From Sphingobacterium lactis (GTDB taxonomy: Bacteria; Bacteroidota; Bacteroidia; Sphingobacteriales; Sphingobacteriaceae), in assembly GCF_011046555.1 (NCBI RefSeq), contig NZ_CP049246.1, positions 2,232,001 to 2,296,000 on the forward strand: a stretch of 64,000 bases of DNA, written 5' to 3'. This document shows, piece by piece, positions 1 to 64,000 of this stretch. A program made the translations under genes and the position numbers. Below the pieces are notes generated by a model. The model searched no databases and was not told where the DNA came from. It saw nothing but the letters and a program-made list of their open reading frames with translations. How positions within the stretch are numbered: position 1 is the stretch's first letter; every line of letters starts with the position of its first letter.

Positions 1-408
1 TATCAGAAGACCTATACCTTGACGATCAATTTCGCGGAGGCTCTTTTGCGGGAACAACCGGATATGACCTTCTGTTATGTGTCGGGCACCGGAACGGACA
101 GTACCGAACAGGGACGCTTAATGTGGGCGCGAGTAAAAGGGAAAACTGAAAATAAACTGCTGCGTTTACCCTTTAAGGCCGTCTTTAATTTTCGGCCAGG
201 CTTTATGCGGCCCTATCCGGATGCCAAACATATCAAAGGGTTCTTTAAATTCCTGCGCGCCATCTACCCGGTGCTGCGCCCATGGAAACCATCCTATTTC
301 CTGACCTTGGAGGAAGTCGGAAACGCGATGATCAATGTATCCCTTCACGATTACAATAAAGACATCCTGGAACCGGCAGATATTTCTTTTCTGGCAGCGA
401 ATAAATAA
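1..408 (+). CDS. NAD-dependent epimerase-like protein, C-terminal part
   Basis: The reading frame is open from the first base, so the gene begins upstream of the window and only about 135 C-terminal residues are seen. The stretch FCYVSGTGTDSTEQGR is the conserved central segment of small epimerase-like (extended short-chain dehydrogenase type) proteins common in Bacteroidota. The segment MWARVKGKTENKLL follows it, as in that family. The nucleotide-binding N-terminus is missing, so the substrate cannot be judged. The first possible in-window start is a TTG at 19, but the frame continues upstream and this is not the real start. It ends 65 bp before the next gene. Confidence 0.7.
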   Translation, partial: YQKTYTLTINFAEALLREQPDMTFCYVSGTGTDSTEQGRLMWARVKGKTENKLLRLPFKAVFNFRPGFMRPYPDAKHIKGFFKFLRAIYPVLRPWKPSYFLTLEEVGNAMINVSLHDYNKDILEPADISFLAANK

Positions 409-473
409 AATACTATCTTTAGGTAATATACACGTTAACTTATCTGGTTTTCGCTCACTTAACCGCTATTGTT

Positions 474-1505
474 ATGGTACATAGATCAACACGTTTTTTT
501 CTCTTTCTATTTTTTATTCTGCAGGTTTTCTGTTTGCAAGCGAACGATGGTGCTTTTTTCGCACGTGGCAATCAGCTTATTCCCATCCAGGAAAAGGATA
601 TCAAGGTGACCAAGGAGATCCTTAAATTAACAAAGCTGGAAGGTGGGATGATCGAGGTTTCGGTATATTACGAATTCCATAATCCAGGAGCCGCGAAAAA
701 GGTATTGGTGGGGTTCGAAGCCATGTCTCCAGAGGGTGATGTGGACGGGACGCCAAAGAAAGGCCAGCATCCGTACATCCATGATTTTACGGTGGATTTG
801 AACGGAAAAAAGCTTCCCTATGCGGTATCCATGGTTGAAAAGGATGGCTATATCCGTGATGGAAAAATTGCCTCTTTGGACATGAAGAAATATAAAGGCG
901 AAAAAGGTGGCAATTATGTAGATTTTGATTATGTCTATCATTTCGATGCCCATTTTCAGTCTGGGAAAAATAAGATCAAGCATACCTACCGATATGATGT
1001 TTCGGGTTCCATAGATTATGAATTCAATTTCGAATATGTGCTGACAGCTGCCAACCGCTGGGGAAACCAACAGATCGATGATTTTACCCTCATTTTGGAT
1101 ATGGGCAACTCTATTAGCTTTAGCATGCCAAAGACGTTTTTTGGCAAAGCCAGTAATTGGACGATTACGGGTGTTGGAAAAGCCGTTGATATGCCTGCAC
1201 AGGAGGGGCTAAACGATAAACCTTATGTCGAATTCCAAGTCCGGGAAGGGGAAATCCAGTTCAAGAAGAAAAACTTCAAACCTGCCGGTGAACTGTTCGT
1301 ATACAAACAACGGATTATTCAGAATCAGGAAGGTGCAGGCGCAGTGAAGCCATTCACCGTGCCGTTCACCCACTCCGAAGACCAAAATTGGCGGGTTTTC
1401 AAGAATCCTCCAAAAGAACAGATCAACAAATTATATGACCAGCGCTATGCGCGAATGGAAGCAATCTTCGGTGATCCCATACTGCAACGCTTTTATCCAA
1501 TCTGA
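474..1505 (+). CDS. Secreted DUF4424-like protein
   Basis: A 343-residue protein with a hydrophobic signal peptide (residues about 1-23) followed by ANDGAFFARGNQLIP. An NDG-x-G-x-L-x-P start and a later VxVYYEFHNP...VLVGFEA stretch are the pattern of the DUF4424 family of exported proteins of unknown role. The C-terminus (LYDQRYARMEAIFGDP) faintly resembles a YARHG-type motif, but the match is weak. No catalytic residues are recognisable. The gene stands alone and is followed by a clear terminator. Family membership is inferred by eye; the function is unknown. Confidence 0.65.
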   Translation: MVHRSTRFFLFLFFILQVFCLQANDGAFFARGNQLIPIQEKDIKVTKEILKLTKLEGGMIEVSVYYEFHNPGAAKKVLVGFEAMSPEGDVDGTPKKGQHPYIHDFTVDLNGKKLPYAVSMVEKDGYIRDGKIASLDMKKYKGEKGGNYVDFDYVYHFDAHFQSGKNKIKHTYRYDVSGSIDYEFNFEYVLTAANRWGNQQIDDFTLILDMGNSISFSMPKTFFGKASNWTITGVGKAVDMPAQEGLNDKPYVEFQVREGEIQFKKKNFKPAGELFVYKQRIIQNQEGAGAVKPFTVPFTHSEDQNWRVFKNPPKEQINKLYDQRYARMEAIFGDPILQRFYPI

Positions 1506-1540
1506 ACACCTTTTTCTTAAGCTCATCAAAGAATCTTTCA

Positions 1541-1571
1541 AAAGCAGTCCTAGAGACTGCTTTTTTGCTTT
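1541..1571 (+). terminator. Rho-independent terminator of the DUF4424-like gene
   Basis: A perfect 9-bp stem (AAAGCAGTC / GACTGCTTT) with a 5-nt loop runs into a T-rich tract, 35 bp after the stop codon. Confidence 0.85.
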
Positions 1572-1898
1572 AAAGTTTAGCTTCTTCCATTAAAAGGCAG
1601 AATTAGCTACATCCGCTAAGGGATATTAAATGTTGTAACTTCCATGATACCCACTGTTTTTAACTAACCTCTTGTTAGTTAGGGTTTTATTCAAATAAAT
1701 TTTAACTCAAATCCGTTTATTTTCCTAAAATTTTTCAAAAAAGTTACACATATTAAATTTTATTCTGTTAATTAGTAGTACAACTAAAAAAACTGATAAA
1801 CCTATTGCAATTATAAGAGAGACCAAAATTAGGATGACCCTTTTTTTTAGCCAATTTTTTAAATCGTTTTAGCATTATTAATTACTAACAATAAATCT
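1572..1898 (+). other. Non-coding upstream region of the SusC gene
   Basis: AT-rich leader with no supportable ORF. It contains an 8-bp inverted repeat (TAACTAAC at 1661-1668, GTTAGTTA at 1674-1681, 5-nt loop) followed by GGGTTTTATT, which may be a second terminator or a leader hairpin. No TAnnTTTG box lies near the SusC start. Such genes are often controlled by ECF sigma factors, but no anti-sigma/sigma pair is visible here. Confidence 0.4.
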
Positions 1899-4800
1899 AT
1901 GTGGAATTCTGACAATTTTACTCGGAAAGGAAGCAGGAAGTGGATTATTCCATTGGTTCTGCTTGCAACAAGCTATGGTTCAGCACAGGCCCACACGCCT
2001 TTTGGATCTGTTGCTTTTCCCTCTGTAAAGGTAGCTTCCAACCAACAGACCGTTAGCGGTAAGGTTATGGACGCAGGCACCAACCAACCTATTGGTGGTG
2101 TTACGATTACCGTAAAGGGAACCAATGTAGCTACACAAACGGATGACGCCGGTAACTTTACTATTGAAGCGGCATCGGGAACGGTATTGGTAGCGAATTT
2201 CTTGGGCTATAAGTCCCAGGAGAAAACTGTGAGTTCCGGCACCATGAATTTCTCGCTGGAGAGTTCGGAGCAGGAAATTGAAGAACTTGTCGTTGTCGGT
2301 TATGGTACGATGCGTAAATCGGACGTAACAGGATCGATTTCGATGGTGAAAGGGGAGGACATGGTCAAGGCGCAGAACTTTAGCCCGCTAGACAACCTTC
2401 GTGGTAAGGCAGCAGGGGTAAACATCTACTCCAACTCCAGCCAACCGGGAGCCTATGCCAACCGCGTGGTGATCCGGGGTACAAACACCATCAACTCGTC
2501 TTCCAATCCACTCTATGTGGTGGATGGAGTCGTAATGGAAGATTTCCATTTGTTGAACCCGAATGATATTGAACGTATCGAAGTATTGAAGGATGCATCT
2601 TCTGCAGCGATCTACGGTGCGCGTGGTGCAAATGGTGTAATCTTGGTGACCACCAAACGTGGTCATAAGGATGGCAGTAGAACCGTGAGCTACCAAGGTT
2701 CCGTAAGCAGCAATTCCGTGCAGCGCTATATGGACCTGCTTTCCGGACAGGAATGGGTAGATGCCTTTATGATCGGTTTGAAAAATGAAAATGAATGGCA
2801 AGGGAAAAAGTGGTCATTGGATAAGAAAACGTGGTTCAACGATCCAAACTATTTCGATGCCAGCGGTAACCCATTATACAATACAGATTGGCAGAAGGAA
2901 GCAACCAGAAACTCCATCTCCCAAAACCACCAGATCAATATCCAACAGGGTGACGAGAATTCATCCGTGGGTGCTTTCCTGAACTACTCGGATAACCAAG
3001 GGGTAGTGAACAACACCTATTCCAAACGGATCAACGGTAAGATTTCCTACGATGCGAAAATGAAAGATTGGTTATCGACCAGCATCAACTTGACAGCAAA
3101 CCATACCTGGGGTCAGTATACACCAGAAGATGGCGGTGGACAGGATGCACGCCGGACGATGATCGAAATGTTGCCTTGGTTGCCGATCTATCAACCGGAT
3201 GGACAATATACCGTATCCTCATCCTCCACAATCTCCGAGGTGTTGGGATTCGAAGGTATGGCCAACCCGGTTTCCATCCTGGACTTGCAGACGCGTAACC
3301 GATACAATACCCAGATCTTTGGTAATGCAGCCTTTACGTTCCACTTAATGGAGGGATTGGATCTGAAAACCCAGATCGGTGTGGATAACCACCGTAAGGA
3401 ATACCGTGGATACTCGTCCAAAACCCTAAATAACATCTCCAGACCGAACGGTTGGGCAGATGTGAACAACTGGAACGACCTGTACTGGCAAGAAGAAACC
3501 TACCTGACCTACAACAAGGCATTCGATAAGCACAGAATCAATGCAATGGCCGGTCTATCTTGGCAGCAGCGTACGTATTTCGGTGCGAACGTACATACGG
3601 AAGGATTCTTAACGGATGCGTACCTGTACAACAACCTGGGTGCCGGTTTGATTCCTTCTCCTCCATCTTCTGGATACAACAAATGGGCGATGAACTCTTA
3701 TTTCGTCCGCGGAAACTACAGCTATGACGATCGTTATTCATTGACCGTTACGGCCCGTGCGGACGGTTCTTCCAAATTCGGTAAGAACAATAAATACGGT
3801 TTCTTCCCATCGGCAGGTTTTGCATGGAATGCTTCCAACGAAGAATTCCTGAAAGGCAATGAGACGATCTCGAACTTGAAATTCCATACAAGTTTCGGTA
3901 TCACCGGTAACTCGGAAATCAGTCCGTACACATCATTGGCTTTAATTTCTGCTGGATCGATCCTGATGGATAACAACCGTGTCGGTACAGGATTCGTCGG
4001 TAACTTGGCGAACCCAGATTTGAAGTGGGAAAAAACAAAGACGTACGATGCGGGGATTGAATTGGGTCTCTTCCAGAATCGCTTGAACTTTGATGTGTCC
4101 TACTACAACAGAACCACTTCTGACCTCTTGTTATTTGCTCCGGTTCCGACCAGTTCTGGTTTCTCCAGTGTGATGAAGAACATTGGTTCCGTAAGAAACT
4201 CCGGGGTAGAGATCCTCGTGAATGCTTCTCCGGTTCGCAATGACAATTTAACCTGGAACATGACCTTGAACGGTAGCTACAATAAGAACGAGGTGTTGCA
4301 ATTGGGCGAGAACAATGCAGATATCTACCTGAATGGTTGGGTAGGTGGTCCGAACAGTGTGATCCGTGTTGGCGAAAACCTGAACAGTTTCTACGGTTAC
4401 AAACGTAACGGCATCTATACCGTTGAGGATTTTGAGAACGGCACCATTACCAAAGATAAGATTGGTAGACCGAACCGTTCCACTACGCAGGAAATCCTGG
4501 GTAAAGGTATGCCGGATTGGGTAGGTAGTTTCATCAATACCGTAAACTACAAAGGGTTTGATTTCACCCTCGATCTACAGTTCAACTACGGTGTGGAAAC
4601 CATGCAGCAGTTCTACCACTCAACGTATGACCGTTTCGGTATCACCAATGGTTTGAAGGAGATCTTGACGGATGCATACAATGGTACAAACCCGGGTGGC
4701 ATGCAGCAAGCCATCTACCTGACAAACAACGGCCATGCTGGTCAGGATACGAATGTGGATTCTTCATGGATCGTGGATGGTTCTTACCTACGTGTAAACG

Positions 4801-5033
4801 TGGTACAATTGGGCTATTCTTTCACGTCTGATCTTGCTCGCCGTATGGGATTATCCGCATTGCGTATCTATGCAAGTGCAAACAACCCTTGGTTGATCAC
4901 TTCCAAAGAATTCAAAGGATACGATCCGGAGAGTACATCATTGGGCGACGGTAATAAATTCGGTCAGAACATGACGTTCTTCTCTTACCCAAGAGCGAAG
5001 ACATTTACCTTCGGAATTAACTTAACCTTATAA
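1899..5033 (+). CDS. SusC/RagA-family TonB-linked outer membrane receptor
   Basis: A 1044-residue outer-membrane receptor for active uptake of a large ligand (usually a glycan) with its SusD partner. An N-terminal export signal (about 1-31) is followed by a carboxypeptidase-regulatory-like domain (about 51-125, QTVSGKVMDAGTNQPIGG). Next comes a TonB-box-like EELVVVGYGT (about 129-137), then the plug domain with VVIRGTNTI, PLYVVDGV and DIERIEVLKDASSAAIYG, and a long beta-barrel ending in FTFGINLTL. The length is typical for the family. The SusD gene follows after 18 bp, so the two are co-transcribed. No glycoside hydrolase or regulator adjoins the pair, so the substrate cannot be predicted. 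Confidence 0.95.
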   Translation: MWNSDNFTRKGSRKWIIPLVLLATSYGSAQAHTPFGSVAFPSVKVASNQQTVSGKVMDAGTNQPIGGVTITVKGTNVATQTDDAGNFTIEAASGTVLVANFLGYKSQEKTVSSGTMNFSLESSEQEIEELVVVGYGTMRKSDVTGSISMVKGEDMVKAQNFSPLDNLRGKAAGVNIYSNSSQPGAYANRVVIRGTNTINSSSNPLYVVDGVVMEDFHLLNPNDIERIEVLKDASSAAIYGARGANGVILVTTKRGHKDGSRTVSYQGSVSSNSVQRYMDLLSGQEWVDAFMIGLKNENEWQGKKWSLDKKTWFNDPNYFDASGNPLYNTDWQKEATRNSISQNHQINIQQGDENSSVGAFLNYSDNQGVVNNTYSKRINGKISYDAKMKDWLSTSINLTANHTWGQYTPEDGGGQDARRTMIEMLPWLPIYQPDGQYTVSSSSTISEVLGFEGMANPVSILDLQTRNRYNTQIFGNAAFTFHLMEGLDLKTQIGVDNHRKEYRGYSSKTLNNISRPNGWADVNNWNDLYWQEETYLTYNKAFDKHRINAMAGLSWQQRTYFGANVHTEGFLTDAYLYNNLGAGLIPSPPSSGYNKWAMNSYFVRGNYSYDDRYSLTVTARADGSSKFGKNNKYGFFPSAGFAWNASNEEFLKGNETISNLKFHTSFGITGNSEISPYTSLALISAGSILMDNNRVGTGFVGNLANPDLKWEKTKTYDAGIELGLFQNRLNFDVSYYNRTTSDLLLFAPVPTSSGFSSVMKNIGSVRNSGVEILVNASPVRNDNLTWNMTLNGSYNKNEVLQLGENNADIYLNGWVGGPNSVIRVGENLNSFYGYKRNGIYTVEDFENGTITKDKIGRPNRSTTQEILGKGMPDWVGSFINTVNYKGFDFTLDLQFNYGVETMQQFYHSTYDRFGITNGLKEILTDAYNGTNPGGMQQAIYLTNNGHAGQDTNVDSSWIVDGSYLRVNVVQLGYSFTSDLARRMGLSALRIYASANNPWLITSKEFKGYDPESTSLGDGNKFGQNMTFFSYPRAKTFTFGINLTL

Positions 5034-5051
5034 TTTTAAATACTGATTATC

Positions 5052-6632
5052 ATGAAAATCAAACATATAGCAATAGCCCTGATGCTCACCGGAATGATGG
5101 GATTAGGCTCTTGTACGAAATTTTTGGAAGAGGAGCCAAGGTCAAATGAGAAATTTGAGGCCTTTTTCAAGACGAGAGAACAAGCGGAAAGTAATGTAAA
5201 TGCGCTGTACCGCCGAGGTGCGCCTTCGCGCTATGGTGTTGCGCCTAGTGCCTACCTAGGGCCAACGGCTTCCATTCCTTCCATGCTGACGGGATATTTC
5301 ACGAATTCCTATGAAGGTCAGGAGTTGGTGTGTTTATATTCCAAGCAGTTGACCAGACAGCAGAACACACGTGTAGTCTCCAATACGATGAACACCATCT
5401 GGGATCAGAGTTACCAAGCGATCAATATCGCCAATGCAGGGATCATGTATATCCCGAACATTGCGATGCCGGATGAAGGGGTGAAGAATAGATTGATTGC
5501 TGAATCGAAGTTCTTCAGGGCATTCAACTATTTCTACCTTGTGAAGACATTCGGTGACATTCCACTGCCAACAGAACCTTATGTTGATTTGACGAAGGAT
5601 TTCTTCTTGGAGCGCCAGCCGAAAGCAGCTGTGTATGCGTTGATCGAGAAAGATTTGAAGGAAGCGGTCGAAGCATTGCCAGCCAATACATTCTCCGCAA
5701 ATGGAAAGCGGATCACGAAATATGTTGCGGCCATGGCGTTAGCCAATGTGTACCTGCAACAGGGTAAATTCGCAGATGCTGCGCAATACTCCAAAATCGT
5801 GCTGCAGTCCGGCCACAGATTGACCCAGAATGATGATTTGGCAGCAAATAGTGCCTACAACAAACTGCGAACGACCGATAACCTTGAAGAAAGTATCTAT
5901 GCCTACGAATTTGATGCAACGATCAGTAACGGCGGCTGGTGGCCAACCTACGGTTTCAACGGTTCGGCAACTGCGGTATTTGATAAGTACTCCATTTTCG
6001 AACGCGTTTATGGACCAACAGATAACTTCTTGAATGTGTATGCGGCAGACGATCTGCGCATTAAGCCTAACCAGTTTTTCCATTGGGAATATAAAAATCC
6101 GAATACAGGAAAGGTTTGGAAATCGGAGCAAGCGGGTATTTGGTACTATGTCGAAGAAAATGCACTGTTGAATACCGGACGTGCGACCAAGGATTGGAAT
6201 ATTTACCGTTATTCTGAAGCGTTATTGATCGCCGCTGAAAGTTTGGTGAAAGCTGGCAATGCAGTGACTTCGGAAGCTGCAGGGTATTTGGCGCAGATTA
6301 AAGCGCGTGCCAACACGAAAGGAAAAACAGTTGCGCAGTTTACGACCGAACTACAAGCTTTATCGGCTACGGCTTTTGTAGAGGAAGTATGGAAAGAACG
6401 TTTGCGTGAGCTACCATTGGAATTCAAGATGTGGGATGACTGCTTGCGGACAGGCAAATTCCCGGTGATTTCCACTACGCAAAAAGGATCGGTGACTTTC
6501 GTGAACTTGGTGGGTGCCAAGAACGGTTTTGGTGCTACATTCAAAGAGTCGGATCTCTTGTGGCCGATCTCCATGGATGAGTTACAGCGAAACCCGAAAC
6601 TGGAACAGAATCCAGAATACCAGAAAAATTAA
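5052..6632 (+). CDS. SusD/RagB-family nutrient-binding outer membrane lipoprotein
   Basis: A 526-residue lipoprotein: a hydrophobic leader ends in GLGSC, placing the lipidated Cys at residue 21, and TKFLEEEPRS follows as in SusD proteins. Helical TPR-like stretches (for example AESKFFRAFNYFYLVKTFGDIPL) and the C-terminal block LWPISMDELQRNPKLEQNPEY are characteristic. It forms the lid over the SusC barrel and binds the ligand at the cell surface. It lies 18 bp after the SusC gene and ends at a strong terminator, closing a two-gene operon. Confidence 0.95.
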   Translation: MKIKHIAIALMLTGMMGLGSCTKFLEEEPRSNEKFEAFFKTREQAESNVNALYRRGAPSRYGVAPSAYLGPTASIPSMLTGYFTNSYEGQELVCLYSKQLTRQQNTRVVSNTMNTIWDQSYQAINIANAGIMYIPNIAMPDEGVKNRLIAESKFFRAFNYFYLVKTFGDIPLPTEPYVDLTKDFFLERQPKAAVYALIEKDLKEAVEALPANTFSANGKRITKYVAAMALANVYLQQGKFADAAQYSKIVLQSGHRLTQNDDLAANSAYNKLRTTDNLEESIYAYEFDATISNGGWWPTYGFNGSATAVFDKYSIFERVYGPTDNFLNVYAADDLRIKPNQFFHWEYKNPNTGKVWKSEQAGIWYYVEENALLNTGRATKDWNIYRYSEALLIAAESLVKAGNAVTSEAAGYLAQIKARANTKGKTVAQFTTELQALSATAFVEEVWKERLRELPLEFKMWDDCLRTGKFPVISTTQKGSVTFVNLVGAKNGFGATFKESDLLWPISMDELQRNPKLEQNPEYQKN

Positions 6633-6656
6633 TACGTTAGTAGCATATCTAGTGAA

Positions 6657-6690
6657 GGAAGGGGGCAGAATTGCCCCCTTTCCTTTTAAC
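6657..6690 (+). terminator. Terminator after the SusC/SusD operon
   Basis: Stem AAGGGGGCA / TGCCCCCTT with a 4-nt loop, then TCCTTTT. It lies between two convergent genes. Confidence 0.8.
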
Positions 6691-6696
6691 GGTATT

Positions 6697-7233
6697 TTAA
6701 AGCGCTTCCAGGATAAAGTCTATCCGGTCTTCGACGGTTCCCGTCGGAACTTCAATAGGGGTGTAGCCATGTTGGATATAGCATTCCTTGAGGGCATTAT
6801 AGGTAATAACCGCTTCCTGCCAAGACTGCTTGCGCTCGGAGTCCTGTTCAAAAATCTCGATCCAGGGCGGGAGGATAAAAACCTTTTTGTAGGTGATCGA
6901 ATTCAGGACCTTGATGTAATTTCGGGGAAACTGTAGGTCCTCCATGATCATGTAAGCAATGGTATCTAGGATCCCCCGGTCAAAAAAGCAAGCTTGATCG
7001 GCGTAATCAATCTCCGCTAGGCTATAGGCATCGATGGATTCCTGCCACATCCGATCGGCATACGCCTGTTTATCCGCCCAGGGCAAAGCCAGACCTCTGT
7101 TGGCTACCTGGTCCTTAATTATCCGTCGAGCAACTTCTTCCACAAAGGGATATCCTTGTTGCTCCAGTCCTTCTAAAAGTGTTGTTTTTCCGGATGCCGG
7201 TCCTCCGGTTATGGCATAAAAATGATGGTGCAT
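6697..7233 (-). CDS. Predicted ATPase/kinase, AAA_28 type
   Basis: A 178-residue P-loop protein. The Walker A motif GGPASGKT is at residues 10-17, directly after the first strand. An acidic block (QACFFDRGILDT) looks like a Walker B region, and PFVEEVARRIIKDQ follows the pattern of NadR-like predicted ATPases. Proteins of this size and layout are soluble nucleotide-binding enzymes whose substrates are mostly unknown. It is convergent with the SusD gene and lies 42 bp downstream of the GNAT gene on the same strand, so the two may be co-transcribed. Confidence 0.75.
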   Translation of the reverse strand: MHHHFYAITGGPASGKTTLLEGLEQQGYPFVEEVARRIIKDQVANRGLALPWADKQAYADRMWQESIDAYSLAEIDYADQACFFDRGILDTIAYMIMEDLQFPRNYIKVLNSITYKKVFILPPWIEIFEQDSERKQSWQEAVITYNALKECYIQHGYTPIEVPTGTVEDRIDFILEAL

Positions 7234-7275
7234 AGGCCTGTGTTATGTCTATGGTTCGGGTATTTCCGTTGTTGA

Positions 7276-7779
7276 TTATAAATTTAATTCCAAAATTTCT
7301 CCAGGCAATCCATCCATAAGCAGCACCTCGATACTGACAAAGCCATTGTTCAGCAGGATCTTACGGGAGGCCAGATTATTTGGATCAATGATCGCAAACA
7401 GCTTCGACACTTCCGCCTGTTCCCGAGCATGTGCAATCAACCCCTTGGCAATCTTACCCGCAATGCCCTGTCCCTGCCTTTCGGGGATAATGATGTATCC
7501 CAGTTCGGCTGCATCGGCTTGCTCTTCACCGAACTCCAATTTTCCCAACCCGATAAAGGCACCGGAATCCCGGTCGAGGATCTTGAAATTGCCAAATTGG
7601 GAATGCTTCCCATTGATGTGGAGGAGTTTTTCGTAATCCGACCGTGCCTCATCGGCAGGCAATGCCCGCTCGGTTATCATGGCCATAACCGCTGCATTGC
7701 CCACAAGTTGATAGTAGTGGGAGAAATCCAGCTCATTATCCACGAATGGAGTCAATATAAATTCCTCGATATTAATCAT
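7276..7779 (-). CDS. GNAT-family N-acetyltransferase
   Basis: A 167-residue acetyl-CoA-dependent acetyltransferase of the RimJ/RimL-like group. The acetyl-CoA binding loop is seen as ERQGQGIAGKIAKGLI, preceded by the strand ELGYIII and followed by LFAIIDPNNLASRKILLNNGF, the usual C-terminal motif. The substrate is not predictable. It is the first gene of a possible two-gene minus-strand unit with the AAA_28-type ATPase. Confidence 0.85.
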   Translation of the reverse strand: MINIEEFILTPFVDNELDFSHYYQLVGNAAVMAMITERALPADEARSDYEKLLHINGKHSQFGNFKILDRDSGAFIGLGKLEFGEEQADAAELGYIIIPERQGQGIAGKIAKGLIAHAREQAEVSKLFAIIDPNNLASRKILLNNGFVSIEVLLMDGLPGEILELNL

Positions 7780-7826
7780 TGCCTAAAATTTTATTGTTTA
7801 AAGATAGTTAAAATCAGTCGAAGGTC

Positions 7827-7834
7827 TAAATTTG
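7827..7834 (+). promoter_or_regulatory. Candidate -7 box (TAAATTTG) before repeat copy 1
   Basis: Matches the Bacteroidota TAnnTTTG element and lies about 20 bp before the hairpin of repeat copy 1, so a transcript could start just ahead of the hairpin. No good -33 TTTG lies at the expected distance. Confidence 0.3.
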
Positions 7835-7851
7835 CTGCAAAATCATCACAT

Positions 7852-8014
7852 AAAAAAACCTGAAGCTGGGAACTTCAGGTTTTTTACCAAACCAATTATT
7901 AACCTAAATTATGAAATTATTTTACTCTTATTACTCTTTTGCTTTTCTCTACAACTATAACGAGGTCTTTTCGGGTTTCGTGTACGGGGATGGTTATCTT
8001 AACATCTTTTAACA
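7852..8014 (+). repeat. Dispersed hairpin element, copy 1
   Basis: Starts with an A-run, the stem CCTGAAG / CTTCAGG around loop CTGGGAA, and a T-run. It continues through CCAATTATTAACCTAAATTATGAAATT, here split as CCAATTATTAACC then TAAATTATGAAATT, and ends in TTAACATCTTTTAACA. The same order of blocks occurs in four more places in the window (29761, 33225, 33449, 33672). This copy is the most diverged, with small insertions after ATGAAATT. It lies between the divergent GNAT and crtI genes. Confidence 0.75.
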
Positions 8015-8273
8015 CATTGATTTGTAAAGGGATGAAATAGGGGGTGGGTACTATGGGAGAGGTGCTTTTCCCTTTTTTGTTGGGCTGACCAGCAAATCTG
8101 AAATTAGCCCAGCAACGCAAAAAAAACCACCTCACCAAACTTATTATTTTTTATCATGTTCTTATTGCAGTTTTCTACTTACTATGGAGGGTGGTCAACG
8201 TGCTGTTGGAGCTTGGGGCTCAAATCTTTAGATCCACATATACATCTACTTTTTTACGGGAAATTTACAAGAA
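8015..8273 (+). other. Non-coding leader before the carotenoid operon
   Basis: No supportable gene. TACTTTTTTACG about 30 bp before the crtI start is a partial match to the -7 element. No regulator-binding repeat is evident. Confidence 0.3.
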
Positions 8274-9755
8274 ATGAATGAACGAATCGCTGTTATAGGG
8301 TCTGGTTTTTCTGGACTGACCGCTGCGGCTTATTTAGCAAAATCTGGACGGGAAGTCCATCTTTTTGAAAAAAATGCCGAGGTGGGAGGCCGTGCCCGGC
8401 AATTCAAGACCGATAGTGGGTTCGTATTTGATATGGGGCCCAGTTGGTATTGGATGGGGGATATACTGGATCGAATGTTTGCCGATTTTGGGTATAAGCG
8501 GGAAGATTTCTATGAATTGATAAACCTGAATCCACAGTTTGAAATGGTTTTTTCGGATCGAAAGATTGATGTGCCACAGGATATGGACGGGTTGCGGGTC
8601 CTGTTTGAGGAATTGGAACCCGGGTCCGGTATACAGTTGGAAAGATTTATGCAATCTGCAAAATATAAGTATGAGGTGGGCATGCAGGATTTTGTCCTTA
8701 AACCCTGTCACAACTGGATGGAATTTATGTCACTGAAAATCGCCAAAAGTGCAGTACGTTTGGATCTCTTGAGCAATTTTCGAGACTATGTGGGCCGTTA
8801 TTTTAAAAGTCCATATTTACGGGCTCTGATGGAATTCCCGGTGATATTCCTGGGCGCTTCCCCCAAACAGATTCCGGCCATGTACAGCCTGATGAATTAT
8901 GGAGGCTACGCTTTAGGGACACATTATCCCATGGGTGGATTTTACAGTGTCGTGCGTGCCTTGAAGCAGATCGCAGAAGAACAGGGGGTAGTCTTTCATG
9001 TGGGATCTCCTGTCAAGGAAATTGCTGTTGAAGATGCAGGACAGCTGGCTCTTCAGGTGCAGGATGAGAAAAGGCAATTTGATAAGGTGGTATGCTCTTC
9101 GGATTATCACCATACGGAAACTTTGCTTCCGCCGGCATTGCGGAATTACTCGGAAGAGTATTGGGAGTCGAGGACCTTTGCACCATCCAGTCTGATATTC
9201 TATCTGGGGATCAGTGAAAGGATTCCCAACCTGAAGCATCACACGCTATTCTTTGAACACGATCTGGATGAACACATCGAAGATATATACGGGACTAAAA
9301 AATGGCCTGAGAACCCGCTATTCTATGTGTGCTGTCCTTCAAAAACCGACGATTCCGTCGCTCCGCCAGATAAGGAAAACATATTTATCCTGATGCCGCT
9401 GGCAATCGATATCGATGACGATGACGCCGTGCGGGAGGAATATCTTCAGAAAATGCTGAAACGGCTATCGCAGCACACAGGTGTACAGGACCTGTATGAA
9501 AAAATTGAATACAAGCGCAGCTTCTGCGTCCGTGATTTTAAAGCAGATTACAATGCCTATGGTGGTAATGCCTACGGCCTCGCCAATACATTGAAACAGA
9601 CGGCGGTTTGGAAACCGAAACTCCGGAATAAACATATTGAGAACCTGTATTATACAGGGCATTTAACCGTGCCGGGACCTGGCGTACCGCCGGCGATCAT
9701 TTCCGGAAAAATAGTAGCCCATGAAATTATCAAATCTAAAGAAACACGCGCATGA
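8274..9755 (+). CDS. crtI: Phytoene desaturase
   Basis: A 493-residue FAD-dependent enzyme that introduces double bonds into phytoene to give lycopene. The dinucleotide-binding motif GSGFSG is at residues 9-14, followed by an acidic strand end (VHLFEKN) and GGRARQF as in CrtI enzymes. The C-terminal block NLYYTGHLTVPGPGVPPAIISG is the conserved carotenoid-desaturase signature (here cited as GPGVPPAIISG). It is the first gene of the carotenoid operon, and its stop overlaps the crtB start by 4 bp (ATGA). Confidence 0.95.
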   Translation: MNERIAVIGSGFSGLTAAAYLAKSGREVHLFEKNAEVGGRARQFKTDSGFVFDMGPSWYWMGDILDRMFADFGYKREDFYELINLNPQFEMVFSDRKIDVPQDMDGLRVLFEELEPGSGIQLERFMQSAKYKYEVGMQDFVLKPCHNWMEFMSLKIAKSAVRLDLLSNFRDYVGRYFKSPYLRALMEFPVIFLGASPKQIPAMYSLMNYGGYALGTHYPMGGFYSVVRALKQIAEEQGVVFHVGSPVKEIAVEDAGQLALQVQDEKRQFDKVVCSSDYHHTETLLPPALRNYSEEYWESRTFAPSSLIFYLGISERIPNLKHHTLFFEHDLDEHIEDIYGTKKWPENPLFYVCCPSKTDDSVAPPDKENIFILMPLAIDIDDDDAVREEYLQKMLKRLSQHTGVQDLYEKIEYKRSFCVRDFKADYNAYGGNAYGLANTLKQTAVWKPKLRNKHIENLYYTGHLTVPGPGVPPAIISGKIVAHEIIKSKETRA

Positions 9756-10588
9756 AACAATTATTTGATGAACTGTCATTTTCCGTGAGTAAAATGACCA
9801 CCAATACATACAGCACAAGTTTTTCTTTGGGGATCCTTGCGCTGAAGCCAACGATTCGCTCCGCGGTATATGCCATCTACGGATATGTACGGCTTGCGGA
9901 TGAAATCGTAGATAGTTTCCATGGGTATGATAAACATCGCTTGCTGCGCAGGTTGCGTATTGAAACCGATGAGGCTATACAGGAGGGTATATCGTTAAAT
10001 CCGATCATGAATGCCTTTCAGGCTACGGTCAATAATTTTAAGATTGACAGGGAATTGATCGAGCAATTTCTGCACAGCATGGAAATGGATCTGGCTAAGA
10101 TCGATTACAATTCGGACCTCTATAAGGAGTACATCCACGGGTCGGCTGAGGTAGTCGGACTGATGTGCCTGCAGGTTTTTCTGGATGGCGATCGCGAGAA
10201 ATTTGCTGAATTGAAGCCATACGCCATGAAACTGGGATCCGCATTCCAAAAGATTAATTTCTTGAGGGACCTGAAGGATGATTACCATATCCTCGGACGT
10301 ACCTATTTTCCCAATATTGATATGGCAACATTTGATAATGCCGTGAAACAGCAAATAGAACAGGAAATAGGAGAAGAGTTCCGTCAAGCGTTGATCGGCA
10401 TTAAAAAATTGCCGAGTTCATCCATTTTCGGTGTTTACCTAGCCTACAAATATTACCTCTCGCTATTCTATAAAATTAAGCGTAAATCTTCGAAAGATAT
10501 CATTAACAATAGGGTTCGGGTGGCGAATACGGAGAAGGCTTATGTGGCATTCAAAAGTTATGTGCGGTATAAAACAGCATTTCTCTAA
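9752..10588 (+). CDS. crtB: Phytoene synthase
   Basis: A 278-residue squalene/phytoene synthase that condenses two geranylgeranyl diphosphates into phytoene. Both Asp-rich substrate/Mg-binding motifs are present: DEIVD at residues 50-54 and DLKDD at 173-177 within INFLRDLKDDYHILGRTYFP. Length and spacing are normal. It overlaps crtI by 4 bp and the next gene by 1 bp (TAATG), which indicates translational coupling. Confidence 0.95.
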   Translation: MKQLFDELSFSVSKMTTNTYSTSFSLGILALKPTIRSAVYAIYGYVRLADEIVDSFHGYDKHRLLRRLRIETDEAIQEGISLNPIMNAFQATVNNFKIDRELIEQFLHSMEMDLAKIDYNSDLYKEYIHGSAEVVGLMCLQVFLDGDREKFAELKPYAMKLGSAFQKINFLRDLKDDYHILGRTYFPNIDMATFDNAVKQQIEQEIGEEFRQALIGIKKLPSSSIFGVYLAYKYYLSLFYKIKRKSSKDIINNRVRVANTEKAYVAFKSYVRYKTAFL

Positions 10589-11049
10589 TGAAGGTATTTC
10601 TATTGGTTATGGCGCTCCACATCTTCCGAATCGGCGGAATGAACGATCCTGTTTTGGATCGGGTTCGCTCGCATTATGGCGAACTGGCATCGAATAAGGC
10701 CATCTGTATGGAATTGAATCAGGCATTGACAGTTTCCCAAAGGACATCAACTATCCACTTGGGCTATCTTGGAGCCGTGCAGACCATTATGGCCAACCAT
10801 ACCGCAAATCCGATCAATAAATTGAAGACCTTCAAAAAGGGACGGCAGCTTATTGAAGAGTCTATTCAGCTGGATCCGAAAAATGCAGAATTGCGCTTTA
10901 TCCGGCTATCGATTCAGAAAAAAGCACCATCTTTTCTGGGTTACCGAGGGAATATTGCAGAGGATGTGGCATTCCTTCGGAAATATAAGGAGACTATTGC
11001 CTCCCAGATGGTGCGAAAGAACGTAAATGAATTATTGGCAGAAAAATAA
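10588..11049 (+). CDS. Uncharacterised protein of the carotenoid operon
   Basis: A 153-residue protein with a hydrophobic N-terminus (about 1-17) that could be a signal peptide or anchor. A helical region follows with a TPR-like segment (GRQLIEESIQLDPKNAELRF). Its start codon overlaps the crtB stop, and crtZ begins 12 bp downstream, so it is clearly part of the pathway operon. No enzyme motif is seen. It might be a membrane scaffold or periplasmic factor for pigment assembly, but that is only inferred from position and the TPR-like repeat. Confidence 0.75.
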   Translation: MKVFLLVMALHIFRIGGMNDPVLDRVRSHYGELASNKAICMELNQALTVSQRTSTIHLGYLGAVQTIMANHTANPINKLKTFKKGRQLIEESIQLDPKNAELRFIRLSIQKKAPSFLGYRGNIAEDVAFLRKYKETIASQMVRKNVNELLAEK

Positions 11050-11061
11050 GAGTAGGGAATT

Positions 11062-11520
11062 ATGAATATTGTTATCATGCTTATCACATTTCTCCTGATG
11101 GAAGGCGCAACCTGGCTGATTCATAAATACGTCATGCATGGATTTCTCTGGCTACTCCACAAAGATCATCACGACCATAGTAATCCTGGCGTCCTGGAAA
11201 ACAATGACTATTTCTTCGTCATATTTGCCATCCCGACCATTATCTTGATGTATTTTGGATCACTTCGCGATTACAATTACCTGTTCTTTATCGGGCTGGG
11301 GATCATGCTCTACGGTGTTGCGTACTTCTTTATTCACGATATTTTTATCCATCAGCGGATAAAGATTCTTTCTGACACAAAGAATCCCTATTTCCTGGCT
11401 TTACGAAGAGCGCATAAACAACACCATAAACATTTGGGGAAGGAAGAAGGGGAGTGTTTCGGATTTCTCTATGTGCCGATGAAATATTTTAAAATGTACT
11501 TTAACAACAGCCGAAAATGA
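11062..11520 (+). CDS. crtZ: Beta-carotene hydroxylase
   Basis: A 152-residue membrane di-iron hydroxylase of the fatty-acid-hydroxylase superfamily that adds hydroxyl groups to the beta-rings of beta-carotene, giving cryptoxanthin and zeaxanthin. The histidine clusters that hold the irons are present: HKYVMHG (from residue 21), HKDHHDH (from 33), HDIFIHQR and RAHKQHHKH. Several transmembrane segments separate them. It overlaps the lycopene cyclase gene by 4 bp. Confidence 0.93.
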   Translation: MNIVIMLITFLLMEGATWLIHKYVMHGFLWLLHKDHHDHSNPGVLENNDYFFVIFAIPTIILMYFGSLRDYNYLFFIGLGIMLYGVAYFFIHDIFIHQRIKILSDTKNPYFLALRRAHKQHHKHLGKEEGECFGFLYVPMKYFKMYFNNSRK

Positions 11521-12230
11521 TAGCGTATACCTATATCCTGGTTTTGTTTTTTACGGTCATTATCTGTTTCATTGCCTCTTTTGATCGTCGGATTCGTTTT
11601 GATAGGCATTTTCCAGCCTTTCTCAAAGCAGCCATCATCGTGGCCATTCCATTTATCCTATGGGATATTTGGTTCACCGACCATGGGGTTTGGTGGTTCA
11701 ATCTGGATTATACGCTGGGTTTGACCATCGGTGGTTTACCGCTGGAAGAATGGCTATTCTTTATATGCATACCGTTTTCCTGTGTGTTCACCTACTTCTG
11801 TTTTGAACGCTTTTTTAAACTGGATTGGGCAGCTGGATTTAACAACATCGTGGTTTTTATCACCGTGATTGTTTGTGCGGTGGTGGCACTGTTGCACCAT
11901 GATAAATTATATACATTGGTAACAGCAAGTATTACCGGGTTGTCGGTTATTTACCTGCATTTCGTGGCGCGTAAAGAGTGGATCGGTAAGGCGTCCTTGG
12001 TCTTTACGGTATTGATGCTTGGATTTTTTCCGGTCAATGGCGTGCTCACAGGGACGGGTTTGGAATCGCCCATCGTCAATTATAATCCGAAGGAATTTCT
12101 GGGAATCCGCTTGGGCACTATTCCCATTGAAGATGCGGTATATGGGTATACCCAATTTCTATGGGTTTTATTTTTCTTCAAAAAATTTATGCGGCAAGAT
12201 GAACGCAGGGAACAACATCATTTACATTAA
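11517..12230 (+). CDS. crtYcd: Lycopene beta-cyclase, fused CarR/CrtYcd type
   Basis: A 237-residue polytopic membrane protein made of two lycopene-cyclase (CarR) repeats. The first repeat carries GLPLEEWLFF (PLEE at about 75-78), and the second carries TIPIEDAVYGYTQF near the C-terminus. This paired PLEE/PIED layout is typical of fused heterodimer-type cyclases in Bacteroidota, which differ from CrtY/CrtL flavoproteins. It closes both ends of lycopene to form beta-carotene, the substrate of the neighbouring CrtZ. Confidence 0.9.
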   Translation: MIAYTYILVLFFTVIICFIASFDRRIRFDRHFPAFLKAAIIVAIPFILWDIWFTDHGVWWFNLDYTLGLTIGGLPLEEWLFFICIPFSCVFTYFCFERFFKLDWAAGFNNIVVFITVIVCAVVALLHHDKLYTLVTASITGLSVIYLHFVARKEWIGKASLVFTVLMLGFFPVNGVLTGTGLESPIVNYNPKEFLGIRLGTIPIEDAVYGYTQFLWVLFFFKKFMRQDERREQHHLH

Positions 12231-12252
12231 AAAGTAGGTAAGGGAAAAGGAT

Positions 12253-12774
12253 ATGGATAGGAATAAGGTGGTTTTGGTGGATGAAAATGATCGTCCGCTA
12301 CAGGAGATGGAGAAGTTGAAGGCGCATGAACTCGGGGAATTGCATAGGGCATTTTCCATCTTTATCTTTAATGATAGGGGGGAGCTCCTGCTGCAGCAGC
12401 GAGCTGCAGCCAAATATCACGGTGGTGGGCTGTGGACCAATACCTGTTGTTCCCATCCGCAATGGGGAGAGGATATTCTACACAGTGCCACGGAGCGGTT
12501 GGATTTTGAGATGGGCGTGCAGTGTCCTTTAAAATGGATTTTTGCCTTTACCTATCATGCTGAAGTAGAAAATGGATTGATCGAACATGAATTCGATCAC
12601 GTCTTCTTAGGTAACTTTAATGAGGATCCCATTGTCAATGTCGATGAGGTACAGGATTTCAGATGGGTGGATTTAGAAACGTTGGAAAAGGAAATGAAAG
12701 AATTTCCAGACCGCTTTACAGCCTGGTTCAAAATGGCATTGCCAAGAGTAATCGGACATTTAAAATGCAGTTGA
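12253..12774 (+). CDS. idi: Isopentenyl-diphosphate delta-isomerase, type 1
   Basis: A 173-residue Nudix-fold enzyme that interconverts isopentenyl and dimethylallyl diphosphate, supplying precursors for phytoene. The active-site Cys lies in the conserved TNTCCSHPQWGE segment, and the type-1 motif LLLQQRAAAKYHGGGLWTN precedes it. FTYHAEVENGLIEHEFDHVF carries the conserved E-x-E/D-H residues. It is 22 bp after the cyclase gene and is the last clear member of the carotenoid operon. Confidence 0.93.
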   Translation: MDRNKVVLVDENDRPLQEMEKLKAHELGELHRAFSIFIFNDRGELLLQQRAAAKYHGGGLWTNTCCSHPQWGEDILHSATERLDFEMGVQCPLKWIFAFTYHAEVENGLIEHEFDHVFLGNFNEDPIVNVDEVQDFRWVDLETLEKEMKEFPDRFTAWFKMALPRVIGHLKCS

Positions 12775-12847
12775 TTTGCCTTCATAAATAGAATCGTTTT
12801 CATCGAAACTATTTGATTTATATCGTGTTCTATTAAAAAGGAATATT

Positions 12848-13354
12848 ATGAACGACAATAAATTTGATCTTACAGAAGGTAGAGAAAAACTAAAGGAAAT
12901 TGTAGATAAAATCGATGTAGGTATGATCTGTACATTTCCAGAAAATTCAGATTATCCACATGGTGTGCCAATGAGTCGCCAGGAAGTCGACGATCAGGGC
13001 AATATCTGGTATATCTGTTCTGCAGATAGCGATACCCACAGGAATATTGAAAAGAATGACAAGGTTAGTTTGTTCTATGCTGATGCAAAGAACTATACTT
13101 TCCTGAGCATCAACGGTACGGCCACGCTTCTGCGTGATCAAGCCCGCATCGATAAATATTGGAACAAGTTTATGGAGTCCTGGTTCGAAAAAGGTAAAGA
13201 CGATCCCAATATCCGTTTGTTGCGTGTGGATCCGACCGATGCCCATTATTGGGATTCGGATTCCTCTAAAATCGGTACATTCTTTACCATGGTCAAAAAT
13301 ATGGTCACCGGAGACCATAGCGACTTGGGTAAGGAAGGCGATCTGAACGTTTAA
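12848..13354 (+). CDS. General stress protein 26-like flavin-binding protein (PNPOx fold)
   Basis: A 168-residue protein of the pyridoxamine-phosphate-oxidase-like split-barrel group. PHGVPMSRQEVDDQGNIWYI, KNDKVSLFYADAK and YTFLSINGTATLL are typical of the general stress protein 26 family that binds FMN or FAD. Enzymatic activity is usually not known for these proteins. It lies 73 bp after idi on the same strand and may have its own promoter. Confidence 0.85.
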   Translation: MNDNKFDLTEGREKLKEIVDKIDVGMICTFPENSDYPHGVPMSRQEVDDQGNIWYICSADSDTHRNIEKNDKVSLFYADAKNYTFLSINGTATLLRDQARIDKYWNKFMESWFEKGKDDPNIRLLRVDPTDAHYWDSDSSKIGTFFTMVKNMVTGDHSDLGKEGDLNV

Positions 13355-13641
13355 GAAAAAAAGCAAACTTCTTTTCATTTTAGAAGGTTAATAGGTCGGT
13401 GCTGTACAGCGTGAAGTCCCGTATTACGGAATTCTTAGCGTACATCTCCGGCCTTTTTTCATGGGCAAAATATCTTGTCTACTTGCATCACAAATTCGCT
13501 CGATCATTTCTAAATATTCTCATTCCGTATGACCATACAACCGGATGAAATCTTAATTTTCTCTTTCGTGAATCGTTTGATTAACAATAGTTTATTAAAT
13601 TTAGGTGGAATAACACGAAACATTCACATAACCGATATGTC

Positions 13642-14214
13642 ATGCATGAACTCTTGATTGCCAAAATTTCAACATACATCGACCTGAATGATCAGGACAA
13701 GCTGCTTATCCAAGAACTCTTTATTCCCAGGAAGATTCTAAAGAACGAGTATTTCCTCGTGGAGGGAAAAGTGTGTCATGAGGTTGCTTTCATCAATTCC
13801 GGTCTGTTCCGGTATTTTATCGATGTGGATGGCGATCCGAAAACCATTGCCTTTTCCAAGGAAAATGAATTCATGAGCAATTACGAAAGCTACCTGCCCA
13901 AGGAGCCTTCCACAAAGTATATTCAGGCATTGGAGGATGCCGAGCTATTGATCCTCCATCGTGATAATTTGGATAGGTTCTATGCGCAGGTTGCAGAAGG
14001 CGATCGCTTTGGCAGGAAGGTAATGGAGGAGCTTTTTGTGCATTACCTGAAAGCATTGGGAGCATTTTACACGGCAAGTCCGGAGGAGCGTTATCTCTCC
14101 CTGGTCAAGGATCAACCGGAGTTGTTGCAACGTATTTCCCAATACCATATTGCATCCTATTTGGGGATTCAACCACAGTCCCTTAGCCGAATCCGTGGAA
14201 GAATCGGCCTCTAA
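13642..14214 (+). CDS. Crp/Fnr-family transcriptional regulator
   Basis: A 190-residue regulator with an N-terminal cyclic-nucleotide-binding-like beta-barrel (about 20-120) and a C-terminal helix-turn-helix (QYHIASYLGIQPQSLSRIRGRI). This is the length of the short Bacteroidota Crp-like regulators. No Fe-S cysteine cluster is evident, so the signal is unknown. A second ATG five bases upstream is in another frame. The cupin gene follows after 57 bp and may be its target. Confidence 0.85.
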   Translation: MHELLIAKISTYIDLNDQDKLLIQELFIPRKILKNEYFLVEGKVCHEVAFINSGLFRYFIDVDGDPKTIAFSKENEFMSNYESYLPKEPSTKYIQALEDAELLILHRDNLDRFYAQVAEGDRFGRKVMEELFVHYLKALGAFYTASPEERYLSLVKDQPELLQRISQYHIASYLGIQPQSLSRIRGRIGL

Positions 14215-14271
14215 TTTCCGTTCTTAACTTGGGTGAATGAATAGGAACAGCTTTCGGGCTAACTTGCACCC

Positions 14272-14802
14272 ATGATAGCGAATAAGACAAAAGAAAATAT
14301 TGGGGTGCAGATTCTGCAATCCGCAGCAATGGGGGGTGACAGCGTCCTGGAATTTGTGATCAAACCTGGAGAGAAAACCCCAAAACATTATCACCGGATA
14401 TTTACGGAATCCTTTGAAATTCTTGCTGGCAGTCTCTGCATAGGTCTTGGAAAGACTGTACAGACCTACCACATAGGCGAAAAACTGGATATTCCACCTT
14501 ATTGCGTCCATTACTTCCATAATGTGTCGGAAGAAGATTGCCTAGTTCGGGTTACCGTGCAACCCGGAAACCTGAATTTCGAACGGGCCCTAAACCTATC
14601 CAAAAGCTTGGCTGCCGATGGTTTGGCGTCACCAGCGGGTACTCCTAAGCGGTTTAAGGACCTGGCGCTCTTTGTATTTCTCAATGATTCCCATTCGGTA
14701 GGGGTGTTGGGGGTGGTACAGCCTGTGCTGACTGCTGTAGCCAAGTGGCAGGTGAAGAATGGGTATTTGCAAAAGCTTCTCGATAACTATAAAATTACTT
14801 AA
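14272..14802 (+). CDS. Cupin-domain protein
   Basis: A 176-residue protein with a cupin beta-barrel in its first two-thirds. PGEKTPKHYHRIFTESFEILAG carries the metal-ligand histidines and glutamate (KHYHR...E), and IPPYCVHYFHN is the second cupin motif. The C-terminal third is helical and hydrophobic (VFLNDSHSVGVLGVVQPVL), perhaps a membrane-associated tail. It follows the Crp-like regulator in the same direction. Substrate unknown. Confidence 0.75.
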   Translation: MIANKTKENIGVQILQSAAMGGDSVLEFVIKPGEKTPKHYHRIFTESFEILAGSLCIGLGKTVQTYHIGEKLDIPPYCVHYFHNVSEEDCLVRVTVQPGNLNFERALNLSKSLAADGLASPAGTPKRFKDLALFVFLNDSHSVGVLGVVQPVLTAVAKWQVKNGYLQKLLDNYKIT

Positions 14803-14930
14803 GTTAAATAGTCTATTATCAAGTAATGTTAAGTAGAATTTAAATAAATATTATCTTATTGATTAATAGTAAAATTTTTAACAGTTAAAATTTACATTTA
14901 AGAAAACAAATCGTAACTTTATAAGGCATT

Positions 14931-15119
14931 TTGGGTGGTCTTAAAGTTTACGTTGTGGATTATTTCTATATCATTGGTGGTTTCCTGTTAATTCTAATTC
15001 TCTTACGGTTTACTAAGCTTCGTCAGCTTTTCTGTCACCATAAGTTTGTCGCAAGACGCGTCAATGGGCGGTACCCTGTCGGGGTATGCAAGAAATGCGG
15101 AAAGAAAACCTATAATTAG
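14931..15119 (+). CDS. Small membrane protein with a zinc-ribbon-like tail
   Basis: Up to 62 residues: one transmembrane helix (YIIGGFLLILILLRF) and a C-terminal CHHKF...VCKKCGKK pattern that could bind one zinc ion. There is no ATG start. TTG at 14931 or GTG at 14955 (giving 54 residues) are the options, and the GTG gives a protein beginning just before the helix. The surrounding DNA is AT-rich. The existence of the gene is plausible from the structured sequence but not certain. Confidence 0.5.
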   Translation: MGGLKVYVVDYFYIIGGFLLILILLRFTKLRQLFCHHKFVARRVNGRYPVGVCKKCGKKTYN

Positions 15120-15215
15120 AGGATTAACAATGTTAACCTGTTTTGTTGGGGCATATAAGAGGCTAAAAATTAAACTTAGTTGTAAATTATAAATTTTTGT
15201 CCCCAAATCTCGTTT

Positions 15216-15662
15216 TTACCTTTGTCTTCGGCTCTCTAAATACAGCGCATATGCCGTGTTTGAATTGTCGTAATTTTCTTCCAAATACCATTCCAGTCGC
15301 AATTTTGTGATTGTCTGATTGTTGAAACTTTCCCCATATAAGGACATGCTTTGATCATTTTCTTTGGACAGCCAATCCGCAAACTCTATTGCTGAGCTCC
15401 ACGAAGCAATGGTTTTATTTGCCCCCCAACCATCGTATACATCAGCCAGGAGGAAAAGACCATCTTTAATGAATAACCCCAATCCACAATAGTCTCTATG
15501 CGAGTAATAAAGTCCAGCCATCTCCGTTGGATTAAGCTTTAGCTTATCCGTGATCTTTAAGGCTAAGGTTTGTCCGTAAGGAGTGTTGTCCAATTCCTGA
15601 TAGTAATCCATTTCTCTTGCTGAAAGTGTTTCAATTTCTATTTTGGGGATTATGAGGTTCAT
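15216..15662 (-). CDS. Uncharacterised protein in the AT-rich segment
   Basis: A 148-residue soluble protein that I do not recognise. It begins MNLIIPKIEIETL and is rich in acidic and aromatic residues (LLADVYDGWG, EFADWLSKEND, LRLEWYLEEN). The size and composition recall immunity-type proteins, but no family motif supports that. It lies 63 bp downstream of the next gene on the same strand and is probably co-transcribed with it. Confidence 0.65.
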   Translation of the reverse strand: MNLIIPKIEIETLSAREMDYYQELDNTPYGQTLALKITDKLKLNPTEMAGLYYSHRDYCGLGLFIKDGLFLLADVYDGWGANKTIASWSSAIEFADWLSKENDQSMSLYGESFNNQTITKLRLEWYLEENYDNSNTAYALYLESRRQR

Positions 15663-15725
15663 GTGTTGGGTTTTTGGAATGTTAGAAATGAAATGATAAA
15701 ATAGATCTTGGCCAGTGTGTCCCTT

Positions 15726-16856
15726 TTATACGTTATATAAACTAAAACATCCGTAGTCTGTCCTTACACCTAATTTTTCTCCCACAAACTTAATTTCACA
15801 TTTTTTTCCAAGATGTTCAATCTTAAAACTGCTTAAAAGCTTTCTATTGGTAAAGTCAAAAACGTACGCAGTTACCCGTTGTAAAAGAACCAATTTTGTT
15901 TGGTCGGTATTGAAACAAAAGGCATTTACCTCCTTTGTAAATTCAGGAATTTCAAGTTCTTTCATTTCGATTTCTTTATTTGTAGAAAGGTCAAAATAGC
16001 GCATTCCCCAAGTTCCATATTGTTCTCTAACCACCAATAATTTGTTATCATTCGCAAATTCCAATTGAAAGACCATTTCGAACTTTCCATTTATTTTACT
16101 TAAAAGGTTTCCGTTCGTTGCGTCGATAATCTGAATTTCGCCAACCTGATTATGAAAGGCCAATAATTTTCCATCGTCGGATAACTTTCCGCAGAATGGC
16201 GTTGTTCCTTTTATCACTTCTACTTCGTATCCTGATGCGTGTATAATTTTGTTCAGATTATCCAATATGCACAGTTTTCCTAATGTTGCAAACGCTATTT
16301 TGTCTTTTGCAACGGATATAAAACTGTCAACATAACTTTTTTCCTGTCCTAAATTGTTAAACGTTCCATTTTCGATATCAAACTCATATATATAGTGGTC
16401 AAGATCTAAGATTAAAGAGTTCCTTTCTGCGCTGTATTCCATGTTCCAGGCTAATGACTTTGGTAATGCTATGGTTTTGAGGAGGGTTCCAAAGGTATCA
16501 ATCAGATTAATTGTGCCAACAGATTCAGCATTTTGCATTTTGTCTTCATAAACAAATATGCCAATCGGCGAATTCTCAAGAGCCAAAGCTCCAGTATACG
16601 CTCCGCCAATAAATTTATGCAGCGTTGGCTGTCCTATTTCGGCGTTTTCATTGTTTAAGACAAATCCTTTTTTCAAGGCTTCCCATTCCTTTTTGTAAAA
16701 ATTCTTCAAAGCTTCATCACGGCTTAAAAATTCCTTTTCGGTAGTTTTTAGCTTATTATCTTTTCCAGTTTCAGAAATAAGAATTTTGTCTTTTAAAGTG
16801 AGGTTTATTAGCTTATTTGAGTGCTTATCAATCAGTTTGTGGGTTATTTCTTTCAT
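15726..16856 (-). CDS. Uncharacterised beta-propeller-like protein
   Basis: A 376-residue protein with recurring strand-rich units of WD40/quinoprotein flavour (for example GKLSDDGKLLAFHNQVGEIQ and QLEFANDNKLLVVREQYG). It has no signal peptide, so it is probably cytoplasmic. The frame is open to 16922, but that start would be TTG. The ATG at 16856 (MKEITHKLIDK) is preferred. The gene is AT- and Lys-rich compared with its neighbours. Function unknown. Confidence 0.65.
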   Translation of the reverse strand: MKEITHKLIDKHSNKLINLTLKDKILISETGKDNKLKTTEKEFLSRDEALKNFYKKEWEALKKGFVLNNENAEIGQPTLHKFIGGAYTGALALENSPIGIFVYEDKMQNAESVGTINLIDTFGTLLKTIALPKSLAWNMEYSAERNSLILDLDHYIYEFDIENGTFNNLGQEKSYVDSFISVAKDKIAFATLGKLCILDNLNKIIHASGYEVEVIKGTTPFCGKLSDDGKLLAFHNQVGEIQIIDATNGNLLSKINGKFEMVFQLEFANDNKLLVVREQYGTWGMRYFDLSTNKEIEMKELEIPEFTKEVNAFCFNTDQTKLVLLQRVTAYVFDFTNRKLLSSFKIEHLGKKCEIKFVGEKLGVRTDYGCFSLYNV

Positions 16857-17103
16857 CTGTTTTGATTTTTCGGGTATTGGGAAATAAGGGGAAGTATTGT
16901 TAATTGCTAACCTAATGTACAAAAGTTTAGGGAATTAAATGGGGAAGGGGTGGTTTGGTGGAATTAGGATAGGTTTTAAGCGGAAGAGAACTTTGTGTCT
17001 AATTGCAGGTAGGCTTGAGGACTTTTCTGTTGTGGAGTAATTCAAAAAAAAGACTATAAAGAATTTAAGGTATCGACTCCAGTTTGAACTCGGTTTTAGC
17101 GGG

Positions 17104-17126
17104 CGGGATTGCCTACGGCGATCCCG
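17104..17126. repeat. Short palindrome
   Basis: Stem CGGGATTGCC / GGCGATCCCG (one G-T pair) with a 3-nt loop, nested inside flanking TTTTAGC and GCTAAAA. Only one copy was found in the window. Confidence 0.5.
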
Positions 17127-17141
17127 AATGGGGGGAGGCTA

Positions 17142-17270
17142 AAAGATAAATTAAAACCACGCTCGCAGGCTCGCTCGTTTTGTTGTTTATAGGGATTTGC
17201 TCAAACAAGTTTGGCAAACCCCTATAAACAACAAAAACCCGACTTAACAGTCGGGTTTTAATTTATCTTT
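17142..17270. repeat. Nested inverted repeats beside tRNA-Ser(GCT)
   Basis: The outer arms are a perfect 17-bp inverted repeat (17142-17158 and 17254-17270). Inside them is a 23-bp inverted repeat with one mismatch (17178-17200 and 17214-17236) around a 13-nt loop. The outer right arm touches the 3' end of the tRNA gene. Confidence 0.7.
17233..17260 (-). terminator. Terminator of tRNA-Ser(GCT)
   Basis: Stem ACCCGACT / AGTCGGGT with a 4-nt loop. On the minus strand it is followed by a T-run, starting 12 bp after the tRNA 3' end. Confidence 0.75.
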
Positions 17271-17358
<88 letters not shown>

Positions 17359-17372
17359 GGGTTTCGACAGTG

Positions 17373-17403
17373 CAAACATAACGCAAAAAAATCATTTCGC
17401 AAA
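17373..17403 (-). promoter_or_regulatory. Promoter of tRNA-Ser(GCT)
   Basis: TTTG, 19 bp, then TATGTTTG on the minus strand: an exact match to the Bacteroidota primary-sigma consensus, 15 bp before the tRNA. Confidence 0.75.
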
Positions 17404-17472
17404 GTCGATTTACGTAAAAATTGGCAATTTCTATGCTTTCCAGAGCAACCTTCTGACTACCAATTTGTTTTT

Positions 17473-19605
17473 TTAGCTATCCTTCTTCTTGCTCAGGTCG
17501 TAATCGATCCTGACGTGATAGATGCTCTTGAGCATCGACTTGAAGATCTTGGCAGATTCCGAGATTTCGCGCATCGTGATATCCGCATTCTGGAACTGCC
17601 GCTGCATCAACTTGTGGTCAATGATTTTATCGACCAGGTTGTTGATGGATTCCTCGGTCGGTTCCTTCAGGGCACGGGATGCAGCCTCCACAGAGTCGGC
17701 CATCATCAGGACAGCGGTTTCCTTGGAAAAGGGCACGGGGCCAGGGTATTTAAATGTCGATTCATCGATCACCTTATCCGGGTTTGCCTTCACCGCCAGG
17801 TTGTAGAAGTAATCCACTTTGGTCGTACCGTGGTGGGTACGGATAAAGTCGACCACCACCTCAGGCATCTGGTTCTTGCGGGCCATCTCGATACCCTTCA
17901 GGACGTGCGAGATAATGATCTGCGCACTCTGTTCCGGTGTCAGCTCCTCGTGTGGGTTATCGTTCGTTTTCTGGTTCTCGATAAAGTACAGCGGGTTGAT
18001 CATCTTCCCGATATCGTGGTACAGCGCTCCTGCGCGCACCAATAACGGATTTCCACCGATCTTATAAATTGCGGCCTCCGCCAGGTTTGCCACCTGCAGG
18101 GAGTGCTGGAAAGTGCCTGGTGCCTTAAGCGACAGCTCGCGTAATAACCTAGAATTGGAGTTGGTCAGTTCCATCAACGTCAGGTCGGACACAATACCGA
18201 AAAGTTTCTCGAAGGCATAGATCAGCGGATAGGCGAGGAGGGTCAGGCCGACACTCACGGTGAACGGTAGGATGTCCTGCCAATAGATCGATGCAAAGGT
18301 TCCGTTCCGGGTAAGGACCAAACCGACATACGCCAGGATGTAGGTCGCCAAGATCAGCACACTCGATACAAGGAACTGCTCTCGCTTAACCAGGGTCCGG
18401 ATGCTATAGATGGCCACCATGCCGGCGGTAAATTGCAGGAATACGAAGTCGAAGCTGTTCGGCACGAACAGTCCGGCCACCAATACCATCAGGATATGGA
18501 TATTGAGGGCAATCCGCGTATCGAATAACAAACGGAAGATAATCGGTACCGAACAATATGGAATGTAATACAGGCTCGGGATCTTGATCTTGATTGCCCA
18601 GCTCAGTACACCCAGCATGACCAGGATAACGATGAAGATAATGAACAACAACCGGTTGTTGTTGAAGATATCCCTCCGGAAGAAATATAGGAACACCATC
18701 AGGAGCGCCATCGCCAGCGAGATCAGGATGAAATGCCCAAAAGTCACGAGGTTCTGCTCGCCACTGATGCGGGATTCGTCCTCAAATACGCGGCGCAACG
18801 ATTCAAGTTTCTGGTAGGCATCGTTGTTGATGATCTTGCCCTGCTCGGCAATGAGCTCATCCTTCTGCACCATCCCGCGCGTGGTGGAAATATTGGCCAG
18901 CGCCGTCTGTTCTACCTTATTGGTCTGGCTTTCGTTGAAGACATAGTTGATGGTAATGTAATTCTTCAGTACTTCGGCCAACCAGCGCTTTCGCGAGATC
19001 AGTTTGTTCTTTTCCAGCGCACCGACAATGTAATGGGATGCCGATTCAATCGTAAAGCAATCTACGGTATTCTTCTGCTGGGCAATGTTGTCGTGCACCA
19101 GCACAAAATTATATTCGAGGGAGGTCGGGTCGTTCTTGGTTGTGTCGCTGCCCTTGTTCTGGTACCTGTTGTTGAGGGAGATCACGCCCCGCTCATAAAT
19201 GTAGGTGAGGAGTGCAGTTCCGACCTCGCGGTAATCGGTGATCTCGCCGGATTCGGTCGAGTCCAATTGGCTGGCCTGCCATTTCTCGTTCAGGTCCGTA
19301 TTGAACTGGTCGATCTGTTCCTTGCTGGCAACATCGTTCAGGTTGTAGATGGGCTGTATGGTCTTCAGGATAAACTGCCTGTCGCGTTCCATTTCTTCGG
19401 CCGTCTTCAGGATGGCGAAGTTATAGGGCGAGGTCAGGTTCTCATGGTTCCAAGGCTTTCCTTTCTGGTATTCATAGCGGAAGCGGGGCTGCTTGGGCAG
19501 GAATATACAGATCAGGATGATGGTCAGCACGACCATGCCGTATTTCCATACGGTGGAGTTTTGTTGAATCTTATCCTTAGGGTAGTTTATCTTTAGTTTA
19601 GCCAC
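17473..19605 (-). CDS. 7TM-HD family phosphohydrolase (PgpH-like)
   Basis: A 710-residue membrane protein. An N-terminal transmembrane helix (about 25-43) precedes a large extracytoplasmic 7TMR-HDED-type region. Seven transmembrane segments and a cytoplasmic HD domain follow, with YHDIGKM (the HD pair), HVLKGIEMA and RTHHGTTK as metal-binding motifs. PgpH-type members hydrolyse cyclic di-AMP; that activity is inferred from the architecture. It is a single gene, transcribed away from rpe. Confidence 0.88.
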   Translation of the reverse strand: MAKLKINYPKDKIQQNSTVWKYGMVVLTIILICIFLPKQPRFRYEYQKGKPWNHENLTSPYNFAILKTAEEMERDRQFILKTIQPIYNLNDVASKEQIDQFNTDLNEKWQASQLDSTESGEITDYREVGTALLTYIYERGVISLNNRYQNKGSDTTKNDPTSLEYNFVLVHDNIAQQKNTVDCFTIESASHYIVGALEKNKLISRKRWLAEVLKNYITINYVFNESQTNKVEQTALANISTTRGMVQKDELIAEQGKIINNDAYQKLESLRRVFEDESRISGEQNLVTFGHFILISLAMALLMVFLYFFRRDIFNNNRLLFIIFIVILVMLGVLSWAIKIKIPSLYYIPYCSVPIIFRLLFDTRIALNIHILMVLVAGLFVPNSFDFVFLQFTAGMVAIYSIRTLVKREQFLVSSVLILATYILAYVGLVLTRNGTFASIYWQDILPFTVSVGLTLLAYPLIYAFEKLFGIVSDLTLMELTNSNSRLLRELSLKAPGTFQHSLQVANLAEAAIYKIGGNPLLVRAGALYHDIGKMINPLYFIENQKTNDNPHEELTPEQSAQIIISHVLKGIEMARKNQMPEVVVDFIRTHHGTTKVDYFYNLAVKANPDKVIDESTFKYPGPVPFSKETAVLMMADSVEAASRALKEPTEESINNLVDKIIDHKLMQRQFQNADITMREISESAKIFKSMLKSIYHVRIDYDLSKKKDS

Positions 19606-19798
19606 AGTTCGATTTTAAAGCGTTCTATTCAAACAAATGTAGGGAATTTACGGCAAAACCAGTTCTTTTTAATGGTCTGCTGGGGTTGGTTTTCGATTTC
19701 GGTGGCTTCAGTACGAGCAGTTTACTGCAGTTTTGTTAAAGGAATGTAGCAATTCCGCTGAAAACGGCTCTATTTTTCAAATAGCGCGGAATTACTGT

Positions 19799-19806
19799 TA
19801 TCTTTG
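19799..19806 (+). promoter_or_regulatory. -7 promoter box of rpe
   Basis: TATCTTTG matches TAnnTTTG and lies 16 bp before the ATG at 19822. It overlaps the in-frame TTG at 19804, which therefore cannot be the translation start. Confidence 0.6.
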
Positions 19807-19821
19807 CAAAAAATTAAAGAA

Positions 19822-20502
19822 ATGTCCACACACTCCCATTTAATTGCCCCATCGGTTTTGGCTGCTGATTTTGCGAATCTGGAAAGAGACGTGAAGATGA
19901 TCAATGACAGCGAAGCGGATTGGTTTCACATCGACATCATGGATGGTGTCTTCGTGCCGAATATCTCCTTTGGATTTCCCGTGATGAGCGCCATTGCCAA
20001 ACATGCCAAGAAACCTTTGGATGTACACTTGATGATCGTTGATCCGGACCGTTACCTGCAGGCTTGCAAGGACAATGGTGCCGAAGTCATTACCGTGCAC
20101 TACGAAGCTTGTACGCACTTGCACCGCACCTTGGCGGCGATCAAGGAATTGGGATGTAAGGCCGGTGTTGCGCTGAACCCGCATACACCAGTTTCCCTGT
20201 TGAAGGATGTGATCCAGGATATCGACCTGGTCTGCTTGATGTCGGTAAACCCGGGATTTGGAGGACAGAAGTTCATTGAGCGTACCTACGCGAAGGTGAA
20301 GGAATTACGTGCGCTGGCGGTGGAGAACAATACGGATGTACTGATCGAGATCGACGGGGGAGTAGGCTTAAGCAATGCGGGCAAATTACTGGCTGCGGGT
20401 GCCGATGTGCTCGTTGCGGGGAGCTTCGTGTTCAACGCTGCTGACCCGATTCAGACAGTAAAGGATTTAAAAGCGGTAGACCCTACAGTACAAGCGGTTT
20501 AG
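19822..20502 (+). CDS. rpe: Ribulose-phosphate 3-epimerase
   Basis: A 226-residue TIM-barrel enzyme that interconverts ribulose-5-phosphate and xylulose-5-phosphate in the pentose phosphate pathway. Family motifs are HIDIMDGVFVPNISFG, the metal-ligand histidine in DVHLMI, VMSVNPGFGGQKFI (here LMSVNPGFGGQKFI) and IEIDGGV. The reading frame could start at a TTG (19804), but that codon lies inside the promoter. The ATG at 19822 (MSTHSHLIAPSVLAADFANL) fits the family N-terminus. Confidence 0.95.
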   Translation: MSTHSHLIAPSVLAADFANLERDVKMINDSEADWFHIDIMDGVFVPNISFGFPVMSAIAKHAKKPLDVHLMIVDPDRYLQACKDNGAEVITVHYEACTHLHRTLAAIKELGCKAGVALNPHTPVSLLKDVIQDIDLVCLMSVNPGFGGQKFIERTYAKVKELRALAVENNTDVLIEIDGGVGLSNAGKLLAAGADVLVAGSFVFNAADPIQTVKDLKAVDPTVQAV

Positions 20503-20571
20503 GGCGCTGTTTAGAATTTTTCCAAATTAGCTTAGGGTGGCAGAAATGCGTATAACGCGATGTTTTTTTTG

Positions 20572-20579
20572 TATTTTTG
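20572..20579 (+). promoter_or_regulatory. -7 promoter box of the aconitase gene
   Basis: TATTTTTG matches TAnnTTTG, 66 bp before the ATG. No clear -33 element. Confidence 0.45.
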
Positions 20580-20645
20580 CGTAGCGCAGATCAACTTAAG
20601 CGCATGTGAATTGAATTTAATAAATCATCATTAAACTAAAAATAA

Positions 20646-22910
20646 ATGGCTTTTGATATAGACATGATCAAAAAGGTTTATGCACAATATGATGAGCGTA
20701 TCAATGCAGCTCGTCAGGTTGTAAACAAACCATTGACACTATCTGAGAAAATTTTGTATGCACACCTTTGGGATGGTAATGCAGCTGAGGCTTATGAGCG
20801 TGGAAAATCATACGTTGATTTTGCACCGGACCGTGTAGCGATGCAGGATGCTACCGCGCAGATGGCTTTATTGCAGTTCATGCAAGCAGGTCGTCCAAAG
20901 GTTGCCGTTCCTTCCACTGTACACTGTGACCACTTGATCCAAGCGCGTGACGGAGCAGCAGAGGATTTGAACCGTGCAAAAACAGAAAGTTCTGAAGTAT
21001 TCAACTTCTTGAGTTCTGTATCGAACAAATACGGTATCGGATTCTGGAAACCGGGTGCAGGTATCATTCACCAAGTTGTCTTGGAGAACTATGCTTTCCC
21101 AGGTGGTATGATGATCGGTACGGATTCCCACACCGTGAATGCGGGTGGTTTGGGTATGGTTGCTATCGGTGTTGGTGGTGCGGATGCATGTGACGTGATG
21201 GCAGGATTACCTTGGGAGCTTAAATTCCCGAAACTTATCGGTGTAAAATTAACAGGCAAGCTTTCCGGATGGGCAGCGCCTAAAGATGTGATCTTGAAAG
21301 TTGCTGGTATCCTTACTGTAAAAGGTGGTACTGGTGCTATCGTTGAATATTTCGGTGAAGGTGCAGAGTCCCTTTCTTGTACAGGTAAAGGTACGATCTG
21401 TAACATGGGTGCGGAGATCGGTGCTACGACTTCGACATTCGGTTACGATGCGTCTATGGAGCGTTACTTGCGCGCTACGGACCGTGCAGAGGTTGCTGAT
21501 GCGGCTAATGCGATCAAACAACACCTTACTGCTGACCCTGAGGTTTATGCTAACCCTGAACAATACTTCGATCAATTGATCGAAATCAACCTTTCGGAAT
21601 TGGAACCTTCTTTGAACGGTCCATTCACTCCGGATTTATATACGCCAATCTCCCGCATGCGCGAAGAGGCTGGTAAGAACGGATGGCCTACACGTGTAGA
21701 GTGGGGATTGATCGGTTCGTGTACAAACTCTTCTTACGAGGATTTGTCTCGCGCTGCATCCATCGCTCGCCAAGCGGTTGAAAAAGGATTGGTAACGAAA
21801 GCTGAATTTGGTATCAACCCAGGTTCTGAGCAGGTTCGTTTCACAGCTGATCGCGACGGTCTATTGAAAACTTTCGAAGACTTGAACGCAACGATCTTTA
21901 CCAATGCATGTGGTCCATGTATCGGTATGTGGGATCGTGCAGGTGCGGACAAACAAGAGAAGAACACGATCGTTCACTCGTTCAACCGTAACTTCGCTAA
22001 ACGTGCCGATGGTAACCCGAATACGTTCGCATTCGTAACATCTCCAGAGATGGTTGCAGCGATCGCGATTTCCGGAGACCTAGGTTTCAACCCATTGACG
22101 GACACATTGACCAACAAAGATGGTGAACAAGTGAAATTGGATCCACCTACAGGTGATGAATTGCCGGAAAAAGGTTTCGCAGTTGATGATCCAGGATACC
22201 AAGCACCTGCGGCTGACGGTTCTGATGTGGTTGTCGATGTATCACCAACTTCTGATCGTCTTCAATTATTGGAGCCTTTCAAACCTTGGGAAGGTACAGA
22301 CCTTAAAGGCTTGAAATTATTGATCAAAGCGAAAGGTAAATGTACAACTGACCACATCTCGATGGCAGGTCCTTGGTTGAAATACCGCGGTCACTTGGAT
22401 AACATTTCCAACAACATGTTGATCGGTGCTGTAAACTACTTCAACGAGAAAACAGATAACGTGAAAAACCAATTGACAGGTGAGTATGGACCAGTTCCAG
22501 CGACTCAGCGTGATTACAAAGCGCAAGGCGTCGGTTCGATCGTTGTAGGTGATGAAAACTACGGTGAGGGTTCTTCCCGTGAGCACGCAGCCATGGAGCC
22601 TCGTCACTTGGGCGTTCGCGCGGTATTGGTGAAATCTTTCGCTCGTATCCACGAAACGAACTTGAAAAAACAAGGTATGTTGGGATTGACTTTCGATAAC
22701 AAGGATGATTACGATAAAATCCAAGAAAACGATACCATCGATATCATCGGTTTGACAGAATTCGCTCCGAACAAACCATTGACGATCGTTCTTCACCACG
22801 AAGATGGTACCACAGAAGAAATCTTGGCAAACCACACATACAACGAACAACAGATCCAGTGGTTCAAAGCTGGTGGTGCATTGAATATCATTCGTGCCAA
22901 TCAGAATTAG
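20646..22910 (+). CDS. acnA: Aconitate hydratase
   Basis: A 754-residue enzyme of the TCA cycle that isomerises citrate to isocitrate using a [4Fe-4S] cluster. The cluster cysteines are in [11 protein letters not shown] and [26 protein letters not shown] is the C-terminal substrate-binding motif. The length and sequence style are those of the mitochondrial-like aconitases of Bacteroidota; the symbol follows common usage, and acn would serve equally. It has strong codon bias, as expected of a highly expressed gene, and its own promoter and terminator. Confidence 0.95.
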
Positions 22911-22935
22911 TATTTAGTAGTTAGTAGTTAGAATT
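22911..22935 (+). repeat. Short tandem TTAGTAG repeat
   Basis: TTTAGTAGTTAGTAGTTAG directly after the aconitase stop codon: about three units of a 7-bp repeat. It ends before the terminator. Confidence 0.4.
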
Positions 22936-22962
22936 AAGACTGACTGCATACGGAATATATGG

Positions 22963-22988
22963 AAAGCTGCCCTTGGGCAGCTTTTTTT
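22963..22988 (+). terminator. Terminator of the aconitase gene
   Basis: Stem GCTGCC / GGCAGC in an A-rich/T-rich context (AAAGCTGCCC...GGGCAGCTTTTTTT). Confidence 0.85.
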
Positions 22989-23162
22989 GTAGGATGATTT
23001 TTCTTTGGGGGCTTGGGGTGCAAAGGAATGGGAATTATAAGGGTAAAGAGGATTAATGTTTTTTTTTCTCTTTCTCAAAACCAATCCGCGTATATAAATA
23101 TGTGACGGAAAAATTCCAGTCAAATCTATGCAAGCATTATTTCGTGCTATTTTGCGCCATGC

Positions 23163-23200
23163 AACCCCGTCAGGGGTGTAACTATTTTAGAAGGTTTAAT
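23163..23200 (+). repeat. ACCCC(GTC A)GGGGT hairpin with conserved-looking flank
   Basis: AACCCCGTCAGGGGTGTAACTATTTTAG, here broken as AACCCCGTCAGGGGT and GTAACTATTTTAG. It resembles short CCCC/GGGG hairpin repeats seen widely in Bacteroidota intergenic DNA, from general memory. Only one copy is present here. Confidence 0.35.
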
Positions 23201-23406
23201 TATATGCGCAATGGATACATTTTCTTTCTTCCAAACTCCACCAAATGTTCCTTTTCCGACTTTTCCCGCGTTTGCGGTAATCACGCTGACCAGAATACCA
23301 TTATAAACGCTTATTGCTCATGTTGTTTTTTGGTCAATAATCGCGCTATATGAAGTCTCAGGGGCTATTTTTCCTGATTTCCCCTTCTTTTTCCTTGAAA
23401 GACAGG

Positions 23407-23535
23407 TCTGGACCTTGTCTGACATGAGAGCGAGGTGAGAGCGTACTGAGAGCGTGGTGAGAGCGTGTCCATGGCACGCTCTCACCACGGTAGCACTTCG
23501 AACGCATCTCGGATGCACCTCAGACAAGGTCCAGA
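23407..23535. repeat. Large nested palindrome with four 11-bp tandem repeats
   Basis: Outer 16-bp perfect inverted repeat (TCTGGACCTTGTCTGA at 23407-23422, its complement at 23520-23535). Inner 15-bp perfect inverted repeat (CGTGGTGAGAGCGTG at 23453-23467, its complement at 23475-23489) with a 7-nt loop. The left half holds four tandem 11-bp units TGAGAGCGNNN (23425-23468). A further GAGAGCGTGGTG fragment lies near 23620. There is no coding sense in either strand. Confidence 0.75.
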
Positions 23536-23539
23536 TAAG

Positions 23540-23832
23540 CTGACAGCGGTTTCCGTACCGGCAATTGATTTCGGATATGGCAACAGTGGCCGTACCCAAA
23601 TTGCGGAATGCATATGGCGAGAGCGTGGTGGGCTTATGGATTCGATAAAATAATGGATAATTTGCGATGAAAATGGTAGATTGGAGTGAAGCAGGTGTAT
23701 CTATGATTGCTCGAATGAATATAAGAAATATAACCTCCATATGGATAGATTTAAATGCTTAATATGGATCACCATTCCATCTCCCAAAAATCATTACTTA
23801 TCCCTACCTTTATGTTATAATCAATCTATGAA
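23540..23832 (+). other. Non-coding stretch before the M14 peptidase gene
   Basis: Short spurious ORFs only. TACCTTTATG about 25 bp before the peptidase ATG is a near-match to the -7 element. Confidence 0.3.
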
Positions 23833-25563
23833 ATGCTGAAATCGATCTATAAACTCGCTTTGATGGCCGCACTAACGACAACAACTATGGAAGGACTTGC
23901 CCAAAAGACGCCCTATGAACTCGATAAGAATGGAAATACAACCGTCACGTATGCGGAATTGCGTACCTATTACGATAAATTACTGGCAGGGCGTACGGAT
24001 GCCAAGCTGATCGATATCGGTCCGACGGATACGGGGAAGCCGCTGCAGTTGATCGTGCTTTCTAAGGATGGGGATTTCGATCCGCAAAGCATCAAGGCAA
24101 AGGGTAAGGCCGTGATGTTCATCAACAATGGAATCCATCCGGGAGAACCGGAAGGGATCGATGCATCGATGATGTTTATCCGTGATATCCTGAAAGCAGA
24201 ACATTTGCCGAAGGACCTCGTACTCTGTGTAATCCCGGTCTACAATATTTCGGGGATGTTGGATCGCGGTGTCACCCGAGCAAACCAGAATGGCCCCGAT
24301 GCCTATGGTTTCCGCGGATCTCGTCAGCATTATGACCTCAATAGGGATTTTATAAAAGGCGACACCCGCAATTCAAGGCTCTTCCAACAGGTGTTCTCCA
24401 CCTGGGACCCGGATGTGTTCTTTGATACCCATACCAGCAACGGTGCCGATTACCAATATGTCATGACGTTGATCGAGACCCATAAGGATAAATTGCATCC
24501 CAAGCTTGCGCCCTATATGAAGGAGCGCTTCACCGATGTGCTCTACACACGGATGAAAGCTGCCGGATTTCCCATGATCCCGTATGTGGATTCCAAGGGC
24601 GAAACCCCCGAGTCGGGTCTGGTGTCCTTTCTGGAAAGTCCGCGGTATTCCACGGGCTATGCCGCCCTGCATAATACTATCGGTTATATGCCGGAGACGC
24701 ATATGTGGAAACCCTACAAGCAACGGGTGGAATCGACGTATCTCCTAATGAAGAATTTATTTGAGGTCGCCGTTGCGGAAGCCAAGACGCTGGTAGCCCT
24801 ACGGAATGATATCAAAGCGGAAGTGTCCGAACAGCAATCTTTCCCCATCAGCTGGGAGTTGGATGAGGAGCATGTCGATACCATTTCATTTATGGGCTAT
24901 GCCTCGGGGAAACGTGCAAGTGCCGTGTCAGGAAAGGATAGGTTGTTCTATGACCGCACGAAACCGTTTACCAAGCAGGTTCCGTACTATACGACGTATA
25001 AGCCAAAGGTTGTTGTGCAAAAACCGAAAGCGTATGTCCTTCCCCAAGGGTATGATCGGATCGTTGAGTTGATGCAGCTGAACGGAGTCAAGATGGAGCC
25101 GTTGGCAAAGGATACGGTTCTGACAGTGGAAATGTATTATATTACAGGCTATAAAACGTATCCCAATGCGTATGAAGGGCATTATCCGCACCATTCGGTT
25201 GAGGTGTGTACGGAAAGGATGGAGATACCTTACTATGCCGGGGATTGGTTAATCGAGACGAATCAACCAATGAACCGCTATATCATAGAAACCCTGGAGC
25301 CCCAAGGAATGGATTCCTTTTTCAACTGGAATTTCTTTGATGCCATCCTCTCGCAGAAGGAATATTTCTCAGCCTATATCTTCGAGGATACCGCTGCAGA
25401 TTTGCTTGCAAAAGATGCGGAACTCAAGAAACGTTTCGACGATGCCAAACGCGCAGATCCTAAAATGATGGAGGAAGCGCGGCTGCAATTGGACTGGATC
25501 TACAGGCAAACACCGGCATACGAAAAAACGCACTTGCTATATCCGGTAGGGCGGATGTTATAG
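23833..25563 (+). CDS. Secreted M14-family zinc carboxypeptidase
   Basis: A 576-residue exported protease with a signal peptide (about 1-23, cleaved near GLAQ). The zinc site of M14 peptidases is visible: NNGIHPGEPEG supplies HxxE (His102, Glu105), and DLNRDF and FFDTHTSNGADYQY supply the remaining conserved residues. About 250 further C-terminal residues are not assigned. It likely trims peptides in the periplasm. It stands alone before the DinB-like gene. Confidence 0.85.
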   Translation: MLKSIYKLALMAALTTTTMEGLAQKTPYELDKNGNTTVTYAELRTYYDKLLAGRTDAKLIDIGPTDTGKPLQLIVLSKDGDFDPQSIKAKGKAVMFINNGIHPGEPEGIDASMMFIRDILKAEHLPKDLVLCVIPVYNISGMLDRGVTRANQNGPDAYGFRGSRQHYDLNRDFIKGDTRNSRLFQQVFSTWDPDVFFDTHTSNGADYQYVMTLIETHKDKLHPKLAPYMKERFTDVLYTRMKAAGFPMIPYVDSKGETPESGLVSFLESPRYSTGYAALHNTIGYMPETHMWKPYKQRVESTYLLMKNLFEVAVAEAKTLVALRNDIKAEVSEQQSFPISWELDEEHVDTISFMGYASGKRASAVSGKDRLFYDRTKPFTKQVPYYTTYKPKVVVQKPKAYVLPQGYDRIVELMQLNGVKMEPLAKDTVLTVEMYYITGYKTYPNAYEGHYPHHSVEVCTERMEIPYYAGDWLIETNQPMNRYIIETLEPQGMDSFFNWNFFDAILSQKEYFSAYIFEDTAADLLAKDAELKKRFDDAKRADPKMMEEARLQLDWIYRQTPAYEKTHLLYPVGRML

Positions 25564-25606
25564 ATGAAGTGAATGCTGTTGACAAAGGGTTGTCATCACT
25601 GGCCAT

Positions 25607-25614
25607 TACCTTTG
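25607..25614 (+). promoter_or_regulatory. -7 promoter box of the DinB-like gene
   Basis: TACCTTTG matches TAnnTTTG and lies 24 bp before the ATG at 25638. This argues against the upstream in-frame GTG start at 25569. Confidence 0.5.
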
Positions 25615-25637
25615 GTATAAACAAAATACGAACGATT

Positions 25638-26105
25638 ATGAGCACAGCATTTATGACCCAAGAGCAGTTTCTGAATCATTGGCAAGGCCATAGGAACCTG
25701 ACTAGAAAAACAATCGAAAAATTCCCGGAGAAGGATCTTTTTGAATTCCGTATCGGTGGGATGCGTACCTTTGCCGATTTGATCAAGGAACTCCTCAGTA
25801 TTGCCCTTCCGGGGTTGGAAGGTATTATCGCCAATAAAACAGACGGATACTCTCATGACCTCCCGCAGGCTACAAAAGCGGAATTGCTGGCGGAATGGGA
25901 CAGACAGACGCCATTGATCACTGAAGCGTATAAGCAATTGAAACCTGAGCAGTTCCCCGAAAATTATAATCTGTTCGGCCAATTCAATGCACCAATCTAT
26001 GAGAATCTCTTGTATTTTATGGACAATGAAGTCCATCACCGGGCGCAAGGCTATGTGTACCTGCGGGCGCTGGGCATCGAACCGCCGATGTTCTGGGAAC
26101 GGTAA
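25638..26105 (+). CDS. DinB-family protein
   Basis: A 155-residue four-helix-bundle protein of the DinB/YfiT-like group. MRTFADLIKELLSIA and the C-terminal MDNEVHHRAQGYVYLRALG carry the conserved metal-ligand histidines. Members bind a divalent metal; some are thiol-dependent transferases, but the role here is unknown. The frame opens at a GTG (25569). The ATG at 25638 is chosen because a promoter box lies between the two and the family begins near this Met. Confidence 0.85.
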   Translation: MSTAFMTQEQFLNHWQGHRNLTRKTIEKFPEKDLFEFRIGGMRTFADLIKELLSIALPGLEGIIANKTDGYSHDLPQATKAELLAEWDRQTPLITEAYKQLKPEQFPENYNLFGQFNAPIYENLLYFMDNEVHHRAQGYVYLRALGIEPPMFWER

Positions 26106-26118
26106 AATATTTGAAAAT

Positions 26119-26152
26119 AAAAAAGTCTCCATCAATTTTGGAGACTTTTTTA
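26119..26152 (+). terminator. Bidirectional terminator after the DinB-like gene
   Basis: Stem AAAAGTCTCC / GGAGACTTTT with a 9-nt loop and flanking A/T runs, between convergent genes. Confidence 0.85.
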
Positions 26153-26216
26153 TGCGGTCCTAATTTATCAGCTTTGTACAAAGCTACCGCAGAAAGGCTG
26201 TATAAAATGAATTCAA

Positions 26217-26654
26217 TTATTTGGACTTAAAAACGGAATTTACTTCCTTGATTTTCCATACGCCGGCATCCTGCACCATGGTTAGGTAATCTGTACGTTT
26301 AAAGTTGCCGAAGTCCAAAGTTACTTTGGCCAAGCTGTATTTTCCCGATTTCTCCACCACTTGTGATTCGACGTCACAGCTGTACGTAACACCTTCATTT
26401 CTCTTCAATTGTTGGATGAATTTTGATCGAGAAAGCGCCGGCTGATCGGTTTCGGTATTGAATTTCTGTGTGAAGCCCTCATCGAACAATTGATCTACGA
26501 AAGCGACATCACCTCTAACGGAGCTGTTTACATATTCCTCCACAACATTCTCTACAACGGCATTGTTCAGTTTATCCTTGTCAATGGCAAAGGCGGTCAA
26601 TGAGGAAGCGAATAATAGTCCTGCTACTGCGAAAGTTTTTACTAGATTTTTCAT
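26217..26654 (-). CDS. Secreted NTF2-like (lumazine-binding-like) protein
   Basis: A 145-residue protein with a signal peptide (about 1-23, ending TAFA). The rest has the NTF2-like cone-fold pattern: VVEEYVNSSVRGDVAFVDQLFDEGF, then KVTLDFGNFKRTDYLTMVQDAGVWKI with the characteristic G-x-WKI end (cited as DAGVWKI). Catalytic function cannot be assigned; such proteins are common periplasmic proteins in this phylum. Confidence 0.75.
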   Translation of the reverse strand: MKNLVKTFAVAGLLFASSLTAFAIDKDKLNNAVVENVVEEYVNSSVRGDVAFVDQLFDEGFTQKFNTETDQPALSRSKFIQQLKRNEGVTYSCDVESQVVEKSGKYSLAKVTLDFGNFKRTDYLTMVQDAGVWKIKEVNSVFKSK

Positions 26655-26843
26655 GATTAAGTTCTTTTAATGTTATCGTTTAATTGTTATTGTTTATTTG
26701 ATACTCCAAAGGTAGGGTGGTATCAAAGGTGATAACAGGCTGTTTAGGTCAGAACTTGAACTTTCTCGGTCAATCTAGGTGTTTATTCGGTGAAAATCTG
26801 CAGGTTGGTTTTCCGGATTTTCACCGATGTGTTCATCGAAGGA

Positions 26844-27206
26844 TTACGCCTGTAGGAGGTGCTTCCTGTGGTTTTTGCCCCATTCCACCAGGTAATTGAT
26901 GATTTCTTTGGAACTGCGGCCGTATTCGCTGATGCTGTATTCCACAGTCTTGGGTTTGCCGGGCATCTCTTCCCGCACGATGAGCTGATTTGCCTCCAGG
27001 TCTTTCAACTCTTTGGTCAGGACCTTGGCAGAAATGCCCAGAATCTCGCGTTGTATCTTCTTAAAGGTATTGACCTCCTTTTCCCTACTGATCAGGTAAT
27101 GCAGGATCAGGAGCTTCCATTTTCCACCCAGAATTTCCAGGGTATCGCGCATGGCCAATAAATTTCCGGTACATTCTACAGGATCGTTCTTTAAGGGTTG
27201 CTTCAT
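26844..27206 (-). CDS. HxlR-family transcriptional regulator
   Basis: A 120-residue winged-helix protein. LEILGGKWKLLILHYLI is the HxlR signature, preceded by a conserved Cys (VECTGNL). LGISAKVLTKELKDLEANQLI is the recognition region, and VEYSISEYGRS is the wing. Some members sense quinones or aldehydes through the Cys. It lies 11 bp downstream of the DUF4932 gene and is likely in its operon. Confidence 0.92.
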   Translation of the reverse strand: MKQPLKNDPVECTGNLLAMRDTLEILGGKWKLLILHYLISREKEVNTFKKIQREILGISAKVLTKELKDLEANQLIVREEMPGKPKTVEYSISEYGRSSKEIINYLVEWGKNHRKHLLQA

Positions 27207-27217
27207 GGATTGTCTTT

Positions 27218-28636
27218 TTAGCTTTTTTTATTTTCCGCCCGTGCCCAGTTCAACATGTGTGTGTAGAGGCTGTCCATACTGGCGGATCTGTTCTCGTTAT
27301 ATTTCTTCAGTAATTCGTTGTTAAACCTTCCAAAGTTGATGAACCCACGGCTTTTCTCCATTTGGTTCACCATTTTCGGGAGGTACTCGTCCAGGTCTGC
27401 CTGGCTGTAATGGTCTGCCAAATATAGGGAATAAACAGCCCAGGTCATATATTCGTTGAAAACGGTGTAGGCTGTGGAATAACCACTGGTGATGCTGCCA
27501 TCGGCCCAAGTCTCGCGTTGGCTGAAAATTTCGTTGACAGCGTCAGCAAAACGATCCGTAGTGGGATTTACATAATTGTGATCGATTTCCGTAAAGACGA
27601 CCCTGCCGGCAAAGATTTCATTTTGGGCCTGGCTTCTATCTGGTAGGGCATTGGCCTTCTGGATGTACATGACCGTCTGAGACAAACCATTATCTGAAAA
27701 ACGTTGCGTGGAATGTGCCCCGCCGATCAATGGTGAAAAATAGATCATGTAGGAACCGTAGCGCATATTGAATTTCTTATCTAACCAGGCCTGCATCTTA
27801 TCAATGTGGTTCAGCTGGTTGTATGTCGTTAACAAACTATCATAATAGGGTTTGTTGTCGGCATAGAATTTTCGGAAATTCGATTTCTTCGCAAAGTCCT
27901 GCATCAAGGCCAGGTCTTTCATCGGATCGAATGTATACCAACCCGCAGCGGCCTCCCGGATAATTCCGTTGTTCTTTATCGTTCCCTGCTTATCGAAATT
28001 GTAATTCACCGCATTCATCTTCAGGGCGTAGTAGTATCCATAATTGTCGTCGGAAAAGATATGCAATTTATGTTGCTCCAGATAGCGCATATCCCCAATG
28101 TATTTGTGAATGGTGTCAAGCATGGGATGGTTGCGGTAGGGAGCAAAATGCGTTTTCAATCGCTGGTAATAGTCCGATTTGGTGTCGAACATATTCCCTT
28201 CCTTTTCCGCATCTTGATGTAGTGCCATCAGGATATTGACCAGTTCGCTGACCTCAGGAATGGCAACTGTGGTTTTATTCCGGTGGTTTTTGACGTATTC
28301 ATCAGTAAAATTTACATTGGGTACCACACCGACGATTTGCTGCCTCGCTGTGTCATTCTTGCTGTTAACAATGATTAAGTCTACCTTTTGACCTACCTGG
28401 ATTGGAAAGGATACGGAATCCTTGCCATCACTATAGGTAATGGTGTTTTTCTTGGACTTGCAATCTGCCTTGAATACAGCTAATGGAGTTTTCGGGTCGA
28501 CGCGCCATTGTGCAGTTTTTAGTTCGCCATTTACGGTGATCCGTAAATGATCGGCATCCGTTTTAAAGGTCTCCTGTGCAAAGCACGCCTGTGCCGCAAG
28601 GAGTAAAGTTGACAGGAGGGTGGTAGCTGTTTTCAT
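27218..28636 (-). CDS. Secreted DUF4932 protein
   Basis: A 472-residue exported protein (signal peptide about 1-20, ending CFAQ). The main part follows the DUF4932 pattern: YSPLIGGAHSTQRF-type block (seen as FSPLIGGAHSTQRF), then FTEIDHNYVNPTTDRF and YSTAYTVFNEYMTW. The conserved E-x-D-H-N-Y segment looks like a metal site, so a metallopeptidase-like role is possible but unproven. It is the first gene of a two-gene unit with the HxlR regulator. Confidence 0.8.
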   Translation of the reverse strand: MKTATTLLSTLLLAAQACFAQETFKTDADHLRITVNGELKTAQWRVDPKTPLAVFKADCKSKKNTITYSDGKDSVSFPIQVGQKVDLIIVNSKNDTARQQIVGVVPNVNFTDEYVKNHRNKTTVAIPEVSELVNILMALHQDAEKEGNMFDTKSDYYQRLKTHFAPYRNHPMLDTIHKYIGDMRYLEQHKLHIFSDDNYGYYYALKMNAVNYNFDKQGTIKNNGIIREAAAGWYTFDPMKDLALMQDFAKKSNFRKFYADNKPYYDSLLTTYNQLNHIDKMQAWLDKKFNMRYGSYMIYFSPLIGGAHSTQRFSDNGLSQTVMYIQKANALPDRSQAQNEIFAGRVVFTEIDHNYVNPTTDRFADAVNEIFSQRETWADGSITSGYSTAYTVFNEYMTWAVYSLYLADHYSQADLDEYLPKMVNQMEKSRGFINFGRFNNELLKKYNENRSASMDSLYTHMLNWARAENKKS

Positions 28637-28689
28637 AATTGCTGCGTCGTGTGATTCTCAGGACTAAAATAAAGGATTTGCTGTGGAAA

Positions 28690-29100
28690 TTAAAACGTTT
28701 CCACATGTATTCTGTCCGCCTTTATCCGGACAACGCGGTCACTGAGGAATTGGAAAAGCAGATCATCAGTAGGAGTAGGGATCGCCTGATCGATGAGGGC
28801 ATTATTGGTTTGCCGATCGGCAGAAGGATAAAAGGTAATTCCATCCAACCTGCTGTCCTCCACCAGGAATTCCAGGTTCGGCTCCGTGATAGCTAGATAA
28901 TTCACTTTGAAGGCGGTGAAAAATAGACCTTTGCAGGATTGGGGTTGCCCAGCGTTACTGTTCGATCGAAAATGCAGTTTAAGAATGCTTCCCTGCATTT
29001 GGATCTCCTGGGCTAAAAAATCAAAATCATTATGCAGATCGAACAACGTATCCCCGATGCGAATATATATCAGATCCCGAATTTCAAAATTTACGTCCAT
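28690..29100 (-). CDS. Uncharacterised 136-residue protein
   Basis: A soluble protein without a signal peptide, rich in alternating hydrophobic residues (FEIRDLIYIRIGDTLFDLHNDF), suggesting a beta-rich fold. I do not recognise the family. It lies 53 bp upstream of the DUF4932 gene on the same strand. The opposite strand has no better ORF. Confidence 0.55.
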   Translation of the reverse strand: MDVNFEIRDLIYIRIGDTLFDLHNDFDFLAQEIQMQGSILKLHFRSNSNAGQPQSCKGLFFTAFKVNYLAITEPNLEFLVEDSRLDGITFYPSADRQTNNALIDQAIPTPTDDLLFQFLSDRVVRIKADRIHVETF

Positions 29101-29153
29101 ACTAGGTTTTTATCGAAAATAAGGAAATTGAAGTAATTTTTGTACTGGCTAAT

Positions 29154-29192
29154 AAAAAAGCCGACGATCCGTTAATGAATTGGATCCCCGGC
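29154..29192 (-). terminator. Terminator after the 124-residue secreted protein gene
   Basis: On the minus strand, GCCGGGGATCC pairs with GGATCGTCGGC (one mismatch) and runs into TTTTTTATT. Confidence 0.7.
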
Positions 29193-29222
29193 ATAAAGTA
29201 TAGGGAAAGAAATTATATGCTT

Positions 29223-29597
29223 CTAAAAACTGATGGCATACTGGGCATAATTTTCCCAATGTCCATTAGCATCATGTTTTAACGTGATGTTACACACCTT
29301 GGCTTCCTTGCCTTCCAATAGGGATTTATCGATATCGAATTCCGTTCCAGCGGTAATTCCGGTTTGCATTTGCTGACCGTCAACAAATAATGTGAGCCCT
29401 TTTTCCACTTGATCACCCGTCACTTTGAAATGCATTTTGTTCTTGTCGTTGCAGGAAGATAAAGCTAGTTCGCCATGGTAATGCAATCGGTCCATTTCGA
29501 TGCGCTTTTGCTCGTTCGCTAAATTGGCATCGCCCTGAAATGGATTCCCAAAAAATAAACCTCCTATAATCAGACTTGAAAAAAATAATTCATTCAT
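29223..29597 (-). CDS. Uncharacterised small exported protein
   Basis: A 124-residue protein with a short hydrophobic N-terminus (LFFSSLIIGGLFFG) that could act as a signal peptide. The body is predicted beta-rich (ALSSCNDKNKMHFKVTGDQ, LTLFVDGQQMQTGI), compatible with a single immunoglobulin-like or DUF-type domain. Two cysteines could form a disulfide. Function unknown. It has its own terminator. Confidence 0.55.
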   Translation of the reverse strand: MNELFFSSLIIGGLFFGNPFQGDANLANEQKRIEMDRLHYHGELALSSCNDKNKMHFKVTGDQVEKGLTLFVDGQQMQTGITAGTEFDIDKSLLEGKEAKVCNITLKHDANGHWENYAQYAISF

Positions 29598-29760
29598 ATG
29601 TACTCCTTTTATATGTTTAATCTATTGTAATAACGATGTTACAATTGCTAATATTGTGCCAAGTCGGCAAAAATGAGGTTTACATGCTATATTATTTCAA
29701 TAAGATCGGAATGAATCGTAAAGCCGTGATACTGGACGACTGGTCCCATGGAAGCTTTAA

Positions 29761-29918
29761 AAAAAATCCCGAAGCGGGGAACTTCGGGATTTTCTAACTA
29801 ACCAATTATTAACCTAAATTATGAAATTTTACTCAATTACTCTTTTGCTTTTCTATGGGATATATTACAAAGCCCATGCCTAAAATTTCCCGTTGCGATA
29901 CCTTAACATCTTTTAACA
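29761..29918 (+). repeat. Dispersed hairpin element, copy 2
   Basis: A-run, stem ATCCCGAAG / CTTCGGGAT around loop CGGGGAA, then TCTAACTAACCAATTATTAA, CCTAAATTATGAAATTTTAC and the TTAACATCTTTTAACA end. Compared with copy 1, a T-A stem pair has become C-G. It is on the plus strand between two minus-strand genes, so it is not simply the terminator of either. Confidence 0.8.
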
Positions 29919-29937
29919 GAAGAACTGTCGATGCACA

Positions 29938-29968
29938 AAAAAAGCCCGAGCTGGTAGCCGGGCTGTAT
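29938..29968 (-). terminator. Terminator of the four-TM protein gene
   Basis: Minus strand: AGCCCG / CGGGCT stem followed by TTTTTTT. Confidence 0.75.
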
Positions 29969-29987
29969 ACGCTGGATGCTGATTGAA

Positions 29988-30392
29988 TCAATCCGCCAAT
30001 TGTTTTGCTAGATAGGCCATTGGGAAATAAGCCAACGCAAGATCGACGATGGTAAACCATAGCGGAGAAGGAATCATAAATACGGCTGCCAGTCCTCCCA
30101 GAAAGAAAAATACGGCGATTCCCATGGCGAATGCCAATTTGCTGGTTGGGGCAATTTTGGCAGCCACGAATGCACCGACGAAGGTGCCCAGGGCATGTGC
30201 CAGAAATGGAAACAGGAAATGCTTCGGTTGGAATAGGTGCATGGCTTCCTTCAGTCCCTCGGCAGTAGTAACATCGGCATCAATCGGCGGTGGAATAATA
30301 GTGCCGGAGATATTCACGAGAAACATGTTGACTAAACTACCGATAACAATCCCCAAGAGGATAGCCAGAATTTTGCGAAAGATGGGTTTCAT
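29988..30392 (-). CDS. Uncharacterised four-helix membrane protein
   Basis: A 134-residue protein with four hydrophobic segments: ILAILLGIVIGSLVNMFLV, FPFLAHALGTFVGAFVAA, LAFAMGIAVFFFLGGLAAVF and LWFTIVDLALAYFPMAYLA. Glycine-rich helices (GTFVGAFVAAK) suggest tight packing. No transport signature is seen. It has its own terminator and is not clearly in an operon. Confidence 0.7.
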   Translation of the reverse strand: MKPIFRKILAILLGIVIGSLVNMFLVNISGTIIPPPIDADVTTAEGLKEAMHLFQPKHFLFPFLAHALGTFVGAFVAAKIAPTSKLAFAMGIAVFFFLGGLAAVFMIPSPLWFTIVDLALAYFPMAYLAKQLAD

Positions 30393-30474
30393 GTGTGCAA
30401 TAATTGATTTGGATATAGGGGCAAATGTAGACTATTTATTGTAATATTTAACCCATTGGAAAATAAAATTTAGC

Positions 30475-30822
30475 CTATTGGAGTGCTTCTTCGAGGTCCT
30501 TCACAAAACGAACGGTTCTTCCCCTGTTGCTTTCGGCAATAAACGCCTGAAGGCTAGGAGAGGGGGTAGTTGCGAAGTCTCAAATAATGCGGAGCTGCAT
30601 CCTATAGTTGGCGAATTTTTGAAGTATTTCCCCTGCCATTCCATTCTTTAGATCGAAGAATTCGGCATGTATATTTTCCCGCTGTAGTATGATGCGATCG
30701 AACCCTTGGTAATAGCAGTCCACCATGAGCTGGAGGGCTTCCTCGTTGCTGCCCATGAGGATCTGATCGGAATCCAGGTGTGCGGATTTTATTGCTGCAG
30801 TGAAATAAGGTGTAATCGTCAT
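30475..30822 (-). pseudogene. DUF4180 gene interrupted by one in-frame TGA
   Basis: The open part (30580-30822) matches the DUF4180 pattern: LQLMVDCYYQGFDRIIL, EFFDLKNGMAGEILQKFANY. It stops at TGA (30580-30582) just where the family continues with a Gly (IVGDF). Reading on in the same frame gives DFATTPSPSLQAFIAESN, then RGRTVRFVKDLEEALQ and a natural TAG at 30475-30477. A single GGA-to-TGA change explains the break. Either it is a recent pseudogene or the product is truncated. Confidence 0.75.
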
Positions 30823-30985
30823 CTCCCCTAAATGTAACGCTATTTTCTTGAATATGGGTAATTGGAAAAAAAGAGACCTCGCTCAACTGGCGTTAAACGA
30901 GGTCAGGGGTATATAGATAATAGTTAATGTGACTTCTTATATCGGCCATTTCACCATGGGCGAAATGGAGAAAGAAAAAATCCAA

Positions 30986-31198
30986 TTACTGTGTGGAGGG
31001 CTTTTTTTTCGTTGAGATGCCCAGCAGGCTGTAAATTGGGCATACACCAATGAAACTGGTAAGCACAAAGATGCCTGCTATGACCAAAAGTACAATCGCC
31101 AAGGTGCCGGAAATAACTTTAAAAAGATATAGCGCGATGATAATTAGAGCAACAACGATTCTGATCGCTTTGTCTATGGTTCCCATATTTTGCGTCAT
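30986..31198 (-). CDS. DUF2892 (YgaP-like) inner membrane protein
   Basis: A 70-residue protein with two transmembrane helices: MGTIDKAIRIVVALIIIALY and AIVLLVIAGIFVLTSFIGVCPIY, which contains the GxCPxY motif of DUF2892 (CPIYSLLGIST). The frame extends upstream to 31270, but the extension overlaps the regulator stop and lacks family similarity. The ATG at 31198 is chosen. It follows the Crp/Fnr gene by 68 bp, and a Crp-like operator lies in that gap. Confidence 0.85.
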   Translation of the reverse strand: MTQNMGTIDKAIRIVVALIIIALYLFKVISGTLAIVLLVIAGIFVLTSFIGVCPIYSLLGISTKKKPSTQ

Positions 31199-31255
31199 AA
31201 TATAATAGTATAGGTGATTAACTATACAAATATGTACCATATCTTCTTGTTTTTC

Positions 31256-31271
31256 AGTGATATTTATCACA
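31256..31271 (-). promoter_or_regulatory. Crp/Fnr-type operator upstream of the DUF2892 gene
   Basis: TGTGATAAATATCACT on the minus strand matches TGTGA-N6-TCACA with one mismatch at the end; GTGATA and TATCAC form a perfect dyad. It sits on the stop codon of the Crp/Fnr gene and about 58 bp before the DUF2892 start. Confidence 0.55.
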
Positions 31272-31893
31272 TTAAGGATAAAATTTCGACTTTATTGCGA
31301 AATAATTTCACCTGACCCCGTTGTTCCAGCTGTTTGAGCATACGGGAAATCACCTCTCTGGAGGTGGCCAATTCATTTGCAATCTCTTGGTGGGTGATAA
31401 CCAGTTGGTTGCTTTCCAATACTTTCGATTTTGAAATGAGGTAGTCGATCAATCGCTCATCAACGCGTTTAAACGCTACGCTGTCCAGGGTCGAAATGAT
31501 CTCATCATAGCGAGTATTCAATGTTTTAAGCACGAACATTCTCCAACTGGGGTATTTGTCGTACCAGATGGTAGCATGGGATGCAGGGATAGCAACCAAT
31601 TCTACATCATCCTCGGCAACAGCTTTGATATTGCTGAGTTTGTTCATGAGGGAAGTTGAAATGGACACGGCACAGGATTCTCCAGCTCGAATATGATAGA
31701 GCAGGAGTTCATTCCTTGCCGGAGTCTCCCGCAGGACTTTGATGGAACCTTTCAACACCAATGGGATTACCTTTATATACTTGTGGGGTTCTACAACGGT
31801 TTGACCAGAACTAAACTGTAGGGGTATACCTACATCCTCAAACTCCAAGCGCAAATCATGCTCCTGGAGGAAGTCGAATTTACTTAGATTCAT
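31267..31893 (-). CDS. Crp/Fnr-family transcriptional regulator
   Basis: A 208-residue regulator with a cNMP-binding-like barrel (about 25-125, GSIKVLRET...IRAGESCAVSI). A dimer helix precedes a clear C-terminal helix-turn-helix: ITHQEIANELATSREVISRML, here split as ITHQEIANELA and TSREVISRMLKQLEQRG. The TSREVISR recognition helix is like those that read TGTGA-type sites. No N-terminal Fe-S cysteines are present. It precedes DUF2892, a pairing common in this group. Confidence 0.9.
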   Translation of the reverse strand: MNLSKFDFLQEHDLRLEFEDVGIPLQFSSGQTVVEPHKYIKVIPLVLKGSIKVLRETPARNELLLYHIRAGESCAVSISTSLMNKLSNIKAVAEDDVELVAIPASHATIWYDKYPSWRMFVLKTLNTRYDEIISTLDSVAFKRVDERLIDYLISKSKVLESNQLVITHQEIANELATSREVISRMLKQLEQRGQVKLFRNKVEILSLM

Positions 31894-31937
31894 CTTATAT
31901 TAATAGTAGTGTGTGACTGTAAATTTACTGTTTAAAC

Positions 31938-31962
31938 ATGGAAATCATACATTGATTTCCAT
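31938..31962. promoter_or_regulatory. Perfect 10-bp dyad upstream of the Crp/Fnr gene
   Basis: ATGGAAATCA and TGATTTCCAT separated by 5 bp, 45 bp before the regulator start and 21 bp after the nitronate monooxygenase stop. There is no T-run on the minus strand, so it looks more like an operator than a terminator. Confidence 0.4.
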
Positions 31963-31982
31963 TTATTTTGAATCTTAAGGAA

Positions 31983-33047
31983 TTACCAGTTGAGATCTTT
32001 AATTAATTCAGTGATCAAGGTTCGTGCATCCCGATGCTTTACCAATGCCGCTGCTTGCCCTGCCCAGAGCGATTTTAACTCCGGGTTGGAATCAATATTG
32101 GCGGGGTAGGCGCCAAGTTTTCCGATAATTTTACCCTGAAGCGGATAGGGTGCCATCTCTTCCTGATAGTTTTTTAGCTCCTCGGTCAGCCTATTGGCCA
32201 ACCCCCTGGATAATCTGCCGGTAAAAACTTTGGTGAGCGTCGTATATTTTGCTTTATCGGTGAATAGGATATCCTTATGGCCCTGACTGGTTCCCGACTC
32301 CTGTGTAGCCAAGAAGGCGGTGCCGATCTGTACGGCATCCGCTCCGAGTTGAAGGGCAGCGCCTACGCCACGTGCATCGCTGATTCCCCCAGCAGCGACA
32401 ACTGGAATCTTCACGGCATCCGCAACTTGTGGTATCAGGGAAAAGGTGCCTACTAAGGAATTTTCAGGGGTATCCAGGAAGGAGACGCGGTGACCACCTG
32501 CGTCGGCACCTGAGGCAACGATGGCATCAACGCCAGCATTTTCTAAGGCAATTGCTTCATCCACCGTGGTAGCAGTGCCTAAAGTAAGGATGTTCAAGCG
32601 CCTACAGTGTTCGAGAACATCGGAAGATGGAATGCCATAGACAAAGGAAAAAACGCGTGGCTTAACGGCAAAGATGGCTTCCAGCTGATCTGCATAGCGG
32701 GGAGCCTGAGGTAAAGGATAAGTGGGGAATTCCGCACCGACCTCCTCGAAGTAGGGTTTCAGGATGCTCAGGATCCGGTCCAGATCGGAAGAGCTGAAAG
32801 TATGCGCAGCCTCATCGTAATCATTGACCCATAAATTTAAATTGAACGGTTTATCCGTCTGTTCCCTGATCTTGCCTGCAATTTCAATGATTTCCGAAGC
32901 ACTGTGCGGTTGGCACCCGTAGGATCCCAGACCGCCCATCTCAGAAACAACTTGTGTTAGGGCTACAGATGAAGCGCGACCACCAAAGGGGCCCTGAACG
33001 ATCGGATAGGCGATATCGACTAGCTCTGTAAATCTATTTCCTTTCAT
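31983..33047 (-). CDS. Nitronate monooxygenase
   Basis: A 354-residue FMN-dependent TIM-barrel enzyme (former 2-nitropropane dioxygenase family) that detoxifies alkyl nitronates. Motifs: PIVQGPFGG near the N-terminus, DAIVASGADAGGHR with the conserved His, IPVVAAGGISDARGVGAAL and GADAVQIGTAFL for phosphate binding. Length is normal. Other family members reduce enoyl-ACP, but the sequence suits the nitronate group. Confidence 0.88.
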   Translation of the reverse strand: MKGNRFTELVDIAYPIVQGPFGGRASSVALTQVVSEMGGLGSYGCQPHSASEIIEIAGKIREQTDKPFNLNLWVNDYDEAAHTFSSSDLDRILSILKPYFEEVGAEFPTYPLPQAPRYADQLEAIFAVKPRVFSFVYGIPSSDVLEHCRRLNILTLGTATTVDEAIALENAGVDAIVASGADAGGHRVSFLDTPENSLVGTFSLIPQVADAVKIPVVAAGGISDARGVGAALQLGADAVQIGTAFLATQESGTSQGHKDILFTDKAKYTTLTKVFTGRLSRGLANRLTEELKNYQEEMAPYPLQGKIIGKLGAYPANIDSNPELKSLWAGQAAALVKHRDARTLITELIKDLNW

Positions 33048-33224
33048 CTCTATTGTCTATTAATTTATTCCATAACTATTTAAACCACTTACAGTTAAAT
33101 CTTCACTGTGTTGGGTAAGTTAAATTAAGATAAATCATACTAGGAAAGATTATTCAAATGTCATATTTAATTGGTTGTAGTATTAAATCTGCTTTCAAGT
33201 GATTTGGAATTGCCCTGATGATAT
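33048..33224 (-). other. Non-coding spacer before the tandem repeat
   Basis: AT-rich DNA with no ORF or strong promoter match. Confidence 0.3.
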
Positions 33225-33384
33225 TGTTAAAAGTTGTTAATCTATACATGGCGGGACACGAAAGGCAAATGGTTTGCGTTTCTATAGTAACAAAAGCAAA
33301 AGAGTAATTGAGTAAAATTTCATAATTTAGGTTAATAATTGGTTAGTTAGAAAATCCTGAGGTTCCCCGCCTCAGGATTTTTTT
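33225..33384 (-). repeat. Dispersed hairpin element, copy 3
   Basis: Minus-strand copy: stem CCTGAGG / CCTCAGG, loop CGGGGAA. The second half has diverged from the other tandem copies, but it keeps TTAACAACTTTTAACA at its end. Confidence 0.8.
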
Positions 33385-33448
33385 ATTCGGAATTTCGTGA
33401 TTTCAGAAACATACAACATTCGAATTAAAAAGCGCGGTTGACCAGCAT

Positions 33449-33608
33449 TGTTAAAAGATGTTAAGGTACCGCAAGGGATAAATTTAGGCATGGGGTTTGT
33501 AATATTACCCATAGAAAAGCAAAAGAGTAATTGAGTAAAATTTCATAATTTAGGTTAATAATTGGTTAGTTAGAAAATCCTGAGGTTCCCCGCCTCAGGA
33601 TTTTTTTA
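33449..33608 (-). repeat. Dispersed hairpin element, copy 4
   Basis: Same stem as copy 3, with the full conserved body. Copy-to-copy spacing is exactly 223 bp on both sides. Confidence 0.85.
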
Positions 33609-33671
33609 TTCGGAATTTCGTGATTTCAGATACATACACCCTTCGAATTAAAAAGCGCGGCTGAACAGCAT

Positions 33672-33829
33672 TGTTAAAAGATGTTAAGGTATCGCAAGGG
33701 ATAAATTTAGGCATGGGGTTTGTAATATTACCCATAGAAAAGCAAAAGAGTAATTGAGTAAAATTTCATAATTTAGGTTAATAATTGGTTAGTTAGAAAA
33801 TCCCGAAGTTCCCCGCTTCGGGATTTTTT
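33672..33829 (-). repeat. Dispersed hairpin element, copy 5
   Basis: Stem CCCGAAG / CTTCGGG as in copy 2, with the rest nearly identical to copy 4. Its hairpin lies 8 bp after the VIT-type gene stop and can act as that gene's terminator. Confidence 0.85.
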
Positions 33830-33837
33830 CATTTTAC

Positions 33838-34584
33838 CTATACCTGAACACCGAAGAGATACCCGACCAGGGCGGAAAGGCCCATGGCAATAGTCCCCCA
33901 GATGACAATGCGTATGATGGCTTTCCCTATCGGGGCCCCGCCGGTCTTGGCAGAAACTACACCCAAAACAATGAGGGAAATAATCGTGAATACGTAGAGG
34001 TAATATTCCATGTAGGACAATGGTGCCAATAAAGTAACCAAAAGTGGCAGAACCGCACCTGCCGTAAATGCAGCTCCGGATGCCAAAGCGGCTTGAATGG
34101 GATTGGCCTGGCTCATTTCCGTAATGCCCAATTCATCGCGCACATGCGCTGCGAGGGCATCTTTCGCAGTGAGCTCTTTGGCGACCAACATCGCCGTTTC
34201 TTCCTTAAGCCCCCTTGATTCATAAATCTTGGCTAACATTTGCAATTCCATTTCCGGCATTTCCGCGAGTTCTTCCGCTTCCCGAGCGATATCGGATTTT
34301 TCAATATCTGTCTGTGAACTTACCGACACATATTCACCAGCTGCCATGGATAGGGCACCTGCCACCAAACTGGCCATGGTGGCCAACAGGATGGGGTCGC
34401 GCGACGTGCTCGCCGCCGCAACTCCAATGGCCAGACTGGATACTGAAATAATACCGTCATTGGCGCCTAGCACAGCGGCTCGCAACCAATTGCTGCGGTG
34501 CACATAATGGTTGTCGAGGTAATTGTCTAACGTGGGTTTTCTGGAAGGATGGGACGTCATGGTGATCGTGTTTGATGTATGCAT
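33838..34584 (-). CDS. VIT1/CCC1-family iron/manganese transporter
   Basis: A 248-residue membrane protein. WLRAAVLGANDGIISVSSLAIG is the conserved first transmembrane helix of the VIT family (cited as AAVLGANDGIISVSSLAIG). MAAGEYVSVSSQ is the second motif, then a cytoplasmic acidic helix region (EMPEMELQMLAKIYESRG). Three C-terminal helices follow. It probably exports or stores Fe2+ or Mn2+. A later Met (MTSHPSRK) is an alternative start. Confidence 0.92.
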   Translation of the reverse strand: MHTSNTITMTSHPSRKPTLDNYLDNHYVHRSNWLRAAVLGANDGIISVSSLAIGVAAASTSRDPILLATMASLVAGALSMAAGEYVSVSSQTDIEKSDIAREAEELAEMPEMELQMLAKIYESRGLKEETAMLVAKELTAKDALAAHVRDELGITEMSQANPIQAALASGAAFTAGAVLPLLVTLLAPLSYMEYYLYVFTIISLIVLGVVSAKTGGAPIGKAIIRIVIWGTIAMGLSALVGYLFGVQV

Positions 34585-34628
34585 TAAAGTTAAGCATTAT
34601 CAAAGTGGATACCATGGCTTAGCGCAAA

Positions 34629-35144
34629 TCATGCTTTTCTTTGCAGCTTGTATATTAGGCTCTTCTCCAAGCCCGGGAAGTCATCCAGGTAGCCGACATG
34701 GTCAAACCGACATTTCTCCAGAACATGGATCGAAGGCTTGTTCGCTGGCCGGACAATGGCAAATATCTCGGGTTTATTCAACGTATTGAACCCATAGGTA
34801 ATGGCGTTATTCGCTAATTCGGTCGCAAAACCCTTTCCCCAGGCGGCTGTATCCAACCGGTACCCAAGATTCAGCCGATCTTCCAAGATATACTTCTTCC
34901 AGGACAGTCCACCAAAACCAATTGTACGGTCAGGGAATTCCTTTGTTTTAATCTTCCAGAGGCCAAAATCATGGATATCCCAATGGGATAATATTTCGGG
35001 AAAGATCGTGTTCGCACGTTCATAACTCATGCCACCGTAGGGGTTGAACGCATTGGTCTCAGGATCGCCATAGATTTCATAAAACCGTTGAAAATCAGCA
35101 GCTGTAGGCTGTTCAAGAATTAAACGCTCCGTAGTTAGTGTCAT
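34629..35144 (-). CDS. GNAT-family N-acetyltransferase
   Basis: A 171-residue RimJ/RimL-type acetyltransferase. It begins MTLTTERLILEQPTAADFQRF, the usual first strand (cited as TTERLILEQPTAADF). RTIGFGGLSWKKY, LGYRLDTAAWGKGFATELA (acetyl-CoA loop) and KPSIHVLEKCRFDHVG complete the fold. It is 44 bp upstream of the VIT-type gene on the same strand. Substrate unknown. Confidence 0.88.
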   Translation of the reverse strand: MTLTTERLILEQPTAADFQRFYEIYGDPETNAFNPYGGMSYERANTIFPEILSHWDIHDFGLWKIKTKEFPDRTIGFGGLSWKKYILEDRLNLGYRLDTAAWGKGFATELANNAITYGFNTLNKPEIFAIVRPANKPSIHVLEKCRFDHVGYLDDFPGLEKSLIYKLQRKA

Positions 35145-35277
35145 GAAATGAAAGTTTTGTGGCCGTATAAGTAACGAAAGGTGTGCGGTTAAATTGTGTA
35201 GGGGGGAGGGGAATAAGAATTAGCCTAGACGATATCCACCTAGCATAAAAGTTTGGGTAATATGAAGATTGCCATTT

Positions 35278-35400
35278 TTATTCCGGTATTTCCGCTTCGG
35301 GTATATTGACGTAGAAATATTGCCAAGCGAAATAGATGGCAAGGATAAGGATAATGACGACGGCGATTAATATTAACGTCTTTCTAAGCTTAACATCCAT
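35278..35400 (-). CDS. 40-residue membrane protein
   Basis: Start ATG at 35400 overlaps the end of the upstream small gene by 11 bp. The protein is one transmembrane helix (TLILIAVVIILILAIYFAW) with a basic N-terminus (MDVKLRK) and an acidic tail (NIPEAEIPE). The overlap and helix pattern support translation, but no family is recognised. Confidence 0.55.
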   Translation of the reverse strand: MDVKLRKTLILIAVVIILILAIYFAWQYFYVNIPEAEIPE

Positions 35401-35560
35401 GAGTTCCTGATTTTATGTGATCGAATAAAAATCCCAAACCTTCCTTAACTTCTTCCGTGGTTTTCCAAAAGGCAGAATACAGAATGTACACCAATATGAC
35501 GGCCAGAATAATGATAATTAGCCATACCAATGTTCCGTTGAATTTTTTGTCCTCTAGCAT
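35390..35560 (-). CDS. 56-residue membrane protein
   Basis: MLEDKKFNGTLVW followed by one transmembrane helix (LIIIILAVILVYILYSAFW) and a charged tail. The frame opens at 35617, but that would start next to the tRNA-Arg terminator; the ATG at 35560 is preferred. It overlaps the following 40-residue gene. Unknown function. Confidence 0.55.
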   Translation of the reverse strand: MLEDKKFNGTLVWLIIIILAVILVYILYSAFWKTTEEVKEGLGFLFDHIKSGTHGC

Positions 35561-35617
35561 AAGAGATTTTGTGTTGATCCAATAAATGAACACATGAGTT
35601 GACAAAAAGTTAGGCAT

Positions 35618-35650
35618 AAAAAAAGCCTTCCAAGAACTTGAAAGGCTTCA
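35618..35650 (-). terminator. Terminator of tRNA-Arg
   Basis: Minus strand: AAGCCTT / AAGGCTT hairpin followed by TTTTTTT, 9 bp after the tRNA. Confidence 0.8.
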
Positions 35651-35658
35651 AAAAGAAG

Positions 35659-35732
35659 TACGCCAATTAGGGTTCGAACCTAAGACCTACGGTTTAGAAA
35701 ACCGTTGCTCTATCCAGCTGAGCTATTGGCGC
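35659..35732 (-). tRNA. tRNA-Arg, anticodon TCT
   Basis: 74 nt. Acceptor GCGCCAA with a G-U first pair, D-arm GCTCAGCTGGATAGAGC, anticodon stem CGGTT with loop TTCTAAA, T-arm TTAGGTTCGAACCCTAA. No CCA encoded. Confidence 0.93.
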
Positions 35733-35746
35733 TTGATTTTGTTATG

Positions 35747-35777
35747 CAAAAGTAGGCTTTTGGAGTTTAAAAGCAAA
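35747..35777 (-). promoter_or_regulatory. Promoter of tRNA-Arg
   Basis: TTTG-N19-TACTTTTG on the minus strand, 15 bp before the tRNA. Confidence 0.75.
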
Positions 35778-35983
35778 ATAAATTATCTATTTTTTGGGTA
35801 CATCGGAATAACTAATTGCAATACAAGTACATATTTTTTGCAAATTTCAAAATAGGATAAAATGCTATCCTATATGATGCAGAAAATGCAGTTTTGGTTT
35901 TTCAATATGAGGCTATAAAGAATTAAAAATCAGTTTCTTTGCGCTTTAGGGCTGTTTTCGAGGTATACTATTTTCACTTTTAA

Positions 35984-36014
35984 TTTGGAGATCAACACAG
36001 ATTTTGTACTTTTG
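35984..36014 (+). promoter_or_regulatory. Promoter of tRNA-Ser(TGA)
   Basis: TTTG-N19-TACTTTTG, 4 bp before the mature tRNA 5' end. Confidence 0.7.
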
Positions 36015-36018
36015 TCGC

Positions 36019-36103
36019 GGAGAGTTGGCAGAGTGGTCGAATGCGGCGGTCTTGAAAACCGTTAACTGTCACAGGTTCGGGGGTTCGAATCCCTCACTCT
36101 CCG
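36019..36103 (+). tRNA. tRNA-Ser, anticodon TGA
   Basis: 85 nt, class II. Acceptor GGAGAGT / ACTCTCC with discriminator G, D-arm TGGCAGAGTGGTCGAATGC, anticodon TGA in CGGTCTTGAAAACCG, long variable arm, T-arm GGGGGTTCGAATCCCTC. No CCA encoded. Confidence 0.95.
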
Positions 36104-36105
36104 CT

Positions 36106-36141
36106 GAAAAAGCTTCTATCGAAAGATTGAAGCTTTTTTCG
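36106..36141 (+). terminator. Terminator of tRNA-Ser(TGA)
   Basis: AAAAGCTTC / GAAGCTTTT stem with a T-run, directly after the tRNA. Confidence 0.8.
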
Positions 36142-36233
36142 TAAATCAGCAATCCTTTTCCTTTCATTTGGTAATTTGACTATATGTTGTGCTTCGTAGG
36201 GATCAAGATTACGCTTCACTTTACCCACCTTCC

Positions 36234-36264
36234 CGAAAAAAAGAAGGCAACCCTTTCGGGCTGC
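36234..36264 (-). terminator. Terminator of fimbrillin-like gene A
   Basis: Minus strand: GGCAGCCC GAAA GGGTTGCC (one G-U pair) then TTCTTTTTTT, 36 bp after the stop codon. Confidence 0.75.
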
Positions 36265-36299
36265 CAACTCATGTATAGGGGTTTTCAAATATGGACGAA

Positions 36300-38036
36300 C
36301 TAATTTTTACGTACGCAACGCACCGACGTATAGATTCCTGAAAGTCCAGGTGCTGGTGTTACGATTAAGGACGGAACCGTGGTGTAATTCATTACAGCAA
36401 ACATGGTTGGTGTTTTTGTCCGCCAATACCCTTTGGTTGACGCATAACTTAGTGAAGAAGGGAAGAACTGCAGAATCGGCCCTTCAAAGATCGATCTGTA
36501 ACCTACCGGTACAAATTCCAATAGCTCATCGCGGTAGAATGGCCAGCCCTGTACGGCATCATCTGAAGTGAATTCCACATCCCAGTTGTTGTTGAGATCT
36601 CGATAGATTTCCTTATTGGTATGTGCTGCTAATTCCTCAAATTGAGCAACAGTAGGGAGGTCCCAGGTATCTTCGGGGTACACCAGTTCACAGATATTCT
36701 TTCCCCGATCGACATCGTAAATATCGTCTGTAAAATAATCTGTATAAGGAATTACCAATCCTTCAAATAGCGGGTTGTCAAATCGGAAGAAATATTCACT
36801 GATGCCTGTAATGCTGCCAGGGCCATCAGCATCACGGTATATATTTCCGCGCGCCCAATATGTTGTTCCGATACGGATTGCCGATTCGATGATCTTAATG
36901 GAAACGAGGTACGATTTTCCTGCTTCCGGTGTAAAAGCTGGAAAGGAGAAGGATTTGTTGTACACTCCTCGAATTATGGATTCCTCTTCGCCGGTAATTT
37001 CATCCAACCTATTTGTCTGTGCACGAATAGTATCTGTCGTAATGGTCAGAGCAACAGGGGAAGTACCATTTACAGGGCTAAAAAAAGCAAATCGGTGCTT
37101 TGAATTTGGAATGGTAACAGAGTCTGTCCCAACCGGAACACGATAACTCCTTCCGTGATTATTGTAGACCGATAATCCCGATAAATCGCTGGAGAAATTC
37201 AGCAACGTACTATCTTTTAGGCGGAAATTTGCTTTCTGCATGCCGTTATTGCTTTCAAATCGAGGCGTTGCCATGGTAATTCCAGAAAAAATTCCCCGGC
37301 TGTTATATTCAATGACGAAGCGTGCCGTTTTACGGGTGAAGACGATGTCGGAAATGAGATTCGGTTGGCTATCGTCCATATTGGTGGTGATGACACCTGT
37401 AGCATAACCGAAATCCTGACGCAACACATCATTGTTCCCTGATGGCATGATCGGAATTATTCCGGTAGCATCATTATAGGCTGGGATTTCGCCTTCGCTG
37501 TTATAGGTATACGCATACCAACGATATTTTTTTCCTCTATCGGCTGCGATTGCCAATTTATTGGAACCTATTGTTCCCTCAGCCTGATCATGTATCGTTG
37601 TTGGGTTTCCACTTTCATCTGCATTGTACAGTACAACGCGGTATTTGGTATCTTCAACTAAGGTGGAAACGAACCGTTCAGCGCTATTTTCGCCCGAGGA
37701 ACGAGCGGCAACACTGCTCCTGATCCCCGTCCTTGGGTTTTGCATCAGGTCGTCTGTTGTCTCGGTTATGGTCATTTGGGCGTCCAATTGACCAAGTTTA
37801 ACTCGTTTACTGGCAATAATGCGTGGCCCTTTTGCCCTACGGGCACTGGTGCTCAATTTTTTTTCGGATTGATCATCTCTGCTTGCCATGCCCTGCACGG
37901 AAAAGGAAATTTTACTGTTGCCAGTCCCTGCAATTGTTCCGCGTGCGTCCGACGCTGCGGTATCCTTCCGGCAGGAGTAGAATGTCATCGTTGCGAACAA
38001 GGCAAGTAGGGAGATAATTTGTATATGTTTCTTCAT
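36300..38036 (-). CDS. Fimbrillin-like lipoprotein A with FISUMP-like C-terminus
   Basis: A 578-residue lipoprotein: leader ends in FYSC (lipid Cys at 22). The body follows a fimbrillin-type layout (KYRVVLYNADESGNPTTIHD, RWYAYTYNS, FTRKTARFVIEYNSRG). The last ~190 residues have a FISUMP-like layout: WARGN, then NICELVYPEDTWDLPTVAQFEEL, VPVGYR, GYWRTKT and final SVRCVRK. Such proteins are surface-anchored pilus or adhesin components. It follows a 60-residue protein gene by 21 bp and has two tandem paralogues upstream. Family assignment is by motif only. Confidence 0.8.
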   Translation of the reverse strand: MKKHIQIISLLALFATMTFYSCRKDTAASDARGTIAGTGNSKISFSVQGMASRDDQSEKKLSTSARRAKGPRIIASKRVKLGQLDAQMTITETTDDLMQNPRTGIRSSVAARSSGENSAERFVSTLVEDTKYRVVLYNADESGNPTTIHDQAEGTIGSNKLAIAADRGKKYRWYAYTYNSEGEIPAYNDATGIIPIMPSGNNDVLRQDFGYATGVITTNMDDSQPNLISDIVFTRKTARFVIEYNSRGIFSGITMATPRFESNNGMQKANFRLKDSTLLNFSSDLSGLSVYNNHGRSYRVPVGTDSVTIPNSKHRFAFFSPVNGTSPVALTITTDTIRAQTNRLDEITGEEESIIRGVYNKSFSFPAFTPEAGKSYLVSIKIIESAIRIGTTYWARGNIYRDADGPGSITGISEYFFRFDNPLFEGLVIPYTDYFTDDIYDVDRGKNICELVYPEDTWDLPTVAQFEELAAHTNKEIYRDLNNNWDVEFTSDDAVQGWPFYRDELLEFVPVGYRSIFEGPILQFFPSSLSYASTKGYWRTKTPTMFAVMNYTTVPSLIVTPAPGLSGIYTSVRCVRKN

Positions 38037-38057
38037 GTGCTGTGAATTGTCTGTTGA

Positions 38058-38240
38058 TTAAATTTCAAAATCCTTGTAATGGTTATCGGGGGTATCATAC
38101 CAATCTTCCATCAGGGGTTCATTATCTGCTCCACCGGTTTCAATGTTAATGGAACCAGCAGCAATGGATTCCTCCATTTCAATGAGGGCGACCGTCAGCA
38201 TTGGAGCGATATAGGTCTTTTTTGATTTGGTTTGTTTCAT
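38058..38240 (-). CDS. 60-residue ESIAAGS protein A
   Basis: Conserved short protein paired with lipoprotein A. It has a mixed N-terminus (KTYIAPMLTVALI), then MEESIAAGS, IETGG, NEPLMEDW and the tail HYKDFEI. Its two paralogues share the pattern EESI-x-AGS-x6-GG...W-x-D...YK-(D/N)-x-(D/E)-(I/L). The frame opens at 38252 (MKVIMKQ), but the second Met gives 60 residues, as in the others. There is no clear signal peptide. The role is unknown; the LEESIAAGS block resembles the end of a double-glycine-type leader. Confidence 0.8.
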   Translation of the reverse strand: MKQTKSKKTYIAPMLTVALIEMEESIAAGSINIETGGADNEPLMEDWYDTPDNHYKDFEI

Positions 38241-38292
38241 AATCACTTTCATTTAGGAAGGTTTTAACCTTATATTTTTCATATGTTTTCAC

Positions 38293-38300
38293 CAAAATTA
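38293..38300 (-). promoter_or_regulatory. Candidate -7 box of unit A
   Basis: TAATTTTG (TAnnTTTG) on the minus strand, about 50 bp upstream of peptide A. Confidence 0.45.
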
Positions 38301-38766
38301 TCCCTTAAGAAAATAGTGTTGAAATAAATAGGTGTTTATAACAGGTAATGCGGCAAAAAATTCAGCATAGTGATTTTGATTTCTTCGCATTGGTAAAAAA
38401 AGGAGGTTAAGGATTGTTTTTGTTAATTGAAATGTGAGAAGGGATGGAAAATTTGTGAATTATTTGGAAAATACTGATGGTTTTTGGTATGATTATAATG
38501 GTTAAGCAATTTCAAGTTTTTCAAAACAATGATTTTAGGGCTCAAAATGCTTTATTTAGAGAGAATATTCTGGATAGTGGGTAATTCTACGTTATTTATT
38601 GCATGTTCCCGTAGGGGAATATTAATTTTTGGCGTATTCAGAATTAAATTTTTGTTAAACATCTATTGGTATCGGTGATAGAAAGTGGGAGAGAGGCATT
38701 CCACTTTTACTTGATTTTCGTTATAGTTTAGGGAAAATTGGTGGTAAAATGGAAATTATTAAGAAG

Positions 38767-38795
38767 CTACACAGCACTTGATGGGTGCTGTGTAG
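38767..38795 (-). terminator. Hairpin terminator of lipoprotein B
   Basis: Perfect 11-bp stem CTACACAGCAC / GTGCTGTGTAG with a 7-nt loop, 8 bp after the stop. There is no strong T-run on the minus strand, so termination may be inefficient. Confidence 0.6.
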
Positions 38796-38802
38796 ATTTG
38801 AA

Positions 38803-40542
38803 TTATTTTTTACGGATGCACCTTACAGAAACTCTTCTGTTCGGTTGTCTAATATCAAAGCTGATGATGTCTTGCTGGTTATGGGTATGTTGTAGCAGGG
38901 CAATTCCGTTATCGGTACTTTTGTACCACATAAAACCGAATGTCAGATAGAAAAAATCGGTGTGCTGGAAATAGGATGCACTTATGGTAATGCCAGGTTC
39001 CTTAATTCCCATGGGTGCAATAATCAATCGGTCTGAAGGATAGGATGGAGGGCCAAGTACGGGCACATCGGGATTTACCCGTATATACCAACTCTGCAAT
39101 CCATCTTCCAGCACTTCTTTATTGGTATAATTTATCAATTCTTCATATTCCGCACGACTGGGAAGATCCCATAACCCTTGTGGATACATTGCTTCGCAGA
39201 CATTTAATCCATTCGGCAAGTATAATTCCGATCCTAGGATATATTCTGAAAAGGGGATGGTATTTGGCTTGTACATGATATTATCATACCGAATCTGGTA
39301 TTTTGAGGAGGTATCGTTTGGAAATGCAGAATTGGTATAAATATATGTGTTTCCACGTGCCCATTGTGTCGTGCCGATTGGAATGGGTGATTCCAATAAC
39401 TTAATGGAGATGAAGTAGCTCTTTCCTTCCGTAGCGACGAAATCTGGAATTTCAAAGACATTATTCCGGAAGCTACGTTGGACTTCCTTGGGCTGAAGTT
39501 CTTCGTCCAGTAGTTGGGAAGTTACCATCAAGGTGTCGAGACTAATTTTTAGCTGAATTGGGGTGACCCCATCGGTTGGAACATAGAAGGTTTGTCGTAC
39601 TTTGGTGTTTGGAATAACCACCGTATCTACACCCATTGGGACAGGGATGCTTACACTTTGATCATTCACGGATTCCAATCCTGCCGTATGTGTGGTGAAG
39701 TTTGTGTATTTACCAGTTTTAAAGTTGAAATTTCCCTGTTGATTTTGGCCGGATCCATCGGACAATCGTGCCTTGGCCGAGATGATCTGAGCAAAAAGAC
39801 CTTTCGTATTATATTCGATGACCATCCTCGCTGTCTTTCGTGTAAGAATAATCGAGCGGATAATGTTCGGCTTTGTTTGATCTGGAAAGGTATTCAGGAC
39901 ATCAGTGGCGAAGGCAAAATCTTTTCGATAGGCATTGATGTCACCCGATGGAACAATGGGTAGTTCATCAAATCCGCCGAACGGTGGTATAGGAGATTTG
40001 CTGTTAAAGGTATAGGCATACCATCGATACTCCTTTCCTGCATAGGCTTGGATCTTAAGTGGTTCTGGCCCTACGACACCTTCTACTTCATCGTGAAGCG
40101 TGGTCGGATTGCCGTGGCCATCTGTATTGAAGAGCAAAATTTTGTATTTGGTTCCAGTAGCGAGTGTACTAAAGTCCTGTGCCTTTATTCCAGGGTGGGT
40201 AGCTTTTGATGCTGAAGCTGTTAATTGATAGTGTACAGGCAATTCATGGATGCTGAGCATGGCATCTATGCCGTTCAAGGATACGATTCTGGATTCAATG
40301 GGAGCCTGTTGATCATTATTCGTTGATAAGGCATCTGGGGATTTTGCCATGCTGCCCTTACTACGGCCATCAATGCTATTGGATAGCCCTTTAATTTCGA
40401 AAGTTATTTTCGTGTCCCCAATACCGGCATGCGTTTTTTCCTCCTCCTTAACTTTTGCCTCCTTTTTGCAGGAATTAAAAAGTAGGAATAGGGAAAAACA
40501 TAGTATTATGCTGATAGAATATGTTGTTGATTTAGAATACAT
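38803..40542 (-). CDS. Fimbrillin-like lipoprotein B with FISUMP-like C-terminus
   Basis: A 579-residue paralogue of lipoprotein A. Leader ends LLFNSC (lipid Cys at 25). GIGDTKITFEIKGL, TKYKILLFNTDGHGNPTTLHD, RWYAYTFNSKSPIPPF and LTRKTARMVIEYNTKG line up with the other two copies. The C-terminus has WARGN, NVCEAMYPQGLWDLPSRAEYEEL and VSVRCIRKK. It is the most diverged of the three (APMGIKEPG replaces VPVGYR). It lies 92 bp after peptide B. Confidence 0.8.
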   Translation of the reverse strand: MYSKSTTYSISIILCFSLFLLFNSCKKEAKVKEEEKTHAGIGDTKITFEIKGLSNSIDGRSKGSMAKSPDALSTNNDQQAPIESRIVSLNGIDAMLSIHELPVHYQLTASASKATHPGIKAQDFSTLATGTKYKILLFNTDGHGNPTTLHDEVEGVVGPEPLKIQAYAGKEYRWYAYTFNSKSPIPPFGGFDELPIVPSGDINAYRKDFAFATDVLNTFPDQTKPNIIRSIILTRKTARMVIEYNTKGLFAQIISAKARLSDGSGQNQQGNFNFKTGKYTNFTTHTAGLESVNDQSVSIPVPMGVDTVVIPNTKVRQTFYVPTDGVTPIQLKISLDTLMVTSQLLDEELQPKEVQRSFRNNVFEIPDFVATEGKSYFISIKLLESPIPIGTTQWARGNTYIYTNSAFPNDTSSKYQIRYDNIMYKPNTIPFSEYILGSELYLPNGLNVCEAMYPQGLWDLPSRAEYEELINYTNKEVLEDGLQSWYIRVNPDVPVLGPPSYPSDRLIIAPMGIKEPGITISASYFQHTDFFYLTFGFMWYKSTDNGIALLQHTHNQQDIISFDIRQPNRRVSVRCIRKK

Positions 40543-40634
40543 GATGAATTAAATTTTGAGGTTCTTGTTAAGTATTCCAGGTGATTGTAATGATTTGTCT
40601 TCCCAAATGTTCGGGTCATCTGGGTTTGAAGCAG

Positions 40635-40817
40635 CTAGAGATCTACATCTTTGTATCGATCGTCATTGGCATCCTCCCAATCATTTACAAATAAATCCTG
40701 ATCGGTTCCACCCGTATCTATTGTGACAGATCCAGCCATAATAGATTCTTCAAGTACAATGAATAGGGATTCTATCTTCGGTGTACTGTACTTGATGTTG
40801 TTTTTTGGTTCTTTCAT
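40635..40817 (-). CDS. 60-residue ESIAAGS protein B
   Basis: Paralogue of peptide A: IKYSTPKIESLFIV, then LEESIMAGS, IDTGG, LFVNDWEDANDD and tail RYKDVDL. It lacks the Pro before the Trp region seen in the other two. The gene lies upstream of lipoprotein B with its own -7 box. Same length as the others (60). Confidence 0.8.
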   Translation of the reverse strand: MKEPKNNIKYSTPKIESLFIVLEESIMAGSVTIDTGGTDQDLFVNDWEDANDDRYKDVDL

Positions 40818-40862
40818 AACTTACTAGTATTTAATTACTTGTTTTGGATATGATTAGCGAAT

Positions 40863-40870
40863 CAAAGCTA
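40863..40870 (-). promoter_or_regulatory. Candidate -7 box of unit B
   Basis: TAGCTTTG (TAnnTTTG) on the minus strand, about 45 bp upstream of peptide B. Confidence 0.5.
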
Positions 40871-41079
40871 CTGCAATAAATACCTGAAATTCGAAAAAAA
40901 CAGTCTTGATAATTGGTAAAACTACTTGATTTTCAGAATTTTATGTTTGTTTTCGTTAAATCGAGAACGATAATTGGAATTCACCATTCTGCTTTAATTT
41001 ATTTTAATATGCGTTAAGGTTGTTTGTTATATGCGGAGAAATTAGTGCGGGTCGGGCAGATTCCGGGTAGGTGAGTACG

Positions 41080-41112
41080 AAAAAATCCCCGTTCCTAAGA
41101 ACGAGGATTCCC
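41080..41112 (-). terminator. Terminator of lipoprotein C
   Basis: Minus strand: AATCCTCGTTC / GAACGGGGATT (one mismatch) followed by TTTT, 46 bp after the stop. Confidence 0.7.
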
Positions 41113-41157
41113 CATAGTAAATAAATGCACGGATTTATTTGGTCTTGTCAGGTGATA

Positions 41158-42891
41158 TTATTGTCTTCTTACGCAACGGACCGGCGCGTAAGTGTAAGAA
41201 TTTCGGCTTACATTTTGAATGATTTGGGCCTGAGGATTATTTGAATATAAGAATTGTGCGAATGTTCCCATGGTCCTAGTTCTGTAATATCCTACAGTAG
41301 AGGGATAATTCGTACTGTTTGGGTAGTAATCATAGACATATCCCTGCAGAGTCGTTTGGTAACCAACGGGTACAAAATCAAGGAATCCATTTGGATAGGA
41401 TGGAGCACCCTGAGCTGGAACGGTAGGGATTACGCGTAAAAACCAGCTGTTTCGTAATACTATTACAGATTTGTTGGTATAAGCGGCCAGATCTCTAAAA
41501 TCCTGTTGCGTTGGTAAATCCCATGTGTCACGTGGATAGATCAATCGGCAGATATTTCGTCCATCTACTACATCATAGATATCATCTGTAAAATAATCGG
41601 TGAACGGTACGACATACCTGGATTCGTATAATGGGTTATCGAACCGAATCATATATTCATTGAATCCTTCTGGTGTAACAAGTCCATCGCCATCGCGCCA
41701 CGTATTCCCGCGCGCCCATTTGGTATTTCCAACAACAATGGGTGATTCGATCAATTTTAGTGAAATCCGATAGATTTTTCCGGGTTCCGGTACAAAAGAT
41801 GGGAAAGGGAAAGATTTATCGAAGAAATCGCGAGCTGAATTTAGCTCCAATCCATCGCTTGCCTTAACCTGGATGCCAAGTAGTTTGATCGTATCGGCAG
41901 AAACGACCAAAGAACTTGCGGTCTGCCCATCTGCAGGACTGTAAAATTTAAATCGCCACTTGGTGTTTGGGGTGACTACAGAGTCGACTCCCACGGATAC
42001 ATTATCTCTATCCGACGTATAATTCTTTATCGATCCTCCAGGTAAATCGCTGGAAAAAGCAGTATGTGTACTGTCCAGTAATCTAAATTCGGTTCTAAAT
42101 ACGCCACTGTTGCTCTTGATCATTGGACTGAATCCTCTCAACTGCGAAAACATCCCTTTGCTGTTCACTTCGACTTCGAATAAAGCAGTCTTTCGGGTGA
42201 AAACGATCCGCGTTATATTATTATCTTCAGTTTCTGATGTGGTAATGAGGCCGGATGCATAAGCAAAATCTTGCCTGCCCGATTGACTGTCTCCCGAAGG
42301 TAGGACAGGAACGGTACCCGATGTAGCATTGAATGCCGGAATAGTTGAAGTGTTGTTGTAGGTATAAGCATACCATCTGTATTTGCGATCCGCATCGGCT
42401 TGGATCTGTAGGCTGGTATTTCCCACCGTTCCTTCGGCTTGCGCGTGGACAGTTGTTGGGTTGCCCTGAGCATCCGTATTGAAAAGCACGATACGGTAAG
42501 TTCTGCCCTGACGTATGTTTTCAGTATTCCTAATAGCGGAGGGTGCTCCTGAGCTGTGCTTGGATCGGCTGTCGACCGTCTTCCTTCCGGATCCGGTAGT
42601 GTTCTTTTCCGAGATGGTTACTAGGTAATCCATATCCCCAACACTGACAATTTTGCTATTTGCCAAGATTACCTCACCGCCTGAGGTGACTCCCTTTGAT
42701 GACTTCGCAGGTGCCTCCTTTGAACTTTCTATCCCATCAATGATAAAGGCAATTTTGCTATCGCCTTTTCCAGCTGTGATAATTGTCTCAGTAACTGATT
42801 CTTTGGTATCCTTGTTACAGGCACCCAGAAATATCGTTAAACTAAGGACGCCAAATTTTAGGTATGTTTTTAAGATGTTGTTCTTTCCCAT
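41158..42891 (-). CDS. Fimbrillin-like lipoprotein C with FISUMP-like C-terminus
   Basis: A 577-residue paralogue, closest in layout to lipoprotein A. Leader ends IFLGAC (lipid Cys at 25). GKGDSKIAFIIDGI, TYRIVLFNTDAQGNPTTVHA and FTRKTALFEVEVNSKG mark the fimbrillin-like body. The C-terminus has WARGN, NICRLIYPRDTWDLPTQQDF, VPVGYQTT, YYRTRTM and APVRCVRRQ. It follows peptide C by 41 bp. A surface adhesin or fimbrial role is inferred from architecture only. Confidence 0.8.
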   Translation of the reverse strand: MGKNNILKTYLKFGVLSLTIFLGACNKDTKESVTETIITAGKGDSKIAFIIDGIESSKEAPAKSSKGVTSGGEVILANSKIVSVGDMDYLVTISEKNTTGSGRKTVDSRSKHSSGAPSAIRNTENIRQGRTYRIVLFNTDAQGNPTTVHAQAEGTVGNTSLQIQADADRKYRWYAYTYNNTSTIPAFNATSGTVPVLPSGDSQSGRQDFAYASGLITTSETEDNNITRIVFTRKTALFEVEVNSKGMFSQLRGFSPMIKSNSGVFRTEFRLLDSTHTAFSSDLPGGSIKNYTSDRDNVSVGVDSVVTPNTKWRFKFYSPADGQTASSLVVSADTIKLLGIQVKASDGLELNSARDFFDKSFPFPSFVPEPGKIYRISLKLIESPIVVGNTKWARGNTWRDGDGLVTPEGFNEYMIRFDNPLYESRYVVPFTDYFTDDIYDVVDGRNICRLIYPRDTWDLPTQQDFRDLAAYTNKSVIVLRNSWFLRVIPTVPAQGAPSYPNGFLDFVPVGYQTTLQGYVYDYYPNSTNYPSTVGYYRTRTMGTFAQFLYSNNPQAQIIQNVSRNSYTYAPVRCVRRQ

Positions 42892-42932
42892 TTGCTTTGT
42901 TGTTTATGAGTTGATAATTGGAATGAAATCGG

Positions 42933-43115
42933 TTATAGGTCAAAATTTTTATATTTATCCTCTTCCGAATCTTCCCATTCTTCAATTAGGGGGTTATCGC
43001 CCAATCCACCTGCCTCTACGGTGATGGATCCAGCGGCAATGCTTTCTTCAAGTTTGATGATGGTCCACAAAACTTCTGGGGAAACGTAGGTTTCCTGTAA
43101 ATTTAAATTTTTCAT
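42933..43115 (-). CDS. 60-residue ESIAAGS protein C
   Basis: Paralogue of peptides A and B: ETYVSPEVLWTIIK, then LEESIAAGS, VEAGG, NPLIEEWEDSEED and tail KYKNFDL. Start ATG at 43115 with no upstream alternative. It is the first gene of unit C. Confidence 0.82.
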   Translation of the reverse strand: MKNLNLQETYVSPEVLWTIIKLEESIAAGSITVEAGGLGDNPLIEEWEDSEEDKYKNFDL

Positions 43116-43166
43116 TTCGACGTTTTTAAACAGCTAGACGCTTGTATGTTTTTCAAAAAATATGAA

Positions 43167-43174
43167 CAAAAGTA
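43167..43174 (-). promoter_or_regulatory. Candidate -7 box of unit C
   Basis: TACTTTTG on the minus strand, 51 bp upstream of peptide C. Confidence 0.5.
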
Positions 43175-43445
43175 TACCATCGAAAATTCATAATATTAAC
43201 TTAATGTATTGATAATAGGAATTTTTAAGAAAATTTCTTAAAACAAACAATATAGAGTTGAAATGCGTTAGGATGTTACCAATTGTTGATTACAGAATGT
43301 AATTTGAATCGTAACATAACGAATAGCCGAGTTAGGAACCTCAACACTAGAAAGGTAATCCGGCTCAGGATTGCAATCTTTTGCAAATCCCATCCGATGC
43401 TGTAAAAACGCTGTTAAAACACTATCCTATTCGCTTCAATATTGG

Positions 43446-43453
43446 TATCTTTG
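43446..43453 (+). promoter_or_regulatory. -7 promoter box of gpsA
   Basis: TATCTTTG, 29 bp before the TTG start; no good -33 element. Confidence 0.55.
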
Positions 43454-43482
43454 TTTCTTATAACCATTAAAGGAGGGGTAAT

Positions 43483-44478
43483 TTGATACATATTGGTGTA
43501 ATCGGTAGTGGAAGTTGGGCTACTGCAATGATAAAGATGTTAACGGATAACGCCATCGAGAAGCAGATTCATTGGTGGGTCCGTAAAGAGGAAGATATTG
43601 ATTACATAAAGCAGTATCGCCACAATCCATCTTATTTAAGTGCCGTAGAAATAAAATTGGAGAAAGTTCAATTGGTGGCCGAGGTGAAAGCAGTTTTTGC
43701 CGCATCGGATATCATCATTCTTAATACACCAGCTGCCTATTTGGAGGATGCCCTTAAGGACTTAACACCAGAAGATTTTAAAGGAAAGCTCATGGTTTCC
43801 GCCATAAAGGGGATCGTACCATCCATAAAATTGATTGTCGGTGAATATTTGAACCGCAAATTTGATGTTGGCTTGGGTGACACCGTCGTAATTGGTGGGC
43901 CGTGCCATGCTGAAGAAGTTTCCTTGGAAAAACTTTCCTACCTGACTTTTGCCTCAAAGAATACCGCAAATGCCGCAACGGTCGAACAATATTTCCAGAG
44001 TCATTACATCAAGACCGTTGAATCCAATGACCTATTGGGGGTGGAATATGGCGCCGTATTGAAAAATATCTATGCCTTGGCTGGTGGTATCTGCCACGGT
44101 TTGGGGTATGGAGATAATTTTCAAGCCGTTCTGATTTCAAACGCCATACGGGAGATGGAATATTTTGTAAATGCAATCGATCCGCAACCCAGGGAAATCA
44201 ATAAGTCCGCTTATTTGGGTGACCTCTTGGTTACGGCATATTCCCAGTTCAGTAGAAATAGAACTTTCGGGACAATGATCGGAAAGGGCTACAGTGTCAA
44301 GTCAGCGCAATTGGAGATGAACATGGTGGCGGAAGGCTACTTTGCGTCAGATTGCATCCAGGATATTATTCTTCAGCATCAATTGGAGATGCCCATTTGC
44401 AATACCGTCTACAACATATTATACAAACAGGAACCGGCCGCATCTGCGGTTCGTAAATTGACCGATAAACTAACATAA
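43483..44478 (+). CDS. gpsA: Glycerol-3-phosphate dehydrogenase [NAD(P)+]
   Basis: A 331-residue enzyme that reduces dihydroxyacetone phosphate to sn-glycerol-3-phosphate for phospholipid synthesis. IGVIGSGSWATAMIKML is the NAD(P)-binding loop, and VIGGPCHAEEV, LLGVEYGAVLKNIYALAGGI and SRNRTFGTMIGKG are family motifs. The start is TTG, preceded at the right distance by AAGGAGGGG, which makes it convincing despite the rare codon. It overlaps hemF by 1 bp (TAATG). Confidence 0.93.
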   Translation: MIHIGVIGSGSWATAMIKMLTDNAIEKQIHWWVRKEEDIDYIKQYRHNPSYLSAVEIKLEKVQLVAEVKAVFAASDIIILNTPAAYLEDALKDLTPEDFKGKLMVSAIKGIVPSIKLIVGEYLNRKFDVGLGDTVVIGGPCHAEEVSLEKLSYLTFASKNTANAATVEQYFQSHYIKTVESNDLLGVEYGAVLKNIYALAGGICHGLGYGDNFQAVLISNAIREMEYFVNAIDPQPREINKSAYLGDLLVTAYSQFSRNRTFGTMIGKGYSVKSAQLEMNMVAEGYFASDCIQDIILQHQLEMPICNTVYNILYKQEPAASAVRKLTDKLT

Positions 44479-45374
44479 TGATAAGCAAGGAAATCATTGC
44501 CGAAAAATATAAGGAAATCCAGGATGAGATAACACAAGCCCTGGAAAAATTGGATGGGAAAGCGACCTTCCAAGAAGAATTATGGGAACGTGAAGGTGGA
44601 GGAGGGGGAAGGACCCGTGTCATTCAGCATGGAAATATCCTGGAAAAGGGTGGCGTAAATTTCTCTGCAGTACATGGACAGTTGCCTGCGCCCATTAAAA
44701 AAGCGTTTGGTGTGGAAGAAGACGAGTTTTTCGCTACAGGAGTATCTATCGTTATTCACCCCAACAATCCATGGGTACCCATTATTCACATGAATATCCG
44801 GTATTTTGAGCTCAATTCGGAGATCCGTTGGTTCGGAGGTGGGATTGATCTGACGCCGCATTATATCCAACAAGAAGATGCCCAGTATTTCCATAGGGAG
44901 CTTAAAGCTGTATGTGATCGCTATAAGGATAGTTTCTACACCGATTTTAAAGCATGGGCCGATAACTATTTCTTCATTAAGCACCGGGAGGAAACACGTG
45001 GGATCGGCGGTATCTTTTATGATAAGTTGACCCCCGAGAAAGCAGGCGTTTCCGAAGAGGAAATCTTCAACTTCTCCTGCGACCTGGGTCGATTATTTCC
45101 GAAAGTATATTCGGAATTGGTCAACCGGAATCGGGATAAAGCCTATTCCGAGCGCGAGAAGAATTGGCAATTATTGCGTCGTGGCCGTTATGTTGAGTTT
45201 AACCTGGTCTATGATGCAGGAACAAAATTCGGTTTGGAGACCAATGGCCGAATTGAATCCATTTTGATGAGTTTGCCGGAACAGGCGAATTGGTTCTATA
45301 ATTTCCAGGTCGAGCCAGGCTCCTTGGAGGAGGAAACCCTATCCTTATTGAAGAAGGGCGTAAATTGGGTTTAG
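44478..45374 (+). CDS. hemF: Aerobic coproporphyrinogen III oxidase
   Basis: A 298-residue oxygen-dependent enzyme of haem synthesis that converts coproporphyrinogen III to protoporphyrinogen IX. Signature blocks: GGGGRTRVIQHGNILEKGGVN, here cited as HGNILEKGGVNFSAVHG, then WFGGGIDLTPHYI and RRGRYVEFNLVYDAGTKFG. It is coupled to gpsA by a 1-bp overlap and followed 21 bp later by the M16 pair. Confidence 0.95.
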   Translation: MISKEIIAEKYKEIQDEITQALEKLDGKATFQEELWEREGGGGGRTRVIQHGNILEKGGVNFSAVHGQLPAPIKKAFGVEEDEFFATGVSIVIHPNNPWVPIIHMNIRYFELNSEIRWFGGGIDLTPHYIQQEDAQYFHRELKAVCDRYKDSFYTDFKAWADNYFFIKHREETRGIGGIFYDKLTPEKAGVSEEEIFNFSCDLGRLFPKVYSELVNRNRDKAYSEREKNWQLLRRGRYVEFNLVYDAGTKFGLETNGRIESILMSLPEQANWFYNFQVEPGSLEEETLSLLKKGVNWV

Positions 45375-45395
45375 TCTTTTACCTTAGAACACTAC

Positions 45396-46652
45396 ATGAT
45401 AAAATTTGAAAGATTCACTCTTGCAAATGGACTTCGCTTTTTAGTACACGAAGATCCACATAGCCCGATGGCCTGCATGAACATCCTATATGATGTCGGC
45501 GCGAGAGATGAACAGGAGGATAAAACGGGATTTGCGCACCTTTTTGAGCATTTGATGTTCAGTGGGTCGATGAATATCCCGAACTATGATCAACCCCTGC
45601 AGCGGGTTGGCGGTGAGAACAATGCGTTCACCTCAAACGATATCACCAATTATTACATCACCTTGCCCGCCAATAACTTGGAAACAGCATTTTGGTTGGA
45701 ATCTGATCGCATGATGGGTTTAGCCTTTAATGAACAGGGTTTGGAGGTGCAACGAAATGTTGTGATCGAAGAGTTTAAACAACGCTATCTGAACCAGCCT
45801 TATGGTGATGTGTGGCTTAAATTGCGCGAATTGGCGTATAAGGTCCATCCCTATAAGTGGGCGACCATTGGCAAGGAGATCAAGCATATCGAAGATGCGA
45901 AGATGGAAGATGTCAAGGCGTTCTTTGCGAAATTCTATCGGCCGAACAATGCCATAGTAACCATTGCGGGGCATGTGAAATTGGAGGAGGTGAAGGATTT
46001 GGCAGAAAAATGGTTCGGCGATATCCCTAGTGGCGAGCCTAATCTACGTTCTCTTCCTGTTGAGCCTGCGCAGACAGAAGCTCGTTTGAAACATGTCCAT
46101 GCCGATGTTCCTGTGGATGCCCTGTATATCGCCTTTCATTCCGTGGATCGTTTGCACCCGGATTACCAGACCATCGATCTGATTACAGACATCTTGGCCA
46201 GAGGAACATCCGCACGATTGTACCGACGATTGGTCAAAGATCAGCAGTTATTCAGCGAGATCAATGCCTATGTGGTGGGAAGTTTAGATCAGAACCTGGT
46301 CGTAGTCGAAGGTAAACCTATTGAAGGCGTGTCTTTGGAAGATGCCGAAAAGGCAATCTGGAAAGAGCTGGATACACTCAGCAAAGAGGAAGTCTCCAGG
46401 GAGGAACTGACCAAGGTAAAGAACAAGATCGAATCGACATTGGTTTTCGCAGAGTTGTCCATTTTGGATAAAGCCATGAATCTAGGATACTATGAGTTGT
46501 TGGGCGATGCGGAACTGTACAATCAAGAAGTTGATAATTATTTAAAGATCAATGAATGGGATATTATGCGTGTGGCAAAGGAAACTTTCCAGCACACAAA
46601 CTCCTCAACATTATATTACCATGCCAAAGAAAGGGTAGAAGATGCTAAATAG
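45396..46652 (+). CDS. M16-family zinc peptidase, catalytic subunit
   Basis: A 418-residue pitrilysin-type protease. The inverted zinc motif HLFEH is at residues 48-52 within GFAHLFEHLMFSGS, with the distal Glu in the conserved ERNVVIEEFKQR-type segment (here VQRNVVIEEFKQR). No signal peptide, so it is probably cytoplasmic. It overlaps the following paralogue by 11 bp; the two likely form an active/inactive heterodimer as is usual for such pairs. Confidence 0.92.
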   Translation: MIKFERFTLANGLRFLVHEDPHSPMACMNILYDVGARDEQEDKTGFAHLFEHLMFSGSMNIPNYDQPLQRVGGENNAFTSNDITNYYITLPANNLETAFWLESDRMMGLAFNEQGLEVQRNVVIEEFKQRYLNQPYGDVWLKLRELAYKVHPYKWATIGKEIKHIEDAKMEDVKAFFAKFYRPNNAIVTIAGHVKLEEVKDLAEKWFGDIPSGEPNLRSLPVEPAQTEARLKHVHADVPVDALYIAFHSVDRLHPDYQTIDLITDILARGTSARLYRRLVKDQQLFSEINAYVVGSLDQNLVVVEGKPIEGVSLEDAEKAIWKELDTLSKEEVSREELTKVKNKIESTLVFAELSILDKAMNLGYYELLGDAELYNQEVDNYLKINEWDIMRVAKETFQHTNSSTLYYHAKERVEDAK

Positions 46653-47940
46653 AAAAGAAGCTCCTGCACTGCATGGGATCGATATTATGCAGATCGAAAG
46701 ACCGGAAGAATTGATTTTCGCCAATGGATTGCGTGTATTTGTGTTCCGCGCTCCGGAACAGGAACTCATCAAGGCTGAATTTGTGTTCAACAATATCTTC
46801 GGACAACCTGAGAATCCAGTAAGGAATACCGCATTGAGTTCGATGCTGAAGGAAGGGACACCAACCTATAACAGCGCGCAGATTGCCGAAAAGATCGATT
46901 TTTATGGGGCATACCTGGTGCCTGAGTTTAGTTTTGACCAAAATGCACTGACGTTATATACGCTCAAGAAGCATGTGGATGCCGTTTTGCCGATTGTATT
47001 CGATGTGCTGAATAATAGCATAGTCCCGCAGCAGGAACTTGATACCTATATTCGGAACAATAGGCAGAGCCTGCAAATCTCCTTGGAGAAAACAGACTTT
47101 ATAGCTCGCCGAACATTTTATAAGGGTATATTCGGGGAAACCCGCTACGGACAGTATGTTACGGATGAACTCCTTAAAAATTTAGAGCGTGAAGATATTC
47201 TACGCCTGTACAAACAACAGATCCAGCCAACCAATGCAACCCTCTTTCTGTCGGGTAATATTACGGAAGAAGTAATGCATTCTTTCCGAACCTACTTTGA
47301 AGAGCAATGGCAAGTTGAATCAACAATCGAAACAACACTTTATATTCCACAGAATTCTCCAGCAACGGGATTGGTATACACCGCCAAAGCTGGCGCCTTA
47401 CAATCCTCCATCCGCATGGGGAAATTGGGGATCCAGAGATCACATGTAGATTATCCTGCCCTGCAATTCACCAATACCTTATTCGGCGGGTTCTTTGGTT
47501 CGCGATTGATGAGCAATATCCGTGAGGATAAGGGATACACCTACAGTATCGGTTCCATGGTGGCGAATTTAAACCATGCCGGATTTATCTCGGTGGTAAC
47601 AGATGTCGGTGCTCAACATACTGAAGATACCCTACATCAGATTGCCTTGGAGTCCACACGCCTGCAACAAGAGAAAGTTAAGGAAGCTGAACTTGAATTG
47701 GTACGGAATTATATGCTGGGCGGTATGCTGGGGAGTTTGGAATCAATCTTTTCCCATGTTGACAAATTCAAATCCGTTTATTTCTCGGGGTTAACCCTGG
47801 ATTATTACGATTATTATGCACAGGTAGTTCAACATATCCAAGCGGATCAAGTGATGGATATGGCGCAGAAATACCTTGGGACAGAGGATATGCTAAAAGT
47901 TGTGGTGGGCAAAATGTCCCACGAGCAACTCGAAGGGTAG
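46642..47940 (+). CDS. M16-family peptidase-like protein, non-catalytic subunit
   Basis: A 432-residue paralogue that lacks the HxxEH zinc motif. It keeps the C-terminal RLMSNIREDKGYTYSIGS segment, in which an Arg/Tyr pair assists the partner's active site. Its start lies inside the end of the catalytic gene. It ends at a strong bidirectional terminator. Confidence 0.9.
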   Translation: MLNRKEAPALHGIDIMQIERPEELIFANGLRVFVFRAPEQELIKAEFVFNNIFGQPENPVRNTALSSMLKEGTPTYNSAQIAEKIDFYGAYLVPEFSFDQNALTLYTLKKHVDAVLPIVFDVLNNSIVPQQELDTYIRNNRQSLQISLEKTDFIARRTFYKGIFGETRYGQYVTDELLKNLEREDILRLYKQQIQPTNATLFLSGNITEEVMHSFRTYFEEQWQVESTIETTLYIPQNSPATGLVYTAKAGALQSSIRMGKLGIQRSHVDYPALQFTNTLFGGFFGSRLMSNIREDKGYTYSIGSMVANLNHAGFISVVTDVGAQHTEDTLHQIALESTRLQQEKVKEAELELVRNYMLGGMLGSLESIFSHVDKFKSVYFSGLTLDYYDYYAQVVQHIQADQVMDMAQKYLGTEDMLKVVVGKMSHEQLEG

Positions 47941-47954
47941 ATTTAGCATTAATG

Positions 47955-48000
47955 ACATAAGAAAGCGGGGTTGAACACGTTCAACCCCGCTTTCTTATGT
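47955..48000. terminator. Bidirectional 21-bp hairpin terminator
   Basis: A perfect 21-bp inverted repeat with a CACG loop between two convergent genes, with AAAG/CTTT flanks on both sides. Confidence 0.85.
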
Positions 48001-48010
48001 TTAGTTTTGA

Positions 48011-48739
48011 CTAATTTTCTTTTGCCATTAAATCTTGAATGGCCACGGAGGCTAATGCACCACCGAATGCAGCAGGCAGGTAAGACATCGTGCCATAGGC
48101 AGATTTCTTATAGTTGCTGCCATCTGTATACAAAAGGGATTCCTTATCGGGTAATTCGGTGGAAAACACCACTTTGACCCCTTTACGAATGCCATGTTTT
48201 TTCAGTTTTTTACGGATGTGCTGTGCCAGTTTGCAATTGAAGGTTTTGCCAATATCGGCGATCCGGATTTTCGTAGGATCTAATTTTCCGCCTGCACCCA
48301 TGGAACTCACAAATGGGATTTTCGATTCTATCGCGCGACGGATGAAGAACAATTTTGGCGTGATACTATCGATAGCTTCCACACAGTAATCCGGTTGCAA
48401 TTCCAGTAACCCGGGAATGGACTGTGGCATTACAAATTCCTGAACCACGTTGAGCTGCAGTTCGGGATTGATGGCCAAAAGACGTTCTCGCATGATTTCA
48501 GCCTTGGCAACACCATGATTGGTCGCCAATGCCGGTAACTGTCTGTTTCTGTTGCTGGGATCCACGGTATCACCATCGATAATGGTCATTTTCCCAACTC
48601 CGGAACGCGCAATAAATTCTGCGGCGAAAGACCCGACACCACCTAAACCAAGAACCATCACATGTGCGTTTGCTAATTTTTCCAATGCCTCTCTACCGAC
48701 TAGGGCTTCGGTGCGTGAGAGCCAAGATAAATCCATCAT
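48011..48739 (-). CDS. tcdA: tRNA threonylcarbamoyladenosine dehydratase
   Basis: A 242-residue ThiF/E1-like enzyme that uses ATP to cyclise t6A37 of tRNAs to ct6A. GLGGVGSFAAEFIARSG is the nucleotide-binding motif, DGDTVDPSNRNRQLPA the E1-like motif, and DYCVEAIDSITPKLFF the downstream helix. Length fits TcdA. It overlaps the tatD-like gene by 4 bp. Confidence 0.9.
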   Translation of the reverse strand: MMDLSWLSRTEALVGREALEKLANAHVMVLGLGGVGSFAAEFIARSGVGKMTIIDGDTVDPSNRNRQLPALATNHGVAKAEIMRERLLAINPELQLNVVQEFVMPQSIPGLLELQPDYCVEAIDSITPKLFFIRRAIESKIPFVSSMGAGGKLDPTKIRIADIGKTFNCKLAQHIRKKLKKHGIRKGVKVVFSTELPDKESLLYTDGSNYKKSAYGTMSYLPAAFGGALASVAIQDLMAKEN

Positions 48740-49389
48740 TCTTCTATTGTATAATTAAAAACCTGCTTGAAATTCAGCATGATCTGCTGCTTCAGTTGCT
48801 GCAGAGGCAGCTTTCTGACGCGGCAAAAATACGCATAAATTTCAGAGATTTTTGAATTTTTATCATCGCTCTCCAAGAAGATGCGGTCCAATGGAACCGC
48901 TTTGATGAATTCATCCATTCCACCTTTGAGGATGTGAGACCCAACAGAAAGGTGAAATCCATTGCTCAAGAGCGTTTTTGCGAGTTCCCAATGCTTGGCA
49001 TAGCCATGCATCATTACAGGAACTGCATTGTGTTTTCCCAGTAATGCGGCCAATGTTTCGCTATAGGAACGGACCGTATGCAGCACCAATGGCTTCTTCA
49101 ATCTATTGGCCAATTCAATCTGCCTATCAAAGGCCATTTGCTGCCGTTCCCATGGGGTAGCCGTCAATTTATCCAGCCCACATTCCCCAACGGCCAGAAC
49201 GCCGGGTTTATTTGCATACATTTCCAAAACCTCAAACTGCTTCTCAAAATCAGTATCGATATACCAAGGGTGGATACCCGCAGTACACGGCGTGCGCGTC
49301 ATGTAATCTTTGGAAACAATGACATTGGGCAGTGTAAAAATGCCCTGATCGGGAACCGCATGATTATGGGTATGGATGTCGATATACAC
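48736..49389 (-). CDS. TatD-family metal-dependent hydrolase
   Basis: A 217-residue TIM-barrel hydrolase. MYIDIHTHNH supplies the first metal histidines, AVGECGLDK the glutamate, and VLHTVRSYSETL, VPVMMHGYA and FLESDDKN the rest of the site. Several conserved family residues are replaced (LHTV for LHxR), and the protein is shorter than usual (about 260), so activity may differ. It overlaps the tcdA start. Confidence 0.85.
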   Translation of the reverse strand: MYIDIHTHNHAVPDQGIFTLPNVIVSKDYMTRTPCTAGIHPWYIDTDFEKQFEVLEMYANKPGVLAVGECGLDKLTATPWERQQMAFDRQIELANRLKKPLVLHTVRSYSETLAALLGKHNAVPVMMHGYAKHWELAKTLLSNGFHLSVGSHILKGGMDEFIKAVPLDRIFLESDDKNSKISEIYAYFCRVRKLPLQQLKQQIMLNFKQVFNYTIEE

Positions 49390-49427
49390 TAGGGGAATTT
49401 TTAAGTAAATGTAACGGAAATTCTGGG

Positions 49428-49748
49428 TTAATCCACAATTTCATAGGATCCGAATTCCAAAACTATTATTCCACTGGTGGTGTCGATTTTGAATCTTTTC
49501 CGCGAGTGGTCTATGTCAAAGTTTTTATCAATATCCTGTACCTCCTCGGAGATTTCCAAGATCACAGGATAGCCCTCATAACTGATTTCAGAACGGGAGT
49601 AATGGGTCACTTGATTGAATTGCAAGCGGCACTCGTTGTCCTGTCCTTCTACATCCAGCAAAAGGGTAACATATAAAGTCTGAGTCTTTGAATCCTCTTC
49701 TGTCCTAACAATTTCGGCTCCCAATAATGAATCAATGTCGATGGTCAT
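49428..49748 (-). CDS. Uncharacterised 106-residue protein
   Basis: A soluble acidic protein, probably beta-rich (LYVTLLLDVEGQDNECRLQF, GIIVLEFGSYEIVD). No signal peptide or motif is recognised. It lies 38 bp upstream of the tatD-like gene on the same strand. Confidence 0.55.
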   Translation of the reverse strand: MTIDIDSLLGAEIVRTEEDSKTQTLYVTLLLDVEGQDNECRLQFNQVTHYSRSEISYEGYPVILEISEEVQDIDKNFDIDHSRKRFKIDTTSGIIVLEFGSYEIVD

Positions 49749-49814
49749 ATGCTGTTTTTTCTAAATGGTCATACAATAATAACAGCAGTTTGCACTTTTC
49801 GTTTTCAATTCGAA

Positions 49815-49985
49815 TCAATTGTTGCTAAAAACGAAGTTATTAACCTTCAAGTCGTTCAGAACGGCCTGTAGAAGACTGATCTTCCGAACAGCACGGCTCT
49901 GCGCTTTGATTCGTTTAATAAATGGATGCGCCTTTCCCGATGGGTTTGTTTGGCTTTTTGAGGAGTTGTTTCTTTTATGGAACAT
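49815..49985 (-). CDS. 56-residue basic protein
   Basis: Begins MFHKRNNSSK and is rich in Lys/Arg (HPFIKRIKAQSRAVRKISLL), with a hydrophobic C-terminal part. The strong ribosome-binding sequence AAAGGAGG lies at good spacing before the ATG, unusual in this phylum and good support for translation. It might bind nucleic acid or a membrane; unknown family. Confidence 0.5.
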   Translation of the reverse strand: MFHKRNNSSKSQTNPSGKAHPFIKRIKAQSRAVRKISLLQAVLNDLKVNNFVFSNN

Positions 49986-50138
49986 GATTCCTCCTTTTCA
50001 AAGTTTATAATGGTAGACAGCAAGTTCTGTCATATTAAAGATAAGTTAATGAAATGAGAATACCAAGAACCTGATATTTTGGATTCCCGATTCCGAATTG
50101 AAATAGGATTTCCATATCTTCGTTTCAAAATTCAGTCC

Positions 50139-51044
50139 TTGTTAAAAATAGCACACCATACAGCTTATATCCATCCTTTACCAGAAGGACATCGTTTTCC
50201 GATGTTGAAATATGAGTTGATACCAGCGCAATTGCTCTATGAAGGATTGGTCACAAGGGATCAGTTTTTTGAACCTGGTCTGGTCGACAAGGAAATAGTC
50301 AAGCTTGCGCACGATGCCACCTATGTGGAGGATATGTTGGGTCTGCGCTTGGATCCGAAGATGCAGCGTAGGATTGGTTTTCCCATGTCCGCCAGTTTGG
50401 TTGATCGGGAGCTCTACCTCATAGACGGCACCATTCAAGCCTGCTTTGCGGCGATGGAACATGGTGTTGCTTTTAATACGGCCGGAGGGACCCATCATGC
50501 TGGTCGCGATTTCGGGGAAGGATTCTGCCTGTTCAATGACCAAGCGGTTGCTGCGGCATATCTCCACCATCAAGGGATCGCCAAAAGGATTTTGATCATC
50601 GATCTGGATGTGCACCAAGGGAATGGAACTGCCCATATCTTCGCCGATCATCCGGATATCATTACTTTTTCCATACATGGCGAGCGAAATTTCCCTTTTC
50701 ATAAGGGGAAGTCGCATGTAGATATCGGGCTGCCTGATGGCGTGGCAGATCAGGAATACCTACAACTTTTAGCGCGTGAACTGCCTCGGTTATTCCAGGA
50801 CTATGCGCCCGAATTTGTATTTTACCAAGCCGGAGTGGATGTGCTGGCGACCGATAAATTGGGGAAGTTCAATATGACGCCGGAAGGTTGTCGGAAGCGG
50901 GATGAATTGGTATTTAGAGCCTGCAGGGATTTTCAGATTCCCGTGGAGGTCAGTATGGGCGGCGGATACTCTGTACATATCAAGGATATCGTCAATGCCC
51001 ATGTCAACACCTACAGGACAGCAATAGATTTATACGATTTTTAA
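50139..51044 (+). CDS. Histone-deacetylase-like amidohydrolase
   Basis: A 301-residue zinc hydrolase of the HDAC/acetoin-utilisation/acetylpolyamine fold. Motifs: FNTAGGTHHAGRDFGEGFCLFND (His pair; cited as GGTHHAGRDFGEGFC), LIIDLDVHQGNGTAHIF and YQAGVDVLATD. The real start is probably the TTG at 50139 (LLKIAHHTAYIHPLPEGHRF), since proteins of this group begin with a short version of this block. A TATCTTCG promoter-like box lies just before it, and the open frame further upstream has no family similarity. First gene of a three-gene operon. Confidence 0.85.
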   Translation: MLKIAHHTAYIHPLPEGHRFPMLKYELIPAQLLYEGLVTRDQFFEPGLVDKEIVKLAHDATYVEDMLGLRLDPKMQRRIGFPMSASLVDRELYLIDGTIQACFAAMEHGVAFNTAGGTHHAGRDFGEGFCLFNDQAVAAAYLHHQGIAKRILIIDLDVHQGNGTAHIFADHPDIITFSIHGERNFPFHKGKSHVDIGLPDGVADQEYLQLLARELPRLFQDYAPEFVFYQAGVDVLATDKLGKFNMTPEGCRKRDELVFRACRDFQIPVEVSMGGGYSVHIKDIVNAHVNTYRTAIDLYDF

Positions 51045-51053
51045 AATATTATT

Positions 51054-52109
51054 ATGTTATTTCATCAAGACGCAGATTTCAAACATTTGATCATTCATCA
51101 TGTCGGCAATAAAAGCCAGGACGAGTATTTTACCCTTTCGGAAGAAGAAGTGGATGTACATCGGGACGAAATTCTTGCTGATTTACTGATGCAGTATTTT
51201 ATGAAGCCTTTTTCGAAGGCCAATGAGGTTTACCGCTTCTATCACCCCAACGATACATTGGACCTCAATGAAGTATATTATTTCGCACGTCAGTATTTTG
51301 CCGGTGAAAAGCCATTCATTGATTTTTCAAAGGATATCGCGAAATACCTGTACGAGGTAACCGAACATCCGAAGATCAAATCCGGAGAGCTCTATATTGT
51401 GGCATTGGATAATATACAGATGGAAGGAGAGGACCATAAAGCGATCGGTATCTTCAAATCGGAAAATAAAGAAGCTTACCTCAAGGTGTATTCCGAGGCT
51501 TCTGGCTTGGATGTGAATTATGAGGAAAAAGCCATCAATATCAACAAATTGGACAAAGGAGTGGTCATTGTAAATGTAGAGGAAGAAGAAGGCTATAAAG
51601 TACTCTGTGTTGACCAGACCAATGGTTCTGAGGCCGTGTACTGGAAAGATGATTTCCTGAAATTACGAACGCGCAATGATAATTTCCAACAAACGGGAAA
51701 CATCATGAAGGTGTACAAGAACTTTGTGAACGAGAAGATCGATGAGGTTTTCGATATGGATAAAGCCGATAAGATCGACTTGTTGAATCGGTCGATGAAC
51801 TACTTTAAATCCAAGGAAACGTTCGATGAAGAGGAGTTCAATACGGAAGTGATCGGAAATCCAGATGCAGTTTCTCTCTTTAAGGATTACAAGAGTAATT
51901 TTGAGGAAGAATTCGATACCCCCTTTCAATCCAACTTTGATATCGCGGCACCTGCGGTGAAGAAAATGGCATCAAGTTATAAATCTGTGTTGAAATTGGA
52001 TAAGAACTTTCATATCTATGTGCATGGCAAGCGGGAACTTTTGGAGAAGGGATATGATGAAGATAAGGGCATGAATTATTACAAACTATATTTCGAGAAC
52101 GAAGATTAA
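51054..52109 (+). CDS. Nucleoid-associated protein (NdpA/YejK family)
   Basis: A 351-residue protein of the NdpA family, which binds the nucleoid in other bacteria. The N-terminal LIIHHVGNK segment and later blocks (LYIVALDNIQMEGEDHKAIGIFKSE, cited in part as EDHKAIGIFKSE) fit this family. It starts 9 bp after the HDAC-like gene and overlaps the next by 1 bp. Confidence 0.8.
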   Translation: MLFHQDADFKHLIIHHVGNKSQDEYFTLSEEEVDVHRDEILADLLMQYFMKPFSKANEVYRFYHPNDTLDLNEVYYFARQYFAGEKPFIDFSKDIAKYLYEVTEHPKIKSGELYIVALDNIQMEGEDHKAIGIFKSENKEAYLKVYSEASGLDVNYEEKAININKLDKGVVIVNVEEEEGYKVLCVDQTNGSEAVYWKDDFLKLRTRNDNFQQTGNIMKVYKNFVNEKIDEVFDMDKADKIDLLNRSMNYFKSKETFDEEEFNTEVIGNPDAVSLFKDYKSNFEEEFDTPFQSNFDIAAPAVKKMASSYKSVLKLDKNFHIYVHGKRELLEKGYDEDKGMNYYKLYFENED

Positions 52110-53179
52110 TGTGGCAGCGGAATAGGACATTGGTCATTTGGCTTATCAGCATTTTTATATTGCTGATAGCTGTTAATTTGATTCAGGGAAATCCCGATTG
52201 GATTGAATATGGTTATAGCCGATCGTTCTATCCAGTATACGCCTATTTACCGAAGATCCTTTTTGGCTGGTTGCCTTTCAGCATTGGCGATCTGCTGTAT
52301 GTATCGCTCGGCGCTACTTTATTAATCCTTTTCCTGAAGCCGATTATCCTATTATTTCGCAGGCAGGGGAGGTTGGCGATGCGGCGATTCTTGGTGTTCT
52401 TAGGCGTGCTCTTTTCAGTCTACCTGTTTTTTCAGGTGGCATGGGCCATGAATTATTACCGCATTCCTGTCAGTAAACAGTTGAAGCTTAACGTGGATAC
52501 GGTGTATCTCGAGGATCATCTTTCGATATTAGCCGACCATATAGCCAAAGCCAATCAGCTTCGTGCGCAAGTCAATATGCGTGAACAGAAACGTGATAGC
52601 GCGAATATCGAGGTAGAACAGCTGATGCGTGAAGATGCGCAATTTCCCATGTTGAGCAAAACACAGGTCAAAGTGAAATACCCGCTGGTCGGTGTAATGG
52701 CATCCTATTTTGGTGTCTCGGGATACTTTAATCCATTCAGTAACGAAGCGCACGTCAATGGCAATATGCCATTGCATAGCTATCCCTTTACGGTAGCCCA
52801 TGAGCTATCCCACCAGATGGGGATCGGGTTTGAGGATGAATGTAATTTTATAGGTTTTGTGAAGTTGCAGGACCATCCCAATCCATGGTATGCTTATGCG
52901 GCATATTTGGAAAGTTCCACCTACCTCTTGCGAAGTCTCTATTTGGTCGATAAAGGAAAGTTTGAAGAGTACAAATTGAAGTTTTCAGCAGCTGTTAAAG
53001 CGGATCTGCAAGCGGATCAAGCCTATTGGCAGCAATATACTGGCTGGATCAATACACTATCGGGGATGTTTTACAACCAATACCTGATCCATAACAATCA
53101 AGCCGAAGGCATGGCACGCTATGGTATGGTCAGCCGGTTGATCATTGCCTGGGAGAAACAAAAAAAGGCAGCCAACTAG
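52109..53179 (+). CDS. DUF3810 membrane-anchored putative metalloprotease
   Basis: A 356-residue protein with three N-terminal transmembrane helices (about 8-27, 43-68, 85-107) and an extracytoplasmic domain with the zinc-protease motif HELSHQMG. The HExxH-like HELSH and the DUF3810 layout suggest a membrane peptidase. Its stop codon lies inside the terminator hairpin. It is coupled to the NdpA-like gene. Confidence 0.82.
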   Translation: MWQRNRTLVIWLISIFILLIAVNLIQGNPDWIEYGYSRSFYPVYAYLPKILFGWLPFSIGDLLYVSLGATLLILFLKPIILLFRRQGRLAMRRFLVFLGVLFSVYLFFQVAWAMNYYRIPVSKQLKLNVDTVYLEDHLSILADHIAKANQLRAQVNMREQKRDSANIEVEQLMREDAQFPMLSKTQVKVKYPLVGVMASYFGVSGYFNPFSNEAHVNGNMPLHSYPFTVAHELSHQMGIGFEDECNFIGFVKLQDHPNPWYAYAAYLESSTYLLRSLYLVDKGKFEEYKLKFSAAVKADLQADQAYWQQYTGWINTLSGMFYNQYLIHNNQAEGMARYGMVSRLIIAWEKQKKAAN

Positions 53180-53190
53180 GCTGCCTTTTG
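53159..53190 (+). terminator. Terminator overlapping the DUF3810 stop codon
   Basis: AAAGGCAGCC / GGCTGCCTTT with the TAG stop in or beside the loop. Confidence 0.8.
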
Positions 53191-53206
53191 TGTCTTATAT
53201 GTCGTC

Positions 53207-53533
53207 TTAAACGGAGAAACTTTCGCCACAGGCACATGTCCTGGACGCATTGGGATTGTGGAATTCAAATCCCTTGCCGTTCAATCCGTCGGAATAATCC
53301 AATTCAGTCCCTGCCAAATACAGGTAGGATTTGATATCCAAGCAAATCTTGACACCGTTATCTTCGAAGAACTGATCGCCCTTCTTTTCCTCATTATCGA
53401 AATTCAGTTTGTAGGAAAGACCTGAGCAACCGCCACTTTCCACGGCCACGCGTACGAAATAGTTGCTGTCGTAGTTTTCATCCCTCATGATCGTATCGAT
53501 ACGTTCCTTTGCTTTATCTGTAATGGTAACCAT
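53207..53533 (-). CDS. Iron-sulfur cluster assembly accessory protein (IscA/ErpA type)
   Basis: A 108-residue HesB-like protein. The three conserved cysteines that hold iron or a cluster are in SGGCSGLSYK and CACGESF. AGTELDYSDGLNGKGFEFHNPNA is the family block before the last cysteines (cited as GLNGKGFEFHNPNA). It lies 77 bp downstream of the cysteine desulfurase gene on the same strand, a related function. Confidence 0.93.
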   Translation of the reverse strand: MVTITDKAKERIDTIMRDENYDSNYFVRVAVESGGCSGLSYKLNFDNEEKKGDQFFEDNGVKICLDIKSYLYLAGTELDYSDGLNGKGFEFHNPNASRTCACGESFSV

Positions 53534-53610
53534 GCGTAACTCCTTTGATTGTATACTTGCAAATTTACATAAAATCTTAACAGCTTCTTTGAAAAATCAT
53601 CTGACTTCTG

Positions 53611-54780
53611 TCATATTAACCCGTCTTTGTACATTTCCCAGATTGGGGAGTGCGCTCGGATAGCTGCTACGGCCTCTTTTAGCTGTTGGATGGCGGAATC
53701 CACTTCTTCGCGGTCCGTATATTTGCTGAAACTGAACCGCATACTGCAATAGGCATCTTCAGCGGAATATCCCATTGCCTTGAGCACATGGGACGGATCC
53801 CGATCACCAGAGACACAAGCGGATCCTGAAGAGAAGGCTACTTGAGGTAGCTTGGTCATCAGTTCTGCTGTCTTCACATGCTTGATCAGGACATTGCTGG
53901 TGTTCGGAAGGCGATTCGCTCCTTTTGTTGGGATACTGCTTTCCTCGACAGCCTTTAGCAATTCCGCTTCAAAATAATCCCGAAGGGTCGCTATTTCAAA
54001 CTTTTGCTGCGCTTGATGTGCTGCTTCTCCCAACCCAACAATTTGATGTACAGGATAGGTTCCGCCACGCAAGCCATGTTCCTGTTTACCACCTGAAATC
54101 AACGCAGGAATCTGTATGGGTTTTGATTTTCGGCGAATATACAAGGCGCCAATTCCTTTCGGCCCATGCATTTTGTGGGCACTAAGGCATAAGATATCTA
54201 TCGGGGTTTCCTCCACGTTCAGCGGTAATTTGCCGATCCATTGGGTAGCATCACAGAAAAACAGCACACCTTTACGTTGGCAGATTTCAGCAATTTCCTG
54301 CAAGGGGTGAATGACCCCCGTTTCGTTATTGGCTGCCATCAGGCATACCAACACCGTTTCCGGTCCTATGGCATCTTCCAAGGCCTGGAGATCTATTTCC
54401 CCCAGTCCATTGACCTTCAGCAAATCGATGGCCATGCCTTCCTTCGTAAGCTGCTCACAAGTTGTCAGGACAGCCTTGTGTTCCGTTCCGCAGGTGAGGA
54501 TGCGGTTGCCTATCGTTCGATAGGATTTGCTTATACCACGCAGTACGGTATTGATGGCCTCGGTTGAACCCGAGGTAAACGTGATTTCCTTGGGGTTAGC
54601 ATGAATCAATTCGGCCACCTGAATTCTTGCATGCTCAACAGCGTGGCTTCCCTGACGACCTAGTTTATGTTGAACGCTGGAGGCATTGCCATATTGTTCT
54701 TTCAGATAGGGCAACATGGCTTCCAAAACAAGGTCATCAATCCGCGTGGTGGCATTATTGTCGAAATAGGCGATTTTCAT
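53611..54780 (-). CDS. Cysteine desulfurase
   Basis: A 389-residue PLP enzyme of the NifS/IscS type that takes sulfur from cysteine for Fe-S clusters and thiolation. The PLP lysine is in CLSAHKMHGPKGIGALY. The active Cys loop SSGSACVSGDRDPSHVL is present. YFDNNATTRIDDLVLEAM is the N-terminal motif. Neighbouring IscA suggests Fe-S assembly, but no iscU lies here; the exact paralogue (IscS versus NifS-like) is not decided. Confidence 0.93.
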   Translation of the reverse strand: MKIAYFDNNATTRIDDLVLEAMLPYLKEQYGNASSVQHKLGRQGSHAVEHARIQVAELIHANPKEITFTSGSTEAINTVLRGISKSYRTIGNRILTCGTEHKAVLTTCEQLTKEGMAIDLLKVNGLGEIDLQALEDAIGPETVLVCLMAANNETGVIHPLQEIAEICQRKGVLFFCDATQWIGKLPLNVEETPIDILCLSAHKMHGPKGIGALYIRRKSKPIQIPALISGGKQEHGLRGGTYPVHQIVGLGEAAHQAQQKFEIATLRDYFEAELLKAVEESSIPTKGANRLPNTSNVLIKHVKTAELMTKLPQVAFSSGSACVSGDRDPSHVLKAMGYSAEDAYCSMRFSFSKYTDREEVDSAIQQLKEAVAAIRAHSPIWEMYKDGLI

Positions 54781-54862
54781 GTGTTAAAGTTATCTAAAAT
54801 TTTCAGGGCAAATACGCTAATATTGTCCTTTTTTATAATTTTGAAAATTAAAATTACACACT

Positions 54863-55717
54863 ATGAAGTTTGCAAATCTGGAGAGTAGTTTGGAGAAACT
54901 ATTTGATTCCATCCTGTTGAAAATGCCGAGCATCGTTGTCGGCTTTTTAATTTTATTTATCGGTCGTTATGTGATCAAGTTCCTGTTGCGCTTCATTGAT
55001 CGCCGGTTTGAAAAGCGAAATGTGGATATGTCCATCCGTTCGTTTATCAAGAGCATGGTTAAAATTACCCTATATGTGCTGCTGTTATTAACGGTTGCCA
55101 ATACCATGGGTATACAGACCACCTCTTTTATTGCCGCTTTATCTGCCTTTGGTTTGGCAGTGGGTATGGCCTTGCAGGGCAGTTTGTCAAACTTTGCCGG
55201 AGGTGTCCTGATTTTGATGTTCCGACCATTTGACGTTGGCGATTATATCTCCAGTGCCAACGGATCTTCTGGATCGGTGGAACGTATCGACCTCCTGTAT
55301 ACCACGTTGATCGACGATGACGGTATCCGTGTGTTCAGTCCGAACGGCACATTGGCGAACTCTGTTATCAAGAATTTCACGAAGATTGCTTACCGCAGAA
55401 TGCAGTTCTCATTGGTGATTTCCTACGATACCAATATCAAGCAAGCCCGTGAAGCTATCCTTGCAGTGTTAGCTGCTGATTCCAGGGTACTGGAAAAACC
55501 TAAAGCAGAAGTAATCGTAGGTGATCTTAAAGAATCCGGCATCACATTGACGGTACGTGCTTGGGCTAATCGGGAAGTGTATTGGGCGACCAAGAATGAA
55601 GTAGGGGAAGAGATCAAGAACGTGTTGGATGGCAAGAATGTCGTATTCCCTTCAAATATCGTAAAGATTATCGGTGAAAGTCCGAAAGGAACCAATCCAG
55701 ACCAAGTGCAAACTTAG
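54863..55717 (+). CDS. Small-conductance mechanosensitive channel (MscS family)
   Basis: A 284-residue membrane protein with three N-terminal helices. The pore helix is Gly/Ala-rich (FIAALSAFGLAVGMALQGSL, then SNFAGGVLILMFRPFDVGDYI), and the beta domain follows (VERIDLLYTTLIDDDGIRVF, SPNGTLANSVIKNFT). It opens under membrane tension to release solutes. It is convergent with a 48-residue gene and overlaps its stop by 3 bp. Confidence 0.93.
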   Translation: MKFANLESSLEKLFDSILLKMPSIVVGFLILFIGRYVIKFLLRFIDRRFEKRNVDMSIRSFIKSMVKITLYVLLLLTVANTMGIQTTSFIAALSAFGLAVGMALQGSLSNFAGGVLILMFRPFDVGDYISSANGSSGSVERIDLLYTTLIDDDGIRVFSPNGTLANSVIKNFTKIAYRRMQFSLVISYDTNIKQAREAILAVLAADSRVLEKPKAEVIVGDLKESGITLTVRAWANREVYWATKNEVGEEIKNVLDGKNVVFPSNIVKIIGESPKGTNPDQVQT

Positions 55718-55860
55718 TCCTTGGAATGGATCAACACATAATATCGGTAAGCTACAACAGCCTGTTGTAGCTTACTTAATTTAGAAGGATCCTCCTTGCT
55801 ATATTTTGGTAAAATAGCCTGATTGATTTTGTTCAATATCCTAAAGAATCCCTTTTTCAT
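55714..55860 (-). CDS. 48-residue conserved-type small protein
   Basis: MKKGFFRILNKINQAILPKY, then SKEDPSKLSKLQQAVVAYRY and YVLIHSKD. Basic and helical, similar in pattern to short Bacteroidota proteins of about 45-50 residues (K-K-x-F-x(4)-NKINxxxLP...KLxxxQQAxxAxRY) from general memory. It starts 6 bp downstream of glpF on the same strand and overlaps the MscS stop. The coding sequence contains a perfect 13-bp inverted repeat (GTAAGCTACAACA / TGTTGTAGCTTAC). Confidence 0.7.
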   Translation of the reverse strand: MKKGFFRILNKINQAILPKYSKEDPSKLSKLQQAVVAYRYYVLIHSKD

Positions 55861-55866
55861 TTCTTT

Positions 55867-56592
55867 TTAGTGTATTAGTGTGTTTAAACCTACCGCTAAA
55901 AGTGCGCCAATAATTGGTCCGAGTACCGGAACCCATGCATATCCGGCATCAAATCCAGCTTTATTCTGAATCGGTAGGATCGCATGCATGATACGTGGCC
56001 CCAAATCTCTAGCGGGATTGATGGCGTATCCTGTTGTGCCCCCAAGGGATAGGCCGATCACCCAGACTACAAAAGCAACAGGGATAGCGCCAATGGATCC
56101 CAGGCCGACAATGGAATCGTCAGACAACTTCGCATCCGTAAAATGCAGGATGGTAAAGATCAACACAAAAGTAGCAATGGTTTCCGAAAACAGGTTGATA
56201 GGTAAGTTCCGGATGGCAGGTGCGGTACAGAACACCGCTTGTTTAGCGCCGGCATCATCTGTTGTATCAAAATGGCTTTTGTAAAATAACCAAACGCATG
56301 TGGCACCGATCATGGCTCCCAGGAACTGGGCACCCATATACGATAGGGAAGTGGCCAAATCCATCTTACCCAGTGCGAGGTTGGCAATTGTCACGGCACA
56401 GTTTAAATGCGCTCCGCTATAGGGACCTGCGATGGTGACCCCAACGAAGACGGCCAATGCCCAAGCTGTGGCAATCACTATCCAACCGGAGTCATTGCCC
56501 TTGGTCCCTTTCAGGACGACGTTGGCAACAACGCCGCCCCCCAGTAATATCATTACGGCAGTGCCGATCAATTCTGCAATAAATGCTGTCAT
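55867..56592 (-). CDS. glpF: Glycerol uptake facilitator (MIP/aquaporin family)
   Basis: A 241-residue channel with six helices and the two MIP half-helix motifs in modified form: PYSGAHLNCAVTIA (NPA replaced by NCA) and GYAINPARDLGPRI (NPARD as in glycerol facilitators). It lets glycerol enter the cell for the neighbouring kinase. Last of the clear glp genes, 36 bp after glpK. Confidence 0.93.
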   Translation of the reverse strand: MTAFIAELIGTAVMILLGGGVVANVVLKGTKGNDSGWIVIATAWALAVFVGVTIAGPYSGAHLNCAVTIANLALGKMDLATSLSYMGAQFLGAMIGATCVWLFYKSHFDTTDDAGAKQAVFCTAPAIRNLPINLFSETIATFVLIFTILHFTDAKLSDDSIVGLGSIGAIPVAFVVWVIGLSLGGTTGYAINPARDLGPRIMHAILPIQNKAGFDAGYAWVPVLGPIIGALLAVGLNTLIH

Positions 56593-56628
56593 AAGTGGTT
56601 TATTTTAGGTTGCTTATCTTAATTCTCT

Positions 56629-58122
56629 TTAAGGGTTTTGTGACCAATATTTTACGGCATTGATGGCACGGTTCCATTCTGCCAGATTCTTGGTCAATTT
56701 ATTGGATTTATCTGCATCAATGCGTTTATCTTCTTTCCAAATGGCTTCCAATTCTGCGGTATTCTCCCAAAAACCGACAGCCAAACCTGCTAAGAAAGCA
56801 GCGCCCATGGCGGTGGTTTCTGTGATTTCCGGCTTGACAACGGTAGACTTCAGGATATCTGCCTGAAATTGCAGGAGGAATTTATTTTCCGTAGCCCCGC
56901 CGTCCACACGCAGTTCCTTGATCTTCGTCTGTGAATCTGCTTCCATCGCTTTCAGGATGTCGTGGGTCTGATAGGCGATACTTTCCAAGGCTGCACGGGC
57001 AATATGGGCGTCTGTTGTCCCCCTGGATATCCCGAAAATGGTACCGCGTGCATTTGGATCCCAATGCGGCGCCCCAAGACCCGCAAATGCAGGGACCAGG
57101 TAAACTCCGTCAGTATTCTCTACACTGGTTGCAAGTTTCTCAATATCGCTGGATTTCTTGATGATCTTTAATTCATCGCGCAACCATTGCACAACAGCTC
57201 CTCCGATGAAAATACTGCCCTCCAGGGCATAGATGACTTCCTTGCCGATCTTCCAGGCAATCGTCGTTACCAGTTTATTCTCTGATTTGACAGGCTTCGT
57301 GCCAACATTCATCAACAGGAAACAACCTGTTCCGTAGGTATTTTTCGCCATACCTTTTTTCAGGCACATTTGTCCAAATAGTGCGGCCTGCTGGTCGCCT
57401 GCAATACCGGCAATAGGTATGGACTTCGACCCCAATTCCTTGGAGGTCTCGCCATAGATCTCCGAAGAGCTCTTAACTTCCGGAAGGATGGATGCTGGAA
57501 TATCAAAAAGCTCCAACAAGTCTTTATCCCAACCGAGGTCCTTAATGTTATATAGCATGGTGCGGGAAGCGTTCGTCACGTCAGTCACGTGCTGCTCACC
57601 ATTGGTGAGGTTCCATATCAACCACGAATCTATGGTGCCAAAGGCCAATTCGTTGCGCTCCGCCATTTTGCGGGCGCCTTTGACATTATCCAGGATCCAC
57701 TTGATCTTGGTAGCGGAGAAGTAAGAATCGATCAATAAACCGGTTTTCTCCTGCACGGTTTCCAGGTGTCCCTCTTTTATCAACTGGGCACAGTAATCCG
57801 CTGTCCGACGGTCCTGCCAAACAATGGCATTGTAGATGGGTTCGCCCGTCCGGCGATTCCAGATGACAGTAGTCTCCCGTTGGTTGGTAATACCGATACC
57901 TTTGATAGCATCCAATTTGGTTTTATGTTTCGCCAATGCTTCCGTAAAGACGGCAAGCTGCGTTGACCAGATCTCCCGAGGGTCATGTTCAACCCACCCC
58001 GATTTTGGGTAGATCTGTTGAAATTCTTTCTGTGCGATATTGACAATTTCGCCAGCCTTATTGAAAAGGATGGCGCGTGAGCTTGTTGTACCTTGATCTA
58101 AAGCAACAATATATTCCTTCAT
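56629..58122 (-). CDS. glpK: Glycerol kinase
   Basis: A 497-residue FGGY kinase that phosphorylates glycerol to glycerol-3-phosphate. Motifs: [13 protein letters not shown] (N-terminal ATP-binding), [21 protein letters not shown], and [16 protein letters not shown] and [17 protein letters not shown] in the C-terminal lobe. Normal length. Middle gene of glpD-glpK-glpF. Confidence 0.96.
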
Positions 58123-58148
58123 TCTCTATTTGTTTATATTGGTTTGAA

Positions 58149-59717
58149 TTACAACAGATAACGATCTGCTAATTCATTGAATTGATTAACTTCGTTTTGT
58201 GCCCATTCTGATGATTTGCCCAATTCCTGAGCCATCAATGATGCAACTTTTGGTGCAGCTTGTTTTGCAGCTTTCGCATCCAAGAGGAGCAGCCGACAGC
58301 GTCTTGCCAGAAAATCTTCTACCTTGCGGATCATCTCATAGCGACATGCCCAAACTACCTCGGCAGCATTGTATTCATAGCCTTCCACCAAATGCTCACG
58401 AAGGCTCTCATTCTCCTGGATAAGCTGTTGGATCGCTTGATAATCCTTGCCGTATAAGTTCCAATGTTCATGGTAGACATCAGGCGTTGAACCATGGATA
58501 GCCAAGTGTTTGGTTCGACAAGGGACTTCCTTCAGTTTTCCTACAGAAATGGCCATATTAACCGTTTCTTCGGCCATCTTACGGTAGGTTGTCCATTTCC
58601 CACCGGTGATCGTAATCAATCCCGATGCACTGTGGATGAGTTTATGGTCGCGTGAAATCTCTTTTGTGCTTTCCTCATTGTCCTTGGGAGCAGCTAAAGG
58701 CCGTAATCCTGCATAGATACTTAGGATATCTTCCCTTTTTGGTGCCGGATTCAGGTAATTATCTGCTGTAGTAAGGATAAAGTTGATTTCATCCTCCATG
58801 GGCCTTGGCTCTATTTCATGTTCGTTAATTGGAATATCGGTTGTACCTAACAGCACTTTCCCATGCCATGGCACGCCAAACAATACTCGTCCATCACTTG
58901 TTTCTGGAATCATTAAGGCATCATGGCCATCGAGGAACTTCTGATCGATAACGATGTGGGAGCCTTGACTTGGTCGAACCAGGTTCTTGTGATTTGGCGT
59001 ATCCAATTTTAAGATATCATCCACAAAGATTCCTGTGGCATTGATAACCGTTTTAGCTTGAATGGTATAGGTCTGTCCAGTTTCTGTGTCCCTTACGGTA
59101 ACACCATTGATTTTTCCGTCTGCATTTTTATGGAAATCGCTTGCTTCCATATAGTTCAGCACAGTGGCTCCATGCTCTACTGCTGTCTGACCCAGGTTCA
59201 CGGCAAGGCGCGCATCATCAAACTGTCCATCATAATACAAAATCCCACCCTTCAGTCCATTTTGTTTAATATGGGGCAACTTTTCTACGACCTCTTTCTT
59301 GGATAATAGGACTGATTTGCCTATCCTAAGGCTTCCGGCCAACCAATCATAAAGTTTGAGTCCAACGAGGTATTTTAACTTGTCAAAAGTAGAGTAGAGG
59401 GGAATAACGAAAGATTGTGCAGAGGAGACGTGAGGTGCATTTTTAAAGATTAACCCTCTTTCGCGTAGCGCACCGATCACCAATTTAATATCGCCATTGG
59501 CGAGATAGCGGACTCCACCGTGCACCAATTTGGTACTTTTGCTACTGGTGCCTTTAGCAAAATCATATTTTTCAACCAATAAGACCTTAAACCCGCGGCT
59601 GGCAGCATCCACTGCCGTTCCCAAGCCTGTCGCGCCACCACCAATGATGACCATATCCCAAACCTGGGAGAGGGTCAATTGTTCCAATTGGTCTTTCCTA
59701 TTTATTTCAATTAACAT
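58149..59717 (-). CDS. glpD: Aerobic glycerol-3-phosphate dehydrogenase
   Basis: A 522-residue FAD-dependent enzyme that oxidises glycerol-3-phosphate to dihydroxyacetone phosphate and passes electrons to quinones. VIIGGGATGLGTAVDAASRG is the FAD-binding motif, KGTSSKSTKLVHGGVRYL the family signature, and ITGGKWTTYRKMAE the C-terminal motif. First gene of the glp operon. A TTACATTTA sequence upstream only weakly resembles a promoter. Confidence 0.95.
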   Translation of the reverse strand: MLIEINRKDQLEQLTLSQVWDMVIIGGGATGLGTAVDAASRGFKVLLVEKYDFAKGTSSKSTKLVHGGVRYLANGDIKLVIGALRERGLIFKNAPHVSSAQSFVIPLYSTFDKLKYLVGLKLYDWLAGSLRIGKSVLLSKKEVVEKLPHIKQNGLKGGILYYDGQFDDARLAVNLGQTAVEHGATVLNYMEASDFHKNADGKINGVTVRDTETGQTYTIQAKTVINATGIFVDDILKLDTPNHKNLVRPSQGSHIVIDQKFLDGHDALMIPETSDGRVLFGVPWHGKVLLGTTDIPINEHEIEPRPMEDEINFILTTADNYLNPAPKREDILSIYAGLRPLAAPKDNEESTKEISRDHKLIHSASGLITITGGKWTTYRKMAEETVNMAISVGKLKEVPCRTKHLAIHGSTPDVYHEHWNLYGKDYQAIQQLIQENESLREHLVEGYEYNAAEVVWACRYEMIRKVEDFLARRCRLLLLDAKAAKQAAPKVASLMAQELGKSSEWAQNEVNQFNELADRYLL

Positions 59718-60331
59718 TTTTTATTGTTTTATATCCTTAAATGTAAGAAATTTCAGGGGGATTAATCAAGGCGTTACCAATTCTTTACCGTAAATTAATA
59801 TGAAAAGAAAAATTAGCAATAGTTATAGCGAAGGCGGTTTTCGCAGGCAGAAAGATTAGTTTTGGAATTTTTATTTCCATAAAGGAGATATCAATGAGCT
59901 TTCAAAAGCTTTTATTACCTTTTTCCTAACTACCATATTTACGTCCTTATTTGGGCATAAATGGGAAATTTGCTATCCTAATAAGAGAGTGTCAATTAAA
60001 ATGTAAGGTCAGCTTCGGTGGTTAATATCCTATTAGGATTAGCAGTTGAGGTGGGGATATTGGCTTTTACTTCATTTCCGTAATAATTTACTTACGCAAA
60101 CGGTTGTTTAAACCTTTTATAATATTTTTAAATTTATATGGCATAAATTAGTAAAGATTTGACCGATTACAATAAGTCAAAACGCGTAACTTTTTATAGA
60201 ATTGTAAAACTAAATCTGATAATACAATTTATAGGAAGATAATTTGTGTTTTAGGAGTTTCAAGTACATTAAGAATGATGGCAGGACTTTTAAAGCATGC
60301 ATTTGTCATATCCAAATGAATCTTATCCATT
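59718..60331. other. Long non-coding divergent region, glpD / Gfo-Idh gene
   Basis: 614 bp with no supportable ORF. It must hold the glpD promoter and the oxidoreductase promoter. AAACGGTT at 60098-60105 matches the core of LacI-family operators (AANCGNTT), 227 bp before the oxidoreductase start. This is a weak match. Confidence 0.35.
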
Positions 60332-61600
60332 ATGAAAGAAACAAATAATACTTCTAGGCGCGATTTCATTAAGAAATCGTTGATCGGGGCGGCAGCATTT
60401 ACCATTGTTCCTCGTTTTGTTCTTGGAAAAGGGTACTTGGCGCCAAGTGATCACCTGACTAAAGGTGTAATTGGTGTTGGTTCCATGGGGCGTGGACATT
60501 TCAACTATGCCGGTACGAAAACCGTTGCTATCTGTGATGTCGATACGCGACATTTGGCCATTGCCCAAAAAGCACTTGGTGGTGGGGTAAAGGAGCACCA
60601 TGATTTCCGTGACTTGATTAATAATCCAGAAGTTGATATTGTACATATTGCTACACCGCCACACTGGCACGGATTGATGGCTGTAGAAGCTGCCCGTTCA
60701 GGAAAAGATATTTGGTGTGAAAAACCAATGACCAGAACGATCGGTGAAGGTAAAAAAGTAAAAGAAGCTGTAAAACAGCACGGTAATATTTTCAGATTGA
60801 ATACGTGGTTCCGTTTTGATGCCAATTTCTACGGCATGAATGTACCGGTTAAGAAAATCAAGAAATTGGTCGATACAGGGATGTTGGGCTGGCCGCTTAA
60901 AGTGACCATCAGTAAACATACTGGATTCGATTGGAAGTTCTATTGGGTTGGGAAAACAAACCTTCCCGTTCAACAGGTCCCGAAGGAGTTGGATTATGAA
61001 ATGTGGTTAGGTCCTGCCCCATACAAACCGTACAGTGCACACCGCACGCACCTCACTTTCCGCGGCTATTGGGATTATGATGGTGGCGGATTAGGGGATA
61101 TGGGTCAGCATTATTTGGATCCGGTTCAGTATTTCTTAGGCAAGGATAGCGAAAGCCCGATCAAGATCGAGGTAGACGCGCCTCAACAGCATTCCGATGC
61201 CGTAGGCACATGGCGTAAGATCACCTATACCTATGCGGACGGTTGCCAAATTATTTTGGATGGCGAAGGTACAGAGGTAGGAAAGGCCTACATCGAAGGG
61301 CCAAAAGGAAAGCTTTATCGTGGCTTTGTTTCCGATATTCCGGATATGGAGCGCAAGTTAGCGCAATATCCTGATCCAGCGCCACAGGTGACCGATTTTG
61401 TGGAGGCCGTACGTACGCGGGAAAAATTCGCGTTGAATGAGGAAAATGGTTATTATTCTTGTACACTGGTCAATTTAGGACTTGCAGCCCTCCGTCTGAA
61501 CAGGACCTTGCATTTTGATTCCAATACGCAAGAATTTGTAAATGATGAAGCTGCTAACCGATTAATTAACCAACCGATGAGAGGCCCTTGGGCATTCTAA
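60332..61600 (+). CDS. Tat-exported Gfo/Idh/MocA-family oxidoreductase
   Basis: A 422-residue NAD(P)-dependent sugar or polyol dehydrogenase. The N-terminus carries a twin-arginine signal (SRRDFIKKSLIGAAAF), so the folded protein is exported to the periplasm. The Rossmann motif is KGVIGVGSMGRGHF, and GKDIWCEKPMTR with the conserved Lys is the family signature. The C-terminal half has LTFRGYWDYDGGGLGDMGQHYLD, as in related glycoside-processing oxidoreductases (cited as GGGLGDMGQHYLD). The DUF1080 protein gene follows after 11 bp. Confidence 0.9.
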   Translation: MKETNNTSRRDFIKKSLIGAAAFTIVPRFVLGKGYLAPSDHLTKGVIGVGSMGRGHFNYAGTKTVAICDVDTRHLAIAQKALGGGVKEHHDFRDLINNPEVDIVHIATPPHWHGLMAVEAARSGKDIWCEKPMTRTIGEGKKVKEAVKQHGNIFRLNTWFRFDANFYGMNVPVKKIKKLVDTGMLGWPLKVTISKHTGFDWKFYWVGKTNLPVQQVPKELDYEMWLGPAPYKPYSAHRTHLTFRGYWDYDGGGLGDMGQHYLDPVQYFLGKDSESPIKIEVDAPQQHSDAVGTWRKITYTYADGCQIILDGEGTEVGKAYIEGPKGKLYRGFVSDIPDMERKLAQYPDPAPQVTDFVEAVRTREKFALNEENGYYSCTLVNLGLAALRLNRTLHFDSNTQEFVNDEAANRLINQPMRGPWAF

Positions 61601-61611
61601 ACCGACAAATC

Positions 61612-64000
61612 ATGAAAAAAGTATTTAACACCATAACCGCTCTATTATTTATCCAGGTAGCTGCCTATGCTCAACAACCAGGCAACAGGACCTCGGCTAC
61701 AAAAATTGCCGATGTCTTGGCGCAACAACCTGCCGAAGAACAAACGAAGTTCTTGCAGGCCATGAAAGAGTTGGAAGGTTTTACCGCCGATGATGTATCA
61801 GCACTGTTGATCGGGTTGAAGCCACAGGGCGGAAATAATGCGCCAGTGGAATATGCGACGAATTCCTATGCATTTTATGTGATGCAACCAGGAATGGATG
61901 GTCAACGGGCGACTTATGTGCAAGGCTTGTTGCATGCCTTGGATAAATTGACCGATAAAAATAACAAAGGCTATGTTTTCGAGCTTTTGAAATTCTGTGC
62001 GAAGAATGATGCCATTGAAAAAGTGGCTCCATATCTTTCCGATGAAGAGCTTGCTGAGAAAGCCGCACGCGTGCTGAATGCTATCCGTACGCCTGAGGCT
62101 GCACAAGCGTTGCACACAGGGCTCCAGAATGCGCCTAGCGAGAAGATCGCCATGGGTATTACTGCTGCTTTGGGAGACTTGGAGTACGCAGAGGCTGAGG
62201 CTAAGATTATCGAACTTCTCGGGAATTACAATTCCGATAACTATCAATTGACCGGGCTAACGGCCTTGAGCAAGATCGGTGGGACAGCATCGGCTCCAGT
62301 TTTCCTGGAGAAGGCCAAAGCGAAGAATTTTCAATTCGATTCGAGTAATGCTGCTAGCTTAGCTGTCGATTATGCACAGACGCTGGCACGAAAGGAGAAA
62401 CATAAAGAAGCAAGCACGTTTGCAAGTACGCTATATAAGCAAGCAGCAGGTGCGAAAGCTTCAACGATACAGGCAGGTGCTATTGCTGTTTTAGCTGATA
62501 TCGCCCCCGCAAAACAGAAGAAAGAACTTTTGAAATTGGCGTCTGGTGAAGATAAATTACTTCGTCAGGTAGCCCTAGATCTATTGGCTGAAGATGCTTC
62601 TGCAAAAGACCTAGCGAAATTAGCTGGTTCATTGCGCAAGCTCGATGGAGATGCACAAGAAAGCGTTTTGAATTTCTTAGCAGACAAAGAAGCTACGGTA
62701 GCCACAAAAGCAATCGAGAAAGGTTTTTCAAGCCTAAAAGATGAAGAGGCAAAGGTTGCCGCATTGCGTACCTTATCGATTCTATCCAAAGGAACAAACA
62801 CCGAATTCCTGATCCAACAGATCCCAACGGCATCCGAAAAGGAATTAGCCGAGATCAAGACGCTGCTTCTTACAGCTCCAGAGCAGTCTACTATTGGGCA
62901 GGTCAATAAAGCTTTAGCTTCGGCGGATCCAAAAACGCAGGTTGCTTTATTGGATGTGCTGTCCACACGCACCAATGCCGAGTCAGCTGCTGCTGTATTG
63001 CCATTAACCGCGTCTACAGATCCAGCAGTGAAGTTAGCCGCCTATAAAGCATTGCCTACCGTTGTCAATAGGGATAACTTGGAAGCTGTAATCCGTTTGA
63101 TGGATTCGGCATCTCCAGAGGAACTTGTATTCGCTCAGGAAGCCGCAATCATCGCCATCAATTCAGGAGCGAACAAGGATGCTGATATCCAACGCTTGGC
63201 AGGTAATATTTCCCGCTCGGCAGCACCGTCAGCAGGAAAATATTTCCCTATTTTCGCCGGTGTCGGTGGTCCTGAAGCATTACAGGCTGTACAAAACTAT
63301 GTCGGTACTGAAGGGCCGTTGAAAGCGGAAGCCATCAAGGCGTTAGCAAATTGGACGAATGCAGAATCCTTACCGACGTTGATCCGTCTGTCAAAAACAG
63401 AAAAAGACCCAGCAATCTTTGAAACGGTATTCAGCGGATTGATCAAGCAATTGAATGCCAGTGAGGTGAATCCCGAACAGAAAACATTATTGCTACGTGA
63501 TGCCTTTGCATTGGCACAAAATACAAAGCAAAAGCGCGCAGCACTTAATAACCTGCAGTCCACAGGGACCTATAATGCCCTGATCTTTGCTAGCAAGTAC
63601 ATGGATGATGCGGAACTGGGTGGTGCGGCAAGCAACGTTGCGATGAATATCGCGATGGACCATAAAGATTATGTGGGATCAGATGTTCGCGCGATCTTGA
63701 ATAAAGCGGCAGAGAAACTGTCCGGAAGTGAGAGTTCGTATCTGAAAGAGGCCATTGTTCGTCATTTGGCCGAGATGCCAAGCGAGCAGGGCTATGTTTC
63801 CATCTTCAATGGCAAAGATCTGACCGGTTGGAAAGGTTTGGTGGAGAATCCGATTGCCCGTGCGAAAATGTCAAAAGCTGAACTTGCGAAGAAACAGGCG
63901 GAAGCTGACAAGAAAATGCGGGAGAGTTGGTCTGCCATCAATGGCGACCTGGTGTTTTCTGGCCACGGCGATAATATTGCCACGGTGAAGCAATACGGTG
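61612..64000 (+). CDS. Secreted HEAT-like repeat / DUF1080 protein, 5' part
   Basis: Open to the window end (over 796 codons). Signal peptide (about 1-19, ending AYAQ). A long helical-repeat region follows (about 30-720; for example QVALDLLAEDASAKDLAKLA, VKLAAYKALPTVVNRDN). Then comes a start of the DUF1080 concanavalin-like domain: YVSIFNGKDLTGWKG. DUF1080 domains act as 3-keto-glycoside hydrolases or carbohydrate-binding modules. Together with the upstream oxidoreductase this suggests a sugar-oxidation/cleavage pathway in the periplasm. Confidence 0.85.
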   Translation, partial: MKKVFNTITALLFIQVAAYAQQPGNRTSATKIADVLAQQPAEEQTKFLQAMKELEGFTADDVSALLIGLKPQGGNNAPVEYATNSYAFYVMQPGMDGQRATYVQGLLHALDKLTDKNNKGYVFELLKFCAKNDAIEKVAPYLSDEELAEKAARVLNAIRTPEAAQALHTGLQNAPSEKIAMGITAALGDLEYAEAEAKIIELLGNYNSDNYQLTGLTALSKIGGTASAPVFLEKAKAKNFQFDSSNAASLAVDYAQTLARKEKHKEASTFASTLYKQAAGAKASTIQAGAIAVLADIAPAKQKKELLKLASGEDKLLRQVALDLLAEDASAKDLAKLAGSLRKLDGDAQESVLNFLADKEATVATKAIEKGFSSLKDEEAKVAALRTLSILSKGTNTEFLIQQIPTASEKELAEIKTLLLTAPEQSTIGQVNKALASADPKTQVALLDVLSTRTNAESAAAVLPLTASTDPAVKLAAYKALPTVVNRDNLEAVIRLMDSASPEELVFAQEAAIIAINSGANKDADIQRLAGNISRSAAPSAGKYFPIFAGVGGPEALQAVQNYVGTEGPLKAEAIKALANWTNAESLPTLIRLSKTEKDPAIFETVFSGLIKQLNASEVNPEQKTLLLRDAFALAQNTKQKRAALNNLQSTGTYNALIFASKYMDDAELGGAASNVAMNIAMDHKDYVGSDVRAILNKAAEKLSGSESSYLKEAIVRHLAEMPSEQGYVSIFNGKDLTGWKGLVENPIARAKMSKAELAKKQAEADKKMRESWSAINGDLVFSGHGDNIATVKQYG

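What the first reader, a model, noticed from the sequence alone, without database searches (positions are those of the whole stretch)
36300..43174. Three tandem units of a 60-residue protein paired with a fimbrillin-like/FISUMP lipoprotein
Seen directly: three minus-strand units in a row, each with a TAnnTTTG box, a gene for exactly 60 residues, then a ~578-residue lipoprotein. The small proteins share LEESI(A/M)AGS, a GG pair, a Trp-Glu/Tyr-Asp acidic stretch and YK(D/N)-x-(D/E)(L/I). The lipoproteins share body and C-terminal motifs. Known: fimbrillin-like and FISUMP proteins are surface structural proteins in Bacteroidota. Inference: the small protein is a dedicated partner (subunit, substrate, chaperone or secreted peptide) of the lipoprotein, and the array allows surface variation. 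I know of no described system with this pairing, though I cannot search.
Basis: partly seen in the sequence, partly recalled or inferred. Interest (0 to 1): 0.8.

Follow-up and report, generated by a model that had tools for sequence, protein, structure and literature searches.

The report
Fimbrillin-paired peptides with a shared leader
Three side-by-side gene pairs, like ten more elsewhere in this genome, each encode a peptide of about 60 residues and a predicted fimbrillin-like surface lipoprotein; the peptide is likely a precursor that one shared PqqD-type machine would recognise, modify and export to fit its partner, which would be a kind of surface-peptide system not recognised before in Bacteroidota.

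Summary
In detail: three minus-strand units, each a TAnnTTTG box, a 60-residue gene and a ~578-residue lipoprotein gene. All 13 small genes found in this genome precede a lipoprotein gene. The lipoprotein model has the fimbrillin fold. The small protein's N-half carries YxxPx[VILM]...E-x-[SG]-I-A-x-x-S and hardly tracks the partner lipoprotein (r 0.20); its C-half does (r 0.66), and its two classes match two lipoprotein groups. YxxPxL is the motif by which lasso leaders bind PqqD-type B1 proteins (PMC10368454, passages). The genome has one PqqD gene, in an S24 peptidase-PqqD-nucleotidyltransferase-ABC-HPr-kinase cassette. In 55 genus genomes, 43 of 46 with small genes have PqqD, 1 of 9 without. 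Twelve of 54 PqqD loci have a small gene within 10 kb, 1.8 expected. The linkage recurs in another order. Best reading: scattered precursor peptides, served in trans by one PqqD cassette, each matched to its own fimbrillin-like lipoprotein. Binding, modification, export and pairing are inferred. It is not a lasso system: no B2 peptidase over cut-off.

The parts
43167..43174 (-). TAnnTTTG box before small gene 1
   Evidence: TACTTTTG, 51 nt before the ATG
42933..43115 (-). small gene 1, 60 aa: YxxP leader-like N-half, class II (PxxxEW) C-half
41158..42891 (-). lipoprotein 1, 577 aa; residues 43-384 modelled as fimbrillin fold; C-terminal FISUMP-like region
41084..41109 (-). hairpin followed by T run, probable terminator of unit 1
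   Evidence: seen in the sequence; not called by the scan
40863..40870 (-). TAnnTTTG box before small gene 2
   Evidence: TAGCTTTG, 45 nt before the ATG
40635..40817 (-). small gene 2, 60 aa
38803..40542 (-). lipoprotein 2, 579 aa
38767..38795 (-). terminator-like hairpin of unit 2
38293..38300 (-). TAnnTTTG box before small gene 3
   Evidence: TAATTTTG, 52 nt before the ATG
38058..38240 (-). small gene 3, 60 aa from the second ATG (64 aa from 38252)
36300..38036 (-). lipoprotein 3, 578 aa
36246..36265 (-). terminator-like hairpin of unit 3

Best explanation
The 60-residue proteins are likely RRE-guided precursor peptides: their constant N-terminal half is predicted to be the leader that a PqqD-type protein binds, and their variable C-terminal half is predicted to be modified, exported and to act together with the fimbrillin-like lipoprotein encoded next to it. 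Shown: the pairing, the constant and the partner-tracking halves, purifying selection on the small genes, co-occurrence with PqqD inside the genus, and physical linkage in two orders to a cassette of S24-type peptidase, PqqD, NTP_transf_5 nucleotidyltransferase, ABC transporter and HPr-kinase-like protein (not every locus has all five), often beside exopolysaccharide genes. Inferred: in this genome the single cassette at 2.408 Mb serves all 13 scattered small genes in trans; PqqD binds YxxPx[VILM]; the kinase and nucleotidyltransferase phosphorylate and then glycosylate or nucleotidylate the peptide, as PadeK/PsmK and PsmN do in lasso pathways; the S24-type peptidase removes the leader; the ABC protein exports the product; and the mature peptide binds its own lipoprotein at the surface.
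For: (1) Pairing: 13 of 13 in the own genome; 74 of 80 fetched loci have an adjacent lipoprotein gene on the same strand. (2) Collected pairs: 68 of 68 have V/I/L/M two residues after the P of YxxP, and P to the conserved Ser (or Gly) is 17 residues in 64 of 68 (YxxP was part of the collecting pattern, the aliphatic residue was not). Y and P are over 90% conserved in the HMM-collected A4. Lasso leaders need Tyr(-17), Pro(-14), Leu(-12) for B1 recognition (PMC10368454, passages). (3) Distance correlation with the lipoprotein in 67 pairs: N-half 0.20, C-half 0.66; 26 same-length windows of the lipoprotein itself give 0.30-0.80. Class I C-ends fall 28 of 32 in one lipoprotein cluster, class II 26 of 26 in the other; 9 mixed left out. 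(4) PqqD in 43 of 46 genus genomes with small genes and 1 of 9 without, Fisher p 1.2e-6, not corrected for kinship. (5) 12 of 54 PqqD loci, in 10 genomes, have a small gene within 10 kb; 1.84 expected, 0 of 200,000 simulations reach 12. Small-lipoprotein-PqqD-NTP5-ABC-HPrK is contiguous in L204. (6) Other order: of 30 loci, 10 of 18 whose small gene is followed by a lipoprotein gene have PqqD within 10 kb, 0 of 12 others, Fisher p 0.0016. (7) dN/dS 0.03-0.29 in five computable pairs, and 0.06 and 0.17 for two solo genes. (8) The small protein is modelled without stable structure.
Against: No binding, modification, cleavage or export was shown. 42 of 54 genus PqqD loci have no small gene within 10 kb, the own genome's among them, and 0 of 30 genus and 0 of 30 second-family loci have one within 1.5 kb. 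Three genomes with small genes lack PqqD (G053, G179, G199, all drafts of 90-120 contigs) and one with PqqD lacks them. L229 and L230 (other genera, one small gene each) have no PqqD within 10 kb. In the second family PqqD is in 90 of 101 genomes, so co-occurrence says nothing there. PadeK and PsmN act at a C-terminal Ser, and these peptides mostly end in W, L, I or F. No curated RiPP model matches the small proteins significantly. The N-half is also less variable than the C-half (mean distance 0.57 against 0.79), which lowers its correlation.
Confidence: 0.58

Rival explanations
1. Cytoplasmic adaptor or chaperone: the small protein stays inside, its N-half docks on a common secretion or translation factor and its C-half holds the cognate lipoprotein before export.
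For: No signal peptide is visible in the small proteins; the gene is next to the lipoprotein gene; the C-half tracks the lipoprotein.
Against: Does not explain PqqD co-occurrence and linkage in two orders or conserved solo copies without a lipoprotein gene.
Confidence: 0.18
2. Upstream leader ORF that acts in cis (attenuation or translational coupling) on the lipoprotein gene.
For: Usually one copy for each lipoprotein gene, 5' of it in 69 of 80 loci, with short gap or overlap.
Against: In five loci the small gene comes after the lipoprotein gene (L055, L059, L060, L062, L071); selection acts on the protein; partner-specific C-half; two solo genes stay conserved between species, dN/dS 0.06 and 0.17.
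Confidence: 0.07
3. Secreted antibacterial or signalling peptide with its own immunity or receptor lipoprotein, made by the same cassette.
For: Matched variation of peptide C-half and neighbouring lipoprotein; many diverged pairs in a genome; RiPP-like machine.
Against: Partners of mostly 550-800 residues with fimbrillin-like domains are unlike known immunity lipoproteins (recalled); linkage is often to exopolysaccharide export genes.
Confidence: 0.1
4. PqqD link is a by-product: both sit in exopolysaccharide or surface regions or were lost together in one lineage, and the small protein has no part in that pathway.
For: 42 of 54 genus PqqD loci have no small gene within 10 kb; co-occurrence not corrected for kinship.
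Against: Contiguous small-lipoprotein-PqqD order in several genomes (L202, L203, L204); same linkage in a second order, 10 of 18 against 0 of 12; YxxPx[VILM] motif.
Confidence: 0.07

Closest known systems
Lasso-peptide pathways with split B1, kinase and nucleotidyltransferase (paeninodin, pseudomycoidin, bsf)
   Same: Discrete PqqD-type RRE; YxxPxL-like leader; HPr-type kinase; nucleotidyltransferase; ABC exporter. The own PqqD scores best against NCBIfam's lasso_PqqD_Strm model, E 1.4e-9, 38 bits under a cut-off of 70.
   Different: No B2 transglutaminase-like peptidase over cut-off in 16 genomes (two have weak sub-cut-off matches) and no cyclase among six ORFs scanned at the own locus; an S24-type peptidase instead; many precursors away from the cassette; most precursors paired with a fimbrillin-like lipoprotein.
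Bacteroidota fimbrillins (FimA/Mfa superfamily, Pfam Mfa_like_1)
   Different: Extra C-terminal FISUMP-like region, and a dedicated small gene beside it. The two best PF13149 hits of this genome (3.934-3.936 Mb) have no small gene found near them.
RiPP clusters mined in Bacteroidales (PMC10352776, passages read)
   Same: Short precursor peptides in Bacteroidota.
   Different: Eight of its nine selected clusters hold a radical SAM enzyme; in the text search 'fimbri' and 'S24' gave 0 hits and 'pqqd' 1, in a reference.

Membership tests
RRE-dependent RiPP system | discrete PqqD-fold protein in the genome | tested here: met
   one hit, E 3.1e-16; 6.7e-17 for the ORF
RRE-dependent RiPP system | short precursor with constant leader and variable C-part | tested here: met
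RRE-dependent RiPP system | modifying enzyme, peptidase and transporter genes beside the RRE | tested here: met
   own locus; of 54 genus loci, NTP5 in 38, HPrK in 46, S24 in 38, ABC in 42
RRE-dependent RiPP system | precursor gene linked to the RRE genes | tested here: inconclusive
   linked within 10 kb in 12 of 54 genus loci and 10 of 30 loci of the second family; not linked in the window's own genome
RRE-dependent RiPP system | leader binding and a modified, cleaved product | not testable with these tools
   needs biochemistry or mass spectrometry
lasso peptide | YxxPxL leader motif | tested here: met
   YxxPx[VILM] in 68 of 68 pattern-collected pairs, Y and P over 90% in A4; motif from PMC10368454
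lasso peptide | B2 transglutaminase-like leader peptidase (PF13471) | tested here: not met
   0 of 16 genomes over the cut-off; weak matches in G663 and G723
lasso peptide | asparagine-synthetase-like cyclase beside the RRE | tested here: inconclusive
   none among 6 scanned ORFs of the own locus; not searched genome-wide
fimbrillin superfamily | fimbrillin beta-sandwich fold | tested here: met
fimbrillin superfamily | PF13149 over cut-off in the window's three proteins | tested here: not met
   no match; four paired paralogs of the same genome pass
FISUMP | TIGR02145 or PF09603 over cut-off | tested here: not met
   18-19 bits against 41.65 in two window proteins; paralog L157 passes PF09603, 40.1 against 33.9 bits

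The most novel reading that the evidence does not exclude
Bacteroidota carry an unrecognised class of surface peptides: many scattered precursors with a lasso-type YxxP leader, served by one PqqD/kinase/nucleotidyltransferase machine inside the exopolysaccharide locus, that are phosphorylated and sugar-tagged, exported, and lock each onto its own fimbrillin-like lipoprotein, so tying fimbriae to the exopolysaccharide coat.
Probability: 0.2. Interest if true: 0.93.

Novelty: new variant of a known kind. Interest (0 to 1): 0.78.

Why it matters
PqqD-type proteins normally signal a modified peptide, yet I found no paper in the searched library that names a substrate for the Bacteroidota cassette of S24 peptidase, PqqD, nucleotidyltransferase, ABC transporter and HPr-like kinase. 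This finding proposes a substrate family with a testable binding motif, and it links such peptides to fimbrillin-like lipoproteins, a large and poorly understood class of surface proteins. If true, genes now called 'hypothetical protein' become precursors in a surface-assembly or communication pathway shared by two orders of Bacteroidota.

Tried and rejected
Pfam on the three window small proteins and NCBIfam on 33 members gave nothing significant (best NCBIfam E 0.023 to a bacteriocin model, lasso_cyano 0.09 in 3 of 33): leads only. A double-glycine export leader was considered and dropped: the residue before the conserved Ser is G in many copies but also E, D, V, H, N, S or T. Membership in lasso peptides was rejected. 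Co-occurrence in the second family was uninformative. PqqD loci with only 1.5 kb of flank showed no small genes, 0 of 30 and 0 of 30; wider loci were then taken. Two weak phylum hits (L079, L081) lie inside 319-residue ORFs and were treated as chance, as was one own-genome hit (L013, E 0.12). The full-length L215 lipoprotein gave no Pfam match while its first 450 residues did; a filter effect is likely. Of the lipoproteins of the ten cassette-linked second-order loci, three pass PF13149 (L213, L215, L217), L223 is just under (26.3 against 27 bits), L239 weak, five do not match it; of six other paired ones there, one passes (L221); L212 and L240 were not scanned. So 'fimbrillin-like' is by look for several. 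Mirror-tree: 68 pairs collected by pattern, one dropped for a short lipoprotein; window unit 2 failed the collecting pattern and is not in the set. Nearest-neighbour agreement was only 11 of 44. dN/dS: two planned pairs were missing and one was saturated. Eight of 38 matches and many matches were not examined for context. Papers: passages only of PMC10368454, PMC7470986, PMC7533575, PMC5067487, PMC10352776, PMC9266682; the rest were search listings. Statements on what is not in print rest on these searches.

Full report
Observation. The three units are in the sequence as described. Each small gene has one TAnnTTTG box 45-52 nt before its ATG, where 0.078 would be expected in 160 nt, and each lipoprotein gene is followed by a terminator-like hairpin, two of them called by the scan. 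The third small ORF can also start four codons earlier, so 'exactly 60' depends on the start chosen.

A genome-wide family. The window lies in a single 4.03-Mb contig. Genus g1 is Sphingobacterium by inference: contig lengths of two genus members, G016 (3,925,976) and G158 (4,322,926), equal those given for hits named Sphingobacterium sp. CZ-2 and DK4209. Profile A3 finds 13 small genes in the own genome; all 13 are directly followed by a lipoprotein-type ORF. In G086, G105 and G112, 28 of 30 examined small genes are (27 by pattern, L127 by eye), and 8 of 38 matches were not examined. Over all 80 loci fetched from the genus and sister genera (a few are the same place twice), the lipoprotein gene comes directly after the small gene in 69 (L043 with an interrupted lipoprotein gene), directly before it in five (L055, L059, L060, L062, L071), there is none in five (L028, L057, L061, L134, L145), and in L046 no small gene was located. 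L057/L061 and L134/L145 are two solo genes each seen in two species. The family is found in 46 of 55 sampled genomes of the genus, 48 of 250 of the order and 6 of 395 of the phylum, of which two are chance hits. The names shown among the 28 hits are all 'hypothetical protein'.

Two halves of the small protein. In 33 aligned members, M1, E23 and S30 are invariant and Y10, P13 and W47 over 90%. In 67 small/lipoprotein pairs the N-half (YxxP to the conserved Ser) correlates with lipoprotein distance at r 0.20 and the C-half at 0.66; 26 overlapping windows of 24 columns from the lipoprotein itself give 0.30-0.80 with the rest of that protein. In a dissimilar subset (44 pairs by the same rule) the values are 0.12 and 0.55. 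Both halves are equally linked to the lipoprotein gene, so linkage alone does not explain the difference, although the N-half is also less variable (mean distance 0.57 against 0.79). C-halves ending in W (class I) sit 28 of 32 in one lipoprotein cluster, and C-halves with PxxxxW (class II) 26 of 26 in the other; nine of mixed type were left out. Small genes of related species show dN/dS of 0.03-0.29 in five computable pairs, and 0.06 and 0.17 for the two solo genes. A structure model of the small protein shows no stable fold; residues 11-20 are the most confident.

The PqqD link. [quoted passage not shown] The own genome has one PqqD gene, between an S24-type peptidase gene and genes for an NTP_transf_5 protein, an ABC transporter and an HPr-kinase-like protein, inside a locus of glycosyltransferases and Wza/Wzc-like proteins (the Wza and Wzc names are recalled from sequence look). 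Among 55 genomes of the genus, PqqD occurs in 43 of 46 with small genes and 1 of 9 without (Fisher p 1.2e-6, uncorrected for kinship). Of 54 PqqD loci, 12 (in 10 genomes) have a small gene within 10 kb; 1.84 are expected from gene counts and genome sizes, and none of 200,000 simulations reached 12. The other 42, the own genome's included, have none. In L204 the order is small, lipoprotein, PqqD, NTP_transf_5, ABC, HPr-kinase-like, all on one strand; L202, L203 and L208 are similar but less complete or interrupted by other ORFs. G172 and G273 have a single small gene each, and it lies within 10 kb of their PqqD.

Another order. The phylum search led to L080, a 61-residue small protein 16 nt before a fimbrillin-like lipoprotein gene (PF13149 E 1.5e-7) in a family of another order of the class; one relative of that small protein bears a Prevotella name. 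In 101 genomes of that family, 49 have weak matches at E up to 0.1. Of 30 loci taken with up to 10 kb on each side, 18 have a lipoprotein ORF within 180 nt after the small gene, and 10 of these have PqqD, most with further cassette genes; none of the other 12 has PqqD, though L231 has nucleotidyltransferase and S24 genes (Fisher p 0.0016). Loci on short contigs were kept in the count. An OmpA-domain protein of similar start sits beside the pair in both orders (L200 and L215). In this family PqqD is nearly universal (90 of 101), so only adjacency is informative.

How it most likely works. Shown by sequence: a constant leader-like half, a partner-matched half, purifying selection, and association with one cassette. 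Inferred: PqqD binds the leader; the HPr-like kinase and the nucleotidyltransferase modify the peptide, as PadeK and PsmK phosphorylate and PsmN adds hexose in lasso pathways (PMC9266682, passages); the S24-type enzyme removes the leader; the ABC protein exports it; and the peptide joins its own lipoprotein. Since this genome has one cassette and 13 scattered small genes, the machine would work in trans. The C-terminal Ser used in those lasso examples is missing here, so the modified residue, if any, must differ; the conserved Ser after E-x-[SG]-I is one candidate. Small genes that follow their lipoprotein gene, and solo genes, fit a product that acts in trans better than a 5' leader.

Comparison and novelty. 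It works like an RRE-dependent RiPP system, but I do not file it as a lasso system, because no B2 peptidase passes the cut-off. [quoted passage not shown] Searches for PqqD with fimbrillin, and for PqqD with Bacteroides, exopolysaccharide and peptide, found no paper, and the passages seen of the Bacteroidales RiPP survey do not mention this cassette. I rate it a new variant of a known kind.

Noticed in passing
window 33292-33833: A 223-nt unit stands twice in tandem (97% identical) and a third time in part (96 nt), each with a terminator-like hairpin visible in the sequence.
   Followed up: no
window 35658-36104: tRNA-Arg and tRNA-Ser genes, on opposite strands, lie just beyond the 3' end of the array.
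   Followed up: no
L165:1751-2023 and L166:5089-5355; L167:2668-2829: Solo small genes without a lipoprotein gene, conserved between species; the first has about 30 extra N-terminal residues.
   Followed up: partly
L329-L332: Small gene placed after, not before, its lipoprotein gene, in four related species.
   Followed up: partly
L092, L093, L100, L107, L108, L112, L115: In the second family some small YxxP proteins with 'LL.GS' or similar and often a W-D-E-rich end have no lipoprotein gene right after them and no PqqD within 10 kb; they may be a larger family of the same leader type.
   Followed up: partly
L245-L274: HPrK-like, S24-like and PqqD genes stand together in most of 30 PqqD loci of the second family, often without the nucleotidyltransferase in the 1.5 kb seen.
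   Followed up: no
G000:C1:3934191-3936511 (L148, L149): Two tandem canonical fimbrillin genes in the same genome without a small gene found near them.
   Followed up: partly
L231 (G678): A small YxxP gene beside nucleotidyltransferase and S24 genes without PqqD.
   Followed up: no
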